From a virus, in the IMG/VR virus record IMGVR_UViG_3300027719_000004, positions 1 through 64,000 of that record: 64,000 nt of DNA; one strand, written 5' to 3'. A model generated the notes under the pieces. That model was not told where the DNA came from. It did not search any database and saw nothing but the letters and a program-made list of their open reading frames with translations. The translations under genes were made by a program, and so were the position numbers. Positions 1-64,000 of this stretch are shown here, one piece after another; positions within the stretch are counted from its first letter, which is position 1, and the number at the start of each line of letters is the position of its first letter.

Positions 1-1
1 A

Positions 2-3000
2 CAAGCAAATGGTCTGGTTGTTAAGGATGGCAGAAGGACCTCAAAGCAGGCTTACAAAGACATAGCAGCTGCGGAACTTACCCACCTTTCTGACTTGGTG
101 GATATTGTCCAGTCGTCCCTGCTTGGGTATGGCTCAAGCAGCTGGTTCCAGAAGAACGTGGCTGGAGCAGAGCAGCTCAAAAGAGGTAACTGGCTTACCA
201 TTAAATTCCGTGGAGAAAAACCATTACGCAAAGTGACCTCTGACCAGAGCACCACGGCGTTTGGAGAGGAGCTTAAAAATGGAGAATTTCAAAAAGGCTG
301 GACACCAGAACTTAGCGTTGAAGACATCGACGCCATCGGAGACGAACTTGATGTCGAGTACCCAATCTTCCTTGATAGAGAGCCCAGTAAGCTCTTCCAA
401 CGATCCAGTAGAGCGGTTGGCCCACTCAGTGAGGTACTTCGCCCAACACGGGATGGAGGGACAGGCCAAAATCAGGCAGGAGCTGGGAGTCAGGAAGTAC
501 GGGGACAAGATGCCGCCGATGCCGGAGATACAGGAGCAAGATTCTCTGTAGCGCCACGTTACGGCAATGAGCTGCCAGTTGACTTCGCCACTGTTGTGCG
601 TGAGCACCCTGAACTGGTAGAGAAACATGCCAAGGCTATTCTGGGGTACAAGTACACCGGTATCAAGTTTAAGCTGGGCGAGAAACCAGAACAGACAGTC
701 AAGCGTGTTATCAAGCAACTCTCGGATAACCTTGTGTGGCTCTATGGACAGATCAGTGAATCTGAAAGAGCCCTGAGCAAACAGTGGTATGTGGGCGCCA
801 ATAAGATTGCCAAAAAGTGGGCCAAGGAGTATGGGCTTACTGACGACCAGTCTGCAGCAATGATAGCAACCATGTCGCCGCAAATGGATTGGGACCAGAA
901 CCTGCACCTTGCAAAGACTATTATGGATAAGTTGTCAAACCCTGAGTCTCTGGTCTGGAATAATGATATGTCAACGTCCGGTTACGAAGCCTATCGTGGG
1001 CTTATCTCTGGCAAAGATTTTGCTGACATAACTAACGATAACGAGAAGGCTGCTTGGCTGGTGGCCCATGATGAGTCGATGGGTAAGCGCCCAGTGATGG
1101 CGTGGTCCCCAGACGGCACAGAAAAAGGGTATGGAAAGTTAAGCACCAGCTGGTCAAATGGCGCTGGGCCAGTAGCCAAGGCCATAAGAATTTTTGAGGG
1201 CAAAGATATTGGTTCAAACCTTGGCAAGTACCAAAAGGTTCGCAACTTCTTTAACAACATTATAGACCCCACCGATTCCACCAGCGTGACCGTGGACACC
1301 CATGCCGTGAATGCCGCATATCTGGCACCACTTGGTGGCAGCTCGGCTGAAGTCTTACACAATTTTGGGTCTGGATCTAAAGAACTCGGAGTAAAAAAAG
1401 CTGGGTCAGCCAAAGGCGCCGAGGGGACATATTACATTGCCGCAGACGCATACCGTGACGCAGCCAAGAAACTGGGTCTGCTGCCAAGGGAGCTGCAGTC
1501 CATTATATGGGAGAAAGCCAGAAGAGACATCTCCAGCATCAAGGGTGGCACAACTAAAAACGAAGAGGTCAAAAACCTGTGGAGGCAGCATGTTCAAGGC
1601 AAGAAAGGATACAGCCCAGAAACAGTCAGAGCCGAACTCGCAAAATACTTCGGACCCAGTATTGGAGGGGATGATTCAGCGAGGTATGCCGCTGACAAGA
1701 GCCCAGTGGATCAAGATGCATTGGGGCGGAGAGGTAACGGAGTCGGACTTGGACGCAGAGGGGCTGGCGATGATACCGGACGAGCTGGAGTAAAGTATTC
1801 TGCCCCCGCCCACCTCACCCAGCAACAGGTTGACGCTATGAAACATGTCGGCCTGATGGTGGACAAGCGCACTCCTTCAGAATGGGTAGCCGGTCAGATC
1901 GACAAATGGCTTGGCAACTGGAAGCAGAAATACGTTGACCAGTTTGCCCCTCTGCAAGATCTCGACTTCAAGGCATATCTGCAGGCCAGAATGTCAAAAG
2001 GTTCTGACGGTGCGCTTGAGGCAGCCATCATGTACGGTAACATCCAGATCAAAGACGGTATCTACGATGCCAAGGCAACCAAAGGGTCTGGCTTGATTGA
2101 CGCCATGCAGAAACTTCAGGGTGAGCATGAACTGTTCCTGACATGGATAGCGGCCAACCGTGCTGACAACTTGTCCAGAGAAGACAAGGAGCATCTGTTC
2201 CGTGGACAGGACATTAAGAGCCTCAAGAGGCTTAACGAGGGCAGCATGCCTGACGGTCAGAAGCGTTCTGACGTGTATGAGTCTGTCCGCAAGGAACTCA
2301 AGCGCATCAACGCTGAAGTCCTGAACGTAGCCAGAGACTCAGGCATTATCGACCCCACTATGACCAAGTTCTGGGAGGATGAGTTCTATGTACCATTCTT
2401 CCGAGCCTCCGAAGACGGTATAACGGGTCCGGGGGTAAGCTCTGGATTGGTTCGTCAGTATGCGTTCAAGAAGCTGCGTGGTTCTGACGGCAAGCTTCAC
2501 CAAGACCTTATGGCCAACGTATTGATGAACTGGTCTCACCTACTGTCCGCTGCTGCAAAGAACAGGGCTGCTGAGACTGCGTTGAAGGCAGCAGAGAGAC
2601 AGGGTGTAGCCAAGCAGGTATCATCCACCTTCCCTAAAGCCGTATGGTATCAGAAAGACGGCAAGCGCCATTACTACGACGTAACCGACCCCTACATCAT
2701 GGAAGCCATCACGGCTCTTGAGTACACCGGCAGCAACGGTCCGGGTGCCAAGATCATGGGTAAGTTCAAACACTACCTCACTGTGGGCGTTACGGCTAAC
2801 CCTACTTTCAAGATCCGCAACCTGATCAGGGATTCTATCGCCTCTATGGCCATATCGCCCCTTGGATATAATCTAGCAAATAACCTGCGTACCGGTGTGG
2901 CTATTATGAATGACAAGCAGAGCCAAGGGTACGCCTCTCTGCTTGCTTCAGGTGGCATCATCAGGTTTGGCACCATGCTTGAGGGCAAGAGCTCCAGTCA

Positions 3001-4270
3001 CATCCAGCGACTCATAAAGGCAGGGGTAGATCCCAATACCGTCCTTAGCAGCTGGGAGCATGCCAAAGGCATCATCACAAAGGGGCTCGACAAGTATAAC
3101 GATCTTGGTGAGGTGTCTGAAGGCGCTAACCGTGCTGCGCTCTACAAGCAGCTGAGAGATCAGGGCGTAGGTCATGCAGAAGCTGCATTCAAGGCCAGAG
3201 ACCTTTTGGACTTCTCTATGGGCGGAACAAGCAACGTAGTAAGGTATTTGACTACCGTTGTTCCTTTTATGAACGCCCGTATCCAAGGCCTCTACAAGCT
3301 GGGCAAGGGTGCCAAAGAAGACCCTGCCAAGTTCGCCTCAGTGATAGGCGTTACTGCTTTGGCATCTATTCTGCTGATGCTGAAGTACCGTGATGATGAC
3401 GAGTGGAAGAAGCGTGAGGATTGGGACCGTGATAACTTCTGGTGGTTTAAGTACGACAACAAGGCGTACCGTATCCCCAAGCCATTTGAAGTTGGTGCCA
3501 TAGCAACTTTGGCAGAACGCTCACTGGAGCTCATGGTAAATGATGAGTTCCATGGTAAGGACTTTGCTGACTTCATGCTCAGAACTACTGGGAACACGTT
3601 TGCCATGAACCCAGTGCCTCAGCTATTTAAGCCAGCCATAGACATATACGCTAACAAGAACTCATTCACAGGAAGAGACATAGAGTCTATGGGCATGGAG
3701 AAGCTAGCCAAGTCTCAGAGACTTACTGGCACTACGTCAGAGATAGCCAGATTCTTGGGCAAGGCAGAGGTGTTTTCCCCAGTCCAGATCGACCACATGG
3801 CCAAAGCCTACTTTGGGTGGCTGGGTACTGCAGCACTTACGGTATCTGACATAGCCATAAACCCTGCCATGGGCAGGCCAGAGAAAGCTGACCGGAAGCT
3901 GAGGGATACGTTCCTAGCGGGTAACTTTGTTGAAGATCTGCCAACCGGTAGCAGCAAATATACTACCCAGTTCTACAGGCAGGCACGGGAAATAACTGAG
4001 GCATATGCCACATACCGCAACCTTGCTGAGACCGGTGACTACGAGAAGGCGGCATCTTACGCCAAGGATCATGGCAAAGAGCTAGCCACCTACAAGGCAT
4101 CAAATAATATTATCGGCCAGCTTGCCAACATCAACAAGCAGATCAGGTCTGTTGAAAATGCAAGGAATATGGATGGTAAGGAAAAGCGCAGGATACTGGA
4201 TCAGCTGGAGCAAGCCAAGACATCCGTGACAGCCAGCGCAGCCAGAGGCATCAAATCAGTTTTAGGTTGA
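2..4270 (+). CDS. Polyvalent internal virion protein, C-terminal part (5' end outside window)
   Basis: The frame is open from base 2, so this is the 3' part of a larger gene; a TTG at 95 is not a credible start. About 1,420 residues are visible. The part around visible residues 190-530 resembles phage polyvalent-protein regions of the DUF7178 kind. The part around residues 640-1200, with TANPTFKIRNLIRDS near residue 935, resembles the large polyvalent-protein-associated domain LPD38. A hydrophobic segment near residue 1115 could cross a membrane. Such giant proteins are carried in the capsid and ejected into the host with the DNA. The endolysin gene follows after a short spacer, as in late operons. 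Domain names are from family memory, not from a search. Confidence 0.75.
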   Translation, partial: QANGLVVKDGRRTSKQAYKDIAAAELTHLSDLVDIVQSSLLGYGSSSWFQKNVAGAEQLKRGNWLTIKFRGEKPLRKVTSDQSTTAFGEELKNGEFQKGWTPELSVEDIDAIGDELDVEYPIFLDREPSKLFQRSSRAVGPLSEVLRPTRDGGTGQNQAGAGSQEVRGQDAADAGDTGARFSVAPRYGNELPVDFATVVREHPELVEKHAKAILGYKYTGIKFKLGEKPEQTVKRVIKQLSDNLVWLYGQISESERALSKQWYVGANKIAKKWAKEYGLTDDQSAAMIATMSPQMDWDQNLHLAKTIMDKLSNPESLVWNNDMSTSGYEAYRGLISGKDFADITNDNEKAAWLVAHDESMGKRPVMAWSPDGTEKGYGKLSTSWSNGAGPVAKAIRIFEGKDIGSNLGKYQKVRNFFNNIIDPTDSTSVTVDTHAVNAAYLAPLGGSSAEVLHNFGSGSKELGVKKAGSAKGAEGTYYIAADAYRDAAKKLGLLPRELQSIIWEKARRDISSIKGGTTKNEEVKNLWRQHVQGKKGYSPETVRAELAKYFGPSIGGDDSARYAADKSPVDQDALGRRGNGVGLGRRGAGDDTGRAGVKYSAPAHLTQQQVDAMKHVGLMVDKRTPSEWVAGQIDKWLGNWKQKYVDQFAPLQDLDFKAYLQARMSKGSDGALEAAIMYGNIQIKDGIYDAKATKGSGLIDAMQKLQGEHELFLTWIAANRADNLSREDKEHLFRGQDIKSLKRLNEGSMPDGQKRSDVYESVRKELKRINAEVLNVARDSGIIDPTMTKFWEDEFYVPFFRASEDGITGPGVSSGLVRQYAFKKLRGSDGKLHQDLMANVLMNWSHLLSAAAKNRAAETALKAAERQGVAKQVSSTFPKAVWYQKDGKRHYYDVTDPYIMEAITALEYTGSNGPGAKIMGKFKHYLTVGVTANPTFKIRNLIRDSIASMAISPLGYNLANNLRTGVAIMNDKQSQGYASLLASGGIIRFGTMLEGKSSSHIQRLIKAGVDPNTVLSSWEHAKGIITKGLDKYNDLGEVSEGANRAALYKQLRDQGVGHAEAAFKARDLLDFSMGGTSNVVRYLTTVVPFMNARIQGLYKLGKGAKEDPAKFASVIGVTALASILLMLKYRDDDEWKKREDWDRDNFWWFKYDNKAYRIPKPFEVGAIATLAERSLELMVNDEFHGKDFADFMLRTTGNTFAMNPVPQLFKPAIDIYANKNSFTGRDIESMGMEKLAKSQRLTGTTSEIARFLGKAEVFSPVQIDHMAKAYFGWLGTAALTVSDIAINPAMGRPEKADRKLRDTFLAGNFVEDLPTGSSKYTTQFYRQAREITEAYATYRNLAETGDYEKAASYAKDHGKELATYKASNNIIGQLANINKQIRSVENARNMDGKEKRRILDQLEQAKTSVTASAARGIKSVLG

Positions 4271-4319
4271 AAACCTAACTAGTTGTATGTAACATACTGA
4301 CAACTTGTTATGAGGTGAC

Positions 4320-4333
4320 ACGTCGTGATGACG
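4320..4333. promoter_or_regulatory. Late-gene motif ACGTCGTGATGACG, copy 1
   Basis: This 14-mer recurs at 42367 and 47658, where it extends to the imperfect inverted repeat ACGTC-GTGAT-GACGT. Here it overlaps the endolysin start codons, GTG at 4325 and ATG at 4328. All three copies sit at the 5' end of a late gene. Confidence 0.5.
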
Positions 4334-4795
4334 CAAGACCAACTTTTTAAACAAATGACCCCTGCCCTGCAAGCACTCTATGAGGCGTTCTACATGGAGA
4401 TGTTTGCGGCAGGGTTGCCTTTTGAATTAAACGAAGTCCTGCGTACCAAGGCTGTTCAAATGGCCTACTATGCACAGCATCGTGGACCTCTTGCCGAAGT
4501 CAATGCAGAACGCAAACGTGCTGGCCTCTACCCTATCACCGAAGCAGACAACTCCTACTGTGTTACATGGACGCTCAACTCCCGCCACTTTGCTGGTCCT
4601 GACGGCCTTGCCCGTGCATTCGACATAAGACTCCTTAAATACGATAAACCTCACTGGCAGACAAAGTGGGACGGTAATAAGAACAGCATCCCTGATTATC
4701 TGGAAGCTGCCCGTGTCGGTGCATCTGTTGGACTTGAGGCTGGTGGGCTATGGCATAAGAGTGACCCGCCGCATTTCCAGTTGGACAAGATATGA
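4328..4795 (+). CDS. Endolysin, M15-type peptidase
   Basis: A protein of about 155 residues, predicted to cut peptidoglycan cross-links at the end of infection (L-Ala-D-Glu or D-Ala-D-Ala type activity). The family's zinc-ligand patterns are visible: S-R-H-F-x-G then A-R-A-F-D near residues 85-99, and P-H-F-Q near residue 149. The length fits single-domain M15 endolysins. A GAGGTGAC ribosome site precedes either GTG 4325 or ATG 4328. There is no signal peptide, so release would depend on a holin, and the next overlapping gene is a candidate. Exact bond specificity cannot be read from sequence. Confidence 0.85.
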   Translation: MTQDQLFKQMTPALQALYEAFYMEMFAAGLPFELNEVLRTKAVQMAYYAQHRGPLAEVNAERKRAGLYPITEADNSYCVTWTLNSRHFAGPDGLARAFDIRLLKYDKPHWQTKWDGNKNSIPDYLEAARVGASVGLEAGGLWHKSDPPHFQLDKI

Positions 4796-4983
4796 AAGCC
4801 AGATTCAGGAGACTCATAGAAACACTGATAGCCAAGAAGTATTTGGCGTGGGCTGTCGCTACTGCCCTGCTTTGGTACGGGAAGATCTCTGGCACGGACT
4901 GGGTGATGCTCACTGGAGCCATTTTCTGTATCGACGCATACAGTAAGCAGGCCCTGCTACCAAAAGGTGTTCCCAGTGAATAA
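4792..4983 (+). CDS. Small membrane protein, holin candidate
   Basis: 63 residues, starting in an ATGA overlap with the endolysin stop. A basic N-terminus (KARFRRL) is followed by two hydrophobic stretches at about residues 17-29 and 34-46. Size, position directly after the endolysin and hydrophobicity suggest a holin that permeabilises the inner membrane. No family signature is recognisable, so the role is inferred from context. Confidence 0.5.
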   Translation: MKARFRRLIETLIAKKYLAWAVATALLWYGKISGTDWVMLTGAIFCIDAYSKQALLPKGVPSE

Positions 4984-5107
4984 GCCGAAGTGGTGCAAGG
5001 ACTGCCATAAGTACGACAAGACCGAACGTGAATGCGTGATGGGTCCAACTAAACCTTTTAGACGAGCTTGTAAATCATACGAACCGGAGGCCACTGCTAA
5101 TGCCTGA
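4976..5107 (+). CDS. Cys-rich microprotein (43 aa)
   Basis: GTG start overlapping the previous stop, and its own end overlaps the next ATG. A C-x2-C pair near the N-terminus and two later Cys suggest a small zinc-binding knuckle. It is one of three unrelated-looking Cys-rich microproteins interleaved with the lysis genes (see 6052 and 6630). Function unknown. Confidence 0.5.
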   Translation: MNKPKWCKDCHKYDKTERECVMGPTKPFRRACKSYEPEATANA

Positions 5108-5276
5108 GATCCAGAACCTGATAGCCAGTCTGTCAAACCTGACAGCTATCCTTTCCGTACTATCCTTGTTGCTTGCATTACTGATTCTTGTTGACTGCAT
5201 GTTCTTGTACCGGAGGGTAACGACCTTCGTCAAAAAGCAGAACGCCAAGGGGGTATCCAGTGACAAACTTGAGTGA
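5100..5276 (+). CDS. Small single-pass membrane protein (58 aa)
   Basis: ATG preceded by a CCGGAGG ribosome site. A leucine-rich hydrophobic helix at about residues 15-38 is followed by a basic tail, giving an N-out/C-in topology. Its position in the lysis cassette makes a second holin or antiholin possible. No family recognised. Confidence 0.55.
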   Translation: MPEIQNLIASLSNLTAILSVLSLLLALLILVDCMFLYRRVTTFVKKQNAKGVSSDKLE

Positions 5277-5658
5277 TACCACCGTCTCAATATCTTCAAT
5301 CATTCAGATTCTGTCACCAGTTGCTGTCGCCGTCATAGGTGGGTCAGGCTGGATTATCAAGCGTGTTGTAGGCAAGCTGGAAGACAGCGTAGAGAAGTTG
5401 GCGGCATCCGTAGAGGACATGAACACAAAGTGCATCAAGACTGAACGTGCGCTGCGGGTTGACAGAGAGAATGCCTTCAGGGAGTTGGACCATAAGCTGG
5501 CAGACCTGAGAACATCTTGTGAGCTGTGCCGCAAGGACCGCAGGGATGACCACGAAGACTGCGTAGATACCTATGGCAAGTTCGGGGCACGGGTTACGAA
5601 GTTGGAGACGGAGCACGCCATGCACCACAGGGGGGCAGCATGTCCGCCAATCGTATGA
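5260..5658 (+). CDS. Membrane-anchored coiled-coil protein (132 aa)
   Basis: GTG start overlapping the previous gene. A hydrophobic segment at about residues 13-32 precedes a charged helical region with three clustered Cys (residues ~87-102). This architecture fits lysis-cassette accessory proteins or an inner-membrane spanin-like protein, but a better i-spanin candidate lies at 6272. Role uncertain. Confidence 0.6.
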   Translation: MTNLSDTTVSISSIIQILSPVAVAVIGGSGWIIKRVVGKLEDSVEKLAASVEDMNTKCIKTERALRVDRENAFRELDHKLADLRTSCELCRKDRRDDHEDCVDTYGKFGARVTKLETEHAMHHRGAACPPIV

Positions 5659-5909
5659 CAGATTCGTTCTGGTGGAAGCACGGGCTGAAGGTAACGGTCT
5701 TTGTGCTGTCAGTCATAGCCATGATTGTCCTCTACATAGCCCGCAACGTAGACGACTCTTCAGCAGCAAAGCGCAGCAGGATGTCGTTCCTTGAGTACAG
5801 GCAGGATCAGGAGTCGGTCAAGATACTGGAGCTTATCCAACGGGTAGAGGAACTTGAGCAGCAGATGCGCCGGATACACGGCAAGCCTCGCAAAGAGGCA
5901 TGGGAGTAA
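5640..5909 (+). CDS. Small membrane protein with C-terminal coiled coil (89 aa)
   Basis: ATG inside the end of the previous gene. One transmembrane helix at about residues 16-34 is followed by a charged heptad-like region (residues 50-80), the layout of small inner-membrane spanins. With the similar protein at 6272, the cassette may hold two i-spanin-like proteins. Confidence 0.55.
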   Translation: MSANRMTDSFWWKHGLKVTVFVLSVIAMIVLYIARNVDDSSAAKRSRMSFLEYRQDQESVKILELIQRVEELEQQMRRIHGKPRKEAWE

Positions 5910-5912
5910 CCC

Positions 5913-6077
5913 ATGAAAGACGAGCTGGCTGTACTACGTGCCGAAAACCAAGACCTAACCATGAGACTAGCTGCTATCAAGACCATCCTGACAAGGGTCA
6001 ACCCTGTCTGCAGTCAGAAGTTGCTGAAGCTAATCGAGGACTGCGAGGGGTGTGAAGGTGATCAGGGGAACCTGTAA
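5913..6077 (+). CDS. Coiled-coil microprotein (54 aa)
   Basis: ATG just after the previous stop. The N-terminal half has a leucine/glutamate heptad pattern; the C-terminus holds C-x2-C and one more Cys. It overlaps the next gene by 26 bases in another frame. No family recognised. Confidence 0.4.
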   Translation: MKDELAVLRAENQDLTMRLAAIKTILTRVNPVCSQKLLKLIEDCEGCEGDQGNL

Positions 6078-6285
6078 AGACGCCTGCCCTGACTGCATAG
6101 GGTGCAAATACATACAACTGGATGGAGATTTAGGAATGTCTGAAAAACTGGCTGGAGCGTGTGGAGATTGTTTCCTTTATTCCGAGCGTAAGAAGATTTG
6201 TCCACACGATGGCAAGTACAGAACCAAAGTAAACGGCTGTTTCGCTCACTTCGTACCGAAAGGTAAAACCAATGGCAACGATTAA
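6052..6285 (+). CDS. Cys-rich protein (77 aa)
   Basis: GTG start with a GAGGGG ribosome site. Nine Cys are spread over 77 residues (C-x3-C-x2-C-x2-C, C-x2-C, single Cys), suggesting one or two zinc-binding knuckles or a disulfide-rich fold. No signal peptide is visible, which favours zinc. It sits between spanin-like genes; function unknown. Confidence 0.55.
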   Translation: MKVIRGTCKDACPDCIGCKYIQLDGDLGMSEKLAGACGDCFLYSERKKICPHDGKYRTKVNGCFAHFVPKGKTNGND

Positions 6286-6640
6286 CCTGATAGACAGCTT
6301 TCTTCAGTTGATGCCGGTACGGTGGCTCCTGCTTGCTGTGGCTGTTGTTTCATTGGTAGTGCTGGCTGTGTCTGTAGTTAGGCAGAAAGCCCTTGGAATA
6401 GAGCTGGAGCTAGCCAAGGCTGCCAACTCTGAATACCGTGCCGCTGCCTCTGTTGCTGAAGTTAAACGCAAGGAACTGGAAGCAAAGGTAGCCGCTGCCT
6501 CTGCTGAAGTCCTGACCATCAAGGTCAGCTACGACGCACGGCTTGAGAAACTAAACAAGCAGAAGATCACCAGCACGACGTGTGCAGAGATGGTGGCTGA
6601 GTCAGTCAGGCTGTTACAGGATGAGGGCGATGCAGACTAA
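6272..6640 (+). CDS. Inner-membrane spanin (Rz-like)
   Basis: 122 residues: a strong transmembrane helix (about residues 16-36) followed by a long Ala/Glu/Lys coiled coil (45-100). This is the topology of i-spanins such as lambda Rz, which sit in the inner membrane and reach across the periplasm. The next larger gene is a lipoprotein with a proline-rich segment, so the pair would fuse inner and outer membranes at lysis. The assignment rests on topology and pairing, since spanins share little sequence. Confidence 0.65.
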   Translation: MATINLIDSFLQLMPVRWLLLAVAVVSLVVLAVSVVRQKALGIELELAKAANSEYRAAASVAEVKRKELEAKVAAASAEVLTIKVSYDARLEKLNKQKITSTTCAEMVAESVRLLQDEGDAD

Positions 6641-6746
6641 AGAGTGTTTCGGGGATAAATGTCTTGGATGCGCTGAGTTCTTCTGCTGTGATGAGCATTT
6701 CTGGGCTGGGTGCTGGGGAGATGAAGGCGATGAAGATAGCAATTAA
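6630..6746 (+). CDS. Cys-rich microprotein (38 aa)
   Basis: ATG overlapping the spanin stop by 11 bases. Six Cys in 38 residues (C-x4-C-x2-C, C-C, C) with an acidic Trp-containing tail. It lies in another frame across the start of the lipoprotein gene. The reading frame is short, but the Cys pattern repeats a theme of this cassette. Confidence 0.4.
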   Translation: MQTKECFGDKCLGCAEFFCCDEHFWAGCWGDEGDEDSN

Positions 6747-6975
6747 GGTGACGATCATAGCGGTGGTGTCAACGATATGTTCCGGCTGCCAGTGTTTCCG
6801 TGTCTGCCCTGACGTCCCAAAGCCACCTGTTCTGACTGCTATCCATGAGCCTTGCTACAAGCACGTTCGCAGCAGCGACCCTATCAACCAGATCCTTGAA
6901 TGCTACATGAAGGACATTGTTTCATTTGAGAAAGAAGCCAGAGAGCGTGAAGCAGCTTTAGGAGCTTATAAGTAA
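6721..6975 (+). CDS. Outer-membrane lipoprotein spanin (Rz1-like)
   Basis: A short basic N-terminus (MKAMKIAIK), a hydrophobic stretch and a lipobox-like S-G-C give a type II signal peptide; the mature part begins with more Cys and a short Pro-containing stretch (PDVPKPP). This fits an o-spanin partner for the 6272 product. ATG 6721 follows a GGGGAG site; ATG 6730 is an alternative. Note the extra Cys residues near the lipobox. Confidence 0.65.
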   Translation: MKAMKIAIKVTIIAVVSTICSGCQCFRVCPDVPKPPVLTAIHEPCYKHVRSSDPINQILECYMKDIVSFEKEAREREAALGAYK

Positions 6976-7047
6976 ATGGCAACTACACTAAACCAAGACT
7001 CGATGTGGGATTACTCACACATGAAAAGTCAAAACGGAGATACTTAA
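6976..7047 (+). CDS. Possible 23-aa ORF
   Basis: An ATG directly after the spanin stop opens a 23-codon frame that ends one base before the next ATG. Its tail contains a GGAGAT ribosome site for the next gene. It may be only a spacer; kept because packing on both sides is exact. Confidence 0.2.
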   Translation: MATTLNQDSMWDYSHMKSQNGDT

Positions 7048-7470
7048 ATGGCAACCATAACAAAAGTTCAGGATTTCAGTGAGCAACTGGCTAGGGGCAC
7101 CCACCAGATAGGCACTCATACGTTCAAGTTGGCTTTGTGCTCCGCAGCTCCAGCAGCTACCAACACACAACTCAGCAACCTAACGCAGATTGCGTACACC
7201 AACATCACTGGTGGTGTGGCTCCAACCGTGACCATTGGTATAAGTGAGGCATCTGGCACAACAACCGTTACTGGCAATCAAGTAGTAATTACAGCGACAG
7301 GGGCAGTACCAACCTTCCAATATTACGCTCTCTATAACGACACGGCTGCCAACAAGAACCTCGTCTGTTTTTGGGATCATGGGTCAGCAGTCACTTTGGC
7401 AAGTGGTGATTCTTTCACGGTTAAATTTAATGACGTCGTTTCTGGCGGCACTATCTTCACTTTGGCATAA
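7048..7470 (+). CDS. Putative virion structural protein (140 aa)
   Basis: Thr/Ala/Val-rich beta-type sequence with no Cys-rich or enzymatic motif, like many phage head-decoration or tail-fibre accessory proteins. It shares its general layout (a short N-terminal helix, then a line about a tabulated property of the protein such as FKLALCSAAP) with the gene at 55310, so the two may be distant paralogues. It opens a run of tail genes that continues to 14380. Confidence 0.55.
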   Translation: MATITKVQDFSEQLARGTHQIGTHTFKLALCSAAPAATNTQLSNLTQIAYTNITGGVAPTVTIGISEASGTTTVTGNQVVITATGAVPTFQYYALYNDTAANKNLVCFWDHGSAVTLASGDSFTVKFNDVVSGGTIFTLA

Positions 7471-7480
7471 GGGGGCATCT

Positions 7481-7639
7481 ATGATTCGCAGCGTAAAACT
7501 TATAGCCGCCCTGCCTGAAGAACTTGAAGCCGTTCTGCCGATTGACAGGGTGGTGGAGATTGACGAATCAGGACGATGCAACCTTGCAGATACTCAGTTT
7601 GTCATTACTGATGATCTGATTCTGGAGGTAGTGGCATGA
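7481..7639 (+). CDS. Hypothetical small protein (52 aa)
   Basis: ATG 7481 has a GGGGGC site; longer upstream openings lie inside the previous gene and are not credible. Acidic, no motif recognised. It overlaps the next start by four bases (ATGA), so it is translated with its tail-gene neighbours. Confidence 0.5.
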   Translation: MIRSVKLIAALPEELEAVLPIDRVVEIDESGRCNLADTQFVITDDLILEVVA

Positions 7640-7974
7640 ACGGGATACCAATAAAGGGTGCTGACACCAACACCTATATTACCCGCACAGAAACCGGGTC
7701 AGACGGTAAAGAGACGCAAGTCGTAGTCGGGCAATCAGACGGTTTTCTGCGTCGCCTTTTTCGCACGCTCTCCCGGCTGACGTTTGATGTTTCTGGCCAG
7801 TTGCGAACAGCCGTTGCAGGTTCAGTATCAGTCAGCTCTGGCACAGTAACCACAGTGACCACTATGACAACGGGTAACGTAGGTTTCAGCGACATGGGTA
7901 AACCTGCCACAGCCATGGTAGTCAGCAGACAACTGGCCGCAGTCAGCACAAAAGCAAACCTTCGGAGGCCATAA
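7636..7974 (+). CDS. Hypothetical tail-region protein (112 aa)
   Basis: Starts in an ATGA overlap and ends just before the next ATG. The C-terminal half is Ser/Thr/Val-rich. Similar small proteins precede tail fibre genes in other podoviruses, but no family is recognised. Confidence 0.5.
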   Translation: MNGIPIKGADTNTYITRTETGSDGKETQVVVGQSDGFLRRLFRTLSRLTFDVSGQLRTAVAGSVSVSSGTVTTVTTMTTGNVGFSDMGKPATAMVVSRQLAAVSTKANLRRP

Positions 7975-9405
7975 ATGGACATGATAAACGATAACATACG
8001 CATTACCAACCTGCCGGAATGGGAGCAGATGAACTTTGCCCCTGCAACAGGTATCGCTGGAACCAACATCGTTGACGACAATAAACGCTATATTTATGAG
8101 TATTTCCAAACATCAGCCACAGCAGCGCAATTCTGGCGGTACGACACATGGACGGACACGTATCAGCAGCTTGCTACACCTCCAACACAGACCGGCACAG
8201 TTGCAAATATGACATACACAGAAGGCGAGGGTGGACAATGGTCAGGCCGCACCTTTGGGGCTGTATATCTGTTTGTTGGCAATGGGACGATCTGCTACCT
8301 GTACCGTTACAATGTCGCAACTAACACATGGAGTGCAGCACTCAGCACCACAGGCATACCGGCGGCATTTGCTACAGACTGCTATCTGATGCACCCCGGT
8401 CCATCCCGTAACGGTTGGGAGGGTGGTTATCATTCTGGCGTATTGCGTACCATTACGCTGGGGGCTGGCGTAGCAGTAGGAGCAACAACGGCAACGGTAG
8501 GGGCATTGGCAGAGGCTATGCCATCTGGAGCACGTCTCAGGTTTGGCACGTTTGCCGTTACCTTGTCAGCAGCCGTGGTACGTGGTGCAACAACGCTGGC
8601 AGTTACAGCACTTCCACAGGGTATTGGAGCAGGAACAGTAATGATGACCGCCGGTGGTGATGATGTAATTGTCAGTTCCAACGTTGCAGCCGGAGCCACC
8701 AGCGTCCCTGTGTATCCAATCCTGAGAGGCATGGCAAGCGGAACAGTCATTACTGTTGAGCAGTTTGTCGTATTGACAGCCGCAGCCGCAGCAGCCGCCA
8801 CCAGCATCACCATAGCTGCCGCACTCTACACTATCACCACAGGTTCCACAGCCCCGTATTACGGGCAGATGTATCTGGTAGGGAACAATGCAACGGTTAT
8901 GTACAGGTACAACAAGGGTGCAAATGCTTGGTATACGACATCAGCAAACAGCGGTAACCCTGCTATTCCAGCTGTGACTGGTTCAGCCGGTGCAGGGTGT
9001 GCCTTAAAATGGTTGCCAGCCTTTGCACTAGATAAATTGTGGTGTCTGCGAGGAGGTGCCACAGCCACAGCATATGTTTATGATCTGGTGGCAAACAGCT
9101 GGACAACTGAGACATTCTATCCAAACACGGAAACATTCACTACAGGCACAACCGTTGCCTCTCGTTCTGTTGCCGGAAAGCAGACCACGCTTCTAATCCA
9201 AAAAGATGCAACTATGAGAATCTATGAGGGTAACCCGGCTAAAAACACGCTTGAGCCAGCATTTACGCAGTTTATCTACCCAACAGGAGCAGCAGTCGTG
9301 GGCGATAAAGCGACCTGCATCGTGTCGCCGGACGGGCTGGAATACTATTACATGCTGCTGCCATCATCTGCTGCGTTTCTGCGTACTCTGCTACTGGATA
9401 GATAA
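7975..9405 (+). CDS. Tail-fibre or adhesin-like protein with kelch-like repeats (476 aa)
   Basis: The N-terminal third repeats a pattern like 'Y-x-W/F-R-Y-D-x-x-x-N/D-x-W', and the pattern returns near residues 300-400 (YRYNKGANAWYT, YDLVANSWTTE). This is typical of kelch/beta-propeller blades. The middle is Ala/Thr/Val-rich. In the late tail region such proteins form adhesins or tail spikes that contact the host surface. Repeat reading is by eye. Confidence 0.6.
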   Translation: MDMINDNIRITNLPEWEQMNFAPATGIAGTNIVDDNKRYIYEYFQTSATAAQFWRYDTWTDTYQQLATPPTQTGTVANMTYTEGEGGQWSGRTFGAVYLFVGNGTICYLYRYNVATNTWSAALSTTGIPAAFATDCYLMHPGPSRNGWEGGYHSGVLRTITLGAGVAVGATTATVGALAEAMPSGARLRFGTFAVTLSAAVVRGATTLAVTALPQGIGAGTVMMTAGGDDVIVSSNVAAGATSVPVYPILRGMASGTVITVEQFVVLTAAAAAAATSITIAAALYTITTGSTAPYYGQMYLVGNNATVMYRYNKGANAWYTTSANSGNPAIPAVTGSAGAGCALKWLPAFALDKLWCLRGGATATAYVYDLVANSWTTETFYPNTETFTTGTTVASRSVAGKQTTLLIQKDATMRIYEGNPAKNTLEPAFTQFIYPTGAAVVGDKATCIVSPDGLEYYYMLLPSSAAFLRTLLLDR

Positions 9406-10274
9406 TGCTTTTAGCTCTCTATCCAGCGTGGGGTCCACAAGAAGGTACGGCACAGGACATAATCAGTGTTGCGGCTGTATCTTCTTTAGACCTTATTGGT
9501 GCAGACGCAGGTAGCTTAATTGCTTATAGCTCACAAGCTATTATCAGCATCGCTGATTCTACGAACCTCGCAGTATCAGCAATAAGCGCGACGGATAAAA
9601 GAGATTCAATAAGTAATACAGCTACATCTTCATTCACAATAACCGGATCTGCTGTAACGGCCGTCAGGGCAATAAATTCAAACGCCGAGCTAACGGCATT
9701 ATTGTTGGCTGGGACGTCGACAGTAGACGCAAGAGGGTTCGCTTCAAACGCCTCTTTTACGTCTTTAACTCTGGCTGGACAGAGCGCCACAGGCTCACGA
9801 TCTATAGCTTCAAATGCCGCTCTTGCAGAGTTACTGCTATCTGGCCAGAGTGCTTTAGATTTATCCGCTTTTGCTTCAAATGCAGGGGCTGGGTTATTTG
9901 CTATAAGTGGGTTCAGCGCCAGCAGCGATAGGTCATTACTGTCAGGTGCTAATTACGCAACAGAAGTATTAAGTTTGTTTGATGCTACAGATGGCCTTAC
10001 GTCTAGCAGTCAAGCAGCTTATACGCAAATAACCATAAACTACAATGGCGTTAGGAGCACGCGGTCATTACACTCTGCTGCTCTTAGTATTGGTTATGAG
10101 TTTTCTGGGACTCGACCGGGGAAAGCTGTTGATGAGATTAGGTTCACCATTGACCCACCAGTAGAGGTAGCTGTTTCAGTTTCGCCAGTTTCGGTGGCAA
10201 TAGCCCACCAAGAAGTTGTTGTTTCGGCAAATGCACAAGTGAAGACAATAAATGTTACGCAAGGAGAAAGCTGA
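9405..10274 (+). CDS. Low-complexity repeat protein of the tail region (289 aa)
   Basis: ATG overlaps the previous TAA by one base. Residues ~85-185 contain about four imperfect repeats of ~25 residues with the core S-N-A-x-L-x-x-L-x-L-x-G, which suggests a beta-solenoid or fibrous stalk. The C-terminus is beta-rich and unlike the repeats. Sequence is unusually poor in charged residues. Probably a fibre or spike subunit; no family recognised. Confidence 0.55.
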   Translation: MLLALYPAWGPQEGTAQDIISVAAVSSLDLIGADAGSLIAYSSQAIISIADSTNLAVSAISATDKRDSISNTATSSFTITGSAVTAVRAINSNAELTALLLAGTSTVDARGFASNASFTSLTLAGQSATGSRSIASNAALAELLLSGQSALDLSAFASNAGAGLFAISGFSASSDRSLLSGANYATEVLSLFDATDGLTSSSQAAYTQITINYNGVRSTRSLHSAALSIGYEFSGTRPGKAVDEIRFTIDPPVEVAVSVSPVSVAIAHQEVVVSANAQVKTINVTQGES

Positions 10275-10591
10275 TGCGTATCACTCGCAAACAAGGCAAC
10301 TCACTCTGGTTGAATGTGCCCGGTACAGGCTTCGACCTCATAGATACTGAATGGGATAACTGGTCTGGAGTATATGCGCTGAAGGACAGTGCTGGAGTAT
10401 CCGTCCTGTCTGGCAGCCTGAGTAAAGACCCAGTAGAATTTGCAATGTTCTACCTGCATCTAGGTGGAGCTGTAATGAGTTCTATTGATGTGGGGCTATA
10501 TAAGCTGGTGTTTGAGGTGCGAAACACTACGGTTGATTATGTGCAAGAGATGAGGCCAGTCGAGCTTGCAATAGCGGAGCAGGACATTTGA
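10274..10591 (+). CDS. Putative tail accessory protein (105 aa)
   Basis: ATG overlaps the previous stop. The sequence reads as a small beta-sandwich (alternating hydrophobic strands, WDNWSGVYAL, YKLVFEV). Comparable small proteins lie before fibre genes in phages and may be baseplate or fibre-binding domains. No catalytic motif. Confidence 0.5.
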   Translation: MRITRKQGNSLWLNVPGTGFDLIDTEWDNWSGVYALKDSAGVSVLSGSLSKDPVEFAMFYLHLGGAVMSSIDVGLYKLVFEVRNTTVDYVQEMRPVELAIAEQDI

Positions 10592-10734
10592 AGCTTGGGA
10601 TAGGCATAGCAGAGATCAAGGTATCCTTGTCTGTGATACCGAAACTGGTCGCAGTTATCAATTTTCTGAAGGGGCTACTCACTGAAAACGGACAGTCGCT
10701 TAAAACAGAATCTGGGGAGACACTGATACCATGA
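10588..10734 (+). CDS. Hypothetical amphipathic microprotein (48 aa)
   Basis: TTG start overlapping the upstream TGA (TTGA) and a stop overlapping the next ATG (ATGA), so translation is probably coupled on both sides. One amphipathic or weakly hydrophobic helix is predicted. The tight coupling is the main evidence that it is real. Confidence 0.45.
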   Translation: MKLGIGIAEIKVSLSVIPKLVAVINFLKGLLTENGQSLKTESGETLIP

Positions 10735-11459
10735 GTGACGGAGTAAAAATATCAGCTCTACCTGCTGCAGATGCGCCCACTACGGATGACGTATTCCCTG
10801 TTGTGCAGGGTGGGGTCACAAAGCGCTTGGCTTTGTCTGCTGCTTCTGTCCCCTATGGTAATGGTACCGTGGCCTCTGCTCTGGACCAGCTTCTCTACGT
10901 CGCCCCTTCAGCCTCATTCAGCCTGTCTGTTGGCACAGTAGAGATAGGCAGCACCGTGTCCTCAGTAACGGCTACGTGGTCATTCAACAAGACTATGATC
11001 AGCGCCACCCTGACCGATACGACCATAACCCCTGCAGATACTACGCACCTATTCAGTGGGCTTTCTCTGGTCAGCAATAAGACCTATGTTCTGGGCTTCA
11101 ATGACGGGACCACAAGCGGCAGCGCATCACGGACTGTAGCGTTCTCACCTAAAAGGTATTGGGGTATTAGTGCTAACACGTCACTTGCAGATGCAGACAT
11201 CATTGCCATGTCGCAGGAGTTTAGTTCCAGCAAGAGCAAGTCGGTTTCCTATGACTGTTCAGGCGGCAAATACTTTTACTTCTGTTATCCATCCAGCAGC
11301 GGCCTTCCTGCCAACGTAACTGTCGGTGGGCTAGCCTTCTCTGATTACACGGTATCTACACAGGGCTTCACCAACGCCTCTGGCTACACACAGAACTACA
11401 ACGTGGTCAGGTGTAACAACATCCAAACCGGATCTGCAATTAGTGTGGTGTGGGCATGA
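10731..11459 (+). CDS. Putative tail fibre protein (242 aa)
   Basis: The N-terminus (ISALPAADAPTTDDVFPVVQ) matches a common fibre or spike N-terminal theme in phages. The rest is Ser/Thr-rich and beta-type with Ig-like spacing. It lies in the fibre block and overlaps its neighbours. Confidence 0.6.
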   Translation: MSDGVKISALPAADAPTTDDVFPVVQGGVTKRLALSAASVPYGNGTVASALDQLLYVAPSASFSLSVGTVEIGSTVSSVTATWSFNKTMISATLTDTTITPADTTHLFSGLSLVSNKTYVLGFNDGTTSGSASRTVAFSPKRYWGISANTSLADADIIAMSQEFSSSKSKSVSYDCSGGKYFYFCYPSSSGLPANVTVGGLAFSDYTVSTQGFTNASGYTQNYNVVRCNNIQTGSAISVVWA

Positions 11460-11821
11460 GTAATTTATCAGGAACCAACCTAGCCGCCAAGATAGTGCCG
11501 TTCACCACTGACGATACCTACCCTACCCATGACGCACTGTATGGTAAGGGTGGTCATAGGGAAGTGGCAACACTGGTGGAGCGTGACAGCATACCTGAAG
11601 CGCGCAGAACACTTGGTATGCTGGTATATGTTGGAGAAACTGACGACACGTACAAGTTGGCTGCAGGTGGATGGACGTCATTTGTTGTGAGCGGCGGGAC
11701 TCCAACCTCTTCAACTTCGTTTGTTCCTGTTGTGTCGCAAGCGTCTGGGGCGCAAGAGCCAAGCCTTGTGTTTGAGTATAACGAGCATGGTCATCTTGAC
11801 CTTGTGCTGGAGGTGTTATGA
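11456..11821 (+). CDS. Putative tail fibre-associated protein (121 aa)
   Basis: ATG 11456 overlaps the upstream TGA. Residues ~35-70 (L-V-E-R-D-S-I-P then Y-V-G-E-T-D-D-T-Y-K-L) match a small domain found next to phage fibre genes, and a related segment opens the following gene (TARLAASGF ... LQLSDNTFW). The two may have arisen by duplication. Confidence 0.5.
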   Translation: MSNLSGTNLAAKIVPFTTDDTYPTHDALYGKGGHREVATLVERDSIPEARRTLGMLVYVGETDDTYKLAAGGWTSFVVSGGTPTSSTSFVPVVSQASGAQEPSLVFEYNEHGHLDLVLEVL

Positions 11822-12603
11822 GTGTGCATAGAGATTTAGTTGGGGATCAGGTACACGTTCCTCATGCGTGGGAGTACGCTGACGCTACTGCGAGGCTGGC
11901 AGCTTCTGGGTTCATTGCCAATGATGCGAAGAAGCTGGCCTTACAGCTATCTGACAACACGTTCTGGATATTGCTTACGCACAGCCCTGCAACTTGGACT
12001 GCTATGGGCGGAATGCCTCAATCAGTTTCTGACCACGTTGCCAGCACCAGTAACCCCCACGGGGTGACAGCCGCCCAGACTGGAGCAGCTACCGCAGCCC
12101 ACAACCACGTGGGGATATACGAACCAGCCGATGCTAACATCCAAAGCCATATCAGCTCTATTAGCAATCCTCATTCGGTAACTGCGGCACAGGTAGGGGC
12201 AGCTACAGCAATCCATAACCATGACACGGCATATGAGCCTGTCGGGTCTGCAGCGGCGGCGGTGGCAGCACTTATTGACGCTTCTCCTGCTACGCTTAAT
12301 ACCCTGAACGAATTGGCAGCAGCCCTTGGCGATGACCCCAACTTTGCAACCACTATCACCACATCAATAGCCGCTAAACAAGCAACCCTCGTTTCTGGCA
12401 CAAACATCAAAACAGTAAACGGGGCATCGCTGCTTGGTTCTGGGGATATTGTAATTGAAGGTGGAACAGGAGGGGCAACAGTTGTGTTTCCATTTTATAA
12501 AGCAGATGGGTCAAGTGATGCAATAGCCCTAATAGGCGGCTCGGCTCTTCCATTCTACAAATCAGATGGCAACACAGATAACATAACCCTTGTAACACTT
12601 TAG
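11818..12603 (+). CDS. Tail fibre protein with NPH-x-VTAAQ repeats (261 aa)
   Basis: Residues ~75-145 hold two copies of the collagen-like trimerisation motif H-x-x-S-x-S-N-P-H-x-V-T-A-A-Q-x-G-A, a hallmark of long tail fibres. This is followed by an Ala-rich N-E-L-A-A-A-L-G-D-D segment also typical of fibres. The extreme C-terminus has two copies of P-F-Y-K-x-D-G-x-x-D-x-I-x-L. Receptor binding or fibre assembly is the likely role. Confidence 0.75.
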   Translation: MSVHRDLVGDQVHVPHAWEYADATARLAASGFIANDAKKLALQLSDNTFWILLTHSPATWTAMGGMPQSVSDHVASTSNPHGVTAAQTGAATAAHNHVGIYEPADANIQSHISSISNPHSVTAAQVGAATAIHNHDTAYEPVGSAAAAVAALIDASPATLNTLNELAAALGDDPNFATTITTSIAAKQATLVSGTNIKTVNGASLLGSGDIVIEGGTGGATVVFPFYKADGSSDAIALIGGSALPFYKSDGNTDNITLVTL

Positions 12604-12613
12604 GAGGATAATC

Positions 12614-13036
12614 ATGGGATTGGTTAAACTGATTAAGTCAATATACACAACTACAGACGTAACGGCACTTGGAGAACTTGCTGCTGGTGATACCATATTG
12701 CTAGAGAACCCAGAAGTTAAGAACTATGTGGAAACAGTGTACGCCCCTGCTGCTGGAAGTACGTTTACCATAGACCTTGCCAACGGCACGTTTCAGAAGT
12801 TCACCACCAATGCTAACACGACCATCACCCTGCCTGCTTCAGTTGCTGGCAAGAGCTACACAATCATGGTGGCTTACGGTGGCACTCACACGATCACATG
12901 GGCTGGAGGCTCTACTATTAAGTGGTCTGGAGGTACTGCTCCTACGGCAACCAGCGTGTCAGGAAAATTCGACATAATTGTTTTCGCTTGTGACGGTACA
13001 AATACCTATGGTGCATCTGGCGGGAGTAACTACTAA
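12614..13036 (+). CDS. Fibre-type beta protein (140 aa)
   Basis: Preceded by AGGAGGATA. Residues ~45-130 have the T-x-T-L-P-A-S/T-I-x-W-A-G-G-S-T-I-K-W-S-G-G pattern seen in C-terminal parts of phage fibres and hypothetical phage proteins. It abuts the LamG gene. Similar segments occur in 56053. Confidence 0.55.
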   Translation: MGLVKLIKSIYTTTDVTALGELAAGDTILLENPEVKNYVETVYAPAAGSTFTIDLANGTFQKFTTNANTTITLPASVAGKSYTIMVAYGGTHTITWAGGSTIKWSGGTAPTATSVSGKFDIIVFACDGTNTYGASGGSNY

Positions 13037-13722
13037 TGTTCGGGGCTGCTGGTAAATTCCATCGTAGCAGAGGTGTTTCTGACCCATATTGGGCCAACAC
13101 GTCATTACTTGTTCATGGTGATGGTGCAAACGGTTCTACGTCTATTCTGGATGCCACAGGTAAAAACACACTGACCGCTGTAGGTAACGCTCAGATCAGT
13201 ACGGCGCAGAGTAAGTTCGGCGGTAGTAGTTTGGCGTTTGACGGATCATCGGACTATGTGTCGATGCCTAATAATAGTGACTTAATCATTGGGGCAGGCG
13301 ACTTTACTATTGAAGCTTGGGTCTACACGACCGTTTCCGGTGTAAACCAGTCTATATGGTGCAAAGGCATTGTAAGTACAATGTTTGGCTTCTACCTAAA
13401 CCCTACTAATAAGTTAGTCCTAAATACCCTTTCGGGTGCTGCTGCAATAACGTCTACTAATTCCGTGCCTCAAAACACGTTTGTCCATGTTGCTGCCAGT
13501 AGAATTGCTGGTGTCACTAGGTTGTTTATAAATGGCGTACTGGAAGCGACTGCAGCTATCAGTACCGACTTTTCCACTACCGCTGCTGCATATATAGGGG
13601 CTTACGGAAGCGGCGGGCAAGATTTCTTCTATGGCTATATAGATGACCTCCGCATAACAAAAGGCGTAGCCCGTTACATCGCCAATTTCAATCCACCAGC
13701 CGCACCATTCCCTAACTCATAG
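13036..13722 (+). CDS. LamG / concanavalin-like jelly-roll tail protein (228 aa)
   Basis: A single LamG-type domain fills residues ~25-220: S-K-F-G-G-S-S-L-A-F-D-G near residue 58, then F-T-I-E-A-W-V and a terminal D-D-L-R-I-T-K-G-V-A-R-Y. These domains bind glycans or other surface polymers, and in phages they end fibres and spikes. The overlap with the previous stop puts it in the same unit. Confidence 0.8.
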   Translation: MFGAAGKFHRSRGVSDPYWANTSLLVHGDGANGSTSILDATGKNTLTAVGNAQISTAQSKFGGSSLAFDGSSDYVSMPNNSDLIIGAGDFTIEAWVYTTVSGVNQSIWCKGIVSTMFGFYLNPTNKLVLNTLSGAAAITSTNSVPQNTFVHVAASRIAGVTRLFINGVLEATAAISTDFSTTAAAYIGAYGSGGQDFFYGYIDDLRITKGVARYIANFNPPAAPFPNS

Positions 13723-13730
13723 GAGCAGCT

Positions 13731-14153
13731 ATGTATAAAAATATCACCACGCTAGAGATATTCAGCCTGTACGCATTGCAGCAGGCTTTCCCAAACACCA
13801 GCTTTGCACTGTCTGGGCCTAATGATGAATGGCTAGCAGAGCATGGGTTTGAACGCTACACCGCACCAGTAACACCGCCAGATCCTGCTGCTGTTGAAGC
13901 CCAACGCATAGCATCCCTCTGGCAAGCCGCACATGATTACGAATATGCAGAGATCTCTGGCTCCGCCGTAGGGCTTCTTGCTATGGGTGTGATGCAGGGG
14001 TTACCGAAATGCGTAGCTGTTCAGAACTGGATCAAAGGTATTTGGACTGAGTATTATACACGCAAAGCTGGCGTTAGCACGGACACCAGTTACGCTGCCT
14101 GTGGTGTTTGCCCGTACACAGTTCCTGAACTTATGGTAGAGCTGGGCTTCTAA
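13731..14153 (+). CDS. Hypothetical fibre-region protein (140 aa)
   Basis: AGGAG site, ATG at 13731. N-terminal ~50 residues resemble small phage proteins that follow fibres (possible chaperones). The C-terminal part is helical with two Cys. No domain is recognised. Confidence 0.5.
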   Translation: MYKNITTLEIFSLYALQQAFPNTSFALSGPNDEWLAEHGFERYTAPVTPPDPAAVEAQRIASLWQAAHDYEYAEISGSAVGLLAMGVMQGLPKCVAVQNWIKGIWTEYYTRKAGVSTDTSYAACGVCPYTVPELMVELGF

Positions 14154-14380
14154 TGAACTACCTACGCAACCTATGGCAATCATTCGACCGCTTCCTGAAC
14201 ACAGTGTTTGCAGGTACGGATAAAGAGTATCTGAGCAGCAGAGTGTACCGCTACAAAGACATTAACAGGGTGGCTGGCTTGGCATATCGTGCGCTCAACT
14301 GGCTGGATAAAGACCACTGCGAGAAGGCTTACGCTGACTGTCAGATAGGCATGGACCCTGAAGATGATGTCTGGAAATGA
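14153..14380 (+). CDS. Hypothetical protein (75 aa), last gene of the rightward late region
   Basis: ATG overlaps the previous TAA. Rich in Tyr, Arg and Asp, no membrane segment. Its stop is two bases before the first arm-type attP repeat, so it closes the late region before attP. Confidence 0.55.
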   Translation: MNYLRNLWQSFDRFLNTVFAGTDKEYLSSRVYRYKDINRVAGLAYRALNWLDKDHCEKAYADCQIGMDPEDDVWK

Positions 14381-14382
14381 TG

Positions 14383-14401
14383 TTAGTCACCAATTAGTCA
14401 C
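14383..14401 (+). repeat. attP arm sites P: two TTAGTCAC repeats
   Basis: TTAGTCAC at 14383-14390 and again at 14394-14401, 11 bp apart (one helical turn). The same paired arrangement occurs on the other side of the tRNA core at 14655. Direct repeats in phase around a core fit the arm-type binding sites of a tyrosine integrase. Confidence 0.6.
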
Positions 14402-14460
14402 TTTCAGCTCTGCCTGCAAAAATAACTGTAATAAGTTTGCATAGTTATATGTCATAGAAA

Positions 14461-14510
14461 GAGGTCTGCAAAACCTCGATTCATCAGTTCAAATCTGATC
14501 GTCGCCTCCA
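14461..14510 (+). other. attP: attP core: 3' end of a tRNA-Cys gene
   Basis: The anticodon arm (GAGGT-CTGCAAA-ACCTC, anticodon GCA), the T arm (ATCAG-TTCAAAT-CTGAT), the 3' acceptor strand (CGTCGCC), U73 and CCA are all present. The 5' acceptor half (GGCGACG) is missing upstream, so this is not a whole tRNA gene. Such a 3' half is the usual attP core of integrases that target tRNA genes. The leftward integrase lies 1.9 kb to the right. Confidence 0.8.
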
Positions 14511-14518
14511 ATAAAATT

Positions 14519-14550
14519 AGGGACTTACACAAATAAGTCCCTTTCTTTTT
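14519..14550 (+). terminator. Rho-independent terminator
   Basis: A 9-bp stem AGGGACTTA/TAAGTCCCT with a 6-base loop is followed by TTCTTTTT. It would end rightward transcription of the late fibre genes just after the attP core. Confidence 0.8.
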
Positions 14551-14582
14551 GCCTCAAAAACATAATTGGGTGTTTCATAAAT

Positions 14583-14595
14583 ACTTCCAAGAAGT
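14583..14595. promoter_or_regulatory. Operator-like palindrome ACTTC-CAA-GAAGT
   Basis: Perfect ACTTC-N3-GAAGT, one of a family in this genome (also 14636, 27275, 39181 and a near match at 18175). Here it lies between the tRNA core and the right arm sites, so it could bind integrase, an excisionase or the repressor. Confidence 0.5.
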
Positions 14596-14635
14596 TAAGT
14601 TATTACGGCACGTACTACTTCTTGGTAACTATTGG

Positions 14636-14648
14636 ACTTCTAAGAAGT
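14636..14648. promoter_or_regulatory. Operator-like palindrome ACTTC-TAA-GAAGT
   Basis: Second perfect copy in the attP region, 53 bp (about five turns) from the first. A half copy lies between them at 14617. Confidence 0.5.
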
Positions 14649-14654
14649 TTATTG

Positions 14655-14672
14655 TTAGTCACTTTTTAGTCG
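14655..14672 (+). repeat. attP arm sites P': TTAGTCAC and TTAGTCGT
   Basis: Same orientation and 11-bp spacing as the left pair. The site overlaps the last codons of the leftward gene at 14659. Confidence 0.6.
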
Positions 14673-15189
14673 TAAGATGCCTTGCCAATATAGCCTTCTC
14701 AAGTTCAACCATCTCATCCTCTGTCAACACATACACAGCAGTAGTCATAATCTTCTCGGTGCTCTTCTGGCCGGACTTGGATGTGTATTCTATATCGTAC
14801 ATAGCCGGGGCCTGATCATTCACAGCGTGATGGGCCGCAGTGCTTACCTGCTTCTTGGCGTACCCCTTGAGCTTGTCTATGGCAGCCTTTATACCGTCAT
14901 CAAAGCCTAGATTCTCTACTCTTCCAAATACCCTGCATGCGCTGACAATATCTGGGAATACCAGATCACCGTGCTTGGCCCTGAGAACCTCCGTGTGGGT
15001 GGACGCAGCTGAGTCAAGCACCGCCTTGCTCACTTCCTCCCGCTCCTCGATGGTCATCAAGGATAGGTCTAAGTCCTTTTGTAACCTGTCCGCTAAAGAC
15101 TTCGGCATACTATCTGTACCGTCTGTATTTGCCATATCAAGCGTCCCCCTCATCCTCTTTATGATCTCCAAATAGTCAGATGTTATCAT
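14659..15189 (-). CDS. Hypothetical lysogeny-block protein (176 aa)
   Basis: The first possible ATG (15189) overlaps the upstream gene by 14 bases. ATG 15135 with a GAGGGGGA site is an alternative. The protein is helical and charged with no recognised domain. It is the last gene of a leftward unit that reads toward attP. Confidence 0.55.
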   Translation of the reverse strand: MITSDYLEIIKRMRGTLDMANTDGTDSMPKSLADRLQKDLDLSLMTIEEREEVSKAVLDSAASTHTEVLRAKHGDLVFPDIVSACRVFGRVENLGFDDGIKAAIDKLKGYAKKQVSTAAHHAVNDQAPAMYDIEYTSKSGQKSTEKIMTTAVYVLTEDEMVELEKAILARHLTTKK

Positions 15190-15889
15190 TCATCCACCCC
15201 CACAACTGCAGCGTCAAGGCTAGTGTCGAGTCTACATCTCCCCCTATCCAGACGCACTCCGTGATCGCCAGCTCTTTGGTTGGGGCCTGAGCACACCACC
15301 ATGCCGTCTTGAGAGTGGACACCGCATCTGCATGACCTCCAAAGCCTTTTGTCGGGAACTCTGGGTCAAGGCTTGGGGGTTCTTCCAAAAACAGGCTGGC
15401 GAGCTTGTCACAAGCCGCAAGAGCAATGGGATGGGCATGTGTCAACAGGACATACTCTTCCACCATCCGAAATGGGTCTTCACCCACCGTCTGGGCGTAG
15501 TGCAAAACTGGTAGCACCATTCCTAGACACAAGTTGCCCATAGAGTTACGGTCCTTGGAGATCTCTACGACCTTACGGTACGTCAGCTCTTCCGGTTTAT
15601 GCCTCAGCAGATACTTGACTAACCTGAACGTGTCTGGCATAGCCTTGCCGTAACCGCTGTCTCGGTAGTTGTTGGCATAATAGATAATCCACCCTCCCGG
15701 TGACAGGTCTGGAAAGTCACGGGCTAAATATTCCCTCCAACACCTGATCATGTCGCTCTCGTCTGTGCCTCCGGGCTTTCTTGGGCGATGATCTTTGTCT
15801 GTGAATAGTGGCGATGACTCAAAGTTCGCCCCTATCTCGTCCCCTTCGCAGTACAGATCAAGGAGCCGGTTGTATGTTTCTAAGTTCAT
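15176..15889 (-). CDS. ADP-ribosylglycohydrolase-family protein (237 aa)
   Basis: The pattern follows ADP-ribosyl-dinitrogen reductase hydrolases (DraG/ARH). There is a G-D-x-x-G near residues 16-20 (usually GDALG) and T-D-E-S at 42-45 (usually TDDT). T-H-A-H-P lies around residue 150 and G-G-D-V-D-S at 216-221 (usually GGDTDT). The acidic metal ligands are thus kept, with conservative changes. These enzymes remove ADP-ribose from proteins, or in some branches from nucleic acid. The gene lies in the lysogeny block, where a cargo or anti-defence role is plausible. Substrate unknown. At about 237 residues it is shorter than most full ARH proteins. Confidence 0.7.
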   Translation of the reverse strand: MNLETYNRLLDLYCEGDEIGANFESSPLFTDKDHRPRKPGGTDESDMIRCWREYLARDFPDLSPGGWIIYYANNYRDSGYGKAMPDTFRLVKYLLRHKPEELTYRKVVEISKDRNSMGNLCLGMVLPVLHYAQTVGEDPFRMVEEYVLLTHAHPIALAACDKLASLFLEEPPSLDPEFPTKGFGGHADAVSTLKTAWWCAQAPTKELAITECVWIGGDVDSTLALTLQLWGWMNDNI

Positions 15890-15892
15890 AGG

Positions 15893-16252
15893 CTACTCCT
15901 TACCCTTTTGGGCTATGGCTGGACTTACCCTGTAGCATACTATACCCAGCCGCTCTTCCTTTGATATTACTCCAGCCCGCACCAGCTTACCTATAGCGGT
16001 ATTCACCGAAACCTTGGACAAACCTACCAGCTCCGCCAGTTTGGACTGGGTCACGGCTGCATATCCCCCATAGTCCATAACCCCCAAGATCCCTAACAAG
16101 ACCTTATGTTCAGCACCACTGAAATCTTTGTTCCCAGCAATTTCCAATATAGCTTCTTGTACGCCCATAAAAAATCCCCCGTTGCGCCTTTTAAGGCTGT
16201 TAACTATCGGTGTAACGTCCCCAGTTTCCAGATCAAGTAACGCCTTTGCCAT
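15893..16252 (-). CDS. Winged-helix DNA-binding protein (119 aa)
   Basis: Residues ~45-105 form a MarR/RepL-like winged helix (KVLLGILGVM then TQSKLAELVGLSKVSVNTAIGKLVRAGVI). It has its own leftward promoter and a palindrome between the -10 box and the gene, so autoregulation is likely. It could regulate lysogeny or act as a replication initiator; context favours regulation. Confidence 0.65.
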   Translation of the reverse strand: MAKALLDLETGDVTPIVNSLKRRNGGFFMGVQEAILEIAGNKDFSGAEHKVLLGILGVMDYGGYAAVTQSKLAELVGLSKVSVNTAIGKLVRAGVISKEERLGIVCYRVSPAIAQKGKE

Positions 16253-16275
16253 ATCAAACCCCTTGTTGGGTTAAT

Positions 16276-16292
16276 ACAACCCATTTGGTTGT
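16276..16292. promoter_or_regulatory. Palindromic operator ACAACC-N5-GGTTGT
   Basis: Perfect 6-bp arms, immediately downstream of the -10 box of the leftward promoter of the winged-helix gene, a standard repressor position. Confidence 0.5.
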
Positions 16293-16297
16293 AGAGT

Positions 16298-16326
16298 AAA
16301 GTATGCTTTAACAAGGGTTATGTCAA
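16298..16326 (-). promoter_or_regulatory. Leftward sigma70-type promoter
   Basis: On the minus strand: TTGACA (16321-16326), 17-bp spacer, TACTTT (16298-16303). It reads into the winged-helix gene and probably on through the ADP-ribosylglycohydrolase gene. Confidence 0.6.
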
Positions 16327-16398
16327 GGTTTGCCATGTAAAATCCATATTGGCTAGCCGGTTATTACTTGGCCATATTGTTGTTCTCTTCTTTCCTGC

Positions 16399-17544
16399 TC
16401 ATAATCCAAATCCTTTCATGGCATCCTGCTTATGATCTTCAAGCAGGTGAGTATACCTCTGCGTGATCCAAAGCGTACTATGTCCTGCTATATCTGCCGC
16501 CAGCTGGATGTCCTTGGTCTGCATGATCAGGTGAGTGATAAAGCAATGCCTCAGCTGGTGAAAGATAAAGTCTCCCAGCCCTGCCCTCTTAACAGCCGCA
16601 TCAAATCCGATGTTGCTGCTGACCAGCATGGCGACGCCCGACTTCTTGGGTGACGGGAATACCCAACCACCTATGTTGGTCTCGTTGGCAAGTTTCCATT
16701 CCAACAGGGCCTTCTTCAGTTGGGCCGTGAGGGGTATCCTGACTTCCTTGCCCTGCTTTACCGTCCGAGTGATCTTGTTACCCTTCCAATCAATGTGCTC
16801 CCATCTAAGCCCCAGTATGCCCTCCTTGCGTAGTCCGGTGTGCAGGGCTACTGTCACCATGGTCTTGAGATGTTTAGGTGCAACACGGTCTCCACAGGCC
16901 TCCAGAAGCTTGGCAATCTCTTCTTTTGTTAATGCCCTGTCTCTGGTCTTGGGCTCTCCCAGTTTAGGGTAGTCCTCCATGGGGTTTCTGGACAGCATTC
17001 TCTTCCTCACACATATCGTCAGTAGCCTGCTTATGGCTGTCAGCTCCCTGTTAATAGTGGCTGGCTTGGGGAACTTATCCGTATCCTTAATTGGTTGTGT
17101 CTTCCTGACCCTTATGTAGTCATCAATGGTAATATGATCCAGCCTCGTTATGTTGGTGTTACCCAGTATAGGCAGCACGTTGGTATTGATGGCTGACATA
17201 TACCGCTTGGCCGTCTTTGAATCCAGAGACCCATTTTCTACCTGCTCTGTGCACCACTTGTCAAATATGGCAGCGGCCTCTTTCAGCGTGTAGCTGGATG
17301 GCTTGGTTGTTATCTCTCCAGAAGATGCCCTCCTGATCAGCTCTGCCTCACGGGCTAGAGCATCTGCCTTGCTATCTCCCATCGTCTCAGAATACTTCTC
17401 TCCTCCGATATAAACTGACAGCTTCCACTTGCTGTACTTGGTAGCAGCACCCCCGCAATGGGGGCACCTCTCTCCCTTAATCTTTTCGGTCTGGACCTGC
17501 CTGACCTTCCCGCAATCACATGTTAACAGTTTGAAGACTGCCAT
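16399..17544 (-). CDS. int: Tyrosine recombinase (phage integrase)
   Basis: 381 residues. An N-terminal zinc ribbon (Cys at 9, 11, 27 and 30) is followed by a SAM-like core-binding domain (about 70-180) and the catalytic domain. Catalytic residues are visible: Arg in H-T-G-L-R-K (about 236), H-Q-L-R-H (about 328-331), G-H-S-T and the Tyr in Q-R-Y-T-H. GGAGGTGA precedes ATG, and the upstream repressor stop lies within that site, so the two are co-translated. It should recombine the tRNA-Cys attP core at 14461-14510 with the host gene. The zinc ribbon is a less common N-terminal addition and may bind the arm sites. Confidence 0.9.
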   Translation of the reverse strand: MAVFKLLTCDCGKVRQVQTEKIKGERCPHCGGAATKYSKWKLSVYIGGEKYSETMGDSKADALAREAELIRRASSGEITTKPSSYTLKEAAAIFDKWCTEQVENGSLDSKTAKRYMSAINTNVLPILGNTNITRLDHITIDDYIRVRKTQPIKDTDKFPKPATINRELTAISRLLTICVRKRMLSRNPMEDYPKLGEPKTRDRALTKEEIAKLLEACGDRVAPKHLKTMVTVALHTGLRKEGILGLRWEHIDWKGNKITRTVKQGKEVRIPLTAQLKKALLEWKLANETNIGGWVFPSPKKSGVAMLVSSNIGFDAAVKRAGLGDFIFHQLRHCFITHLIMQTKDIQLAADIAGHSTLWITQRYTHLLEDHKQDAMKGFGL

Positions 17545-17547
17545 ATG

Positions 17548-18036
17548 TCACCTCCGTAATGCGTCTGTAAATTTCTTTGTATCTACTCGGGCCACCAGCC
17601 CGATAAGGTCTAGCTGATCAGCTATTACATTCGATAGAGCTGGGTCAATCTTTGTGACGGACCGGTAGACATCCACCAGACTCCTCTCGTAGATATTGTA
17701 TTCCAACTTGCTGGTCCCAATTATCGCACTTAGCTCCTTGTCATCAGTGTAAGTCTCAAGGATGTGCCTGATCTCATCAGGGTCACAGTTCAAGTATTTC
17801 AGTATAATGGCCAGTGACGATGTCTCTATGTTTTTCCAGTCGCAGTCATTAAACGCCCTCCTGACCGTCTCTGGAGAATAGGGGACACCTGTACCTTTCA
17901 TGAACTGTTTGATGGTGGTCCAACCCTCCTCTCTCAACTTTCTGCCCATTAATTTTTTGAGCTCTACCGTTCTTGCGTCTTGGCTACTTCCGCTAACCGT
18001 CCGCTTGATCATGTTCGATTTTGGCATCATAGACAT
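17548..18036 (-). CDS. HTH transcriptional repressor candidate (162 aa)
   Basis: Residues ~20-90 read as an XRE/Cro-like HTH followed by helices (IKQFMKGTGVPYSPETVRRA, then a small helical bundle). ATG 18036 is the likely start; a TTG frame runs further upstream but begins in the -35 box. The gene is next to the integrase and divergent from the recombination operon, the classical position of a phage repressor. It is a candidate to bind the ACTTC-N3-GAAGT sites. Confidence 0.6.
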   Translation of the reverse strand: MSMMPKSNMIKRTVSGSSQDARTVELKKLMGRKLREEGWTTIKQFMKGTGVPYSPETVRRAFNDCDWKNIETSSLAIILKYLNCDPDEIRHILETYTDDKELSAIIGTSKLEYNIYERSLVDVYRSVTKIDPALSNVIADQLDLIGLVARVDTKKFTDALRR

Positions 18037-18044
18037 ATCAAGTA

Positions 18045-18054
18045 CCCCCCCCCC
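18045..18054 (-). repeat. 10-bp homopolymer (G10 on minus) before the repressor
   Basis: Ten C on the plus strand, 8 bp before the repressor ATG, at the position of the ribosome site. Homopolymers of this length slip, so the tract may vary between clones. It may also be an assembly artefact. Confidence 0.6.
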
Positions 18055-18079
18055 GTAGAATGTGCTGCTTTGTATATTG

Positions 18080-18108
18080 AATGTATATCTATAGATGCTG
18101 TTTGTCAA
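18080..18108 (-). promoter_or_regulatory. Leftward repressor-integrase promoter
   Basis: Minus strand: TTGACA (18103-18108), 17-bp spacer, TACATT (18080-18085). Transcription would start about 35 bp before the repressor ATG 18036. Confidence 0.6.
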
Positions 18109-18136
18109 TAGTTGTCTGACAAAAACAAACTAGGTG

Positions 18137-18165
18137 TTGACAAGGTAAAACTACCATGCTAAAAA
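18137..18165 (+). promoter_or_regulatory. Rightward early promoter
   Basis: TTGACA, 17-bp spacer, TAAAAA. It lies back to back with the repressor promoter and reads into the recombination operon. An operator-like site follows 10 bp downstream at 18175. Confidence 0.55.
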
Positions 18166-18174
18166 GTTTTTAAC

Positions 18175-18187
18175 ACTTCTTAGGAGT
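18175..18187. promoter_or_regulatory. Operator-like site ACTTC-TTA-GGAGT
   Basis: One mismatch from the ACTTC-N3-GAAGT family. It is just downstream of the early promoter start, so binding there would block rightward early transcription. Confidence 0.45.
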
Positions 18188-18216
18188 TTGTTTTTTTCTA
18201 CAAAATGGAGATGCTT

Positions 18217-18357
18217 ATGGGGCGACGTAGGATTACTGTAGGACTCAGCTCAAAACTGGCTGATCGGATGGAGGCAGAGATGCAGGCAAGCGGCCTTAGC
18301 ATCTCAGATGTGGTCAAGATGGCTCTTGACGCCTATTTAAAGAAGGAGGGAAACTGA
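18217..18357 (+). CDS. Ribbon-helix-helix DNA-binding protein (46 aa)
   Basis: ATG 18217 has GGAG at the right distance; ATG 18211 is an alternative. The sequence is a minimal Arc/CopG fold: a basic beta strand (GRRRITVGLS) and two helices ending in VVKMALDAYLKK. As first gene of the early rightward operon it is a Cro/Arc-type regulator candidate. Overlaps the next ATG. Confidence 0.7.
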   Translation: MGRRRITVGLSSKLADRMEAEMQASGLSISDVVKMALDAYLKKEGN

Positions 18358-18497
18358 TGGACGAGATCTTTTACCTACGCAAACTGAGTGATGACGAACT
18401 GGCAAAGGAACTGATAGCCAAGACGGCCATAGCAAGGGAAGCGGCAGTGGTCGCAGAGGCGTGTGTATTGGAGATGCTAAGGAGAGGCGATGCGTAA
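18357..18497 (+). CDS. Small helical protein (46 aa)
   Basis: ATG overlaps the upstream TGA, and the end overlaps the exonuclease start by 8 bases. Acidic and helical with no family recognised. The overlap pattern supports translation. Confidence 0.5.
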   Translation: MDEIFYLRKLSDDELAKELIAKTAIAREAAVVAEACVLEMLRRGDA

Positions 18498-19443
18498 AAT
18501 CTATGGAGCACATGTACTGGCAAGCACCGTTGGCATGTCTGAGGACGAATGGCTTGAGGTAAGGCGCAATGGTATAGGTGGCTCCGATGTCGGGGCCATC
18601 TTGGGAATCTCTAAGTATGCCTCTCCACTATCTATCTGGCTTTCAAAGGTGGAAGGGTTTAGTAAGAAGGCTGGACGGGCCGCCCACAGGGGCAAAATGT
18701 CGGAGTCGTGGATTAGGGACGAAGCTGCGGCCAGAAACGGGTGGAGGGTAAGACAGGTACATGCTGTATTACAACACCCTGAACGCAAATGGATGCTGGC
18801 TAACATAGACGGGGTGATCACTAATCTGGGTAAAAAGCATGAGATACTGGAGATAAAGTTTATTAACTCGTCACACGTGGCATCCAAGGTGTTGGATAAT
18901 AACAAACCTCTTGATGAGCATTTGGCACAAGTGGCTTGGTATCTTGCAGTAACTGGGCTGGACCGGGGCCACATAGTTTATGACCTGCCTAGCCACGACC
19001 CTCTCGATTTTGTGGTAGACCGGGATTTAGACCTAGAATCAGACATGATAGCCGCTGCACTCAGTTTTTGGAGTTTAGTGGAAAGCAAGGAAGCCCCAGC
19101 TTTGGACGGGTCCGTAGACGCCAGTGACTATCTTAAAATCAAGTTTTCGGACGCCACCGACACAACTATTCAGCTGCCCGAATCCTGTGAGCAATACGTT
19201 ATGGAATACCAAGCTGCGTCAGATGGCATCAAAGAACTGGAAACGGTGAAAGAAAGAGCTAAGCAGATGCTTGAAGAATCTCTTGGTCAAAACACTACTG
19301 GGTACGCCGGGAGCAAGGTAGTGTCTTGGAAGCCTACGTCAAGCAAGAGAATTGATACCGATATGCTAAAGAAAAAATACCCGGAGATAGCAGCTGAATG
19401 CACCGCAGAATCGACATATCGGAGATTCTTAATCAAGGGGTAG
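18490..19443 (+). CDS. YqaJ-type viral recombinase exonuclease
   Basis: 317 residues of the lambda-Exo/YqaJ PD-(D/E)xK family. G-I-G-G-S-D-V-G-A-I-L-G near residue 28, G-K-M-S-E near 65, A-N-I-D-G and the catalytic E-I-K near 120-125, then Q-V-A-W-Y. It degrades one strand at double-stranded ends and hands single strands to RecT, which lies two genes later. Both support recombination and concatemer formation. Confidence 0.9.
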   Translation: MRKIYGAHVLASTVGMSEDEWLEVRRNGIGGSDVGAILGISKYASPLSIWLSKVEGFSKKAGRAAHRGKMSESWIRDEAAARNGWRVRQVHAVLQHPERKWMLANIDGVITNLGKKHEILEIKFINSSHVASKVLDNNKPLDEHLAQVAWYLAVTGLDRGHIVYDLPSHDPLDFVVDRDLDLESDMIAAALSFWSLVESKEAPALDGSVDASDYLKIKFSDATDTTIQLPESCEQYVMEYQAASDGIKELETVKERAKQMLEESLGQNTTGYAGSKVVSWKPTSSKRIDTDMLKKKYPEIAAECTAESTYRRFLIKG

Positions 19444-19489
19444 ATATGCAAACCAACCCCAAGCATAAGACAATAAAATAGGAGGCGAC

Positions 19490-19789
19490 ATGAACATCGA
19501 ATTACACGACGGCAAAGACCCTGTACTTCTCAGATATAAAGAAGGTTCATTTGAGCTGTGCTGGAAGATTAATTCCAAGGACCGTGACACGGGTGAACCA
19601 GTAGAGCTTTGGTCACCGCAGAAGTTTTACGCATCGCCAGCTCAGGCCCTCAGTAAATTGCTCACCATGAAGGTGGGTAACTCTGATGCAACTACACTGA
19701 AGGAGTTGAGGGTAGCAATAGAGAAAGCAAGCAACGAAATCATGGAAACCTATTCAACGGTAATCACAAAGGAGCAAATCAATGGCTGA
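19490..19789 (+). CDS. Hypothetical recombination-operon protein (99 aa)
   Basis: AGGAGG site. Lies between YqaJ and RecT genes and overlaps the latter by 8 bases. Acidic with no recognised domain. Position suggests a role in recombination but nothing in sequence shows it. Confidence 0.55.
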   Translation: MNIELHDGKDPVLLRYKEGSFELCWKINSKDRDTGEPVELWSPQKFYASPAQALSKLLTMKVGNSDATTLKELRVAIEKASNEIMETYSTVITKEQING

Positions 19790-20657
19790 TCTAAAGTCAG
19801 TAGTAAAGAGCAAAGCAGTGGCAGCAGCAGCACCGGCAAAGACATTGTCTTCCCAGTTTGAGGCACTGAAGCCTGAAATACGCAAGCTGGCAGGGCATCA
19901 CACGGACAAGCTGGTCAGGCTGGCCATGAACCAAGCCAGAACCAACCTTCAGGACTGTTCAGTAAGATCCATTCTGGGGGCTGTAATGAGCTCTGCGGCT
20001 GTCGGCCTTGAGCCATCCCCTCTTGGGCATGTCTGGCTGATCCCTTTCCGTAACGGGAAGACTGGTGAGACCGAGTGTCAGTTCCAGATCGGGGTACGGG
20101 GCTGGATTAAATTAGCACGTAATGCTGGGTGCTTCTTGGACGCCAAGTGCGTTTATGAGAACGATGCGTTTTCATATGAGTACGGCTTTGAACCTTCCCT
20201 TACCCACATACCAGCAGAAACCAACAGAGGTAAACTCCGTTGCGTCTATGCCATTGCCAAGGACCGTGACGGAAATAAATACCTTGAGGTCATGTCTCTT
20301 GAGGAAGTGGACAAGATCAGGAAGGTATCCAAAGCTGGGCAGTCTGGCCCGTGGGTTGACTGGTATGACCAGATGGCTCTCAAGACCGCAATTAAACGTC
20401 TGGCAAAGATGCTACCATTGGATACCACCTTTGAAAAGGCAAGAGCCTACGACTCTACCACAAACGTATTGTCGAGGGTGGAGGACGAGTATGGCAATGC
20501 CCTGCCAGCTCCCAGCCTTAACCCCAAGGAGATTGTGAGCATTCAGCCACAGGCACTGACCCCGACCATCGAAGGCCAGCCAGTTGATGAGTCAGGCTGG
20601 ACCCAGACAGAGATGATCGCTGAAGAGCCTACCGCTACTGATATTTTTGCAGAATAA
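19782..20657 (+). CDS. recT: RecT single-strand annealing protein
   Basis: 291 residues. The family core is clear: A-L-G-L-E-P-type segment (here SAAVGLEPSPLGHVWLIPF), E-C-Q-F-Q-I-G-V-R-G-W-I-K-L-A-R-N-A-G and a later D-W-Y-D-Q-M-A-L-K-T-A-I-K-R-L. RecT anneals complementary single strands and pairs with the YqaJ exonuclease. The N-terminus is Ala-rich and the C-terminus low-complexity, as is common. Confidence 0.9.
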   Translation: MADLKSVVKSKAVAAAAPAKTLSSQFEALKPEIRKLAGHHTDKLVRLAMNQARTNLQDCSVRSILGAVMSSAAVGLEPSPLGHVWLIPFRNGKTGETECQFQIGVRGWIKLARNAGCFLDAKCVYENDAFSYEYGFEPSLTHIPAETNRGKLRCVYAIAKDRDGNKYLEVMSLEEVDKIRKVSKAGQSGPWVDWYDQMALKTAIKRLAKMLPLDTTFEKARAYDSTTNVLSRVEDEYGNALPAPSLNPKEIVSIQPQALTPTIEGQPVDESGWTQTEMIAEEPTATDIFAE

Positions 20658-20677
20658 AAACCACCAAGGAGTTTGTA

Positions 20678-21085
20678 ATGGCAAAACCAACACAGCTACA
20701 TATTGAAGGAAAGATATTCGCAGACCCAAAACCAACCACCGTATCTACCGGCAAACTCAAGTGCACCTTCTCAATACTGAACGTGCACAGGAGCGGCGAC
20801 ATTCGCAAGGACGGACGCTGGTTTAACTTTGTCGCATGGGAGGAGACTGCAGAGCATATCCTCAACAACTTCAGGGCGGGTGATGTGATCACCATTTCAA
20901 AGGCCACACCTAAATCAAGCAAGTGTAAATGCCCTGCCTGTAAAGAGTGGGTGGAGATGGGCGTAGAGTGGACTGTTCAGGAGCTGGGAGAGAAAGCCGT
21001 TCCAGAGAATCTGCCTGATGTCTATGAGCAGGACGAGCTGGTAAGCAGAGAGGTGGTGCTGGATGACTCAGACATCCCCTATTAG
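20678..21085 (+). CDS. ssb: Single-stranded DNA-binding protein (OB fold)
   Basis: 135 residues: beta-rich N-terminal OB fold (I-E-G-K-I then K-C-T-F-S-I, W-F-N-F-V-A-W) and an acidic C-terminal tip ending D-D-S-D-I-P-Y, the protein-interaction tail of SSBs. An inserted C-x-C-x2-C near residues 85-90 could bind zinc, which is unusual for SSB. Lies after RecT as in many phages. Confidence 0.8.
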   Translation: MAKPTQLHIEGKIFADPKPTTVSTGKLKCTFSILNVHRSGDIRKDGRWFNFVAWEETAEHILNNFRAGDVITISKATPKSSKCKCPACKEWVEMGVEWTVQELGEKAVPENLPDVYEQDELVSREVVLDDSDIPY

Positions 21086-21719
21086 CTACGACCAATGCTG
21101 CTCAGACGGCAGGCCACTCAAGAGAAAGGAGGGAAAGCCCCAACTGGGGTTAGTACCTCCGCTGCTTACTTCTCACTTGGCCAGAGTATTTGAATATGGC
21201 CTCACCAAGTATGAGCTTGAGAGCTGGAAGAAGTTTGATCTGACTGGGGCTCGTGAGCTGATTCACCCAGCCATGCGGCACCTTGATGAATACCGTGACG
21301 GTCATTATGTGGACGAGGAGTCCAAGTGCTACACACTGATGCAGGCCATGTGGAATCTGCAGACAATACATTGGCATGAGTACCACCAGAACCCAGAATA
21401 CCGGAGGATTTATGAACAACTACGTGAAAGCGGGACTGATCCTGCTGCTGATAGCGTCGGGGATGACGCTGGATTACAAACTGAATTACGAGAATGCAGT
21501 CCAAGGGCAAGAAGACCCGACGGACCCTTACATGGGCTACCACCAGAATGTTTCGATGACAGAGGAGCAAAAGAAGCTCTCAGAGTTCTTCGTGAAACAT
21601 GGGAGTCCGCAACCGGCAGAGATGGCGATTGCCGTGAGCAAGACCAAGTACCCAGCACTCCTTGCGGCAGTGGCGATCAAGGAATCAAACGGGGACCCGA
21701 CTTCACAAGGAGACGGTAA
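21063..21719 (+). CDS. dATP/dGTP diphosphohydrolase-like protein (DUF5664)
   Basis: Residues ~20-115 match the DUF5664 domain: K-P-Q-L-G-L-V-P-P, L-A-R-V-F-E-Y-G-L-T-K-Y, then H-P-A-M-R-H-L-D-E-Y and a helix. These phage proteins are thought to hydrolyse dNTPs. The frame then runs on for about 100 codons inside the transglycosylase gene, with Arg/Gly/Pro-rich composition typical of a shadow frame. The true end may be earlier, or the domain simply has a long overlap. Confidence 0.65.
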   Translation: MTQTSPISYDQCCSDGRPLKRKEGKPQLGLVPPLLTSHLARVFEYGLTKYELESWKKFDLTGARELIHPAMRHLDEYRDGHYVDEESKCYTLMQAMWNLQTIHWHEYHQNPEYRRIYEQLRESGTDPAADSVGDDAGLQTELRECSPRARRPDGPLHGLPPECFDDRGAKEALRVLRETWESATGRDGDCREQDQVPSTPCGSGDQGIKRGPDFTRRR

Positions 21720-21954
21720 CGAGTCTCACGGTGCATTTCAGGTACAGCCCCGTCACTGGGGGCCAGTCAGTAAAGACCCAAATAAGCAGGCCCTGCAGGC
21801 AGAACGTATCCTCGACGAGTTGCTAGAAGCCTCTAAGGCTCGGGGGGATCTTCGATGGAGGACAGCCCTTGCACGGTATAATGGGGGCAGCCGCCCACCA
21901 CGGATCAGCTACAGGTATGCTGACAAAGTTATAAGAACAGCGAGGTCAATATGA
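21412..21954 (+). CDS. Lytic transglycosylase (SLT fold), membrane-anchored
   Basis: ATG 21412 has CGGAGGA. An N-terminal hydrophobic segment (about residues 5-18) is a signal anchor. The catalytic domain (~55-175) has A-I-K-E-S-N-G-D, S-H-G-A-F-Q-V and A-R-Y-N-G-G, the E, GxxQ and xYNxG motifs of SLT transglycosylases. It cleaves peptidoglycan glycan strands, here in the early region rather than with the lysis genes, which suggests a role other than release. Confidence 0.8.
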   Translation: MNNYVKAGLILLLIASGMTLDYKLNYENAVQGQEDPTDPYMGYHQNVSMTEEQKKLSEFFVKHGSPQPAEMAIAVSKTKYPALLAAVAIKESNGDPTSQGDGNESHGAFQVQPRHWGPVSKDPNKQALQAERILDELLEASKARGDLRWRTALARYNGGSRPPRISYRYADKVIRTARSI

Positions 21955-22259
21955 ACGATAAGAAGCCGCCATTAACCCGCCCACTTACCGGCGAGGAGGC
22001 GCTACAGGTAGCCCTTTTGGGCACAGTACAGATCACGATAGTAGCCCTTAGAGAAAGGCTGGAGTTGGAGCCTAATCGCAAGTACAGAGAGAAGAGGGAG
22101 TATTGGCTGCAGCGCATGGCTGACGCCGTAGAGGCAATAGACATGACCCTTGATGGCTACGTTAACGAAGAGTTTGAGCTGAAATTTACCAAGTACCAAC
22201 GTATGATCGAGTCCGATATCCAATCATTGCTGAAGACATATAAAGAGAAACCCTTATGA
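21951..22259 (+). CDS. Hypothetical helical protein (102 aa)
   Basis: ATGA overlap with the transglycosylase and with the next gene. Charged, all-helical prediction. No domain recognised. Confidence 0.55.
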   Translation: MNDKKPPLTRPLTGEEALQVALLGTVQITIVALRERLELEPNRKYREKREYWLQRMADAVEAIDMTLDGYVNEEFELKFTKYQRMIESDIQSLLKTYKEKPL

Positions 22260-22687
22260 TCGTGCACAGGACCCAGAAGAAAGTTCACCCAATCAAGGTA
22301 TGCGTAGTGTGCGGGGAGGAATACCAGCCTATCTATGCCACATCCAAATGTTGTAGCCACAAATGCAGTGCTACCAATTACGCAAGGCAGAAAGCCGGAT
22401 ACAAAAATATCAAGCGAGGTGTGCCCAAGCTGGAGACCGCTACCAGATCATCCAGCTACAGAAGCCCGATCAGTGATGAAGAGCAGCTGGCTATTAACAA
22501 GGCTGTTGACAACAGGTTGCTACCAAAGCCCGAGCCATGCCGGACGTATAAGCCGGGAGATCCTGAGTTTGACAGAATAGCTGCAGAGCTGACACCCATG
22601 GGCAAGATATCCAATGTGGCCACAGGTTATGGCATCCCAACTCTGGCTGTGCTTTACGAAGTTAATACTTCCCAGTTGTCTGCTTGA
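22256..22687 (+). CDS. Zinc-ribbon/HTH protein (143 aa)
   Basis: Four-Cys finger near residues 16-37 (C-V-V-C then C-C-S-H-K-C) as in phage DNA-binding or endonuclease-like proteins. The C-terminal third (I-A-A-E-L-T-P-M-G-K-I-S-N-V-A-T-G-Y-G) reads as a small helix-turn-helix. Probably binds DNA. Confidence 0.6.
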   Translation: MIVHRTQKKVHPIKVCVVCGEEYQPIYATSKCCSHKCSATNYARQKAGYKNIKRGVPKLETATRSSSYRSPISDEEQLAINKAVDNRLLPKPEPCRTYKPGDPEFDRIAAELTPMGKISNVATGYGIPTLAVLYEVNTSQLSA

Positions 22688-22712
22688 CACACCCAGTCGG
22701 TTATGATACATA
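22684..22712 (+). promoter_or_regulatory. Rightward promoter
   Basis: TTGACA, 17-bp spacer, TACATA, overlapping the end of the zinc-ribbon gene. Reads into the ribbon-helix-helix gene at 22748. Confidence 0.55.
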
Positions 22713-22747
22713 ACAAACCCCATCACAAAAAGGAGGCACCAATCAAC

Positions 22748-22921
22748 ATGGCATACAAAATAGAAACCAAAGAAAAGACAAGGGCTTTTTATGTACGTGT
22801 CACGGAAAGTGAATACGAAAAGCTGCAGAAGGTGCTGAAGAAGATGAAGGTATCTCAGGCAGATTTTACCCGCCATGCCCTGACCAAGGAATTGAATGTA
22901 GCAGTATCCCAACTCTTCTAA
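22748..22921 (+). CDS. Ribbon-helix-helix DNA-binding protein (57 aa)
   Basis: Starts at ATG 22748 after AGGAGG (about 12 bases away); the upstream in-frame ATG 22703 lies in the promoter. Beta strand (T-R-A-F-Y-V-R-V-T) and two helices (E-S-E-Y-E-K-L-Q, V-S-Q-A-D-F-T-R-H-A-L) fit CopG/MetJ type. Possible regulator of the next gene, an antirepressor. Confidence 0.65.
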   Translation: MAYKIETKEKTRAFYVRVTESEYEKLQKVLKKMKVSQADFTRHALTKELNVAVSQLF

Positions 22922-22928
22922 ATAAAAA

Positions 22929-22949
22929 GCCCCTGCTATCAACAGGGGC
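22929..22949 (-). terminator. Hairpin with U-tract on the minus strand
   Basis: GCCCCTG-N7-CAGGGGC. On the minus strand it is followed by TTTTTATTT, a terminator. On plus it has no T-run and could act only as a weak attenuator between the two regulator genes. Confidence 0.4.
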
Positions 22950-22975
22950 ATCCCACAAGGTCTAAGGAGGACCAC

Positions 22976-23683
22976 ATGAGTATTCTGCAGATTACATCAG
23001 GCAACCCCAGCATGACAAGCAAAGAGATAGCCGACCTAGTAGAGTCGAGGCATGACAAAGTCAAACAGTCTATAGAAAGGCTTGTCTCCAAGGGAGTTAT
23101 ATCCCAGCCCCCAATGGGGGACGGGACCAAGTCTGCCAACGGCATTACTGAAAAGGTCTATATATTTTCAGGAACGAAAGGCAAACGTGACAGTTTTGTG
23201 GTTGTAGCTCAGCTTTCCCCAGAGTTCACAGCACGTATAGTGGACCGGTGGCAGGAACTTGAAGCAAAGCAACCCACCATCCCCCAAACCCTTCCAGAGG
23301 CCCTTCGCCTTGCCGCAGATCTTGCCGAGCAAAACTCTAAGCTACTCCCAAAGGCGTTGGTAGCAGACAGGCTGGTCAAGTCAGATGATATGGTCAACCT
23401 GACTATGGCCTCAAAGCTGCTGGGGGTCCAACCTCAAAGATTTATCAGGTCACTCAATATGATGGGCTGGATATACCGCAAGCCCGGGGCGAAGCACTGG
23501 TCCGCATATCAGCCCAAGATAAACTCAGGGTATCTACATCACAAATTCAGCCAATACACAAAGCCTGACGGTACAGAGGGTAGCGACCCGCAAGTGCTTG
23601 TCACCACTAAAGGGCTGGCCAAGCTCTCATTACTGATGGGCAGCGCTATACAGCAGGGCTTTAACTTCTCGGACGCAGCATAA
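22976..23683 (+). CDS. Rha-family antirepressor with KilAC-like C-terminus
   Basis: 235 residues. N-terminal Rha-type winged region (M-T-S-K-E-I-A-D-L-V, V-K-Q-S-I-E-R-L) and a C-terminal ANT-like part (M-A-S-K-L-L-G-V-Q-P, R-F-I-R-S-L, L-V-T-T-K-G-L-A-K-L). Two-part proteins like this counter phage repressors and drive the lytic switch. It follows a small repressor-like gene, a common pair. Confidence 0.75.
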   Translation: MSILQITSGNPSMTSKEIADLVESRHDKVKQSIERLVSKGVISQPPMGDGTKSANGITEKVYIFSGTKGKRDSFVVVAQLSPEFTARIVDRWQELEAKQPTIPQTLPEALRLAADLAEQNSKLLPKALVADRLVKSDDMVNLTMASKLLGVQPQRFIRSLNMMGWIYRKPGAKHWSAYQPKINSGYLHHKFSQYTKPDGTEGSDPQVLVTTKGLAKLSLLMGSAIQQGFNFSDAA

Positions 23684-23699
23684 CACCCAAGGGGTTTGT

Positions 23700-23728
23700 T
23701 TGACACTTCCAAATAGTTATGGCATGAT
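23700..23728 (+). promoter_or_regulatory. Rightward promoter with operator-like half site
   Basis: TTGACA, 17-bp spacer, CATGAT. ACTTCCAAATAGT (23704-23717 region) overlaps -35 and spacer and matches the left half of the ACTTC-N3-GAAGT family. Confidence 0.5.
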
Positions 23729-23785
23729 GTAGACAGTTCTTTCATCCAAAGCGTCTGTGGGGGACGTGGAGGGTACATAAATCAC

Positions 23786-23892
23786 GCTGTGTCAGAGCAG
23801 CAACGCTTTCAAGTGCAACCCAAGGAGCCCCAACTCCTTTGCACGACCGGCCCCTTTAGAGTCTCTGACCTCTACTGGGGCCATTCTTTTCT
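23786..23892 (+). ncRNA. Structured leader or small RNA
   Basis: Between the promoter at 23700 and the HNH gene. Paired elements: GTCAGAG 23791-23797 with CTCTGAC 23863-23869; GTGCA/TGCAC (23813, 23840) stacked on AAGGAG/CTCCTT (23822, 23834); and GGCCCC/GGGGCC (23849, 23877) followed by ATTCTTTTCT. The first and third stems are mutually exclusive, as in an attenuator. Confidence 0.5.
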
Positions 23893-23904
23893 AAGGAGAA
23901 CGAA

Positions 23905-24366
23905 ATGATGCAATACCACGAACAAATCAAACACCCGCTGTGGCAGAAGAAGAGGTTGGAAGTGCTGGAATATCATGGCTTTGAGTGCCAAGAATGCGGT
24001 GCTACAGACCATGAGCTGCATGTTCACCATGTGATTTACAAGCGTGGGGCCATGATATGGGATTACAAAGAGGAAGAGCTAAATTGCTTATGTTCTAAAT
24101 GTCACAAGCAGGTCCACGCAATAGATGAACATATCAAAAAAATGACATCCTATCTAAGCCAATCAGAAAAAGAGTTGTTGGCAGGTATCCTAGCCGGTAT
24201 GTCACACGTAGGTGTTGACCGCCACTCTGCTTCTCCAGCCATAGGCTTCCAATACGCTACGGGCCTCACAATGTGGCTTAATCACAACCCTGACTCAGAT
24301 ACAGGGGTGTCTGATGCGGCCATCAACGACACAATAGATTACATCGTGAGCGGGGTAGCAAGATGA
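23905..24366 (+). CDS. HNH-like endonuclease (153 aa)
   Basis: AAGGAG site, ATG 23905 or 23908. Residues ~27-80 hold C-Q-E-C, L-H-V-H-H-V and C-S-K-C-H-K-Q-V-H, the zinc knuckles and histidines of HNH nucleases. The C-terminal 70 residues are not part of the fold. It could nick DNA during replication or packaging. Confidence 0.7.
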   Translation: MMQYHEQIKHPLWQKKRLEVLEYHGFECQECGATDHELHVHHVIYKRGAMIWDYKEEELNCLCSKCHKQVHAIDEHIKKMTSYLSQSEKELLAGILAGMSHVGVDRHSASPAIGFQYATGLTMWLNHNPDSDTGVSDAAINDTIDYIVSGVAR

Positions 24367-24902
24367 GTAAAACTAGGCCATTCACATTCAGAATACACGC
24401 CGCAGATTTTTTTACAACTGTCCAAAACATACCAGCAAAACAAAGAGGACAGTTCCTGTCTCAAATGGCTATCGATTTGATAACTTTAACCCCCACCCTA
24501 GATTACACCAAGCAGGTTATATCAGAAACCGTTGAGTATATTGCAAAACAATCAGAACACGGGAGGAAAGGAGGACGCCCAAAAAAAACCGACCCTTTAC
24601 CAACCCTTAACGGTGGCTTAACCGACCCTGAAGCTACCCCTAAGCCAAAAGAAGAAGAAGAAGAAGAAAAACATAGGGGAAAACCCAGATGGTTCCCCCC
24701 GACATTAGATGACGTTAAAAGGTACTGTGCAGAGCGAGGGAAGTCAGTGGACCCTGAGTCTTGGTATGACCACTACTCGTCAAACGGCTGGCTTGTAGGT
24801 AAGAATAAAATGAAAGACTGGCAGGCTGCTGTGAGAACTTGGGAAAGGACCAGCTTCGGAAATAAGCCTCAACAACAGCTAGGACTTGGAGTTTACCGAT
24901 GA
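24363..24902 (+). CDS. Replication initiator / helicase-loader-like protein (179 aa)
   Basis: A helical N-terminal half, a linker with six Glu from a GAA repeat (24650-24669), and a C-terminal domain T-L-D-D-V-K-x-Y-C-A-E-R-G, W-Y-D-H-Y-S-S-N-G-W and W-Q-A-A-V-R-T-W. That last part is shared by DnaT-like and phage O-type replication proteins. It precedes the helicase gene in an ATGA overlap, so it may load the helicase at the origin. Confidence 0.65.
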   Translation: MSKTRPFTFRIHAADFFTTVQNIPAKQRGQFLSQMAIDLITLTPTLDYTKQVISETVEYIAKQSEHGRKGGRPKKTDPLPTLNGGLTDPEATPKPKEEEEEEKHRGKPRWFPPTLDDVKRYCAERGKSVDPESWYDHYSSNGWLVGKNKMKDWQAAVRTWERTSFGNKPQQQLGLGVYR

Positions 24903-25789
24903 CCAAAGAAGCCACAAGCCATTTCAGAAGACCAAGTACTTTTGCTCAAAAGATAAATGACAGATTCCGTCCACCGGAAGGTAAGCCTACTGGCTACGGA
25001 CTTGGCTGGGAGAAGACAGCAATCATCCGAGTTAACCCCGGAGAGATGAGCTTATGGTCAGGATTTAACGGTCATGGCAAGAGCTGCATGCTGAACCAAG
25101 TGATGTTGCATGGAGCTACTGAAGGCCAGAAGTGTGTGCTTGCCAGCTTTGAGATGTCTGGTGATCGTAACCTGATGAGGCTGATACGCCAGCGCACTGG
25201 GAAGGTGTTGCCGAGTGAAGCAGAGGTAAAGACTGGGTTGTCTTGGTTTGATAAGTGGCTTACCATCTACTCGTATCTGGGAGGTCACGCTGTAGATACC
25301 ATGTTGTCTGAGTTTAAGAGGGCTGCTCAGAACGGCTGCAACGTATTCGTTGTGGATAGCCTTATGAAACTGGGCGTCGCAGAGGACGATTTTGCCGGTC
25401 AAAAGCTGGCGGTAGAAAAGCTCCACAACTTCTGCCTTGAGTCGGATGTCCATGTCCATCTGGTGGCTCATAGCAAGAAGGCTGAGGATGAGTCAAAGGT
25501 TCCCGGTAAAATGGACGTGATGGGGGCAGGAGGTATCAGCAACATCCCCGATAACGGCTTTACTGTGTGGCGCAACAAGGCCAAAGAGGATCATATCGAG
25601 GAGTCATATGTCAACGGAACAGAGCCTAAGATCGACATCCTAAAAAAGCCAGACGCCCTGCTTAACTGTTGGAAGTCCCGTGATCATGGCTCTGACGCTG
25701 AGAAGAAGTACGCCTTCTGGTATGATAAACGGGGCATGCTCTATAAGGAATCCCAAGGCCAGACGTACTACGAGGATCTACCCTACTGA
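24899..25789 (+). CDS. DnaB-like replicative helicase (RecA fold)
   Basis: 296 residues. Walker A G-F-N-G-H-G-K-S (~55-62), Walker B V-F-V-V-D-S-L (~149-154), a sensor H-L-V-A-H-S-K and a DVMGAGGISNIPDN segment (~200-220) typical of DnaB/Twinkle C-terminal domains. There is no DnaB N-terminal domain. With the primase zinc protein next to it, the pair resembles a split T7 gp4-type primase-helicase. Confidence 0.8.
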   Translation: MTKEATSHFRRPSTFAQKINDRFRPPEGKPTGYGLGWEKTAIIRVNPGEMSLWSGFNGHGKSCMLNQVMLHGATEGQKCVLASFEMSGDRNLMRLIRQRTGKVLPSEAEVKTGLSWFDKWLTIYSYLGGHAVDTMLSEFKRAAQNGCNVFVVDSLMKLGVAEDDFAGQKLAVEKLHNFCLESDVHVHLVAHSKKAEDESKVPGKMDVMGAGGISNIPDNGFTVWRNKAKEDHIEESYVNGTEPKIDILKKPDALLNCWKSRDHGSDAEKKYAFWYDKRGMLYKESQGQTYYEDLPY

Positions 25790-26313
25790 TGGACGTTTTG
25801 ATGTCGGCATATGTTTCTACTCACAATAAGCTGAGGGTAAGCCAGATACAGGAAAAGGCTGAGGCTTTTGGGGTGGATATGAAGACTGCCATCACGGCAC
25901 GGCTACGCTACCTGTACCAGATCAAAAGGGGTCTGGAAGACAAGGCTTTAGCAGCGGCTAGGGATGAAGACGGGGTAATTATAGAAGCGGCGTTCAGGTT
26001 CTTGGCCCAGAGAGACGAGATCAGTAAGGAGATCAAGAGAACTGCGGAGTGGTGGAAGAAGCCCCCAGCTGGGTCTATTACTGACGATATGATTGCAAGG
26101 GCCAAGGAATACCCCATAGAGCAGCTGGTTGAGTTTGATCGTGCTGGTAAGGCTATGGCGTGGTGCCATGCCGATAAGTCTCCCAGTATGACGTGGTGGA
26201 AGAAGGGTAACCGTGCAAAATGTTGGCCATGCGACAAGTCCTATGGACCCATTGACGTGCTGATGGAGAGAGACGGTATGTCGTTTGTTGATGCAGTTAA
26301 AACTTTGCAATAA
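25789..26313 (+). CDS. Primase zinc-binding domain protein (174 aa)
   Basis: Shares one base with the helicase stop. Residues ~120-170 match the CHC2 zinc ribbon of DnaG-type primases (W-C-H-A-D-K-S-P-S, K-C-W-P-C, D-V-L-M-x-R-D-G-M-S-F-V-D-A-V-K-T-L). No TOPRIM catalytic domain is present. It may guide primer-site recognition for a host or split primase. Confidence 0.65.
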   Translation: MDVLMSAYVSTHNKLRVSQIQEKAEAFGVDMKTAITARLRYLYQIKRGLEDKALAAARDEDGVIIEAAFRFLAQRDEISKEIKRTAEWWKKPPAGSITDDMIARAKEYPIEQLVEFDRAGKAMAWCHADKSPSMTWWKKGNRAKCWPCDKSYGPIDVLMERDGMSFVDAVKTLQ

Positions 26314-26327
26314 GGAGACTTCCCAAT

Positions 26328-26711
26328 ATGGTGTCAGATAAATCCAATCAGTTTTCGCTTTCCATTAAGAGGAAAGTATGCGATAAATGGGACGAGTTGG
26401 ACTTAGGAGCAGAGCTAAAGTCAATTTCGCATGCTGAGGTTCTGATCAAATCGCTTGAAGGGCAGGAGGCAGTTGCCCAGCTGAAGAAGGGTAGGAAGAC
26501 TGTGTACCTGTGCGGGACAGACGATCTCAAAAAGAAGATGACCTCCAAGGGTACCGTCACTTCGTTCACAGCAGGGCTTGAGTACATGAGGGAACATCGG
26601 ATCTTGCCAAAGCTCATCGAGGCAGTTAACCAACCAATCTTGCTAGAAGCTCTTGAGGTATTCAAAGGGGCTATCGTGAGTGAAGTGGAGATAGACCTTG
26701 CAGCCACCTAG
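26328..26711 (+). CDS. Hypothetical protein (127 aa)
   Basis: AGGAG site. Charged alpha/beta sequence in the replication operon. No domain recognised. Confidence 0.55.
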   Translation: MVSDKSNQFSLSIKRKVCDKWDELDLGAELKSISHAEVLIKSLEGQEAVAQLKKGRKTVYLCGTDDLKKKMTSKGTVTSFTAGLEYMREHRILPKLIEAVNQPILLEALEVFKGAIVSEVEIDLAAT

Positions 26712-26967
26712 TGAGCTCGTCAGAGAAGTTTTGGGAGACTGTGAATACATCGGTAAGAGTTTGAATCAGAAACGCCTGATAGAGCTCCTGATGAGATTAG
26801 CGCATTTAAGGGCTGACTACTCTGACAAGTACATGGCGCGGATAGAAAGAGTGGCTATCATGTCATACGGGGGATATGGGCGACTAGATTCCCATATTTA
26901 TTGCGACACAACACCGGATATGTACGGTGATATCAGAACACTGGACGTGTTCACCAGAGAGGATTGA
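26698..26967 (+). CDS. Hypothetical protein (89 aa)
   Basis: The TTG at 26698 overlaps the previous stop; no ATG lies in a better place. Sequence is helical at first, then Tyr/Asp-rich. Function unknown. Confidence 0.45.
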   Translation: MQPPSELVREVLGDCEYIGKSLNQKRLIELLMRLAHLRADYSDKYMARIERVAIMSYGGYGRLDSHIYCDTTPDMYGDIRTLDVFTRED

Positions 26968-26970
26968 GGA

Positions 26971-27246
26971 ATGGCAAACAAGCGGACGTTGGTTGATTTA
27001 TTGAGGGATGATTTTGATGTGAAGAAGTGTGTGGCAGAGCAGATGATCGATTCGATCTTGGAGACGATACTGCAGACGGTCTACAAGAAGAACGAGCTGT
27101 TTCAGATTAGGGGATTTGGTACGTTTGCTGTGAAGAAGTTCAAGGCAAGGGAGTTTAGGAATCCAGCTACAGGTGGGACTATGAAAGTGGGGCAACGGCA
27201 GCTTCTGAAGTTCAAGCCATCTCCTACGTTGCGTATTACGGTATAA
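26971..27246 (+). CDS. HU/IHF-type DNA-bending protein
   Basis: 91 residues of the bacterial DNABII family: N-terminal helices, then I-R-G-F-G-T-F-x-V-K (residues ~46-55) and N-P-A-T-G-G-T-M-K-V (~64-73), the beta-arm with the conserved Pro that inserts in the minor groove. It could assist replication, packaging or integration. The stop codon lies in an ACGGTATAATGGGT motif. Confidence 0.85.
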   Translation: MANKRTLVDLLRDDFDVKKCVAEQMIDSILETILQTVYKKNELFQIRGFGTFAVKKFKAREFRNPATGGTMKVGQRQLLKFKPSPTLRITV

Positions 27247-27251
27247 TGGGT
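27238..27251. repeat. ACGGTATAATGGGT motif (variant)
   Basis: One base from the ACGGTATAGTGGGT element repeated in the leftward operon. It spans the HU stop codon. Confidence 0.35.
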
Positions 27252-27274
27252 GGCACCCTAGTTGTTTTGTGTTG

Positions 27275-27287
27275 ACTTCCCAGAAGT
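27275..27287. promoter_or_regulatory. Operator ACTTC-CCA-GAAGT with adjacent promoter
   Basis: Identical core to 39181. TTGTGT (27267) or TTGACT (27272) could be the -35 and TATGAG (27291) the -10, so it lies in the spacer of a rightward promoter that reads into the RNA candidate below. Confidence 0.5.
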
Positions 27288-27296
27288 TTGTATGAG

Positions 27297-27545
27297 ACAG
27301 TTTAGGTGCCCAGTAGGAAAACACATAGAGTTCAGAAGCTCATTGGCTATATCCAATGACAGTTCACCATCCATCCTGCTGGGCAAGCAATTCGGGTGGT
27401 GTTTCTGTATCTGGCTCCCATGTGTTTGTAACAGATCTCCGACTCACCCATCGGACTACAAAGGCGGGCGTGAACAGTAGGATAATATCTTTCCGAAAGC
27501 CCCGTGGGGGTAAGGGGGATTTCTTCTTCTCTTCTTTAAGCTCTT
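27297..27545 (+). ncRNA. Candidate structured RNA between HU and HNH genes
   Basis: A 385-bp stretch with no credible gene. GCCCAGTAGG (27308) pairs with CCTGCTGGGC (27375) with one wobble. Inside it CATTGG/CCAATG (27341, 27353) forms a perfect 6-bp hairpin. GGGTG and CACCC further on can pair. CCCC/GGGG (27500-27510) then a T-rich run at 27519 could terminate it. Its own operator-promoter precedes it. No known RNA family is recognised. Confidence 0.45.
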
Positions 27546-27631
27546 CTTTGTGGATTTGTTCTGCGGAATTTCTTCTCTTCTTCTGGGGTATTATGTAGGT
27601 AATGTTAATAAGACATAGATAGGAGATAATA

Positions 27632-27868
27632 ATGTCAAAGCATCTAGCCAACGGGTATGAGCAGGTTTACAAGGGGAAGGATAAAGAGGGCAAGGAAATA
27701 TGGAATTACGTCCATCGGGAAAAGATGGGGGTTGGGGTTGGTGATAAGCGTGTAGTGCATCACCGAGATTCAGTCAAGTCAAACTCTGATAAATCTAATC
27801 TCCAAGTAGTTGCCAGTAAGATGGCTCATAACAAGATCGACAAGAAGATCCAAAAAGGCAAAAAATAA
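27632..27868 (+). CDS. HNH-like phage protein (78 aa)
   Basis: AGGAG site. Residues ~42-72 (V-V-H-H-R-D, S-N-L-Q-V-V, H-N-K-I-D) match the C-terminal half of HNH motifs seen in small phage DNA-binding proteins. Lysine-rich tail. It ends beside the leftward terminator. Confidence 0.55.
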   Translation: MSKHLANGYEQVYKGKDKEGKEIWNYVHREKMGVGVGDKRVVHHRDSVKSNSDKSNLQVVASKMAHNKIDKKIQKGKK

Positions 27869-27872
27869 AAAA

Positions 27873-27900
27873 AGCCCCAACCCAATTAAGGGAAGGGGCT
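27873..27900 (-). terminator. Strong terminator of the leftward operon
   Basis: Stem AGCCCC-aa-CCC / GGG-aa-GGGGCT. The minus strand continues TTTTTTATTTTT. It ends the leftward operon that starts near 37.6 kb. Confidence 0.75.
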
Positions 27901-27902
27901 CA

Positions 27903-27916
27903 ACGGTATAGTGGGT
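27903..27916. repeat. ACCCACTATACCGT element, copy 1
   Basis: Minus-strand reading. It follows the stop of the gene at 27919 and precedes the terminator. Confidence 0.5.
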
Positions 27917-27918
27917 AG

Positions 27919-28116
27919 TCATCTTTCCTCCTCAACACGTTTGTACTTAGGAGGGGTGCCTACCCAAGTAACTCCTCCCTGAATATCAAAACACTCAATA
28001 CACTCAAACCAAAACCTGCCATCCCGATACGCTGTGGCCCTGACGTCTGCCGGAACAAATGGCCTGTCGCATCGGTGGCAGTTGGTCACACAGTCGTCTG
28101 CTGTTTTAACGCCCAC
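27919..28116 (-). CDS. Zinc-ribbon protein (65 aa)
   Basis: GTG start with GAGGGGG. C-x2-C pairs at residues ~13-16 and ~39-42 form a compact zinc ribbon. Last gene of the leftward operon. No family recognised. Confidence 0.55.
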   Translation of the reverse strand: MGVKTADDCVTNCHRCDRPFVPADVRATAYRDGRFWFECIECFDIQGGVTWVGTPPKYKRVEEER

Positions 28117-28450
28117 GTATCACCCCCTCACTCTCTTCTACCAACGTATGCAACATATAACAAAACGCTTCCCCTCCTGAATCAGTGGGGTTAATGCCTG
28201 AGCGATCAAACACATGGAACAGGACGTGGGTCAACTCATGCACCAGATACGGTACGGTGTTAGCCCATACTAAGTATGTCCAGTATCCGTCCTTGCCCTC
28301 ACCAGCAAAGAATCGTCCACCTTCTCCACCTGTCAGCTTGTCAGGGTCGAGTTCCTTGAATAGCTTGCGATGGGTCTTGTGATAATCTTCCACGCTGCCT
28401 ACTACCCACATGTGCCCAGTATATGGCCTTAGCGATATTTGTTTAGCCAT
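28106..28450 (-). CDS. Small zinc metallopeptidase-like protein (114 aa)
   Basis: H-E-L-T-H-V-L-F-H near residue 72 is a gluzincin HExxH, and G-G-E-A-F-C-Y near residue 92 supplies the third ligand. Similar small phage proteins carry this pair; the substrate is unknown. It starts inside the end of the upstream gene and overlaps the next by 11 bases. Confidence 0.65.
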   Translation of the reverse strand: MAKQISLRPYTGHMWVVGSVEDYHKTHRKLFKELDPDKLTGGEGGRFFAGEGKDGYWTYLVWANTVPYLVHELTHVLFHVFDRSGINPTDSGGEAFCYMLHTLVEESEGVIRGR

Positions 28451-28595
28451 TCCCTAGCACCTCCTTCTCCAACGACGCCATAGTGTCAGCCAGCCTCTCA
28501 TGCAAATAGTCAGGAAACATCTGCTTGTTGGAGAAGCCCCATGACTCAAGGGCAGACAGTAACAATAATATGTCCAGTGCTTGTTGTTTAGTCAT
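28443..28595 (-). CDS. Hypothetical small protein (50 aa)
   Basis: ATG overlaps the upstream stop, and the SD for the next gene (GGAGGTG) is inside its end. Amphipathic helices, no motif. Confidence 0.5.
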   Translation of the reverse strand: MTKQQALDILLLLSALESWGFSNKQMFPDYLHERLADTMASLEKEVLGNG

Positions 28596-28815
28596 TTGCT
28601 TCCTCGCTTTCAATTATCATTGCCGTTGACATAGGTGCCTGAACATCAAATAGTGGCACAACCAATTCTGGGGGCATATCCACATCAAAGGCTATGCGTG
28701 TAAATCCTTCTCCTTTTTTCCATGTTGGAGACATAGTCCCTGCCGACAAATATATTGGGCTGGAACTCTTCGGATTATAGTTTGGCGGCACATCACAATA
28801 AAACCTTACCTTCAT
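28588..28815 (-). CDS. Hypothetical protein (75 aa)
   Basis: ATG 28815 follows GGAGTG. The frame continues 36 codons upstream, but that part overlaps the previous gene and lacks a ribosome site. Beta-type, no family. Confidence 0.5.
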   Translation of the reverse strand: MKVRFYCDVPPNYNPKSSSPIYLSAGTMSPTWKKGEGFTRIAFDVDMPPELVVPLFDVQAPMSTAMIIESEEAND

Positions 28816-28816
28816 A

Positions 28817-29014
28817 TCACTCCACCCCAATCTTTCGTATAGCAGCGGCAATACGTGTGTTTCTGAAGCCGTTAGCTTCGTTATCTGCCACCTCCGCACA
28901 CTTCTCCCGCATCGCAGCGGCACCGGCTTTGAAAGCTGCTTTCAGTGAGGGCTTATCCGCCAACGGGAATATGGATTGAATATATTTGTAATACTTCTCA
29001 AACTCCTCGTTCAT
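28817..29014 (-). CDS. Hypothetical helical protein (65 aa)
   Basis: Ala/Lys-rich helix with a C-terminal M-R-E-K-C-A-E-V-A pattern seen in small phage accessory proteins. Abuts its neighbours. Function unknown. Confidence 0.5.
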   Translation of the reverse strand: MNEEFEKYYKYIQSIFPLADKPSLKAAFKAGAAAMREKCAEVADNEANGFRNTRIAAAIRKIGVE

Positions 29015-29361
29015 ACGTCCTCCTTCCCTATCAACTCAAGACACGCTGCAACTACAGCTTCACGTCGGGTTTGCACGTCCATACTGCCTGATGTAGTTTG
29101 TCTAGGTGCATAAGTTATAAAGCAATCCCATGTTACAAACTCAGCCATCAAGCTGCTCACAAGCTGAACCTTGTAGCCACGTTCAGCAAGCGTATCCAGC
29201 AGAGAGCCGTTAGCGGCATCGTCGGAAGGGTAGTCAGGCAATGATTTGTAATAAAATGCGTTACAGTGGTTTAGTGGGAATTTCCACTTACCTCTATTTT
29301 GTCTGCTGCCTCGGCAGTCTCTAGCGCCCTGCCACCTTGCCAGCTTCTCGTTGTCAGTCAT
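29011..29361 (-). CDS. Hypothetical accessory protein (116 aa)
   Basis: ATG 29361 with GGGGGAG, overlapping the upstream stop. The last ~25 residues (M-D-V-Q-T-R-R-E-A-V-V-A-A-C-L-E-L-I) recur in phage proteins of this type. No enzymatic motif. Confidence 0.5.
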   Translation of the reverse strand: MTDNEKLARWQGARDCRGSRQNRGKWKFPLNHCNAFYYKSLPDYPSDDAANGSLLDTLAERGYKVQLVSSLMAEFVTWDCFITYAPRQTTSGSMDVQTRREAVVAACLELIGKEDV

Positions 29362-29635
29362 TTGCTCCCCCTCCGTATTCCATAGCGGCAATGGCATCTG
29401 CTATCTCACAGCATCTACCGTTTCCATATTCGTCAACATGCTGTGCATTAACTATCTCTATAGCTTTAATCTTCCCCTGCTCCCACCCACGCCTAAAGGC
29501 GTCTTTGGCAGACTCGTCTGCCTCACGGCGGGCTTGTTGGAGTTGTTGTTCAACACCAGTATATAGTACAAATCTACCTTCAGTGTGTTCCGGCAGATAT
29601 GAAGGTCCGCCATCTTTAAAATCGTATCGTCTCAT
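29354..29635 (-). CDS. Hypothetical accessory protein (93 aa)
   Basis: Central coiled-coil helix (QQLQQARREADESAK) and a C-terminal C-C-E-I-A-D-A-I segment. Part of the small-gene operon. Confidence 0.5.
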   Translation of the reverse strand: MRRYDFKDGGPSYLPEHTEGRFVLYTGVEQQLQQARREADESAKDAFRRGWEQGKIKAIEIVNAQHVDEYGNGRCCEIADAIAAMEYGGGAND

Positions 29636-29638
29636 CCC

Positions 29639-30241
29639 TCACCCCTCCAGTTTAAATGATTTGCATATGCTGCGAATAAGACAACTGCGATCATGGCTGT
29701 CTATTAGAAAAAACTCAATATGCTTGCAGATAATTTCCCTTGCCGCCTCTTGACGGGCTTCGGATCTTAGCTTTTCTATGCGCTTTGGAAACGCAACTTG
29801 TTTAGTATAGTCCACCTCTGCCCTTGCCTCGGCAAGCTTGCTCTTTAAATCAACAATGCAAGGCAACACTTTGTCATGTATTGATTCACCTAATCCAATG
29901 TTTAACTCCCTTGCAATATCTTGATAAGGTAACATTACTGACTGTGCTGCTTTCTTCCATTCCATTGCCTCGGCAAGTAATTCACGCAAGTCTGAAATGG
30001 TTTCGTTATAACAAACCTCTGCGCCCCTTGTCTCGGCAAGCTGCTTCAGTAGATCTGGAGTGTTAGCAGCCTCGGAAACTAGCCGTTCTATTGTGTGTGC
30101 TTGTTCTCTGATTAACTCCTTGAGCCTGTCGATATAGTCAGCAATGCAAATTAATGTCTTAGCTAGAGATTGCCCTGTTGCGTCTCGACCGTTGTAGGCC
30201 AATGCTGCCAGCCGTAATTGCTTAGTATCAATTTCCATCAT
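29639..30241 (-). CDS. Coiled-coil protein (200 aa)
   Basis: AAGGAGGGG site, double ATG. Long helices with heptads across residues 25-165 and frequent Glu/Arg/Leu. No catalytic motif. First gene downstream of the attC-like stretch. Confidence 0.55.
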   Translation of the reverse strand: MMEIDTKQLRLAALAYNGRDATGQSLAKTLICIADYIDRLKELIREQAHTIERLVSEAANTPDLLKQLAETRGAEVCYNETISDLRELLAEAMEWKKAAQSVMLPYQDIARELNIGLGESIHDKVLPCIVDLKSKLAEARAEVDYTKQVAFPKRIEKLRSEARQEAAREIICKHIEFFLIDSHDRSCLIRSICKSFKLEG

Positions 30242-30365
30242 CCCCTCCTTGTCGCTTTTGCTCCCCGCATTAGGTCGCTATTAAATGTTTTTAGGTTCCA
30301 TAATACAGGGAGTTAGCTTTAAATGTATGTCGTTTTTCACTGATTATTAGGGGGCCTAATACTCG
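30242..30365. other. Intergenic stretch with a degenerate attC-like box
   Basis: On the minus strand the upstream gene stops inside CCTAACG, and TTAGGC follows directly, giving CCTAA-N6-TTAGG. This could be the two R boxes of a deleted attC, or a chance hairpin. No credible gene. Confidence 0.35.
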
Positions 30366-30638
30366 TTAGGTACTTTCAGGCGGAGCAGGTAGTGGCATCC
30401 AGTAGGTAGGCGGCTTACTGTCAAACGCAAATTGGTGTCCAATGATAAAGTAACCGTTAGACCACTTTGCCGCTACCTGAACACGGCTGTTGTTTATGGT
30501 ATCAACTTCTGGCAGCAAGACCAGAACAGGTGTTCCGTCCGTCGGCATTGTATCAATCGGCATCCATGTGCCTAACGCGCATTCAACGCGGAGTTGCTTG
30601 CTCTGGGCGCAATTTCCAGCAGTTTCTTTCTCGCTCAT
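30366..30638 (-). CDS. DUF551-like protein (90 aa)
   Basis: Residues from ~25 on (W-M-P-I-D-T-M-P-T-D-G-T-P-V-L-V, then P-P-T-Y-W-M-P-L-P-A-P-P) match the DUF551 phage family. The first ~24 residues are coded by the right part of the attC-like site, so the original start may be the internal ATG at residue ~26, which lies 10 bases past the predicted crossover. Confidence 0.65.
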   Translation of the reverse strand: MSEKETAGNCAQSKQLRVECALGTWMPIDTMPTDGTPVLVLLPEVDTINNSRVQVAAKWSNGYFIIGHQFAFDSKPPTYWMPLPAPPEST

Positions 30639-30689
30639 TCGGTGTCTCACTCTCTTCGGTATCGCAACCCGGTTAATTTTGTACGTTAG
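30572..30689 (-). other. attC: attC-like recombination site (118 bp)
   Basis: Minus-strand reading: CTAACG...CGTTAG outer boxes. Inner boxes TTAACCGGGTTGC and GCAACTCCGCGTTGAA pair imperfectly, with an unpaired G in TTGAA as in true attC. The end reads GCGTTAGGC (core GTTRRRY). The upstream gene stop lies in the left box. Confidence 0.55.
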
Positions 30690-30973
30690 AGGCTATCGGC
30701 CAGCGCCTCTCTTGCTACCGCTGTCGCGTCTTCAATCGTGTAGTCCATCTCAGGGCAGGTAGTTGCCGCTATATTTTCGAGGGCTTCTTTGTATCTGGCT
30801 ATTTTTCTTTCAAACTGGCAAATTTGAGCCACGTAAAATGATCCTGCTCTGTTATGGAATTGGCCCTGCAGCTCTTTTACTTCTGTGGATAATCTCTTTA
30901 AGGCGAGTGCTTGCATTGACCTACTATTTTTATTCCGTTCAGCCTCTTCAAATGCTTCTGCCAGTGTCATCAT
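30686..30973 (-). CDS. Hypothetical protein in an attC-like cassette (95 aa)
   Basis: Double ATG after AAAGGAG, 22 bases past the end of the upstream attC-like site; its stop lies in the next one. Helical, with A-L-E-N-I-A and E-D-A-T-A-V-A-R-E-A-L common in phage tail-end helices. Looks like a one-gene cassette. Confidence 0.6.
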   Translation of the reverse strand: MMTLAEAFEEAERNKNSRSMQALALKRLSTEVKELQGQFHNRAGSFYVAQICQFERKIARYKEALENIAATTCPEMDYTIEDATAVAREALADSL

Positions 30974-30994
30974 AATCCGGCTCCTTTGCTGCCT

Positions 30995-31053
30995 CTAACG
31001 GCTCAATCAAGTGCGACTGGCTTACAGCCAGCGCCTTATCTCGTTCTCGTTAG
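30995..31053 (-). other. attC: attC-like recombination site (59 bp)
   Basis: Minus strand: CTAACG ... CGTTAG with a perfect inner hairpin CTGGCT/AGCCAG. The left box AGATAAGGCG pairs with CGCACTTGATT, leaving one extra G after CTT. An unpaired G at this position is the strand-choice mark of integron attC sites. Directly follows the gene at 31058. Confidence 0.6.
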
Positions 31054-31057
31054 GTAT

Positions 31058-31252
31058 TTAGCCAGTAATCTCTCCGCAGCCAGTACAAAAAATCTCAAAT
31101 CCAAAGTGGTGTCCAAGGGTGTTATCTTTCCCAGCTGCAACCGCTTCATCTTCTGTGTCAAATGTAGCAAGCTCTTCGTGTTCATCACCTACAACTAATG
31201 GTGCAATCCCACCGCTACAGCAATTCAGCATTACAAAATATGGTTTCATCAT
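31058..31252 (-). CDS. Hypothetical protein in an attC-like cassette (64 aa)
   Basis: Starts 24 bases past a GTTAGGT core and ends five bases before a full attC-like site. Contains C-C and a terminal C-T-G-C, so possibly zinc-binding. Its size and position match single-gene integron cassettes. Confidence 0.6.
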   Translation of the reverse strand: MMKPYFVMLNCCSGGIAPLVVGDEHEELATFDTEDEAVAAGKDNTLGHHFGFEIFCTGCGEITG

Positions 31253-31254
31253 GG

Positions 31255-31311
31255 TTATTTCCTCTCTGCACCTAACAGCTCAATCAACTCGGACTGGCTT
31301 GCGTTTTCCAT
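31255..31311 (-). CDS. 18-aa ORF across a partial attC
   Basis: MENASQSELIELLGAERK, with an AAGGAG site inside the previous gene's last codons. It covers the partial attC-like site and may only keep ribosomes moving to the next start. Confidence 0.25.
   Translation of the reverse strand: MENASQSELIELLGAERK
31272..31302 (-). other. Partial attC-like site
   Basis: Right half only: shares A-A-G-C-C-A-G-T then TTGATTGAGC and GTTAG with the full site at 30995, but the left half is absent. It ends with GTTAGGT. Confidence 0.45.
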
Positions 31312-31314
31312 CTC

Positions 31315-31608
31315 TCACTCCTTAATCCGCTCAAGGGCGGTACGGGCAATATCCTTCAAAAATACCACTTGCAGCAAGTCTTTCTCAGCAGTCCATTTAG
31401 TATATGTTATCCTCTCCAACGCCTCCGTTGCTATAGTGAGCTTCTGGTCTAATTCCACTACTGCTTGGTCGCTACTAGCGTTGTGCTTTTCAAGTGTAGC
31501 CACCTCTGCCAGCAGGGAATCAACCATCTCAACACTATGAGCATCAAAATACTCTTGCTCTGTTGGTAGCACTGTTGCCCTGATCTCTTTAATTTCTTCG
31601 ATGGTCAT
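31315..31608 (-). CDS. Coiled-coil protein (97 aa)
   Basis: Two heptad-rich helices (residues ~25-75) and a terminal A-R-T-A-L-E-R-I. Common in phage accessory operons. Overlaps the upstream gene by four bases. Confidence 0.55.
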   Translation of the reverse strand: MTIEEIKEIRATVLPTEQEYFDAHSVEMVDSLLAEVATLEKHNASSDQAVVELDQKLTIATEALERITYTKWTAEKDLLQVVFLKDIARTALERIKE

Positions 31609-31874
31609 AGGATTGGCTCCTTCTGGGCGGCCTCGATGCGTTTGTTCCTGATGTAATCTACAAGCGTTACCTGAGGCACGTTGGGGCTAAGGCTGGATAT
31701 AAAGCTGATGTCTGGCTCTGTATTTGAGTCTCTGTACTGGTAAGAATTTGAAGGGCCGGACTCCTCTACCATGGCCGCACCATCTAAGGCAGCCAACAGA
31801 TTGCTCATCTCTTCTGGCGACAGCGGTCTGGTGAGTATTGAACTTCTCCAAGCCACCTTGATCAAAACCCTCAT
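31605..31874 (-). CDS. Hypothetical protein (89 aa)
   Basis: ATGA overlaps on both sides. Contains S-P-E-E-M-S-N-L-L-A-A-L-D near the N-terminus. No family recognised. Confidence 0.5.
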   Translation of the reverse strand: MRVLIKVAWRSSILTRPLSPEEMSNLLAALDGAAMVEESGPSNSYQYRDSNTEPDISFISSLSPNVPQVTLVDYIRNKRIEAAQKEPIL

Positions 31875-32125
31875 GCCAACCTCCTCTCTGTCAGCACTCT
31901 TCTATAAACGCCTAGCTGGTAGTGGGCTGCCTCAAGTTCTGAACTAAACTCCCTACCGTCTGAACACTCATAAACTATGACCTGATGTCGCAATGGGTAT
32001 TCTGCCTGAGCTGGAGCGGCTAAGGTCTTCAACTCTCTCTGTTTGGCTGCTCTCATGTGATAGTAAGCCCTGTCTTTACAGATCTTGCACGTAGGCAGGT
32101 TGCAGTCGCATTTATGTGGTCTCAT
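31871..32125 (-). CDS. Zinc-finger-like protein (84 aa)
   Basis: Cys at residues 7, 9, 14 and 17 (C-D-C-N-L-P-T-C-K-I-C) form an N-terminal knuckle. The rest is helical with Y-x-C-S-D-G-R-E-F-S. No family. Confidence 0.55.
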   Translation of the reverse strand: MRPHKCDCNLPTCKICKDRAYYHMRAAKQRELKTLAAPAQAEYPLRHQVIVYECSDGREFSSELEAAHYQLGVYRRVLTERRLA

Positions 32126-32126
32126 G

Positions 32127-32300
32127 TCACCCTCTCTTTACCAGTCGCTGTAGTGTTGTTCTGATCAAGTCTGATCTACTTATCTCTTTGTCTGCTGACA
32201 ATGCGTCCAGAGCATCTGCCAGAGCTTGCGGAACCCTGAAATGTATGATCACGTCCTTGCCCGGCGGACGGTATAATGGGTTGTTACTCTGCCCAGTCAT
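32127..32300 (-). CDS. Ribbon-helix-helix protein (57 aa)
   Basis: Beta strand D-V-I-I-H-F-R-V-P, then A-L-A-D-A-L-D-A-L and S-R-S-D-L-I-R-T-T-L-Q-R-L-V form the CopG/Arc fold. A variant of the repeated 14-bp element (ACCCATTATACCGT) lies in codons 7-11. A regulator of the operon is plausible. Confidence 0.7.
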   Translation of the reverse strand: MTGQSNNPLYRPPGKDVIIHFRVPQALADALDALSADKEISRSDLIRTTLQRLVKRG

Positions 32301-32409
32301 GTCGTGCTCCCTTCTTCAGCTTGCGTGGTGGTATGATCACGTAGACCAAACAGGCGATACCTCCGAATAATATAGCCCTTGCCGCTATCCAGTCAATCAA
32401 GAAGTCCAT
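32284..32409 (-). CDS. Small membrane protein (41 aa)
   Basis: AGGAGG site. One hydrophobic helix (about residues 8-27) and a basic tail. Overlaps the RHH start by 17 bases. Confidence 0.5.
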   Translation of the reverse strand: MDFLIDWIAARAILFGGIACLVYVIIPPRKLKKGARHDWAE

Positions 32410-32410
32410 C

Positions 32411-33244
32411 TTAAACCTCCTTCTGGGGAGTCATTTTAAAAGAAAAGACAGCACGGTATTCTGCGAGTCGGTCTTCATATTTCCAAGTGTTATTCTCTGC
32501 ATCCCATTCATGTCTTACGCTCCTAGTAACAGGTTCATAGGAGTAGCTGGACAGGATACCCTTCTTCTCAAATATCTCAGACAGTTGCTGACAACGGTTT
32601 CGGTGCCAAGCGATCTTGCGTAGCTCAGACACGTCGTCCAGAGTGTAGGTCATAGAGCCAACCAGTGAGTCTGCAGACACTTTGCCCTGCTGATTCCAAT
32701 ACTGTTGGACATAATTCCATCCTATGTCGAACCCAGACTCGTCGTTGATCTTGGTCGATGCGCCACGAAGCGATGCTGTGATTGACTTGCGTGATGGATA
32801 GGATAGGCCAGCTGGGAGATCAGTGATGTTAATAGGCTGAGTGACATTACTGTCTTGGACCACGTTATCACTGTCTACGTACCAAAAAGCCAGTCTACTG
32901 TTGCTGGCATAGTTGTTGCTGACTGTTACTTCCCAAGCCCCGTTGCTTCTTGAACTTGCGTAGTAAGATAAGTACTTCAGGGCTACGGTTTTGCCTTCGT
33001 GTAATACCACTGTCTCTTCATTGCATCCGGTCTTGTTCTTCCATTCTGCCAATGCCCACTCCTGAAAGGCTGTCCTGAACTCATGGTCAGCAGTACCTTC
33101 ATGCTGGCGTCTCATGCTGTTAAGTTGTGATCTCTGCTCTTCCAGCTTTTCGATCTGCTCTGTAAGTCTGGCCTCTATGGACTTGTGCTGTCTGGCCGAC
33201 TGCTGCAATGCGGTATCTGGTTTGGCTATATATGGCTCAGTCAT
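32411..33244 (-). CDS. Hypothetical protein of the MoxR/VWA module (277 aa)
   Basis: N-terminal coiled coil (residues ~10-55), then an alpha/beta region without a recognised motif. It follows the VWA gene after a hairpin and a copy of the repeated element, so it is probably expressed with that module. Confidence 0.55.
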   Translation of the reverse strand: MTEPYIAKPDTALQQSARQHKSIEARLTEQIEKLEEQRSQLNSMRRQHEGTADHEFRTAFQEWALAEWKNKTGCNEETVVLHEGKTVALKYLSYYASSRSNGAWEVTVSNNYASNSRLAFWYVDSDNVVQDSNVTQPINITDLPAGLSYPSRKSITASLRGASTKINDESGFDIGWNYVQQYWNQQGKVSADSLVGSMTYTLDDVSELRKIAWHRNRCQQLSEIFEKKGILSSYSYEPVTRSVRHEWDAENNTWKYEDRLAEYRAVFSFKMTPQKEV

Positions 33245-33258
33245 GGCTAGTCTCCTTA

Positions 33259-33293
33259 ACGGTATAGTGGGTGCTGGGGCTGTTAACCCCAGC
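33259..33293 (-). promoter_or_regulatory. ACCCACTATACCGT element and hairpin before gene 33244
   Basis: Element at 33259-33272, 14 bases before the start codon. Upstream of it a perfect 7-bp hairpin GCTGGGG/CCCCAGC (33273-33293) follows the VWA stop. Confidence 0.5.
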
Positions 33294-33301
33294 TGTTGGG
33301 G

Positions 33302-34600
33302 TTATGCCCTCGGTTGCATATGGACTACTCTCCCGAACGGTGGCTTGCGGTGCTTGTCACCGTCTGAAGTGACCACCCAAAGAACAGGGCAATCAGGTGC
33401 GGTACCGAATGAATTGCAGCACATGTCAGTAAAAAACACCAAGCAGGTAGGCTCTTCGCCCAGTTTCCTGAGCTCTGGCATGACCGGACTAAAGTCAGTG
33501 CCTCCTCCGCCAGTGGGCCGTAACTTGAGTGGCAGGTCTTCAGGTGTAACCGTCTGTCTACTACCAACCTGTGCGTCACAGTAAATGATCTCGATACTGG
33601 GCGGTTTCAGGTCTTCGCAGATAGCCGTGATTTCTCCGGCGAACTGATTCATATCGTGATCTGACATCGAACCGCTGGTATCAACTGCTACTGCAAAGAA
33701 GTCCATATTGCCTTCACTGCTCATGCTGGGCAGATACAGATCTTGTGCTATGTAGCGGCGGTTAGCTTTAGCCCAGCTGTAGTCGTCCTTTGAATTGGCG
33801 GTCAGAAAGTCACGCAAGGTATCTTTCCAATCGACAACTGGCCTTAGTACCTCTGCCAGCAGACGCTCAAGACCGCCCGGGAGCTTGCCCTGTGCCTTTG
33901 CAATCTGCGCTGCCTGTTGTACTGCCTGTTGCCATTCTGACTCGTGCTCTGCCAGTTCGGCTGGGCCGTCAACTGGGGCGTCCATAACACCACCGCACTT
34001 GCCCGGATCAGGGCACTGCTCAGGCTTGCCGTCACCTTTGCCTTCACCGTCCTGATTAGATGGTGTGCTGGGCTCGTCAGACGGCGTGCCTTCACCTTTT
34101 GGGTTATCGCCTTCAGTATCACCTGCCTCACCAGATGGCTTGCCTTCAGGCTCCGGCTCTTCCTTCTGGTTCTTCAGCTTGGAATAGATCTGCTCTGCAC
34201 TCATTCCCTTGTACTGGGGATCGGCAAGGCCACCCTTCAGCATCTTGTAGCCGTAACTGATCAGCTCCAGATTGATTGCGTGATCAGCTGCTATGTTAAA
34301 CAGTCTGGGGTCACGGTTACCACGGCGTGAGGTGTGATTTGCTACGCAGTGCATGATCTCGTGTAGCAGCACGAAGTGGGCGTCATCATCATCCAGCGAC
34401 AATATCCAAGCTGGGTTGTAGATCAGTTCCACGCCGTCAGTACCTGCGGTTTCAATCTCAGGCACCTCACGGCGGTTCAGCTTCATTAGCAGTATTGCAA
34501 AGAACGGCTCAGTTATGATGATCTTGATCATGAGGCGTTCAAGTTTCTGCTCTGCGGTTTCGCCTCTGTTGTTTGACTTGCGTTTTGGCATGACGTTCAT
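33302..34600 (-). CDS. Metallopeptidase (DUF2201-type) with C-terminal VWA domain
   Basis: 432 residues. N-terminal domain with H-E-I-M-H at ~80-84 (zinc HExxH), a long Glu/Gly/Pro-rich linker (~130-200), and a C-terminal von Willebrand A fold with MIDAS D-T-S-G-S (~304) and G-G-G-T-D. Such proteins pair with MoxR AAA+ ATPases and are thought to remodel protein complexes. A MoxR gene lies two genes upstream. No phage substrate is known. Confidence 0.8.
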   Translation of the reverse strand: MNVMPKRKSNNRGETAEQKLERLMIKIIITEPFFAILLMKLNRREVPEIETAGTDGVELIYNPAWILSLDDDDAHFVLLHEIMHCVANHTSRRGNRDPRLFNIAADHAINLELISYGYKMLKGGLADPQYKGMSAEQIYSKLKNQKEEPEPEGKPSGEAGDTEGDNPKGEGTPSDEPSTPSNQDGEGKGDGKPEQCPDPGKCGGVMDAPVDGPAELAEHESEWQQAVQQAAQIAKAQGKLPGGLERLLAEVLRPVVDWKDTLRDFLTANSKDDYSWAKANRRYIAQDLYLPSMSSEGNMDFFAVAVDTSGSMSDHDMNQFAGEITAICEDLKPPSIEIIYCDAQVGSRQTVTPEDLPLKLRPTGGGGTDFSPVMPELRKLGEEPTCLVFFTDMCCNSFGTAPDCPVLWVVTSDGDKHRKPPFGRVVHMQPRA

Positions 34601-34601
34601 G

Positions 34602-34802
34602 TTACGCCTCCTTCATATCAAGGGCTTTGTTTACTTTGTGTAGTGCGCTGGTCATGTCCTCCTGAATGTTCAGCAGGTCAGACACAAACTCAGCACGGCA
34701 TCCGTCCACGTTTTGCAAGGTCTCTTGCAGACCTAATCCTGCGTCAATCAGGGCGTTCGCTATTATTACCAACTCGTTTTCAGTAAAGTTTATCTTAGCC
34801 AT
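34602..34802 (-). CDS. Small helical protein of the MoxR/VWA module (66 aa)
   Basis: AGGAGG site, one base from the VWA start. Two amphipathic helices; no motif. The repeated element lies 14 bases before its start. Confidence 0.55.
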   Translation of the reverse strand: MAKINFTENELVIIANALIDAGLGLQETLQNVDGCRAEFVSDLLNIQEDMTSALHKVNKALDMKEA

Positions 34803-34816
34803 GGCGGCCTCCTGTG

Positions 34817-34830
34817 ACGGTATAGTGGGT
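34817..34830 (-). promoter_or_regulatory. ACCCACTATACCGT element before gene 34802
   Basis: Preceded by GTTTA as at 35724. The end of the upstream stop codon falls in it. Confidence 0.5.
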
Positions 34831-35699
34831 TAAACTAAGTAGCCTGACATCATATCCAGAATGGCCTGAGCTTCAGCTGCCACTTGTTTCTGATGGACAT
34901 CTGCACCTTCACGCTTGCAGGTTTCAATCGTACCCTGAACTGGGACCAGCTTTTCTTTGAGAGCTGCAGCTACACGGTCAAGCTGAGGGTCCTTGTCAAG
35001 GTTGAGAGCTGGCAAGATAGCAACCAGATCAGCAATGTCTCCGATCAAACTATCGTGAACACGTTGGTATTGCCCGTCCTTTAAGGTGATATGGACACGG
35101 GACACCGCATCATATACCCGTTGCCATACGTTCTTCATGGCCTCACGGTGGGCGTCTACCATGCGGGTTTCAAGGTCTGAAGTAGCAAGTGCGATCTCGT
35201 AATCGACCATCCCTTCAAGGTGGCTAAACTGGCCACTTGCTGGCAACGGGTTAACGGAGAAGGAACAGCTGTAGCCAGATTTAAAGTCGTACTCAGTGGG
35301 ATAGTCGGCTTCATTAAAGGTGCCGTTCAAGGCGATACGGCGTCTTGCCATAATAGCCTGATAGTCAAGGCCCTTGATCATGTTATTGATCTTGTCAATC
35401 CCGTCACGCATCTTGTGGCTGTAGTCCATATAGAGTTGGGTTACCAGCAGAGCAGAACCTTTGTCCAACCATGGGATAGTCATATGGTAGTGGACCGATT
35501 CCCTGAGTCTGCTGATTTCCCGCTCGACATCTTCCAGTTCAGCACCAAACAAATCTTTAACTGTTTTCAGTGTCTTACGTCCTTTGACTCCGTGGTTTGC
35601 CCGTTGTTCTTCAGTCAGGGCCTTGTCTACACGGGACAGAGTGGGGCGGTTTACGTTAAAGCTGACGAGTACAGCGTGATTAGATAGGTTAAAGCTCAT
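34830..35699 (-). CDS. DUF3150-like protein of the MoxR/VWA module (289 aa)
   Basis: ATG 35699 has AGGAGGTGC; a longer frame upstream covers the repeated element and is not credible. Segments G-R-K-T-L near residue 43, H-M-T-I-P-W near 80 and a helical C-terminus are like DUF3150 proteins, which travel with MoxR and VWA genes in phages. Family call is moderate. Confidence 0.55.
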   Translation of the reverse strand: MSFNLSNHAVLVSFNVNRPTLSRVDKALTEEQRANHGVKGRKTLKTVKDLFGAELEDVEREISRLRESVHYHMTIPWLDKGSALLVTQLYMDYSHKMRDGIDKINNMIKGLDYQAIMARRRIALNGTFNEADYPTEYDFKSGYSCSFSVNPLPASGQFSHLEGMVDYEIALATSDLETRMVDAHREAMKNVWQRVYDAVSRVHITLKDGQYQRVHDSLIGDIADLVAILPALNLDKDPQLDRVAAALKEKLVPVQGTIETCKREGADVHQKQVAAEAQAILDMMSGYLV

Positions 35700-35723
35700 G
35701 GTGCACCTCCTGTGCATTCGTTG

Positions 35724-35737
35724 ACGGTATAGTGGGT
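35724..35737 (-). promoter_or_regulatory. ACCCACTATACCGT element before gene 35699
   Basis: 24 bases from the start codon, just upstream of the AGGAGG site. It shares GTTTA at its 5' side with 34817. Confidence 0.5.
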
Positions 35738-35837
35738 TAAACTTCCAGATTCTAGCGGGTGCCCCAGAACCATTCCAAGGAATAAGGCACCCTAACAACC
35801 TGATAGTTAGTTATTCATGTGGACATCACCTCCCTTT

Positions 35838-36875
35838 TTAAGCCGCACCTAAGCGGTCACCATACAAATTGAACCAGTCAGTCCAGACCTTTGACATCAT
35901 CATGGCTGGGCCAGCTGGCGTCTTACATGCGTATTCTGCCATCATGACACTGAACTCAGCAGGTAGCCGCATGGTGTACTGAAGGAATGCGTCGGCGTTG
36001 GTGCTGTTCAGGTGGGCACAAAGTCCCCCTGCCATGGCGTAAAGTACAGATACCTTTTGTGGTATCGGTGCACCAAGTGGGTCAGCAAGAACCGTTTGAG
36101 GCGGGATCATATCGGCCATGATGTCCAGAAAGGCTCCCAGCTCTACCGCTTGGCCCTTGCCGATAATGCCTGACAGGACGGCGTGATACAGGTTGCGAGT
36201 CAGGCCGTTGTTCAGGTAATCAGATACCGCTTTCCAGCTACGTGGTGAGGCAAAGATCAGCTCTTCAGCTGCAGTCTCAGGATTGAAGTCGTATAGATTG
36301 GAGCCCTTTTTGTAAGACAACCAAGCAATAACCCCAGCGTTAACACCGGACCGGAAAGCCCAATCACGCCAGTCATCAAAGTCAACTACCATTTCCAAGT
36401 GGGGATGAAAGCGGTCAGCCAGTGCGGTGGACATCTTGCCAGCAGATCCGGCCCTATCCCCTGCCCAGTTCCCAGCAAATACCAGAGTCCATCCTTCAGG
36501 TAGTACGCTGCCCCGTAAAGCCCTTTCCTCTCCTGCCAGTTCCAGCATTGCCGCCTGATTGGCCATAGCCGCCTTGTCTATTTCATCAAACAGGACCAGA
36601 CCTCTTGTGCCAGCTTTTGGAAACCAGCTGGGTGCTGCAAAATGAGTGATTCCGTCCTTAACGTAAGGGATACCTGCCAGCTCCACTGGGTCGATTTGAG
36701 ATAGCCGGATGTCGATAAGCTCAAGGTCGTTTTCCTTGCAGAACTCTTTGACAACGGCTGACTTGCCGATACCGGGAGAGCCCCAGATACCCACGTTGCG
36801 GCCTGATTTGTAGGCCATGGACAGGACTTCTTTCACGGTGCTTGATTTGACTTGCATGATGTTCTTCTTGCTCAT
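35838..36875 (-). CDS. MoxR-type AAA+ ATPase
   Basis: 345 residues. Walker A G-S-P-G-I-G-K-S (~31-38), Walker B L-F-D-E-I-D (~94-99), sensor 1 V-F-A-G-N-W and an arginine-finger segment T-A-L-A-D-R-F-H. These ATPases work with VWA proteins as chaperones that load metals or remodel complexes. The partner lies two genes downstream. First large gene of the module, with the repeated element 26 bases before the start. Confidence 0.85.
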   Translation of the reverse strand: MSKKNIMQVKSSTVKEVLSMAYKSGRNVGIWGSPGIGKSAVVKEFCKENDLELIDIRLSQIDPVELAGIPYVKDGITHFAAPSWFPKAGTRGLVLFDEIDKAAMANQAAMLELAGEERALRGSVLPEGWTLVFAGNWAGDRAGSAGKMSTALADRFHPHLEMVVDFDDWRDWAFRSGVNAGVIAWLSYKKGSNLYDFNPETAAEELIFASPRSWKAVSDYLNNGLTRNLYHAVLSGIIGKGQAVELGAFLDIMADMIPPQTVLADPLGAPIPQKVSVLYAMAGGLCAHLNSTNADAFLQYTMRLPAEFSVMMAEYACKTPAGPAMMMSKVWTDWFNLYGDRLGAA

Positions 36876-36901
36876 GGCTATGCCTCCTATTAGTTAGAGT
36901 T

Positions 36902-36915
36902 GACGGTATAGTGGG
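36902..36915 (-). promoter_or_regulatory. ACCCACTATACCGT element before the MoxR gene
   Basis: 26 bases before the ATG. TTGAC directly abuts it on the plus strand, which is too close to be a -35/-10 pair. Confidence 0.5.
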
Positions 36916-36942
36916 TTGTATTTAGCAGACTTCTGGGGGAGC

Positions 36943-37215
36943 TTAGTCAGCTACACGAACCCAGCCGCCTTCGTAAATATTGCCGTTGATGAACCAGTTA
37001 AAGTTGCGCTGGTATACGTCACAGAATGCGGACAGGCGTTCTTTGGTTGTTACGGAGAGCCAACCTGCGTTACTGACATAGACACCGTTGTCACGGCGTT
37101 CCACGATCTTGTTGCCGTGGAGGTATACGGCGTTACCATCGGTATGAGTGTTGCCTACTTTGCAAGGCTGACGGCGTTCAAATGCTGCTCTGATTGTTTT
37201 AGTTACTTTTTTCAT
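36943..37215 (-). CDS. Hypothetical protein (90 aa)
   Basis: K-K-V-T-K-T-I-R-A-A-F-E-R-R then beta strands with Trp (G-W-L-S-V-T, Y-E-G-G-W-V-R). Similar small proteins are common in phage early regions. No function visible. Confidence 0.55.
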   Translation of the reverse strand: MKKVTKTIRAAFERRQPCKVGNTHTDGNAVYLHGNKIVERRDNGVYVSNAGWLSVTTKERLSAFCDVYQRNFNWFINGNIYEGGWVRVAD

Positions 37216-37217
37216 GG

Positions 37218-37349
37218 CTAAACCCCCATATCTCTCATTGGCCAGAACTTGGAACGGTCCCTGTCTTCCGCGTAGATGTAACGCATTAAGCTAACAAAAC
37301 CTTCAGCCTCGACACGACGTCTCTTGCCTGCGTTATCTCTTATCTTCAT
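37218..37349 (-). CDS. Hypothetical basic microprotein (43 aa)
   Basis: AGGTATGCC site region, ATG overlaps the upstream stop by four bases. R-R-R-V-E-A-E-G-F-V-S-L-M-R-Y pattern. No family. Confidence 0.45.
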   Translation of the reverse strand: MKIRDNAGKRRRVEAEGFVSLMRYIYAEDRDRSKFWPMRDMGV

Positions 37350-37453
37350 GGCATACCTCCAAAGTAGAATACGACTGGCTCAGGATCTGGAGCTGGTGCG
37401 AACTTATCCAGCATGGCGTCAACCTCATATTCCCAACGTTGTAGATCACTCAT
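37346..37453 (-). CDS. Hypothetical acidic microprotein (35 aa)
   Basis: AGGAGGTGC site and ATG 37453. Helical start, Pro-rich end. Overlaps the next start. Confidence 0.45.
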   Translation of the reverse strand: MSDLQRWEYEVDAMLDKFAPAPDPEPVVFYFGGMP

Positions 37454-37463
37454 GGTGCACCTC

Positions 37464-37649
37464 CTATTTGACGAAGTAATACAGCCGGTAAAAGTCCTGA
37501 AAATGCACGTCATACTCCTTGCTATTCGCTTCACTGCATATGGTTATGTGCTCTAGCTCAGTCTCAGTCACAAGGTAGTTGCGTCCGTCTGCCGTTTGCC
37601 AGATATCCCCAACCGTTACACGTATCACGTCTTGTATTCTGTAAACCAT
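37464..37649 (-). CDS. First gene of the leftward operon (61 aa, unknown)
   Basis: AGGAGGTGC site. Beta-type sequence (V-I-R-V-T-V-G-D-I-W) with several Tyr. It is preceded by a strong stem-loop at 37663-37717. Confidence 0.55.
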   Translation of the reverse strand: MVYRIQDVIRVTVGDIWQTADGRNYLVTETELEHITICSEANSKEYDVHFQDFYRLYYFVK

Positions 37650-37662
37650 GATTGCACCTCCT

Positions 37663-37717
37663 GTTGGTTATTGACTCCATAGAGCACCCGACAATTCAGA
37701 TACTCTATGCAACCAAC
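37663..37717 (-). promoter_or_regulatory. Leader stem-loop of the leftward operon
   Basis: GTTGGTT/AACCAAC (37663, 37711) enclosing CATAGAG/CTCTATG (37678, 37703). It lies directly upstream of the first gene's ribosome site. Confidence 0.55.
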
Positions 37718-37865
37718 AACATGACTTCATGGCCCGATAGTCTGGTCGTTATCACCAGTCCCGTTGCCAAACGGTTTTAACCTTGTCTGGTTGCACTCCC
37801 TGAGGCTGGTGGCGTCTATTGAAAGAGCTTTGAGGCGGTCCCCGTTTGTATCCCACGGGCACCAG

Positions 37866-37894
37866 CTATCAGGGTTACGATATTCTATTGTCAA
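37866..37894 (-). promoter_or_regulatory. Leftward promoter
   Basis: Minus strand TTGACA (37889-37894), 17-bp spacer, TGATAG (37866-37871). Would give a leader of about 200 bases before the gene at 37649. Confidence 0.5.
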
Positions 37895-38096
37895 AGAAGG
37901 CTGACTATCTTCTGGCCACCGTTACCTGTTCGGACAGGATTGGGTAGCCACTCCAACCGTATCGGTTGTAGGAGCCGGGAGAAGATATTCAGTTGTAAAA
38001 GAACCGTTGTCGTTGTAACTGCCCTTCGACAATTCCTTTGTCTCACAACTGTAATACTTTGTCAAGCTTCTGGGGAGTACAGAGCAATCTGTTGGG

Positions 38097-38113
38097 ATGT
38101 ATACTATATACAT
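38097..38113. promoter_or_regulatory. Palindromic operator candidate ATGTATA-CTA-TATACAT
   Basis: Perfect 7-bp arms with a 3-base centre. TATACT and TATATA inside could also be -10 boxes, so a repressor could occlude a promoter here. Confidence 0.5.
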
Positions 38114-38630
38114 GTTGGTAGTAGGCATGAATGTTGTAATAGTAATAAGCCTTTAAAAGAGCAGTGTTGTAATATGTTCTTTGTAGTAACACCGAAAAGT
38201 GGGATAGGCTCTATGGTTTGGCATGCTTTGTATCACAGAGTAGCAGAAACGCTACTGTATCAATCCCAGTGTTATCAACGAGTTGCAGGCAAGGAGGGAC
38301 AGAGTAGCGGGGTGTCTCTGAGTCGTGTTAGTCACAGGATAGTCATATTCAGGACGTGTTGCCAGATAATGTATAATGATTACAGGCGTTTGAAGACGAA
38401 GGGCAAAGGTCTATAGAACCTTTTCCCAGTGTTTTCGGGCCTGAGCAGCGGTATAATGGCCGTCTTTCCTCCCCTGCCCCCTGCCCTACCCCCATGCCGG
38501 TATGGTATATCCCGTGTTTGCGTTGGGCGTCCTATGGAGTATGAGTCTCTACCTATGTTCGGACTTGTATTTTTTCTGCTAACTGATTTCCCCTATAATA
38601 AAATGTAAACACTATCTTCCCCGCGTATTG

Positions 38631-38659
38631 TTGACACCCCATTCGCTTTTTATTAACTT
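38631..38659 (+). promoter_or_regulatory. Rightward promoter of the HNH-AP2 gene
   Basis: TTGACA, 17-bp spacer, TAACTT, about 20 bases before ATG 38679. Confidence 0.55.
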
Positions 38660-38678
38660 CTTCCTAGGGGGTATAAAC

Positions 38679-39173
38679 ATGAAGATAAAATATAGGGATT
38701 TAGACGTAGAGATAGACGAATTTGATTTAGACAAGCTACTGGAGTGTAATTGGTCCCCAAGAAAAGTGACACGTAACCACAATATCTATCTATACAATCA
38801 CAAGCGTGGGCCCATACATAGATTTATTTTGGGCGTAACGGACAGGTCCGTGGCGGTCGACCACATCAACGGCAACACTCTCGACAACAGAAGAGAAAAC
38901 TTGCGGCTTGCCACCAATAAGGAGAACTGTCGCAACGCAAGTAAGTGGTCACGCAAGCCGACATCTAGCCAATACAAGGGCGTTTGCAGAGAGATCAAAA
39001 ATGGTAAAACCAAATTCGTAGCCTACATCTACCCTGATGGTAAGACAGTGAAGCTTGGAAGGTTTGATGATGAGCGTGACGCCGCCGCAGCATACAACGA
39101 TGCAGCCTCTAGGTTGTACGGGGAATTTGCTAGGCTTAATGTTATAGCACAGGACTGTGATTTCATAACTTGA
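38679..39173 (+). CDS. HNH homing endonuclease with AP2 DNA-binding domain
   Basis: 164 residues; ATG 38679 follows AGGGGG. HNH domain at ~45-85 (A-V-D-H-I-N-G-N-x-L-D-N-R-R-E-N-L-R), then AP2 domain at ~95-150 (Y-K-G-V, R-F-D-D-E-R-D-A-A-A-A-Y-N-D-A-A). Such genes are free-standing mobile endonucleases that copy themselves into phage genomes. It has its own promoter, consistent with a mobile insertion between the control region and the next unit. Confidence 0.85.
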   Translation: MKIKYRDLDVEIDEFDLDKLLECNWSPRKVTRNHNIYLYNHKRGPIHRFILGVTDRSVAVDHINGNTLDNRRENLRLATNKENCRNASKWSRKPTSSQYKGVCREIKNGKTKFVAYIYPDGKTVKLGRFDDERDAAAAYNDAASRLYGEFARLNVIAQDCDFIT

Positions 39174-39198
39174 CAACCAGACTTCCCAGAAGTATGTT
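39170..39198 (+). promoter_or_regulatory. Rightward promoter with operator ACTTCCCAGAAGT
   Basis: TTGACA (39170), 17-bp spacer, TATGTT (39193). The palindrome ACTTC-CCA-GAAGT (39181-39193) fills the spacer and touches the -10, the clearest promoter-operator pair of this family. Confidence 0.65.
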
Positions 39199-39219
39199 TA
39201 CACTATCCAAGGGGGAAGT

Positions 39220-39441
39220 ATGAGGAGTTTGCTGAGGAGATGGTTGGGCATCAAGGAGCATGATGACTTGGTAGAATCTGTCAGGGAGCTGATGTGCATG
39301 TGTGAGAAGCAGAACCATCATATCAGGTTGATGCTGGAGAACGAGATTGTGCATGACGACCCTCTTGTTTTGAAGGTGGACCAGTTGAACAGGGATTTGA
39401 ACAATATGATCAATTATGTGCGGGGGATACTGATCCGATGA
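39220..39441 (+). CDS. Hypothetical coiled-coil protein (73 aa)
   Basis: GGGGGAAG site. Heptad-like Leu/Val spacing. First gene under the operator-promoter at 39170. No family. Confidence 0.5.
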   Translation: MRSLLRRWLGIKEHDDLVESVRELMCMCEKQNHHIRLMLENEIVHDDPLVLKVDQLNRDLNNMINYVRGILIR

Positions 39442-39821
39442 ACCACAACGATAGCCAGTTTGAATATATCAACTTTATGAGAGTCCTGCGTGAGCAGCTT
39501 GAGAAGGCTTTTATTGAGTATAAGCTGTTCCTTGGGACTCTGGATTTGACCTTTAAGGAAGTAGACGACCGGTTAATAGCTGTGCCGGGGACTTATTACA
39601 AGGTCGTGGGCTTTGTCACCCACAAGGATACCAAGAAGCAGGTCAGGTTTGAGAAGGAGTTCTTGGCAGATATTCTTCAGAAGACAGACCTTGACCAGAT
39701 TTTGCCTATTGCCTTCGATATTTGTGATGACGTTGTTGATCACTTCTTCGGGATAGAGAATGAAGAGCCTCTTGAGCTGAAGGCCAAAGACGGTAGTCAT
39801 GGAATTAAGGGTCTGAAGTGA
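39438..39821 (+). CDS. Hypothetical protein (127 aa)
   Basis: ATGA overlap. Alpha/beta, acidic C-terminus. No motif. Confidence 0.5.
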   Translation: MNHNDSQFEYINFMRVLREQLEKAFIEYKLFLGTLDLTFKEVDDRLIAVPGTYYKVVGFVTHKDTKKQVRFEKEFLADILQKTDLDQILPIAFDICDDVVDHFFGIENEEPLELKAKDGSHGIKGLK

Positions 39822-39997
39822 TAGGCAGAGCGGCTGACAGTCCTGAGTATAGGGATAGCACCAACTCTACGGCTACTGGGCTGGCTACGATGGTCGAATG
39901 GCAATACACAGCAGCCAAGAAATTAAGAGATCAGATCGACGCAGATATTATGACAGCACTTATGAAACCAGAGTTGAGTGTGTGGGGGATGAGGTAA
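39818..39997 (+). CDS. Small hypothetical protein (59 aa)
   Basis: GTG overlapping the upstream TGA; ends in an overlap with ATG 39997. N-terminal Ser/Thr/Asn-rich, then a helix with E-W-Q-Y-T-A-A-K-K-L. No family recognised. Confidence 0.45.
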   Translation: MIGRAADSPEYRDSTNSTATGLATMVEWQYTAAKKLRDQIDADIMTALMKPELSVWGMR

Positions 39998-40167
39998 TGG
40001 GTTTAAGAGCTAGGAAGGGCTCCTGTGAGGCTCGTCTGGCGGTTTTCTCTTTCAGGGTGAATGAGGAAGAGGAGGAGATGATCAGAGAGGCTGCAAAGGA
40101 TCGTGAGAGTTTAAATGATTTTTTAAGAGAGGCGGTTGTTGAGTATGCAAGGGGCAGTAAGTGTTAG
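39997..40167 (+). CDS. Ribbon-helix-helix-like protein (56 aa)
   Basis: ATG overlaps the upstream TAA; a longer frame begins at an ATG inside the previous gene but is less likely. A-R-L-A-V-F-S-F-R-V beta strand and two helices (E-E-E-M-I-R-E-A-A-K, L-N-D-F-L-R-E-A-V) fit the RHH fold. Candidate regulator. Confidence 0.6.
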   Translation: MGLRARKGSCEARLAVFSFRVNEEEEEMIREAAKDRESLNDFLREAVVEYARGSKC

Positions 40168-40466
40168 GCTGGCCAGCTGCTAATCCTGAGTTTAAGGGTG
40201 CGCACTCCCAGACTTACTATGATGGCGACGCTCTCCACTTTGTTTCAAATAAGGCATCTTTAGCCTCAGCTACCAGCCAGTTGGTAGAAGCTATAGAGAG
40301 GGTGGAGGCCAATTTCGACAGTCCGCCCGAAGTCATAAGAGTAAGCAACACTGACTTTGTCAAATTGTCAGATGAATCACGTATGCCATTGGGGCTTGCC
40401 AGTTTCAGAAAAGCTACAAGCGGGTATGTGGGTAAATTTATGAATATAGATTTGGTGATCCAATGA
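40161..40466 (+). CDS. Hypothetical protein (101 aa)
   Basis: GTG start overlapping the previous stop by 7 bases. N-terminus has P-E-F-x-G-A-H-S-Q-T-Y-Y-D-G. C-terminal half resembles small phage proteins ending in D-x-x-x-Q. No function visible. Confidence 0.5.
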   Translation: MLGWPAANPEFKGAHSQTYYDGDALHFVSNKASLASATSQLVEAIERVEANFDSPPEVIRVSNTDFVKLSDESRMPLGLASFRKATSGYVGKFMNIDLVIQ

Positions 40467-40741
40467 AAGAATTAGTCGCGTTTGCTGAACTGGGGATGTT
40501 CGATATGCGGGACCGTGGGCTTAATGCCTACCGAGAGACTATCCAGATGGACTTGATGCAGAAGATCAAGGAAGCCCTGTATGAAGACCTCCACAAGTTT
40601 GTAATGGTGGAGAGATTCACTGATCCGTTGACAGGAGTGATGCACATAAAGGCTTCACTGCGTCTTCTTGAGCCGTCAGACGGACATAGGACGCAGTTTG
40701 CTTACACACCTTACGAAGATATGCAGATGAGGTTACGATGA
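40463..40741 (+). CDS. Hypothetical protein (92 aa)
   Basis: ATGA overlaps on both sides. Helical then beta-type. No family recognised. Confidence 0.5.
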   Translation: MKELVAFAELGMFDMRDRGLNAYRETIQMDLMQKIKEALYEDLHKFVMVERFTDPLTGVMHIKASLRLLEPSDGHRTQFAYTPYEDMQMRLR

Positions 40742-41184
40742 AATTGATTCTCCCTACCAGTATTACGTTCCCAAGAAAGACCAAGGCGGATAAGAGGTAC
40801 ATGCTTAATTTAAACGTGTACCGGAATCTAAATTACATCGTCAACAACCAGATGAAGGCGGCGTTCCAGCAGCTTGTTCTTGACCGGCTCTATGATGTGG
40901 CGTCTCTGCAGAATTGCCCAGAAGTCAGTCAGACGTGCCAGATACTGCCACTGATGGTAGGCAATCCCCCTTATCGTTTTACCTACACCCTATTCCAAGA
41001 GACAAGGCGCAAGACTGATGTGGCAAACGTGTGCTGTGTTGTCGATAAGTTCGCAGCAGACAGTTTGGTAACTTTGCGGCTGTTAGAGGACGACAACCAT
41101 AACATCATCAAGGAAGTGGTGTACCGCTACGGGGGTGTGGACACGGAAAATCCTAGAGTCGAATTAACTGTGGAGGCGATATGA
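40738..41184 (+). CDS. Hypothetical protein (148 aa)
   Basis: Basic N-terminus (P-T-S-I-T-F-P-R-K-T-K-A-D-K-R-Y), later Cys-rich strand (V-C-C-V-V). No family recognised; the start resembles RusA-type only loosely, and that call was not kept. Confidence 0.5.
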   Translation: MKLILPTSITFPRKTKADKRYMLNLNVYRNLNYIVNNQMKAAFQQLVLDRLYDVASLQNCPEVSQTCQILPLMVGNPPYRFTYTLFQETRRKTDVANVCCVVDKFAADSLVTLRLLEDDNHNIIKEVVYRYGGVDTENPRVELTVEAI

Positions 41185-41591
41185 AGAAGAGCGGGATGGT
41201 ATGTAGTTTCTGTTTAAAGGACCGTGAAGAGGTGTTGTACCTGATTACCGGCAATGACGCTTATATCTGCGATGAGTGTACTGATCTGGCTGCAGATATT
41301 ATCAAGGAGGAGCGGGCTATGCTTAAAGAGAAAAGGAACGTACCAACTACTAGCCTGAGCTTTAGCGCAGCCCTTAATATGCTAAAAGAGGGCCGTAAGG
41401 TATGTAGGGCCGGATGGAACGGATACGGGATGTGGCTGGAGCTGGTGGCCTCAGACGAGGTATATATCCACAAGAACATCTTGGGGCCGCTATTGCCATG
41501 GATCGGGATGAAAACTGCTGATGGTGGATTTGTGCCTTGGCTTGCTTCACAGACCGATATGCTGTCCGAAGATTGGTGCGTGACTCATTAG
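41181..41591 (+). CDS. ClpX-type zinc finger fused to a DUF2829 (Tad2-like) domain
   Basis: 136 residues with GGAGGCG before ATG. Residues 8-45 match the ClpX zinc-binding domain: C8/C11 and C30/C33 in Y-I-C-D-E-C. Residues ~59-136 match DUF2829 closely: A-A-L-N-M-L-K-E-G-R-K-V-C-R-A-G-W-N-G, then M-K-T-A-D-G and P-W-L-A-S-Q-T-D-M-L-S-E-D-W. Some DUF2829 proteins are Tad2, which sequester the signal of the Thoeris defence (gcADPR). A zinc finger added to it is unusual and may link it to ClpX or to another partner. Function is inferred by family. Confidence 0.8.
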   Translation: MKKSGMVCSFCLKDREEVLYLITGNDAYICDECTDLAADIIKEERAMLKEKRNVPTTSLSFSAALNMLKEGRKVCRAGWNGYGMWLELVASDEVYIHKNILGPLLPWIGMKTADGGFVPWLASQTDMLSEDWCVTH

Positions 41592-41701
41592 AATTTGAAG
41601 TTGGGTGGAGCAACCCCCTCATGGGGATGGACTCGGACCGGCGTGCCGCCGACGGCAGACAGGTGAGATTCCTGCACCCATATAAAATCAAAGGAGGCAA
41701 C

Positions 41702-41929
41702 GTGACATCATGTCCATATTGCGAGGCCCATTTTATTCTGCCTTCAGCCTTAGCGTACCACGTCAGGGTAATGCACCCTACCAAGACAGAGGAGTTCTTC
41801 AGTGCGAAAGAAAGTGATCAAGGAAATACCGGCCAAAGAGGCAGTAGTTGTAACGGCTATAGCGGAGGGTGTTTCACCGGAGATGGCCGTCCAGCAAGCC
41901 GGATACACCATGCCGGAAGCGGCTGCTAA
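41702..41929 (+). CDS. C2H2 zinc-finger protein (75 aa)
   Basis: AAAGGAGG then GTG 41702. Residues 4-24 form a classical C2H2 finger (C-P-Y-C, then H-V-R-V-M-H). The last ~43 codons overlap the small-terminase gene in another frame and are Ser/Gly-rich, so the tail may be unimportant. Possibly a DNA-binding regulator of the late genes. Confidence 0.55.
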   Translation: MTSCPYCEAHFILPSALAYHVRVMHPTKTEEFFSAKESDQGNTGQRGSSCNGYSGGCFTGDGRPASRIHHAGSGC

Positions 41930-42227
41930 AGTATTTGGCAAGCATCTCTGGAAGAAAAACGTAGACGGCAACGTGGCTATGATGAATGCGTTGGAGGAAG
42001 TAGGCGTATCACCCACCACCATTGCCCAGAAATTGAAGGACAAACTTGACGCCACCAACACCATATCTGTCGGCAAAGGTCAGCTTCTTGATGTAGAAGA
42101 CCATGCTATCCAGCTCAAGGCCGCAGACATGATCATGAAGACCGTTGGTGGCTATTCAGCCAAGAAGACAGAGCACGTAGAGCTTAAATTTGAAGACATA
42201 CTGATCCATATAGAGGGATTAGAGTAA
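41802..42227 (+). CDS. Terminase small subunit candidate (141 aa)
   Basis: GTG 41802 follows GAGGAG. N-terminal HTH of the kind found in small terminases (A-V-Q-Q-A-G-Y), a central helical region and a C-terminal K-T-E-H-V-E-L-K tail. Lies one gene upstream of the large terminase. It would bind the packaging site. Confidence 0.7.
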   Translation: MRKKVIKEIPAKEAVVVTAIAEGVSPEMAVQQAGYTMPEAAAKVFGKHLWKKNVDGNVAMMNALEEVGVSPTTIAQKLKDKLDATNTISVGKGQLLDVEDHAIQLKAADMIMKTVGGYSAKKTEHVELKFEDILIHIEGLE

Positions 42228-42232
42228 CAGTC

Positions 42233-42289
42233 GCCCTACCCCACCTCCTTGCCTGCACGGTGACTGCCAGTAAGGGTAGGGCTCTTTCG
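42233..42289 (+). terminator. Terminator 1 upstream of terminase, with an alternative stem
   Basis: Perfect 9-bp GCCCTACCC/GGGTAGGGC (42233, 42274), then TCTTTCG. GCCAG and CTGGC across the same segment could form a competing stem. Confidence 0.6.
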
Positions 42290-42317
42290 TCTGACTGGCA
42301 GAAGCATCCAAAGGGGC

Positions 42318-42363
42318 GGGGCCTGTGTCGGTTCGCTACCTGCATTCAAGGCCCCATTTTTCT
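42318..42363 (+). terminator. Terminator 2 upstream of terminase
   Basis: GGGGCCT/AGGCCCC (42318, 42349) then ATTTTTCT. It would stop transcription from the early genes, so late genes need their own start or read-through. Confidence 0.65.
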
Positions 42364-42366
42364 ACA

Positions 42367-42381
42367 ACGTCGTGATGACGT
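42367..42381. promoter_or_regulatory. Late-gene motif ACGTCGTGATGACGT, copy 2
   Basis: Four bases after terminator 2 and 12 before the terminase ATG. Inverted repeat ACGTC/GACGT. Confidence 0.55.
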
Positions 42382-42393
42382 TACGGAGCACGC

Positions 42394-44139
42394 ATGACGC
42401 AGGAACAGAAAGACAAAATTATAGCACTTGTGAAGCGGTGTAAAGCCGACTTCCTCTTTTTAGCCAAGCACTTCCTCAAGGTAGAGGCCCGTGTAGGCGG
42501 CAAATTGATCCCATTTGAGATGAATGGGCCTCAAAAAGTGCTTCATGTCATCGTTGAGAAGCATATAAAGCCCAATCGGCCCGTGCGTATTGTAGCCCTA
42601 AAAGCTCGTCGTATGGGCTTTTCAACGTACTTTTCTGCCCGTTTTTTCTGGAAATCAGCCTTTTATCGCAACAGAAAAGCTGCCCAGATCACCCACGAAC
42701 CGGAAGCAACAGACACCCTCTTTAAGATGGTCAAGAGAATGTATGACCACTTACCAAAGTGGATGCAGCCTGAGCAAAAATACAACAACAAGGCCCTGCT
42801 TGAGTTCAACAACAAAGAAGGTAACGGCCTCAACAGCGGGTTCAGGGTGGCCACAGCCGGTAAATCAGACTTCGGCTCAGGCCAATCTATCCACTTTCTT
42901 CACCTTTCAGAGCTATCCAAGTGGGCCGCAGAAACAACATCGTCCCTCCTTACCTCGGTAGAACAAACAGTCCCCTTTGATGACCCAGAAGCCGAGCTTG
43001 TCATAGAGTCAACCGCCAAAGGTATGGGCGGGGCGTTCTATAGTCGTTTCTATGGTGCCAGATACCGCATCTGGGTCAAGAGGCTGAAGGAAGGCAAGCC
43101 TGTTTTGGAGACTTCTATCAACACGTCTGCAGAAGAGGACAACCAGTTTACCTCCATATTCCTGCCGTGGTTCGTGTTTGAAGATTACATCATGCCGGTG
43201 CCCAAAACCTTCTCCAAGACACAAGAAGAAGTTGAAATGGCTACCAGATTCGGGCTTTCAGACGAGCAGCTGGTCTGGAGACGCTTTGCTATTGCCAACT
43301 TGTGCGACGGAGACATCGACAAATTCAATCAGGAATATCCAGATTGCCCAGAAGTGGCTTTCCTCACATCAGGCAGGCCGGTATTCGACAACGTCAAGAT
43401 CGCCGCTTACAAAGACGCAGCTCCCAAGCCGATAGCTCGGTATGAATTTGAAATTAACCCAGAAGGTGGTAGTGGCTTTGGCAAAACAACAACCGGAAGG
43501 CTTGCGGTATGGGAAGAACCTGACGCCACAAAAGCCTACATAATAGGGGCTGACGTGGCAGAAGGTCTTGAGAAGGGCGACTTTTCATGCGCCTACGTCA
43601 TAGACCACCGAACTGGGGAGATGGTAGCAGAGTGGCACGGAAAGTGTGACCCAGATCATCTAGCAAAAGTGCTCTACGCCCTTGGCATGCGCTACAACAC
43701 AGCCATTCTGGCCCCAGAGCGTAACAACCATGGCTACACCGTCATATCGTGGCTCCAAAACGTCCTACTGTATCCTCCAAACAAGATCTATGTCGAGATG
43801 GTCCATGATCCCCCAGCCAAACCATACAAGCGTTACGGGTGGGTGACCACCACAACCAGTCGGCCAATCGTACTCGACAACCTGATTAGGGAAGCCAGAG
43901 ACGGCATCCACGGGATCAAGAGCGCAGCTCTGTTTGAGGAGATGCTCTCCTTCAAGATTCAGAAGAACGGAAAGATGGAGGCTGATGCAGATATGCACGA
44001 TGACCGTGTTATGGCCTATGCCATTGCTAAATATGTAAAGCACACCATCCCGCTCAGAATAAGGCAACAACGGATGAAATCCACCGTATCCACTGGGTCT
44101 ATTCGTGGTAGCAGCGCAGGATGGAGAGCCTTTGTTTAG
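42394..44139 (+). CDS. terL: Terminase large subunit
   Basis: 581 residues. Walker A-like K-A-R-R-M-G-F-S-T (~70-78), Walker B E-L-V-I-E-S (~199-204), then the nuclease: G-A-D-V-A-E-G (~386), A-P-E-R-N-N-H-G (~440) and D-D-R-V-M-A-Y-A (~536). It powers DNA into the capsid and cuts it. The large subunit fits T4/headful-type families, which would explain a permuted genome. Confidence 0.9.
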   Translation: MTQEQKDKIIALVKRCKADFLFLAKHFLKVEARVGGKLIPFEMNGPQKVLHVIVEKHIKPNRPVRIVALKARRMGFSTYFSARFFWKSAFYRNRKAAQITHEPEATDTLFKMVKRMYDHLPKWMQPEQKYNNKALLEFNNKEGNGLNSGFRVATAGKSDFGSGQSIHFLHLSELSKWAAETTSSLLTSVEQTVPFDDPEAELVIESTAKGMGGAFYSRFYGARYRIWVKRLKEGKPVLETSINTSAEEDNQFTSIFLPWFVFEDYIMPVPKTFSKTQEEVEMATRFGLSDEQLVWRRFAIANLCDGDIDKFNQEYPDCPEVAFLTSGRPVFDNVKIAAYKDAAPKPIARYEFEINPEGGSGFGKTTTGRLAVWEEPDATKAYIIGADVAEGLEKGDFSCAYVIDHRTGEMVAEWHGKCDPDHLAKVLYALGMRYNTAILAPERNNHGYTVISWLQNVLLYPPNKIYVEMVHDPPAKPYKRYGWVTTTTSRPIVLDNLIREARDGIHGIKSAALFEEMLSFKIQKNGKMEADADMHDDRVMAYAIAKYVKHTIPLRIRQQRMKSTVSTGSIRGSSAGWRAFV

Positions 44140-44166
44140 CCGTACAACACAGGTGTTTGTTTTTTA

Positions 44167-44196
44167 TTGACTTCTTGGTTGCATAGTTCGTAATAT
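44167..44196 (+). promoter_or_regulatory. Rightward promoter before the portal gene
   Basis: TTGACT (44167), 18-bp spacer, TAATAT (44191). The left half of the ACTTC operator lies in the spacer. Confidence 0.55.
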
Positions 44197-44225
44197 GAAC
44201 GCATCTTACTGTCAACAGGTTGGCT

Positions 44226-46373
44226 ATGGAACTACCGCTGAGACAAAATGATGGTACGCTTGCACTGGGAATGGTGCCGTTTAAGCCTGCAGCGGTTATG
44301 CAGGCCGAGGAACTTGCTGCCCAAAAAGCGCAACAGGATTCTCAGCAACGACGGATGGTGTCTGACTCCCTGTCAAGTTACATAGAGACCTGTTGGAGTG
44401 ACGCCAAAGAAGCTAAGCTGACAGTGGAAGCCCAGCTAATGAAGAACCAGCGTCAGCGCTCAGGCATCTACGAGCAGGACCAGCTGGCCGCCATCGCCGC
44501 AATGGGCGGTTCAGACGTTTATGTCCTTCTTACCGCCACCAAGTGCAGGGCCGCAGTGGCGTGGCTCAATAGCTTGATGCGCCCCTCCAACGATCACCCA
44601 TGGGACTTAGAGCCCACCCCTATCTCAGATCTCCCCGGTAATATCCTTGAGCGCATACAGACAGAGGCCGAAGCCGTAGGCACAGAAGCCGTTGAGCAGG
44701 TCATGCAGGTAGCAGGCATGATTGACGAAGATCTTCTGACTGCAGAGCTGGCTGAGTTCATGGAAAAGCGCAAAGACGCCCTCATGAAGGAAATTCAGGA
44801 AGAGGCTGAACTGGGCGCAGACCGCATGTCGCTGTTAATAGCCGACCAGATGGCTGAGGGCGGATACCATGAAGCGTTCTGGCAGTCGGTAGACGACCTT
44901 GTCACCTATAAGGCGGGCATCCTGAAGGGGCCGGTAATCCGTCGCCGCAAGAATAAGCAGTGGAAGCAGGAAATGGACGGGAAGTGGAAAGTCGTTGTTG
45001 AGGACAAGTTTGTACCAGAGTTCTCCCGTGTTTCGCCTTTTGATCTCTACCCTGCCCCATCCTCACGCAACCCAGATGACGGCTACCTGATCGAGCGCCA
45101 CAAGCTGACCCGCTCAGAGCTGCAGGCAATGATTGGGGTCCCCGGCTATTCCGAAGAGAACATTAGACAGGTGCTGAAAGATTACGGGACCGGACTCTCC
45201 AATCTGTTGTCCATTGATGCAGAGCGTGCCCCCATCGAGTTCTCCGGAAGTTCAAACTTGTATAAGCAGGCCGGAGACAAGATAGAAGCCCTAGAGTTCT
45301 GGGGTTCTGTCCAAGGCTCAATGCTGGCAGAATGGGGCATGAAAGGCGACATAGACCCGTTGATTGATTACGAAGTCAACGCGTGGAAGGTAGGCAACTA
45401 CGTCATCAGGGCCATTATTAACCCTGACCAGCTTGGCAAAAAGCCCTACAGCGTTGATAGCTGGGAGCGTGTTCCCGGCAGCTTCTGGGGAAGAGGCGTC
45501 CCTGAGCTTATGAGTGATGTCCAGAATGTCTGTAACTCACTTGCCCGCTCCATCGTAAACAACGCAGGTATCGCTTCTGGTCCACAAGTTGAGGTTAACA
45601 CTGATCGGTGCGACGAAGACGAGAACATCCACCCATGGAAGATCTGGCCCACCACCAACGGGCAGATGAATGATGCTCCAGCGGTCAGGTTCACAACTCC
45701 TCCTTGTATTGTAGAGCCCCTGCTTAGGGTGTTTGACCATTTCAGCACACAGGCTGAAGACCAGACCGGCATTCCCCGCTGGGCAAACGGAAGATCTAAC
45801 CCCGGAGACGCAAGCTCAACCGCATCAGGTCTGCAGGCCCTTATGGACAATGCCAGCCGTGGCGTCCAAGAAGTCGTATCCCATATAGACACCATGGTCA
45901 GCTCCCTTCTCCGTCGCCTGTATGACTACAACATGGCCTACAGCGATGACGAATCAATCAAGCGTGATTGCAAGATCGTTGTCCGTGGCTCAAGCGCACT
46001 GCTTCAGAAGAACCAGCGTCAGCAGCAACTCACCCAGCTTCTGGCCCAGACTAACAACCCGACTGACATGCAGATCATCGGCATCGAAGGTAGAGCCAAG
46101 CTACTGTCAGAATCCATCAACGCCACAGAAATACGGGCTAAAGACGTCGTGCCCCTAAAGGACGAACTGAAAGAGCTGGTGGCCAAGATAGAAAAACAAC
46201 AGGCAGATCTGATGGCCCAAGGCCAAAACCCCGGACAAGGCAAAGGTGTGGCCCCCCAAGCGGGCCAGCCAAGCCTAGACCCCCACGGTGATCCAGCCGG
46301 AGGCGAGGCTGCCAACATGTTCCAGAATCAGGAAGGGGTGTCCAACAACCAGAATCCGGTGAGCCCTGAATGA
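44226..46373 (+). CDS. Portal protein
   Basis: ATG 44226, 715 residues. The size and the patterns A-A-V-A-W-L-N-S-L-M-R-P (~110), a central Trp-rich beta region, S-L-A-R-S-I-V-N-N-A-G (~440) and a low-complexity C-terminus fit large podovirus portal proteins. It forms the dodecameric ring through which DNA passes. Next to the large terminase. Confidence 0.8.
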   Translation: MELPLRQNDGTLALGMVPFKPAAVMQAEELAAQKAQQDSQQRRMVSDSLSSYIETCWSDAKEAKLTVEAQLMKNQRQRSGIYEQDQLAAIAAMGGSDVYVLLTATKCRAAVAWLNSLMRPSNDHPWDLEPTPISDLPGNILERIQTEAEAVGTEAVEQVMQVAGMIDEDLLTAELAEFMEKRKDALMKEIQEEAELGADRMSLLIADQMAEGGYHEAFWQSVDDLVTYKAGILKGPVIRRRKNKQWKQEMDGKWKVVVEDKFVPEFSRVSPFDLYPAPSSRNPDDGYLIERHKLTRSELQAMIGVPGYSEENIRQVLKDYGTGLSNLLSIDAERAPIEFSGSSNLYKQAGDKIEALEFWGSVQGSMLAEWGMKGDIDPLIDYEVNAWKVGNYVIRAIINPDQLGKKPYSVDSWERVPGSFWGRGVPELMSDVQNVCNSLARSIVNNAGIASGPQVEVNTDRCDEDENIHPWKIWPTTNGQMNDAPAVRFTTPPCIVEPLLRVFDHFSTQAEDQTGIPRWANGRSNPGDASSTASGLQALMDNASRGVQEVVSHIDTMVSSLLRRLYDYNMAYSDDESIKRDCKIVVRGSSALLQKNQRQQQLTQLLAQTNNPTDMQIIGIEGRAKLLSESINATEIRAKDVVPLKDELKELVAKIEKQQADLMAQGQNPGQGKGVAPQAGQPSLDPHGDPAGGEAANMFQNQEGVSNNQNPVSPE

Positions 46374-46630
46374 TCACAGATTTATCACCAGAAGAAACTG
46401 TCGGGTTACTCAAGCAGTTACGGCAGATGAAGGACACGTTCTTTGATAAGCATTTGCAGTTGTTGTTGAACAAGACAGACCAAGAATTGCGTCATTGCGG
46501 TCACGATGAATTTCTCAGGCGTCAGGGGCGGGCACAGCTCCTAGAAGAACTGATGGGTATCATCGCAGGGGCACGATCAGAGATAGACCGGATTGAGCGC
46601 CCCAAGCCAAACATGAGCAAGTCATTTTAG
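46370..46630 (+). CDS. Hypothetical head-region protein (86 aa)
   Basis: ATGA overlap with the portal. Helical with R-R-Q-G-R-A-Q-L-L-E-E-L. Small proteins at this position are often head accessory proteins. Confidence 0.5.
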   Translation: MITDLSPEETVGLLKQLRQMKDTFFDKHLQLLLNKTDQELRHCGHDEFLRRQGRAQLLEELMGIIAGARSEIDRIERPKPNMSKSF

Positions 46631-46677
46631 CCTAGCCATAGAGCAGGCAATCACACGGCCTAGCCATAGAGCAGGCA
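46630..46677 (+). repeat. Direct repeat of 20 bp
   Basis: GCCTAGCCATAGAGCAGGCA at 46630-46649 and 46658-46677, between the head gene and the scaffold. The spacing is 28 bp. It precedes a ribosome site. Confidence 0.75.
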
Positions 46678-46692
46678 CAGAAGGAGTAGGAC

Positions 46693-47607
46693 ATGGCGGT
46701 ATTATCACCTATAGAGCGGGCAGAGCAGGAACTGGCAGCAATGCAGTCGGCAATGACAGCCGAACCGGATGGCCAGCAGCAAGATCCCAGCCAAGGTGCA
46801 GAGCAGGTCGTAGACGACCAGCGGCAACCAGAGTCTTTACCGCAACAAGTGGATAATAAGGACGATTACTACCACCGCTGGAAGAGTTTGGACGGCATGC
46901 TCAGGAAGAAGGACGAGCAGATAAATGAGTTGATGGCCCAGAACAGGGAGCTGTTCGACAGGATGAATGTGTTGGTCTCTCAGGTAGCGCAGCCTCAGAC
47001 CCAGCAGCCTGAATCCCCTGACGTCATCGGCCAGTTATCTGACGAGTATGGCTCAGACACTGTAGATATTGTGCAACGCATCCTTGATGCAAAGTACGGG
47101 CAGAAAGTGTCTCAGTTAGAGTCGAGAATCAGCGAGTTAACCGGCATGGCAGATAGCGTGAAGGAAATAGCAGCTGATCAGGCCAATACCCGCTCGGATA
47201 CCTTCCAAGCAGAATTAAAAGCTCATGTGGGTGATTGGCGGTCCATGATGGAGCGACCTGAATGGGACAGCTTCTTGGAGTCCAATTCAGAAGAACTGAG
47301 TGGTAAAAGCTACTCAACCATCTTTCAGGAAGCCAACGCAACCTACAACATGAACTCTATGGTGGCGCTGTTTAACCGGTTCAAGGCGGCACACATGCAG
47401 AAGCAGGCTGACCCAAGGGAGCATCTAGTTACACCCGGAGGATCAGGAGTCGGCACCCCAGCATCGTCCCAGCCTAAAATGTGGCGGGAATCAGATGTAG
47501 CCGAAGCGTTTGATCGCAACCGTCGTGGACTCTATACCCCTGATCAGTGGGCTGCCATAGATGCTGATATTATGGCTGCATATTCAGAAGGGCGGATTTC
47601 CGCATAA
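46693..47607 (+). CDS. Scaffolding protein candidate (304 aa)
   Basis: Acidic, Gln-rich with a coiled coil (residues ~60-105) and a structured C-terminus. This and its place between portal and capsid genes are typical of scaffolds. No protease domain is seen. Confidence 0.7.
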   Translation: MAVLSPIERAEQELAAMQSAMTAEPDGQQQDPSQGAEQVVDDQRQPESLPQQVDNKDDYYHRWKSLDGMLRKKDEQINELMAQNRELFDRMNVLVSQVAQPQTQQPESPDVIGQLSDEYGSDTVDIVQRILDAKYGQKVSQLESRISELTGMADSVKEIAADQANTRSDTFQAELKAHVGDWRSMMERPEWDSFLESNSEELSGKSYSTIFQEANATYNMNSMVALFNRFKAAHMQKQADPREHLVTPGGSGVGTPASSQPKMWRESDVAEAFDRNRRGLYTPDQWAAIDADIMAAYSEGRISA

Positions 47608-47657
47608 TCAAAAGAAACACAAGCACTGTCGTGAGATAGAGCGTTTCTATAACCATT

Positions 47658-47672
47658 ACGTCGTGATGACGT
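47658..47672. promoter_or_regulatory. Late-gene motif ACGTCGTGATGACGT, copy 3
   Basis: 17 bases before the capsid ATG; GAGAGGAT ribosome site lies between. Same inverted repeat as at 42367. Confidence 0.55.
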
Positions 47673-47688
47673 AGAGAGGATATTACCA

Positions 47689-48735
47689 ATGGCAACAGTT
47701 CAGATTGCAGGATCGACCCAGCTTGGGCGGGTAGCGGGATACCCAGATTATAGCTCAACTTCTACCAACACGATGACCCCGCTCATCTACGCCCAAAAGA
47801 CTCTGATCAAGTTCTACAAGAAGACCTTCCTGAGCGAGATCACCAACACTGACTACGAAGGTCAGATCAAGAGCTTTGGCGACAAGGTGCTTATTCGTAC
47901 CGTTCCTGACATGACTATCCGTGACTACGTTGTTGGTCAGGATCTGGTCTTTGAAACCCAAGAGTCCCCCAGCATCATGCTGGAGATCAACAAGGCAAAA
48001 TACTATGCCTTCAAGATCGAGAAGGTGACCGAAGTTCAGCAGGACATCAACCAGTTTGAGAAGTGGACCGCAGATGCTGCAGAGCAGCTGAAGATCCAGA
48101 TTGAAACTGCGTTCCTTACTGATGTCTTCAAGACCAACATCGCTACCAACACCTCTGCATACAACCGTGGTGCTGCAGCTACTGGTCTTGGCGGGATCTC
48201 CGGCAACTATATGCTGGGCGGTTCTGATGCAACCAAGGGTCTTGGCATCGTAAACCGTGGTGCTGCTTCTACTACGTTGGCAGCAGTCGATCCAATCGAC
48301 ATGATCATGGCAGCTGAGTCAGTCCTGACTGAGCAGGATACTCCACAGGACAGCAGCCGCTGGATGCTGGTTCCTACTTGGTTCTCCTACACCCTGCAGA
48401 CTTCAGAACTGCGTCGTGCTGATGGTGGTGGATCTCCTTCCAACCAAGGCGTGCTTGAGAATGGCAAGATTGGTCGTCTGGGTCAATTCACCCTGTACGT
48501 GTCCAACAACCTGCCTACCCACGCAACATCAACCAGTGCTGCAACATCGGCTCTGCCTTGTACCATCATCCCCTTCGGCCACAAACTGGGTATGACTTTC
48601 GCTACCCAGCTGACCGACACCGAAATGGTATCCAACCCATTCGGCTTTGGCAAGATGATGAAGGGCCTGACCGTGTACGGTTACAAATCAGTCAAGCAAG
48701 AAGTATTGGGTGCTTGTCTGGCCGCCCGTGCATAA
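47689..48735 (+). CDS. Major capsid protein
   Basis: 348 residues. N-terminal K-T-L-I-K-F-Y-K-K-T-F and a middle R-T-V-P-D-M-T-I-R-D-Y, G-Q-D-L and L-E-I-N-K-A-K-Y-Y-A-F-K fit HK97-fold capsids of podoviruses. Gene order portal-scaffold-capsid supports the call. A terminator follows. Confidence 0.85.
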   Translation: MATVQIAGSTQLGRVAGYPDYSSTSTNTMTPLIYAQKTLIKFYKKTFLSEITNTDYEGQIKSFGDKVLIRTVPDMTIRDYVVGQDLVFETQESPSIMLEINKAKYYAFKIEKVTEVQQDINQFEKWTADAAEQLKIQIETAFLTDVFKTNIATNTSAYNRGAAATGLGGISGNYMLGGSDATKGLGIVNRGAASTTLAAVDPIDMIMAAESVLTEQDTPQDSSRWMLVPTWFSYTLQTSELRRADGGGSPSNQGVLENGKIGRLGQFTLYVSNNLPTHATSTSAATSALPCTIIPFGHKLGMTFATQLTDTEMVSNPFGFGKMMKGLTVYGYKSVKQEVLGACLAARA

Positions 48736-48745
48736 TAACCTTAAC

Positions 48746-48769
48746 AGCCCCAGTGTAGCAGCTGGGGCT
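48746..48769 (+). terminator. Hairpin after the capsid gene
   Basis: 8-bp stem AGCCCCAG/CTGGGGCT with an 8-base loop. The T-run is weak, so it may only reduce transcription or protect RNA ends. Confidence 0.55.
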
Positions 48770-48790
48770 ATATAGCAAAGGAGAACTCTC

Positions 48791-49219
48791 ATGGCTATTA
48801 ACGCCGTCACCGTAGCATCCAAATTCAACCTGACTCCCCAGTCAGTGTCAGCTCGGATCAGTAAGTCTGTATTCCGTGTAGACTGTACTGCCCTCACCCT
48901 GTTCGCCATCGGCAACACTGACAACGTGACCTTCGCTGACATCCCGGCTGGCACCACTATTCTTGGTGGCTCAGTCAGCGTCATTACTCCTGCTACCAAC
49001 GCATCCGGCACCTGTACTGTTGCCTTGATCGTGGGTGGCGCATCTGGCACGACCTGCGTTGCTGCAACCACTGCCAAGACTGCAGGCGCTGTTAACGGCT
49101 CCATGGCCAACACAGTCACCTATGCAAACGCAGACACCGCTGTTCTTTCATTCGTTACCGCAACCGCCAGCAACACGGTCAACCCTATTGTTGAAGTGAC
49201 CCTGTATCTGATTGGTTAA
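48791..49219 (+). CDS. Head decoration-like protein (142 aa)
   Basis: AAAGGAGA site. Thr/Ala/Val-rich beta sequence following the capsid gene, as with decoration proteins. Bounded by two hairpins, which would give a high, separate transcript level. Confidence 0.6.
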   Translation: MAINAVTVASKFNLTPQSVSARISKSVFRVDCTALTLFAIGNTDNVTFADIPAGTTILGGSVSVITPATNASGTCTVALIVGGASGTTCVAATTAKTAGAVNGSMANTVTYANADTAVLSFVTATASNTVNPIVEVTLYLIG

Positions 49220-49226
49220 CACCGTT

Positions 49227-49248
49227 GCGGGGGCCTAAAAACCCCCGC
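49227..49248 (+). terminator. Hairpin GCGGGGG/CCCCCGC
   Basis: 7-bp GC stem, 8-base A-rich loop, followed by only two T. Possibly a partial terminator. Confidence 0.5.
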
Positions 49249-49269
49249 TTCATCAAGAGGTGGAAAGAG

Positions 49270-49572
49270 ATGCCCAAGTATATCATGCGTAAGTCAAACG
49301 GAGTCTGCTACCCCTACGAGTCCCACCGGCACCTTGAGTCAGATGAAAAGTACATGGTGTTTTCGGAAGGCGAGGAGCAAGAGGCTGAAGCGCCTGACCA
49401 GTTTGACAGAGCTGTAGCAATTATGCGTGCCGTCCACTCCATACCGGTGGAAGATTTTAATCGTCCCACAGCTGGAAGACCGGCCATGCCCAAGATCGGG
49501 ACCGTATCTGATCTAGCCGGTTTCAAAGTAACCTCTGAAGAAATCATCGCCGCTCTGGAGCAAACAAAATGA
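49270..49572 (+). CDS. Hypothetical head-tail region protein (100 aa)
   Basis: ATG 49270 with a GGTGGAAAGAG leader; earlier starts lie in the hairpin. Acidic with a central E-E-Q-E-A-E-A-P. Possibly a head completion protein by position. Confidence 0.5.
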   Translation: MPKYIMRKSNGVCYPYESHRHLESDEKYMVFSEGEEQEAEAPDQFDRAVAIMRAVHSIPVEDFNRPTAGRPAMPKIGTVSDLAGFKVTSEEIIAALEQTK

Positions 49573-50228
49573 CAGGCAAAGAGCTGATCACTAAAATGCG
49601 CTATCGTCTTGACGACGTTGTTGGTGCCAGCTCCAGCAGTCAGTGGAGTGACACCGAAATACTCTTCTATGCCGAAGCGGTGCAGTACGAGATAGCTGAA
49701 GAGTGCCGCTGTATCCACGATGCTACAAGCGAAGGATGTGAGGTAGCTGTGGTGGCTGGAGACAAAACTGTGCAGCTTGAAAGCCTGTCAGTAGAGCTGG
49801 AAAGCGCCTTTTTTATCTATGCTGACGGGAATACGCCTCTTGGCGTGCGTGCGTCACTTCAGGACTTAATTGACATCAATGCTTGGCCAGTTCCTTCTGT
49901 TGGCCTGCCAAGCGTTGTAGCACCCGTGAATTCCGATGGTCTTTACGCTTTCGACAAGGAGTTGTCAGTAGACGGGATTATCAAGGTTGTGACCACCAGA
50001 TTGCCTCTTAATTCTGTCACCTCGGCTGCCTCGTTAGAGCTCCCAGTCAAATACCAGCAACGTATTTTTAACGGCATGCTGCATCTGGCATTTGCACGTC
50101 CAGACACTGAGACCCAGAGTGTTACAAAATCAGAGCTCTACAAAAAGCTGTATGAGCTGGACAAAGAGATGATCAAGCGGACAGAAAACAGAGTACGCCC
50201 TAAGAAAATTAACCATCTGGTGTCCTGA
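49569..50228 (+). CDS. Head-tail adaptor/connector (219 aa)
   Basis: ATGA overlap. N-terminus M-R-Y-R-L-D-D with W-S-D-T-E-I-L-F-Y-A-E-A-V matches phage adaptor proteins (gp6 or tail tubular A type) that attach under the portal. Confidence 0.65.
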   Translation: MTGKELITKMRYRLDDVVGASSSSQWSDTEILFYAEAVQYEIAEECRCIHDATSEGCEVAVVAGDKTVQLESLSVELESAFFIYADGNTPLGVRASLQDLIDINAWPVPSVGLPSVVAPVNSDGLYAFDKELSVDGIIKVVTTRLPLNSVTSAASLELPVKYQQRIFNGMLHLAFARPDTETQSVTKSELYKKLYELDKEMIKRTENRVRPKKINHLVS

Positions 50229-51574
50229 TGTCACAAGCCATCCTATTCAAGAAATGCCTTGGCTACACTGACTCTTCTTCGGTAGCCACTCAAGGTCACA
50301 ACTTTGAGACAGGAGAAACCCAGTTGATAGGTTGTGCTAACACCACGACAACGGACGATGGAGCCATTGAAAAAATACCTGCTCTCGTCCCAGTGGTCAC
50401 GCATACCAACCCGATCACGTCGGTATCATCTGGACAGCGCATGTTCTTCAGTGACAGCATCAACACCTATGAATACGTTGGTGGCACTACCCCAGTCGTC
50501 ACACGGTTCCCCTTGGTGGCTGGTCCAATGATTCACACCCCTGTTGATGTCAGGCTGGCAACATCCAGCAAAGTCTACAAGTCGACACACCCGACAGGTG
50601 CGGTGGCCGAAGCGACAGTCGGAACCAACCCAGATCCTGACGACTCAATCGCCTACGCAGGCCAACCGGTATTTGATGGCGGGTTCGTTCTTGGGTCACG
50701 GATCTACGGGCACAAAGGCAAGTTTCTCACCTATTCAAAGGGGTATCATTATGACCTGTGGGACATCGGCGATGGATTCATTGGGCATCAGTTTGATTGC
50801 CTACGGGCCGGTGCTATTCCTAGCTGTGTTGTGGTGGCTCACGCCGAAGGAATAAGCCTGTATCTGGGCGGAGATCCAATGGCCCCACAGACCATCAAGA
50901 AGTTCTACCCCTGTGCCTTTATTGACAACACCCTCTACAGCGGGTTCATCAGTAAGGCTCTGGGCCATGGACATGTCTTCCTTTGTGCTGACGGCATCTA
51001 CATGGCAGCCCAAGACGGATCTATATCTCGCCTCACAGAGAGCAACCTTGAACATGTAGACCTGCTGAACGACACCTATGCTGGTGCTGTCGTTGCGGGT
51101 GGCAAGTATCTGGCCTATGGCAACAACATCTGCCTAGAATATGACTTCACCACCAAAGCCGTCATGCTGAGAGCTGGTGGAGTAGCCGGAATCTGCCAAC
51201 GTGGTGATACCGCCTATGTCGCAACAGGCTCAACGCTACAGTCAATCGGTACTGCCCAGAACGAGTCTGTAGCAAGCTCTGTTACACTGCCCTACGCCTA
51301 CCTTGGGTCAGACGGCAGAAAGTCCTTCAGCGACCTGTACTTCACCGGAGAACTAACTGGAGACATGGAAATTGTCTGCCGTGACCAGACAGACCCAGAA
51401 GAGCCTATCCGCTGGACTCTGGGAGTCTCTGATCTGGGTGTCGTCCAGAACCGCAGGATCAAACTTCCAAAAGGGACAGTGGGAAGCAAGGTGTCGTTTC
51501 AGTTTAACGTCAGTGCTGGCAGGTTTAGGATGGAAGAAGCCCGTATTGTGTTTGAGTCAGGTAATCGCCGGTAA
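50228..51574 (+). CDS. Tail tubular/stabilisation-like protein (448 aa)
   Basis: Beta-type, blade-like spacing. Cys and Gly conserved pattern, F-K-K-C-L-G-Y near the N-terminus. Lies after the connector. Likely the tail hub or a needle/stabiliser. Confidence 0.6.
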   Translation: MSQAILFKKCLGYTDSSSVATQGHNFETGETQLIGCANTTTTDDGAIEKIPALVPVVTHTNPITSVSSGQRMFFSDSINTYEYVGGTTPVVTRFPLVAGPMIHTPVDVRLATSSKVYKSTHPTGAVAEATVGTNPDPDDSIAYAGQPVFDGGFVLGSRIYGHKGKFLTYSKGYHYDLWDIGDGFIGHQFDCLRAGAIPSCVVVAHAEGISLYLGGDPMAPQTIKKFYPCAFIDNTLYSGFISKALGHGHVFLCADGIYMAAQDGSISRLTESNLEHVDLLNDTYAGAVVAGGKYLAYGNNICLEYDFTTKAVMLRAGGVAGICQRGDTAYVATGSTLQSIGTAQNESVASSVTLPYAYLGSDGRKSFSDLYFTGELTGDMEIVCRDQTDPEEPIRWTLGVSDLGVVQNRRIKLPKGTVGSKVSFQFNVSAGRFRMEEARIVFESGNRR

Positions 51575-53514
51575 TGGCAACCACCCCTACTACTCCGGGC
51601 ATGGGGTATGAAGAAGCACTGTATCGTGGTGCTGCCATGTCATGTCTAAGGAGGCTGAAGGACGCAAACAAAGGGCTGACCATCTTCCACGGCACGTATC
51701 AGTTGCCAAACGGCGTAGAGGTGTTTTGCAATGTCTGTGGGAATAAAGAAGACGTTTATGTGAGGGTTCCTGCAACATCGTCATCAACTCCAGTCACCAC
51801 CCCAATGATAAGCATAAGCGGGGTTATGTTGCACCCGCGCCAAGGTTTCGTGCATATCATATCCCACAAGGACGGGGAAGAATGGAAGACTGAGTTGTAC
51901 GGTGTGTCTGGCGGCTGGAGAGATGGAAAAGAGCCGCTTGTCACCAATTACATATATCCCCTAGTAGATAGTGACAACGCTTCGTTTGGACTTACAAAAT
52001 CAGGCGACTCTATGGCTGGGCGTTTTATGCTTAAGGAGGGCAACTACGGGAACCTGTATTGGCATAACGACAAGACGGATAGCAAGTCGGTGCTTTTATC
52101 TTGGAAGGGTACTCCGTCACGACACTTCAGACTTGGCAGCGACACATACATAAATGGTTTTGTTGATCAAGAAACCACTTCCCCCGGAATAGTAGAGGAC
52201 ACGTATTACTATACTTCGTTCACTCCAAATATATATAAGGGCGGCGTATTGTTTATGGCGGCTCCCAAATATAACTGGCCCAGATCCGGTCAAGATAGAT
52301 GCTTGGTACTTGGGGCAATGCAGGATAATGAAGGCATAGTGTGGATTGTGACGCAGTCAGACAGGTATGAGGTGCCTAAATACATCTTCATTTTTTCTGA
52401 CGGCTACAGAATAGACGCAGACGAAGAGTCTGAAAAAACTGATTACCTGTACAACAATACCGGCGTCACACTTGTTTTTGAAAAGAACTATCCTACCGAT
52501 AAAGGCATATACACAATGCTCTGGAAGGGTGGAGGGGTAGTAAATGGATGGTCTTTCATAGCAGAATACAACACCGGCAGACAAGGTCTACCTTGGTTTG
52601 GGAATGCCAGCGGGACAGAATTTGTTTGCCCGAATGGGAACAAAATATCGGTATCTGGGACCATGACTGCAAAGGAAGCCACTTATGGGGTGTATTCCGA
52701 ACCTGATGCAGTATGTTCTGGAGGGTCTTTCACGGCGACGTACGAGGGTAATGATTTTTTTGAGTATAAGGGCGACAGCCTCATATCGGCGGAAATAAGT
52801 TTTGCTTTTGCAACAGCTACGGCTAAGTCGGCTACCTCCGTTGGAGTAAAAGTGTTCAGGGGCGATTTCGATGTATTGTATGATCCAGAGCAGTATACTC
52901 CGCAACCACTTGTGGCTGTAGGTGGAACAGAAACCATAGTGATAGGCCAAGGCGTTTTTATAAACACTACTGGCGGTGAGGGAGAGATCAAGATAACCTA
53001 CTCTGGGTTTACGGTGGTAGACGGTATTGTCACTGAGGCACCATGCGCTATGGACGGAGATGACACAGCAGCCGGAACAATCACGGCTACGGACGCATGC
53101 GGTGGCACAGCTATATGGAAGGCAAGGCTGCCTAATGGAATATGGATTGAGACAGGCTTCACGTATTTTGGCTGCACAGGATATAGTTGCTGTGACGAGT
53201 TCGGCCACTTTTTCCCAGCCGACTGGCCTTTTTGCGGGAATCATTACTCGATGGATACCACGTGTAAATTTTTCTGGAGCCAGTCGAATGGGTACGCCAC
53301 AAGTGAGCAAATATCGCAAACACGTAAAAGCTATGCGGCATGGGGCTGGTTTTATACTAATCTCGGATATCCTTATGAGACGCCACTAGCGGGCTCATAT
53401 GCTGGAGATCGGGGCGGTTCTCCGCCACCACCACCAACTGATGTACTGGAGAACGGTGAGGGTTATACTCTCTTGCCTATGTATAAGTCAGCTTCCAAGT
53501 GGGTGTGCCCATGA
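51574..53514 (+). CDS. Tail protein, 646 aa
   Basis: Shares one base with the previous stop. N-terminal Cys pair C-N-V-C (~52-55), then long beta-type region with many Trp and Tyr. A Pro-rich run (P-P-P-P-P-T) lies near residue 610. From about 52 kb the DNA is visibly AT-richer than the head genes. Confidence 0.55.
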   Translation: MATTPTTPGMGYEEALYRGAAMSCLRRLKDANKGLTIFHGTYQLPNGVEVFCNVCGNKEDVYVRVPATSSSTPVTTPMISISGVMLHPRQGFVHIISHKDGEEWKTELYGVSGGWRDGKEPLVTNYIYPLVDSDNASFGLTKSGDSMAGRFMLKEGNYGNLYWHNDKTDSKSVLLSWKGTPSRHFRLGSDTYINGFVDQETTSPGIVEDTYYYTSFTPNIYKGGVLFMAAPKYNWPRSGQDRCLVLGAMQDNEGIVWIVTQSDRYEVPKYIFIFSDGYRIDADEESEKTDYLYNNTGVTLVFEKNYPTDKGIYTMLWKGGGVVNGWSFIAEYNTGRQGLPWFGNASGTEFVCPNGNKISVSGTMTAKEATYGVYSEPDAVCSGGSFTATYEGNDFFEYKGDSLISAEISFAFATATAKSATSVGVKVFRGDFDVLYDPEQYTPQPLVAVGGTETIVIGQGVFINTTGGEGEIKITYSGFTVVDGIVTEAPCAMDGDDTAAGTITATDACGGTAIWKARLPNGIWIETGFTYFGCTGYSCCDEFGHFFPADWPFCGNHYSMDTTCKFFWSQSNGYATSEQISQTRKSYAAWGWFYTNLGYPYETPLAGSYAGDRGGSPPPPPTDVLENGEGYTLLPMYKSASKWVCP

Positions 53515-54647
53515 ATTGCGATTGGCCCACACTATGTACTAAGTTCACATGCCTAGAACCGGGGTCTACGCCTACAGGCGAGGGCGAATGTTTTTCTGCT
53601 GCTGACGGATCTGACGCATCCATACTGGGTCACAATATATCCACTGACTATATAGCCAATTTAGCTGGTGTGCAAATACCTATAATGGACACAAAAAGGA
53701 TATTCAGCGCGTCGGCATCACTTAATGTAACGGCACCAACTCCTACAAAAGTGTATATGGCTGAAGGCGGAACATTTTGGTGTTTTGATGTTGGATCTAC
53801 TGGGCGCTCTTATAAGGTAAAAGAGGACTGCACAATTATTGCTTCGACGCTACATTATTTAGATCTTCGTTATGGAGTATGTCTATATAGGCAAAATACT
53901 GAAACAGTAAAATTTGACGTATCAACAAGCAGCACAAATACATTTAAAGATCCTTGGCAAACAGAGTCTGTTGGTAGTATAAAATTATATGGAGGGGCAA
54001 AAAGGAATTGGACTTGTCTATGTAAGGAAGAGTGGTTTCTAGTTAAAGACGGAATAAAGAGACTTATAGCTACTTCGCAGTACCAGCCATTAACAGGCAT
54101 GGACGAGTTTGCTAAAGATCATGGGTCACTATTTGATCCTCAGTACACTGGTATACCTGACTTGGAACTTATTATAGACTTGATGCCGGTATCCTCAAGT
54201 GATGCTATACCTTGGGATGATGAGCTTAGATACCACGGCCATTATAGCTATAGAGGTAATCCTGAATTTGATGATAATTTTGTAAAGGCTGACGGAGGAT
54301 GCAGAGACTATTTTTACCCAGCGTGGTGCAGGGGGCTACAGAAAGATCCGTTATGGGAGAGCGCTGCAGCAAGCAGGTATATGTTGTCTTGGGATGCAAA
54401 TACGCTGCCAGCAATAAACTCGACATTCGCCCCGTCAGCGATAACGGTTGATCCGCTGCCGGTAGGATCTTTTGTGAAGCACCCGAAGGTTGGTGAGGTC
54501 TGGCAGTTTCTGGTTGCAAAGCGTGCAGGAGGGTATGCCTTAGACACGTCTCCCGTTATTGACGAGATGGTCTTAGCGTCACTTGCAAAAAACAATGTAA
54601 GCCCACAGCAAGGGACAATGCTGTATTATCCTATAGGAGTTTATTGA
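53511..54647 (+). CDS. Tail or adhesin protein (378 aa)
   Basis: ATG 53511 in an ATGA overlap. N-terminal C-x6-C-x4-C cluster; beta-type remainder. AT-rich codons suggest recent acquisition. No family. Confidence 0.5.
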   Translation: MNCDWPTLCTKFTCLEPGSTPTGEGECFSAADGSDASILGHNISTDYIANLAGVQIPIMDTKRIFSASASLNVTAPTPTKVYMAEGGTFWCFDVGSTGRSYKVKEDCTIIASTLHYLDLRYGVCLYRQNTETVKFDVSTSSTNTFKDPWQTESVGSIKLYGGAKRNWTCLCKEEWFLVKDGIKRLIATSQYQPLTGMDEFAKDHGSLFDPQYTGIPDLELIIDLMPVSSSDAIPWDDELRYHGHYSYRGNPEFDDNFVKADGGCRDYFYPAWCRGLQKDPLWESAAASRYMLSWDANTLPAINSTFAPSAITVDPLPVGSFVKHPKVGEVWQFLVAKRAGGYALDTSPVIDEMVLASLAKNNVSPQQGTMLYYPIGVY

Positions 54648-54649
54648 CC

Positions 54650-55054
54650 ATGATGAACAATAATTGGCAGAGGATGAACATTTGGATTAAATTAAGTAAC
54701 CGTTTTGACTATAATGAATACGCCAGCGCCTGTGTAGCTGATGGCTGCCAGCCGCACTCACCACTTGAGTTCGCCCAAAAGGCAGGCATGGTGTCATGCG
54801 GTCTTGCCACATTCCCGGAACTTCCGGTTGCCGAAGCATATCTTAAATTTATCTCACTCAATCAACAGGCGTTCAGCCCACCACCGCTGCAAAACGTACA
54901 GCCTCAGACTGGGGCAACACCACCGTCTGCAGATGGACTGCCAGCGTTCACCACGCAGAAAGTTAAAATAACCTTTGAGGACGGACATACAGAGGAGCAG
55001 GAGATAAGGACAATACAGAGCAAGCCATGCTGTGGTGGAGGAGCTGTAAAGTGA
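54650..55054 (+). CDS. Small tail-region protein with C-terminal Cys (134 aa)
   Basis: Two adjacent ATG (54650, 54653). Pro/Gln-rich linker, then V-K-I-T-F-E-D-G-H-T-E-E-Q-E and a K-P-C-C-G-G-G end that recurs in phage proteins before fibres. Confidence 0.55.
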   Translation: MMNNNWQRMNIWIKLSNRFDYNEYASACVADGCQPHSPLEFAQKAGMVSCGLATFPELPVAEAYLKFISLNQQAFSPPPLQNVQPQTGATPPSADGLPAFTTQKVKITFEDGHTEEQEIRTIQSKPCCGGGAVK

Positions 55055-55308
55055 TAGGTGGCCTTATTACGCAGTCGCTTACTGCTTATGCAATAACTTT
55101 TGTTATAGCTTCAAGCAGTTTGTTTGAGCCGTTAAGGCTTTGGTTTATCAGTAAAACCCCGATGCTAAGGATAGGCAACAACAAGCACATGGTTGAGTGC
55201 CGCATGTGTATGGGGTTCCATGTAGCCCTACTCGTTTGCAACACTGACTGGAAGATGGTTTTGCCTGTTTACGGGCTGTCGTACTTCATGGCGACACAGG
55301 AGAGGTGA
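55051..55308 (+). CDS. DUF1360-like membrane protein (85 aa)
   Basis: GTG overlaps the upstream TGA, GGAGGAG site. C-R-M-C-M-G-F-H (~54) fits DUF1360 (C-x2-C-x-G-F). Two hydrophobic helices flank it. Unknown role; present in many phages. Confidence 0.6.
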   Translation: MIGGLITQSLTAYAITFVIASSSLFEPLRLWFISKTPMLRIGNNKHMVECRMCMGFHVALLVCNTDWKMVLPVYGLSYFMATQER

Positions 55309-55309
55309 T

Positions 55310-55741
55310 ATGGGCGTTATGACGCTAACTGACGTTGGTGCGATGGATTTCCTAAGTAGGATCACAAACGGCGTGCTGCCAACTGGCGGTGGCGGGATGA
55401 CTTTACATCTGTTCACCAACGATGTGACTCCAACCGACGCAAGTGTTGTGTCTGATTTTTTTGAGGCAAATGCAGTTGGTTACGCAGCCCAACCATTAGT
55501 TTACGGTGCATGGGTGGTATACAACGATGCCGGAATAGCGACTTCTAAATCCACTGCAAGAGCCTTTACGTTTGGTGGTGAGCTTGTTGGGGCCACACAT
55601 ATTTACGGATCATATATCCTGAATGCCCAAGGGTTGCTGGTGGGGGCTGGCAAGCTGACTACACCGCAGGCCATAACGACTGAAGGTGCAGTGGTTTCCG
55701 TCACACCCAAGATAAGGATGTCAAAAGGCACAGTATTATAA
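55310..55741 (+). CDS. Structural protein, adhesin-associated (143 aa)
   Basis: H-L-F-T-N-D-V-T-P-T-D at ~34 is a theme of small tail proteins. Compare 7048. Beta-type. AGGAG site lost in the overlap. Confidence 0.55.
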   Translation: MGVMTLTDVGAMDFLSRITNGVLPTGGGGMTLHLFTNDVTPTDASVVSDFFEANAVGYAAQPLVYGAWVVYNDAGIATSKSTARAFTFGGELVGATHIYGSYILNAQGLLVGAGKLTTPQAITTEGAVVSVTPKIRMSKGTVL

Positions 55742-55754
55742 AGGAGCTTTAGTC

Positions 55755-56051
55755 ATGATATATGCAAGTGTTTACAACGCAGGAATTACTTCTGTAGCCC
55801 CGAATGAATACCTTAATCTGCAACCAAACGTAGGATTTGAGGCAGTGGTCCATAACATCTCGCATGGCGGTAAAGCCCAGCTTGAGATTTTTGATGGTAA
55901 CAACTCTATCGTGGTGGATACTCAAAATGAGGCTGGTAGCTGGATGGGTATGTACTTGCACTCTACAAACACTTACTTCTACAGGGTAAAAAACATCGAC
56001 TCTGCCAACCAATATATGGGGGCTGACGGCGTGGTGACAAAGGAGTCGTGA
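55755..56051 (+). CDS. Hypothetical tail-region protein (98 aa)
   Basis: AAGGAG site. Beta-sandwich-like spacing. No family. Confidence 0.5.
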   Translation: MIYASVYNAGITSVAPNEYLNLQPNVGFEAVVHNISHGGKAQLEIFDGNNSIVVDTQNEAGSWMGMYLHSTNTYFYRVKNIDSANQYMGADGVVTKES

Positions 56052-56052
56052 T

Positions 56053-56454
56053 ATGGGTATACGAATACTGAATGACATGACTGGCAGAAGGACTATCACG
56101 GGGTTTGGCAGCAATGAGTATTTTGGCAAACAACACTTTGGCGCTGGATTATCTGAAACAGACGTGGTGCTTGCCGGTAACGTGATCGACCTGTCTCTTG
56201 GCAACAGCTTCACCAAGACCATAAGCGGTGCAACCACCTTGTCTGTAATAAATGCTCCGGCGGCAGGAAGGGTGTCCACGTTCATGCTGACACTCATAAA
56301 TCCGGCCACCAATGTCACATTTTTTTCTGGGGTTAAGTGGCCCGCTGGGGCTAGTCCGGGGCTGACCACCTCCGGCAAGGATATGCTGGGATTTCTAACT
56401 TCTGACGGCGGGGCTACTTGGATGGCTTTTGTTGTAGGCAAGGATCTCAAGTGA
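56053..56454 (+). CDS. Fibre-type beta protein (133 aa)
   Basis: Middle: T-I-S-G-A-T-T-L-S-V, then V-K-W-P-A-G-A-S-P-G-L-T, as in the fibre gene at 12614. Probably a fibre tip domain. Confidence 0.55.
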   Translation: MGIRILNDMTGRRTITGFGSNEYFGKQHFGAGLSETDVVLAGNVIDLSLGNSFTKTISGATTLSVINAPAAGRVSTFMLTLINPATNVTFFSGVKWPAGASPGLTTSGKDMLGFLTSDGGATWMAFVVGKDLK

Positions 56455-57815
56455 GTATTAAGGATATTATATTAGCAGCAGCTTCGGCACCAAAAGAGCC
56501 TAACTTCTGGATGTCTGCAGACTACTATTCATCTTACACATACCCCCAGCCATCTCAGCAAAAATCTAACATGGCTGTATCTGCTAACGGGAACGTACTA
56601 TCGTGGTCAATTGGCAACATCGATAGCGCATACGAGTCTGTGGCAGTATTCAGGGATATTGACGGAAACCTCCTGTGGAAAAAAAGGTTTGATATTTCGG
56701 GGTATAATAAGAACGCAAAAATTGGAGCTGGGGCAGTTGACGACAGCGACAACTGCTATATAAGTTTAAGTGCCAACCCCGGAACAGGCTATTATTATTT
56801 TGTGCAAGTGTTCAAGTATAACAAGCAGGGTAGCCTGATATGGTCGAAACAAATTAGGCCAGTCACGATAGGCGGTACGCTATCATTCAACAGTCCGGTC
56901 CAATCCGTAATACACACAGACGGAAACCTGTATATTTTAGTCAGCGGCTACTACGGATACGATGCGGCGGTTCTTCTATCTCTCACTAATGGCGGAGTCT
57001 ATAGATTTGCTACTGCGTTTACTGTTAACTCACAAAACCCTTTCGTACCTTATTCGTTGTCTGTCAGCGGCACATCTATAGTTGTAGCTGGGTACAAAGG
57101 GGTATACGCCAGAACCACAACATCAGGCAGCATTGCCTCTGGGATTCGGTATCTGTCCGCAAATACTACTTGGACTCCAAACGGTGTTAAGCTTAATCCT
57201 GATGGGTCTTTTTACATAACAGGTGCAAGGGACTCTACGACGGGGGCTATAGTGGTCAAAGTGGGGGCAGACGAAGGGGTACTAGCACAAGTGTCGCTTG
57301 GTCCGTCGTCCGGCAATTTGACGTTCCCCCTAAGCGTGGACGTGGGCGCAGATGGGAATCTGTATATGGGGTATAGCAGCACAGTCAGAACTGGAGGTAA
57401 CTTCGACTACGGCATTACGTCACTCACTTCATCGCTTACGCATAGATTTACTTCCATGGTGTACGGTACTGTTGCCGCATCTGGATATGTCGGATCAGTG
57501 CATGCGGATACGGCCAACAGGAGCTTTTACGTATGTATCCCGACGTATGTGTCTGCGGCAAACGGGTACGCAAATATACTTATTAAAGGCAAGAGTGATC
57601 AAGCTGCTGTGTATAAGACGTTTCAACCAGTTGCTGGTAACACTATATCATACAACCCAGTCGGCAGTCCTATAACTGCTACAGCGGTTGGTGCGTACAC
57701 GGGGCCGCATGGCATATACCCAAGTAATGTCACTGGTTATATTTTATCTGAGGCAGTGGCCGAGACGGTGGTTACGACTGACACTACAAAGACGTTGTGG
57801 AGCGCAGTATTATGA
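56451..57815 (+). CDS. Beta-propeller-like tail protein (454 aa)
   Basis: GTG overlaps the upstream TGA (GTGA). Repeats of about 45-60 residues with D-G-N-L/S-Y-I/M blades (D-G-N-L-Y-I-L, D-G-S-F-Y-I-T, D-G-N-L-Y-M-G), typical of propellers. AT-rich first half. Adhesin or spike. Confidence 0.6.
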   Translation: MSIKDIILAAASAPKEPNFWMSADYYSSYTYPQPSQQKSNMAVSANGNVLSWSIGNIDSAYESVAVFRDIDGNLLWKKRFDISGYNKNAKIGAGAVDDSDNCYISLSANPGTGYYYFVQVFKYNKQGSLIWSKQIRPVTIGGTLSFNSPVQSVIHTDGNLYILVSGYYGYDAAVLLSLTNGGVYRFATAFTVNSQNPFVPYSLSVSGTSIVVAGYKGVYARTTTSGSIASGIRYLSANTTWTPNGVKLNPDGSFYITGARDSTTGAIVVKVGADEGVLAQVSLGPSSGNLTFPLSVDVGADGNLYMGYSSTVRTGGNFDYGITSLTSSLTHRFTSMVYGTVAASGYVGSVHADTANRSFYVCIPTYVSAANGYANILIKGKSDQAAVYKTFQPVAGNTISYNPVGSPITATAVGAYTGPHGIYPSNVTGYILSEAVAETVVTTDTTKTLWSAVL

Positions 57816-58141
57816 GACTGTCTTCTGCCGGATACCATATATATGCCGATTTCGACGTTTTCGGCAGGTCGTACAAGTATGCATCTAATGAAGCTGGGGA
57901 TCAGCCTGATGCTGGGCTTCAGGAGGTAGCGTTACCTTCCCTGTTATTGGATTGTGTAGGGGGCGTAGATATAGACAGCATCGTAATTACTCCTGAAATC
58001 GCAGATCTTGATGTGCCTATTTCTGTATTCAATATGACTAGGTTTGTCACAACAAACGTATCCACGTTTGACATCGACGACTCTAATCACTCACTTGTAT
58101 TTACGGATATAACGAAAAAGCTGTTTATGGAGGAAATATGA
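57812..58141 (+). CDS. Hypothetical tail protein (109 aa)
   Basis: ATG 57812 overlaps the upstream TGA. Asp-rich C-terminus. No family. Confidence 0.5.
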   Translation: MRLSSAGYHIYADFDVFGRSYKYASNEAGDQPDAGLQEVALPSLLLDCVGGVDIDSIVITPEIADLDVPISVFNMTRFVTTNVSTFDIDDSNHSLVFTDITKKLFMEEI

Positions 58142-58770
58142 GTATTATATGGCAAAAGGGTTCTTCCTATACATACAAGTATTCGTCCCCCGACTACCCA
58201 GTGTTGGACGACGACTGGACAGGCAAGATGGATATTTATAGTCAGTACCCAAACGTATTAACCGCTACGGTACAGATGGTTCGCAGTGGCAACGATATGA
58301 TACTTAGTGTTTCCCTTGAAGATGTTTCTGCTCTGCAGGACGGTATGTATACCGCCGTATCAAGCATCACTAATGAGATCACCGGAGAGTCAGTAGGTTT
58401 GCTTGCGTATGTCACCGTGGCGGGAGTCAGCCTGCTGGTAGACAAGACATCCATAACAATGACGATCTTAAAAATAGACGGCACACCAGCAGGTAAAGAA
58501 ACTCGTACACTTACCAATACAGTAGATGGTGCTGTTATAACTCTTGGCTGGGATGGTGTGCAGGTTACAGCCTCGCACCCTGTGGCAGATGAAATATCAG
58601 GTGCTATCATCGGTACTGAAACCATATCCACAAAAACCAACGCTGCTGGCTATGCTCAGCTTGCTGTCATTAAGGGCTCAACTGTTACCGTGTCCTGCCC
58701 CTCTTTTGGCAAAACGGTAGAAGTCAATACCACCGGACTCGACACGATAGACCTTTCAACGCACTTCTAA
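58138..58770 (+). CDS. Tail fibre-associated protein (210 aa)
   Basis: ATGA overlap. N-terminal ~90 residues resemble the small beta protein at 10274; C-terminal ~110 residues are Thr/Val-rich and may be an Ig-like domain. Confidence 0.55.
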   Translation: MSIIWQKGSSYTYKYSSPDYPVLDDDWTGKMDIYSQYPNVLTATVQMVRSGNDMILSVSLEDVSALQDGMYTAVSSITNEITGESVGLLAYVTVAGVSLLVDKTSITMTILKIDGTPAGKETRTLTNTVDGAVITLGWDGVQVTASHPVADEISGAIIGTETISTKTNAAGYAQLAVIKGSTVTVSCPSFGKTVEVNTTGLDTIDLSTHF

Positions 58771-58781
58771 AGGAGTAACGT

Positions 58782-60074
58782 ATGGCTACCCTTCCCATAT
58801 TACCAGCCCAGCCAGAGGTAGACCCGTCTGGAGACTACGCCAGAGCGCAGGCGTGGGCTATGCTGCAAGCCAGATATGCCGACGCTGGCAACTACGCTGT
58901 CTGGGCAACACAAGTCCTTGAGCAGATGACCAACGAGCTGAAGGTCATCACCACCACCGATAACGTAAGCGGTGAGCTACAAAGCCTGCTTGATCTGCTT
59001 GGCAACGTACCGGCCTTTGACTTCAATGCCATTGCCGACTATGTGGCTCCAACAGCTCCGACCTATACCGCCATTCCGGGGTACACCGCACCAACGCTCG
59101 GCACTATCACAGCGGTTCCAGAACTGTCGTCCATTGTGATACCGGATACGCCGACTACATCGTTGGACTTCACCAACGTAGCTTTCACAGACACGTTGCT
59201 GACAAGCCTTAAAGCCCGCCTTGCTGCTGACATAGCCGGAGTGGAAGCTGCAGAAGCAGCCATGTTTGCTCGGCATGAAGGCCGTGTGGCTTCTGAGCGC
59301 ACCAAGGCTTACAACGAGATCACCACTCAGTTCTCTTCTGGTGGATGGGATATGCCGCCCGGAGCATTGCTTGCCAAGCAGACAGAGATGAACAACGAAT
59401 CCAGCAAACGCCTGACCGACGTGTCTGCTGATATTATGATGACCTCTGTTAAAGAGTCCCTGAACAGCGCCATGCAGTTACTGGATCTGTTGGGCAGGCT
59501 GCATGATAGTAATACCTTGCGTGACTTTGAAGATGCCAAGACCACCGCACAGCTTGCTCTGGACGGCTTCAAGACCACGGTAGAGGGCTTACTTGGCGTG
59601 GCACAGGTAGACAAAGCCCGCGTTGATGCGGTGGTGGCCTCAAACGATGGCACGGTGAAGCTGTATCTGGGACAGATCGAGGCACAGACCGCTCCGATGA
59701 AAGCCATTGCCGATTCCAATCAGTCGCAGGCTCAAGCCTACTCAGCCGCAGTGTCAGGAGCTGGAGCAGCGGTACAGGCGTCAGCAACTCCAGAAGAGCT
59801 GAAGTTAAAAGCTATGGGGGTGCAGGGAGATATTGCTGGCAAGGCTGCAAGCCTAGCAATAGAAGCCTCATTACGTGAGGCAACAGCTCAAATAGAAACA
59901 CTCAAGGGGCTTTCGCAATCTGCTATGCAGATGATCGCTTCTGCTATGAACAGCGTATCTAGTTCTACCAGCTTCGGGTTCGGTGGCTCTGCTGGTACGA
60001 GTTACGATGGTGACATCTCTACGAAGTCTGCCGATAAGCGGTACGCTATTGATAACGGTATAGCCCCAGCTTGA
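58782..60074 (+). CDS. Helical structural protein (430 aa)
   Basis: AAAGGAG site. Mostly helical and Ala-rich with coiled coils (residues ~180-350) and a Gly-rich end. Size and position fit an internal or tail-needle protein. Confidence 0.6.
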   Translation: MATLPILPAQPEVDPSGDYARAQAWAMLQARYADAGNYAVWATQVLEQMTNELKVITTTDNVSGELQSLLDLLGNVPAFDFNAIADYVAPTAPTYTAIPGYTAPTLGTITAVPELSSIVIPDTPTTSLDFTNVAFTDTLLTSLKARLAADIAGVEAAEAAMFARHEGRVASERTKAYNEITTQFSSGGWDMPPGALLAKQTEMNNESSKRLTDVSADIMMTSVKESLNSAMQLLDLLGRLHDSNTLRDFEDAKTTAQLALDGFKTTVEGLLGVAQVDKARVDAVVASNDGTVKLYLGQIEAQTAPMKAIADSNQSQAQAYSAAVSGAGAAVQASATPEELKLKAMGVQGDIAGKAASLAIEASLREATAQIETLKGLSQSAMQMIASAMNSVSSSTSFGFGGSAGTSYDGDISTKSADKRYAIDNGIAPA

Positions 60075-60136
60075 TAATGGTTGATGTTACACCCCAGAAG
60101 GAAGTATTATGCTGACAACATGTTTGGAGGTACTCA

Positions 60137-61759
60137 ATGGGAATCAATAAAGACGGATCTATACAGCTGGACGACAGCTCTATCACGGCTATGGATAACG
60201 CAACCAAGAACGGCTACAGCCCCTCTGAGGCGGCCAAGTTTGGTGTCTCATCCAGCAACACAGGATGGGTAGGTGGCACCCCAGACTCTACTCCAACTCG
60301 GCCAGCCATTACTTCCACTAGGGGTATGGGGGAGATACAGCATTACTCGGCACCGACAACCGACTACAACCAGCCTGTCGGCATGAGTGGCCAAGCAGCA
60401 GCCCTGACTGATCAAGGTTTCAAACAAATGCGCCTCAACGGCACTGGCACTCCCGGACTGGCAGCTGGCGGACAGCCTCCCAAGTCCAAAGCAGGTATCA
60501 TCCCCGGAAAACGTAACGACAAGGTTGCTGACGATACGTTGATCAAAGCCAAAAAGGGTGAGTACATTATCCCTACTGAGGCTCTTGACATATACGGGGC
60601 CGCCTTCTTTGATCGGCTCGTTAAACAGGCCAAGAAGATGAAAGGTGTCCCCGCAGTAGTCGGACCCAAGACTGGGAATACTGACAGTCAAGGTAGGAAA
60701 GACGCTGGGGCTGCAGCTAAGGCCAATGCACTGGGCTTCGCTAAAGGCGGCTGGTTTGGGGCTTTGGTCCCAGATGCCGATGGCACAGAATCTGGGGCTA
60801 ACGAAAGTACGGCAACCGCAGACAACCCGTACTCGGGCCCTGACCGTTCTGGGCGGACCATGTCTAAAGGAGAATACTATGCCTTGCCAGCCGACCAGCG
60901 ACCAATGTCTAGGTTCGTGCCTACCGCTTCCGCACCTGCCGCTGCCGCTCCGGCTCAAGCCCCAGCCGCAACCGCTCAACAAAAGCCAGCTCTCCCTGCC
61001 GCAGTACCACCGGTAGACAAAGACGCAGCAGCGTGGGCCCAGACAGAAAAAGACGACGCACTTGAGAAGTCAGCCTATGCCGCTGGCCAGAATAACCCAG
61101 CCATTAAGATGGATACCGTCAATCGCCCCACCTTCAATAGCCCTGTCAGGGAAGACGCAGCTGCCATGGCCAAGAGGCTACTTGCCAATTACCAAGGTGG
61201 ACCGGTCCTGCCTGAGCTGAGTATCAGGGACGCTGCATTTGTGGGTAAGGCTAACATGAACAACCCTAGCTACAAGAACGCTATGGCAGCGAAGGCCGTG
61301 CATGAGTCCAAGCTAGGAAACGCTCTCACCCAGTTCAAGGCACAGCAGGACGCAGCCATGAACAGCAATAAGGGTGGAGTAGATATGTACCAGTCTAACA
61401 ATGCCCTTGAAGGCCACAACAACGCAGCTACTTCACAGCTCTACGGCGCAGACAAGACAGCTGCTACTCACAAGTATACAGCAGACATGACTGCCTCTGT
61501 GGCAAACAAGAAGATGGCGCTGGATCAACAGACCGGCAAGGATGCCAAGCGGTCCGACTCCATAAAAGCCCTGAGCTCTCTGGTAGAGTCTGGTTCAAAA
61601 GAATTGGCAACAATGATGCCCGGACCAGAAAGGGATGCTGCTATAGCAAACCACAATAAGTACAAGGCCCAGCTTGCAGCATTGGGTGGCGGAGAAGAGC
61701 CAGCTAAAGCCCCGCCTGCTGGGGCTCCTTCTCTGGACAGCTTCAAGACAAAAAAATAA
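60137..61759 (+). CDS. Internal virion protein with repeat-type N-terminus (540 aa)
   Basis: TTGGAGGTA site. Central K-K-G-E-Y-I-I-P-T-E-A-L-D at ~138 is a domain found in podovirus internal proteins. Ala/Pro-rich linker ~280-295, helical end. Precedes the polyvalent gene. Confidence 0.6.
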   Translation: MGINKDGSIQLDDSSITAMDNATKNGYSPSEAAKFGVSSSNTGWVGGTPDSTPTRPAITSTRGMGEIQHYSAPTTDYNQPVGMSGQAAALTDQGFKQMRLNGTGTPGLAAGGQPPKSKAGIIPGKRNDKVADDTLIKAKKGEYIIPTEALDIYGAAFFDRLVKQAKKMKGVPAVVGPKTGNTDSQGRKDAGAAAKANALGFAKGGWFGALVPDADGTESGANESTATADNPYSGPDRSGRTMSKGEYYALPADQRPMSRFVPTASAPAAAAPAQAPAATAQQKPALPAAVPPVDKDAAAWAQTEKDDALEKSAYAAGQNNPAIKMDTVNRPTFNSPVREDAAAMAKRLLANYQGGPVLPELSIRDAAFVGKANMNNPSYKNAMAAKAVHESKLGNALTQFKAQQDAAMNSNKGGVDMYQSNNALEGHNNAATSQLYGADKTAATHKYTADMTASVANKKMALDQQTGKDAKRSDSIKALSSLVESGSKELATMMPGPERDAAIANHNKYKAQLAALGGGEEPAKAPPAGAPSLDSFKTKK

Positions 61760-61777
61760 CTTGTGGGAGCACAAACT

Positions 61778-64000
61778 ATGGGCTTCGATTATGAAGGCGC
61801 TAAGGCAGCAGGATATTCTGACGACCACATAGCAGACTACCTTGGGAAGAGCGAAGGGTTCGATGTAGCTGGGGCACGCAAAGCTGGCTACAGCGGTTCA
61901 GACATAGTCAAGCATCTCACGCAAAACAGACCCCCAGCCCCAGAAACTTCCTCCTTTGCCCGTCGTGCTCTGGGGGATACGGCTGTCTCTACTGTCAAGG
62001 GCGCTGTCGGTCTGGTCCAGTCTGGAGTAGGTATCGCTGACATAGCCACAGGTGGTCACGTCGGCAAGGCTATAGAAGACTATACTCCCATTCAGCTGAA
62101 ACAGACCCAGACCCTGCTTGACGATATGTATTCCCCTGAGCAAAAGGCTGCCAATCAGTATGTGGCAGACGCCAAAGGGTTCGGCGGAAAAGTTAAGGCC
62201 CTAATAGATCGTCCGTCTGTTGCTTTGCACGGTGCCATAGAATCGGCTCCTTCAATGTTGGGCGGGGCAGGAATAGGCCGTGTTGCTGCCAAGGTTGCTC
62301 CCAAGCTGGTAGGAGGTGCTGCAAATGCGTACAGAGCAGCCGCGCTTGGCGAAGGGGCTTACTCTGCTGGGTCACTGGCCGAGGGCATGCGTGAGCAGAA
62401 TGCTGAGGGCCTTCTTACTGCCGGTCAGGCCGCCGCTTCAGTATTGGGTGGCGTAGGTACTGGCGTTATAGGTGCCGCTTCAGGAAAGCTGCAAAAGAAA
62501 CTTGGATGGGATGATGTAGAAGCCTCGCTCATCAACAAGGCAGCTATCGGAGACAAGAAGAAATCACTTGCTACCCGCATGATCCAAGGGGGTGTATCCG
62601 AAGGTGCTATTGAAGAGATGCCCCAGTCTATGTGGGAAAAAGGTGCTGAGAATCTTGGCACTGGCAAGCAGTACACCGATGGTATGCTTGAGGCTGGTGC
62701 AGAAGGCCTTATCACTGGCGGACTTATGGGCGTAGGTGGTGGTGGTTACCAGCATCTGGCTGCCAAACAAGATAAGCAGGACTCCCCATTTACCCAAGAA
62801 CAGTTACGTGCAGCTGCCCGTGAGCAGTGGCCTGAAGCAAAGAATCTGACTGATGCCGAGGTTGACGCATTGGCTGCTCAACGTGGTGCCAAGATCAGGC
62901 AGCAACCGGTTGGCCCTGACACTGACATGTTGCAGATAGGCTATGACCCGCTGCTTGGCGACAAGTCCCGTGTTTGGGGCGAATCAGCTGCTATCTCCCC
63001 ATCAGCAAAAGACGTGATGCAGCCCATCAAGTTAACTGATGCCGACATACTAGGAGACACCATAGACGGTGAGTATGAGGATGTCCCCGCCCAGTTGGCT
63101 CTGCCAGCCCCTAAGCGCAACAACGCTATAATGGTTGACCCGGCCGGTAACGCATTGGCCGGAAGCGGAATGGCTGACCAACTCAAGCAACCCATTGAAG
63201 CTCTTAACGCACAGATGGCACAAAGGCAGGCCATACCTAATTCGGCAGCGAAGATAAATGCCATACCGGAAGCTAAAGGGACTCCCGATAAACTACAGGT
63301 AACCAACGCTGACCCCCGTCAGATGGCCATTAACACAGCTGACACGACTATTCATAACGGGCCAGCGAAAGATGGCAGCGCAACAGTAGCACCGACGCAA
63401 CCGGCCATACCTGTCTGGGATGCGTTGTCAGCACGACTGCAGCAGATTGACGCAGATCACCAATCTGGTTCTATGCCTGATGCCAGTTACAATGCCGCCA
63501 AGAAGAGTATCAACGTGGCAATGAGGAACGAGATCGAGCGGTTGCGGCTGGAGCACGCCAAGTCTCAGCTTGAAGCCAAGATGGCCCCCAAGCCTATCGT
63601 AGACCCGAGCGCACCGACACCATCCACCAAAGAAGTTGTGGGTGTTGAGGGATATAAACAAAAAGGAGACTCATCATGGCAAAAGGCGGATTCCCAATCG
63701 CAGCAGGAAAAGGCAAACCCAACCCCTTCGCAAAAGGTGGTGTATCCCCAGCAATCCCCGGAGGCAAGCCCTTCGGTGGAAAAGAAAAAGGCCCCTGCAA
63801 AAAAGGCGGTAAGAAGTAAAGCAGCACCAGCTGATGTGCCAAGTGCACAAACTGTAACGCCTCCGGTTGAGTCTACGCCGGAGGTAGCTGCTCCTAAGAA
63901 GCCCTCAAAGAAGACCGCCATATCCAAGTCAGCAGAAGCCCACAAGGCTAAACAAAAAGAGGTAGCTCCAGCTCCTGCTGAGGCCGTCAAGGAAGTTAAA
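61778..64000 (+). CDS. Polyvalent internal virion protein, N-terminal part (3' end outside window)
   Basis: ATG 61778; 741 codons are open to the edge. Residues 3-45 hold two copies of F-D-x-x-G-A-x-x-A-G-Y-S, a motif that begins many phage polyvalent proteins. Hydrophobic Ala/Gly segments follow at ~75-260. The end is Lys/Ala/Pro-rich. It is probably the start of the protein whose end lies at 2-4270, with a missing middle. Confidence 0.75.
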   Translation, partial: MGFDYEGAKAAGYSDDHIADYLGKSEGFDVAGARKAGYSGSDIVKHLTQNRPPAPETSSFARRALGDTAVSTVKGAVGLVQSGVGIADIATGGHVGKAIEDYTPIQLKQTQTLLDDMYSPEQKAANQYVADAKGFGGKVKALIDRPSVALHGAIESAPSMLGGAGIGRVAAKVAPKLVGGAANAYRAAALGEGAYSAGSLAEGMREQNAEGLLTAGQAAASVLGGVGTGVIGAASGKLQKKLGWDDVEASLINKAAIGDKKKSLATRMIQGGVSEGAIEEMPQSMWEKGAENLGTGKQYTDGMLEAGAEGLITGGLMGVGGGGYQHLAAKQDKQDSPFTQEQLRAAAREQWPEAKNLTDAEVDALAAQRGAKIRQQPVGPDTDMLQIGYDPLLGDKSRVWGESAAISPSAKDVMQPIKLTDADILGDTIDGEYEDVPAQLALPAPKRNNAIMVDPAGNALAGSGMADQLKQPIEALNAQMAQRQAIPNSAAKINAIPEAKGTPDKLQVTNADPRQMAINTADTTIHNGPAKDGSATVAPTQPAIPVWDALSARLQQIDADHQSGSMPDASYNAAKKSINVAMRNEIERLRLEHAKSQLEAKMAPKPIVDPSAPTPSTKEVVGVEGYKQKGDSSWQKADSQSQQEKANPTPSQKVVYPQQSPEASPSVEKKKAPAKKAVRSKAAPADVPSAQTVTPPVESTPEVAAPKKPSKKTAISKSAEAHKAKQKEVAPAPAEAVKEVK
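63676..63819 (+). CDS. Nested ORF: Gly/Lys-rich 47-aa protein
   Basis: AAGGAGACTCATC precedes ATG 63676. It lies in another frame inside the polyvalent gene. The protein is nearly all Gly, Lys, Pro, Phe and Ala, a composition like small DNA-condensing or virion proteins. Its ribosome site is as good as any in the window. Confidence 0.45.
   Translation: MAKGGFPIAAGKGKPNPFAKGGVSPAIPGGKPFGGKEKGPCKKGGKK

Follow-up and report, generated by a model that had tools for sequence, protein, structure and literature searches.

Integron elements are not foreign to phages. Qi et al. (2023; PMC9892861) described integrons, CALINs and attC sites in phages, many of them without an integrase, and showed that IntI1 can join attI1 to attCs taken from three virulent phages. 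The closest case in that study is the cryptic Shewanella prophage M16-3, which carries a complete integron and a CALIN, each with an attI. The locus described here is alike in having phage attCs and cassettes, and differs in that divergent phages repeatedly have an attI but no intI, and in that the open reading frames (ORFs) run against attC polarity; Geobacter is not mentioned in that paper. No paper on such Geobacter-phage arrays was found among the open-access literature, preprints excluded. Thus, while phage attCs and CALINs are already known (Qi et al. 2023), the recurrent form that is headed by an attI and reversed in polarity is new.

The locus lies in the window, by which we mean the whole stretch of 64,000 nucleotides analysed (positions 1 to 64,000 of IMG/VR record IMGVR_UViG_3300027719_000004). 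It consists of an attI and three cassettes without intI, with the ORFs antiparallel to the attC sites (Table 1). We regard it as probably a phage-borne integron that has no integrase of its own and is served in trans by the IntI of its host. Several unrelated viruses carry the same arrangement, which suggests that phages borrow the recombinase of their host to swap genes. Until now, attCs in phages had passed for occasional passengers; that several unrelated phages conserve an attI but have no intI suggests a capture platform which is maintained and relies on a recombinase of the host. If true, this is an integron living off the integrase of another genome, which would open a directly testable path by which cassettes could travel between phages and chromosomal integrons, bear on the origin of integron cassettes, and illustrate selection on cassette polarity where the promoter lies on the other side of the array.

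Table 1. Features of the integron-like array in the window
Feature	Position	Strand	Description
attI, Trichlorobacter/Geobacter type	30248..30369	+	Host-trained profile; alignment of host and phage attI
attI L-like box	30355-30361		CCTAATA
attI R box	30365-30371		GTTAGGT
attI upstream repeats			TGTCG(C/T)TTTT and TTAGGTCG
Cassette 1	30366..30685	+	Crossover in attI to crossover in attC1; from box positions
Cassette 1 ORF	30366..30650	-	DUF551 protein; Pfam DUF551, E 6e-8; PHROG 924
attC1	30570..30691	+	R'' GCCTAAC, L'' AACGCGGAGTTGC, L' GCAACCCGGTT, R' GTTAGAG
Cassette 2	30686..31049	+	From box positions
Cassette 2 ORF	30686..30973	-	95 aa
attC2	30993..31055	+	R'' CTCTAAC, L'' AAGTGCGACTGGC, L' GCCAGCGCCTT, R' GTTAGGT
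Cassette 3 ORF	31058..31252	-	64 aa; CxxC motif
18-codon ORF, MENASQSELIELLGAERK	31255..31311	-	Spans the attC3 half-site and stops just before the cassette 3 ORF; direct reading
attC3 half-site	31270..31300	+	R''-L'' only; distal end of the array

Recombination sites and reversed cassettes in a phage operon

The attC sites of the window are genuine. Two covariance models were used, one (R1) from eight attCs, all of class-1 plasmid cassettes and with their variable loops cut back, and one (R2) from 20 attCs of Geobacter/Trichlorobacter genomes, none of them from virus records. R1 has a single match across the 64 kb, namely attC2 (27.8 bits, plus strand, E 5e-5). R2 finds attC2 (71.5 bits, E 2.4e-19), attC1 (62.2 bits, E 1.9e-16) and the attC3 half-site (21.6 bits, E 1.2e-3), and its best score elsewhere in the window is 11.2 bits; Qi et al. 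(2023) used an attC model of their own with a cut-off of 20 bits. The original prediction had proposed two full attC-like sites and a partial third, to be doubted if covariance scores stayed at noise level. The scores rise above noise and all three sites are present, the third with only its R''-L'' part kept. A search of the window with Rfam at its gathering threshold found nothing. What defines a CALIN is attCs alone, at least two close sites without intI; the host model gives two such full attCs here and the class-1 model one, and the window keeps the attI landing platform as well.

It could be asked whether the repeats merely encode an N-terminal peptide, SQSELIE-L, that recurs among phage genes which are otherwise unrelated. 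Indeed, the R''-L'' half is translated in many cassettes, as in ORFs of the phage contigs L080 and L085 that contain S-K-S-E-L-I-E. However, a peptide explains neither E-values of 2e-16 to 2e-19 with the host model together with an independent class-1 match, nor the L'-R' halves, the compensatory stems and the attI described below. As the cause of the repeats it is refuted by the covariance and attI results, and the chance that coding or coincidence accounts for them is negligible.

The L'' and L' boxes of attC1 and attC2 form stems with two unpaired bases on the L'' side, and folding with RNA parameters gives the expected box pairing with the same two unpaired bases. The bottom-strand fold that had been proposed as a check came out in part: with DNA parameters, the bottom strand of attC2 is more stable than shuffled sequences (z -3.0), whereas the long-loop attC1 is no better than shuffles. 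Loops homologous to that of attC1 occur in a phage attC of L080 (z 7.7) and in a T. thiogenes attC (z 4.7). The R''-L'' core of the attC3 half-site is identical to that of host attCs, and the half-site cannot recombine as it stands. Reduction of the distal attC to its R''-L'' half is also seen in other phage arrays (L063, 12040; L085, 11383; L059, 189 and 1315), and in the window and L063 the distal half-site forms, on the operon strand, part of a short ORF that ends at or just before the start of the next gene.

With filters off, attC2 scores 27.8 bits on the plus and 4.7 on the minus strand with R1, and 71.5 against 4.2 with R2. Because of this large difference, canonical attC polarity in the window is plus, and the minus-strand ORFs are therefore reversed relative to normal cassettes. 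This overturns the minus-strand attC polarity that had been assumed at first and, with it, the standard cassette layout: all three window ORFs run against the attCs. The central proposal, of gene cassettes within a phage operon, is confirmed. Cassettes 1 and 2 each hold one ORF and one attC between crossovers, and cassette 3 carries only half an attC. The stops lie in or beside R boxes, where CTAAC on the operon strand supplies TAA, and the starts lie just outside R'' or within an attC loop. For example, the cassette 1 ORF stops inside the attI R box and starts in the attC1 loop, at GTG 30650 or ATG 30638, and the stop of the cassette 2 ORF, which belongs to no family above cut-off, is the TAA of the attC1 R' box. 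Since the genes flanking both sides share the strand of the ORFs, the array looks like a stretch of a leftward operon, and a transcript of that operon would presumably pass through the cassettes. Promoter-like matches at the array do not exceed those in shuffled sequences, and the ORFs point opposite to the Pc direction. The same minus-strand gene run includes, at 33302-36875, an AAA ATPase (PHROG 1297) as well as a protein of 432 aa that the PHROGs label as HNH endonuclease and that has a metallopeptidase-like HE..H motif.

At the head of the array stands an attI. A profile built from six host attI sites alone matches positions 30248-30369 of the window over the full length of the profile (4-144, E 3.5e-5). 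What is conserved is the core CTAATA..CGTTAG, the preceding TTAGG and the upstream TGTCGTTTTT / TTAGGTCGTTTTT repeats; the spacer between these parts drifts. The box noticed near 30360 in the original prediction does exist, but it is the attI R box and not a degenerate attC. As this left-hand box is part of a full attI, the locus is more than a set of orphan cassettes.

Recurrence in unrelated viruses and in host integrons

A degenerate pattern made from attC2 and attC3 matched one IMG/VR contig, which belongs to an unrelated phage and whose roughly 130 bp before the array resemble window positions 30247-30370. A search with the leader pattern added two more phages and one chance match, and a last scan with an attC pattern added further virus records. 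A full-length attI followed by cassettes is thus present in the window and in G013, G014, G015 and G018; G016 and G019, which are one phage in two assemblies (100% identical over their common part), have a partial attI, and G020 has a marginal one. With the host profile, the attIs of G014, G015 and G013 reach E-values of 3.9e-10, 1e-8 and 9.7e-8, that of a fourth other phage reaches 1e-4, and the next best match after the window, G013, G014 and G015 scores 4.3 bits. The window attI is the most diverged of four aligned phage attIs. Two candidates were set aside as chance matches: a microvirus-like contig without attC or attI (L007) and a Paenibacillus contig with a lone weak site of 12.4 bits (L012).

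The phages that carry an attI are not one family, because the proteins they have in common, where matches exist, are for the most part 21-35% identical. The window is a phage with an SU10-type portal, of which G015 is a remote relative; G013 and G016 have a GpA terminase, G014 a family A DNA polymerase and G020 a Prim-Pol protein. An absence of such sites from related phages had been named as grounds for abandoning the prediction; instead, even unrelated phages carry the same arrangement.

Among 17 phage attCs the sequence varies while the stems are kept, with 90.5% of cells paired and ten pairs changed on both sides, which is compensatory. The covariation score is 0.293 against 0.099 in shuffles, and none of 500 shuffles reaches it; when partners are slid by one to three columns, pairing falls to 23-44%. 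The boxes were extracted by hand into an ungapped alignment, which favours structure somewhat, and the slid controls used the same alignment.

The sites are of a host type. An attC pattern run over 84,980 genomes found 17 stretches, almost all in Geobacter, Trichlorobacter or deltaproteobacterial bins, and several of them are multi-copy arrays. IntI above cut-off is present in 7 of the 12 host genomes examined, and in six host genomes the phage leader lies between intI and the first cassette. The sedentary chromosomal integrons of Trichlorobacter/Geobacter thus have the attI and attC type of the phages, so that the type of site links divergent phages to a single host group; the attC and attI sequences of the window are of that type too. 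The suggestion that the cassettes came from a host integron therefore holds as to the host link, although it had overlooked the full attI. Single host loci show further features. IntI appears broken in G010 (C36:3373-4316), where it is split by a TAG while the genome keeps its attI, and G003 has a short IntI remnant beside attI (C17:72578-72769). In T. thiogenes, a small ORF at about 2540-2800 of L065, between intI and attI, may encode a protein resembling a YefM/Phd antitoxin.

In host arrays intI stands beside attI and most ORFs are forward, unlike in the phages. Taking the longest ORF on either strand between the crossover points of each cassette, host arrays have 34 forward, 4 reversed and 15 undecided cassettes, and phage arrays 1, 19 and 5 (Fisher p 1.7e-10; 0.0014 when all undecided cassettes are counted against the difference). 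These results bear on a fossil account, according to which phages took up pieces of a host integron, the attI with the first cassettes, through illegitimate or homologous recombination; these pieces would since have stopped recombining and would persist for the use of their genes. We consider this unlikely, yet worth weighing because no recombination event has been observed, because distal sites are reduced to halves (window 31270; L063, 12040; L085, 11383) and because the window attI has diverged. It does not fit well with recurrence in at least five divergent phages, with attI boxes conserved while the spacer drifts, or with compensatory changes in attC stems. In addition, ORFs in a fragment taken from a host array should mostly be forward, and the phage polarity is consistently the opposite; nor would a frozen remnant readily account for the duplicated and shared cassettes described below.

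Proposed source of the recombinase and sharing of cassettes

The original prediction had seen no integron integrase in the window, and this was borne out: TIGR02249 (IntI) has only a weak match, which falls in an ordinary phage integrase at 16399-17544, and none near the array. No intI stands beside the attI in the window record, and none of the virus records in the set has an IntI above cut-off. Some of these records could be incomplete, so this absence is not proof, but that of the window reaches 66.8 kb and that of G015 53 kb. The window encodes RecE, RecT, an antirepressor, head and terminase proteins besides the phage integrase, and is on these grounds a phage, probably a temperate one.

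Its host is apparently Trichlorobacter/Geobacter. This assignment rests on the attI/attC type, since a search of 76 Trichlorobacter-family genomes for a prophage with the phage attI found none and the window capsid protein has a single distant relative there (44% identical). The clear attI matches in these genomes that could be checked, G082 left out, all lie beside intI or an intI remnant. A blastn search with the locus against 50,697 phage records found none that matched, and protein-pattern searches of IMG/VR with the 95-aa cassette ORF and with the AAA ATPase gave no match. Three contigs with related TerL proteins do not cover the array region, two of them at 24% identity (L005, L006) and one at 81% and only 5 kb long (L004).

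The anatomy of the array is observed; that IntI acts on it in trans, that the operon is transcribed through the cassettes, that polarity is under selection and that the host is the one named above are what we infer. Chromosomal IntI in the same cell would act in trans on the phage attI, inserting and excising cassettes there, presumably crossing over at G|TT in the R box. In a standard integron cassettes enter next to Pc, whereas in the phage operon we propose the reverse, with new cassettes entering at attI, the promoter-distal end. Only cassettes with a reversed ORF and a ribosome-binding site of their own would then be read, and reversed-ORF cassettes would be retained since only that polarity is read by the operon. 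The R or R' box (GTTAG) may supply a TAA stop to the preceding ORF and, with the next start just outside R'' or in the attC loop, translation could restart from cassette to cassette. More broadly, and with less assurance, we lean towards the view that phages of one bacterial clade repeatedly adopted a host attI with reversed, operon-compatible cassettes, and that the IntI already in the cell, working in trans, lets them diversify an operon and trade cassettes with one another and with the chromosomal integron of the host.

Cassette sequences are shared. Over its full length, the cassette 3 ORF has 70% identity with a cassette ORF of G016, an unrelated phage; it was not found in the 76 Trichlorobacter-family genomes or the phage records. 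The start region of the cassette 2 ORF has 40 nt identical to a chromosomal cassette of T. thiogenes, about half of them outside the attC. That chromosomal cassette, one of some reversed cassettes in the T. thiogenes array that are related to phage ones, also matches some 140 nt of a G015 cassette. The proteins of these two cassettes have homologous N-termini: their first 30 residues align with a score of 84, where the best of 500 shuffles reached 41. By these matches, such cassettes occur both in phages and in a chromosome that bears IntI. Within the G016 array, one cassette ORF is present in two copies that are 99% identical.

Sharing could also reflect module swapping from phage to phage, with the attC and attI patches serving as short homology and IntI having no present role. 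The RecE- and RecT-like proteins of the window and the cassette 3 ORF held in common with an unrelated phage would suit this, but it predicts neither conserved compensatory stems nor conserved attI boxes, and we think it improbable. An integrase-less integron served by host IntI remains our preferred reading.

Several further observations concern cassette relationships. In G016, a cassette tandem is present twice (L080, 827-1247 and 2303-2722), with ORFs 99% identical in one cassette. Trichlorobacter MAG11 has an attI-adjacent cassette with a reversed ORF (L067, 45-170), whose attC loop resembles by eye that of a phage attC (L085, 9933-10057), below the z cut-off. A lone attC in a T. lovleyi MAG (L024, 1118-1243) resembles in its loop a phage attC (L080, 3243-3367; z 6.1); ordinary chromosomal genes lie on one side of it, and its reading as a prophage is unsupported.

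By content, the phage cassettes resemble accessory genes of phages and not the usual cargo of host cassettes, a point that the original prediction had missed. Besides the DUF551 protein of the window, which has a relative in G016, PAPS reductase relatives adjoin attI in G014 and G020, and a cassette of G013 encodes an HTH protein. PADLOC found no match among the window ORFs and, for the other phages, gave only domain-level matches to PAPS-reductase-like and HTH proteins, so that a defence role for the phage cassettes was not adopted. The attI-adjacent PAPS reductase relatives (L008, 11444-12178, in G014; L085, 8774-9637, in G020) belong to PHROG 424, and their PADLOC matches are SspD-like and BrxP-like.
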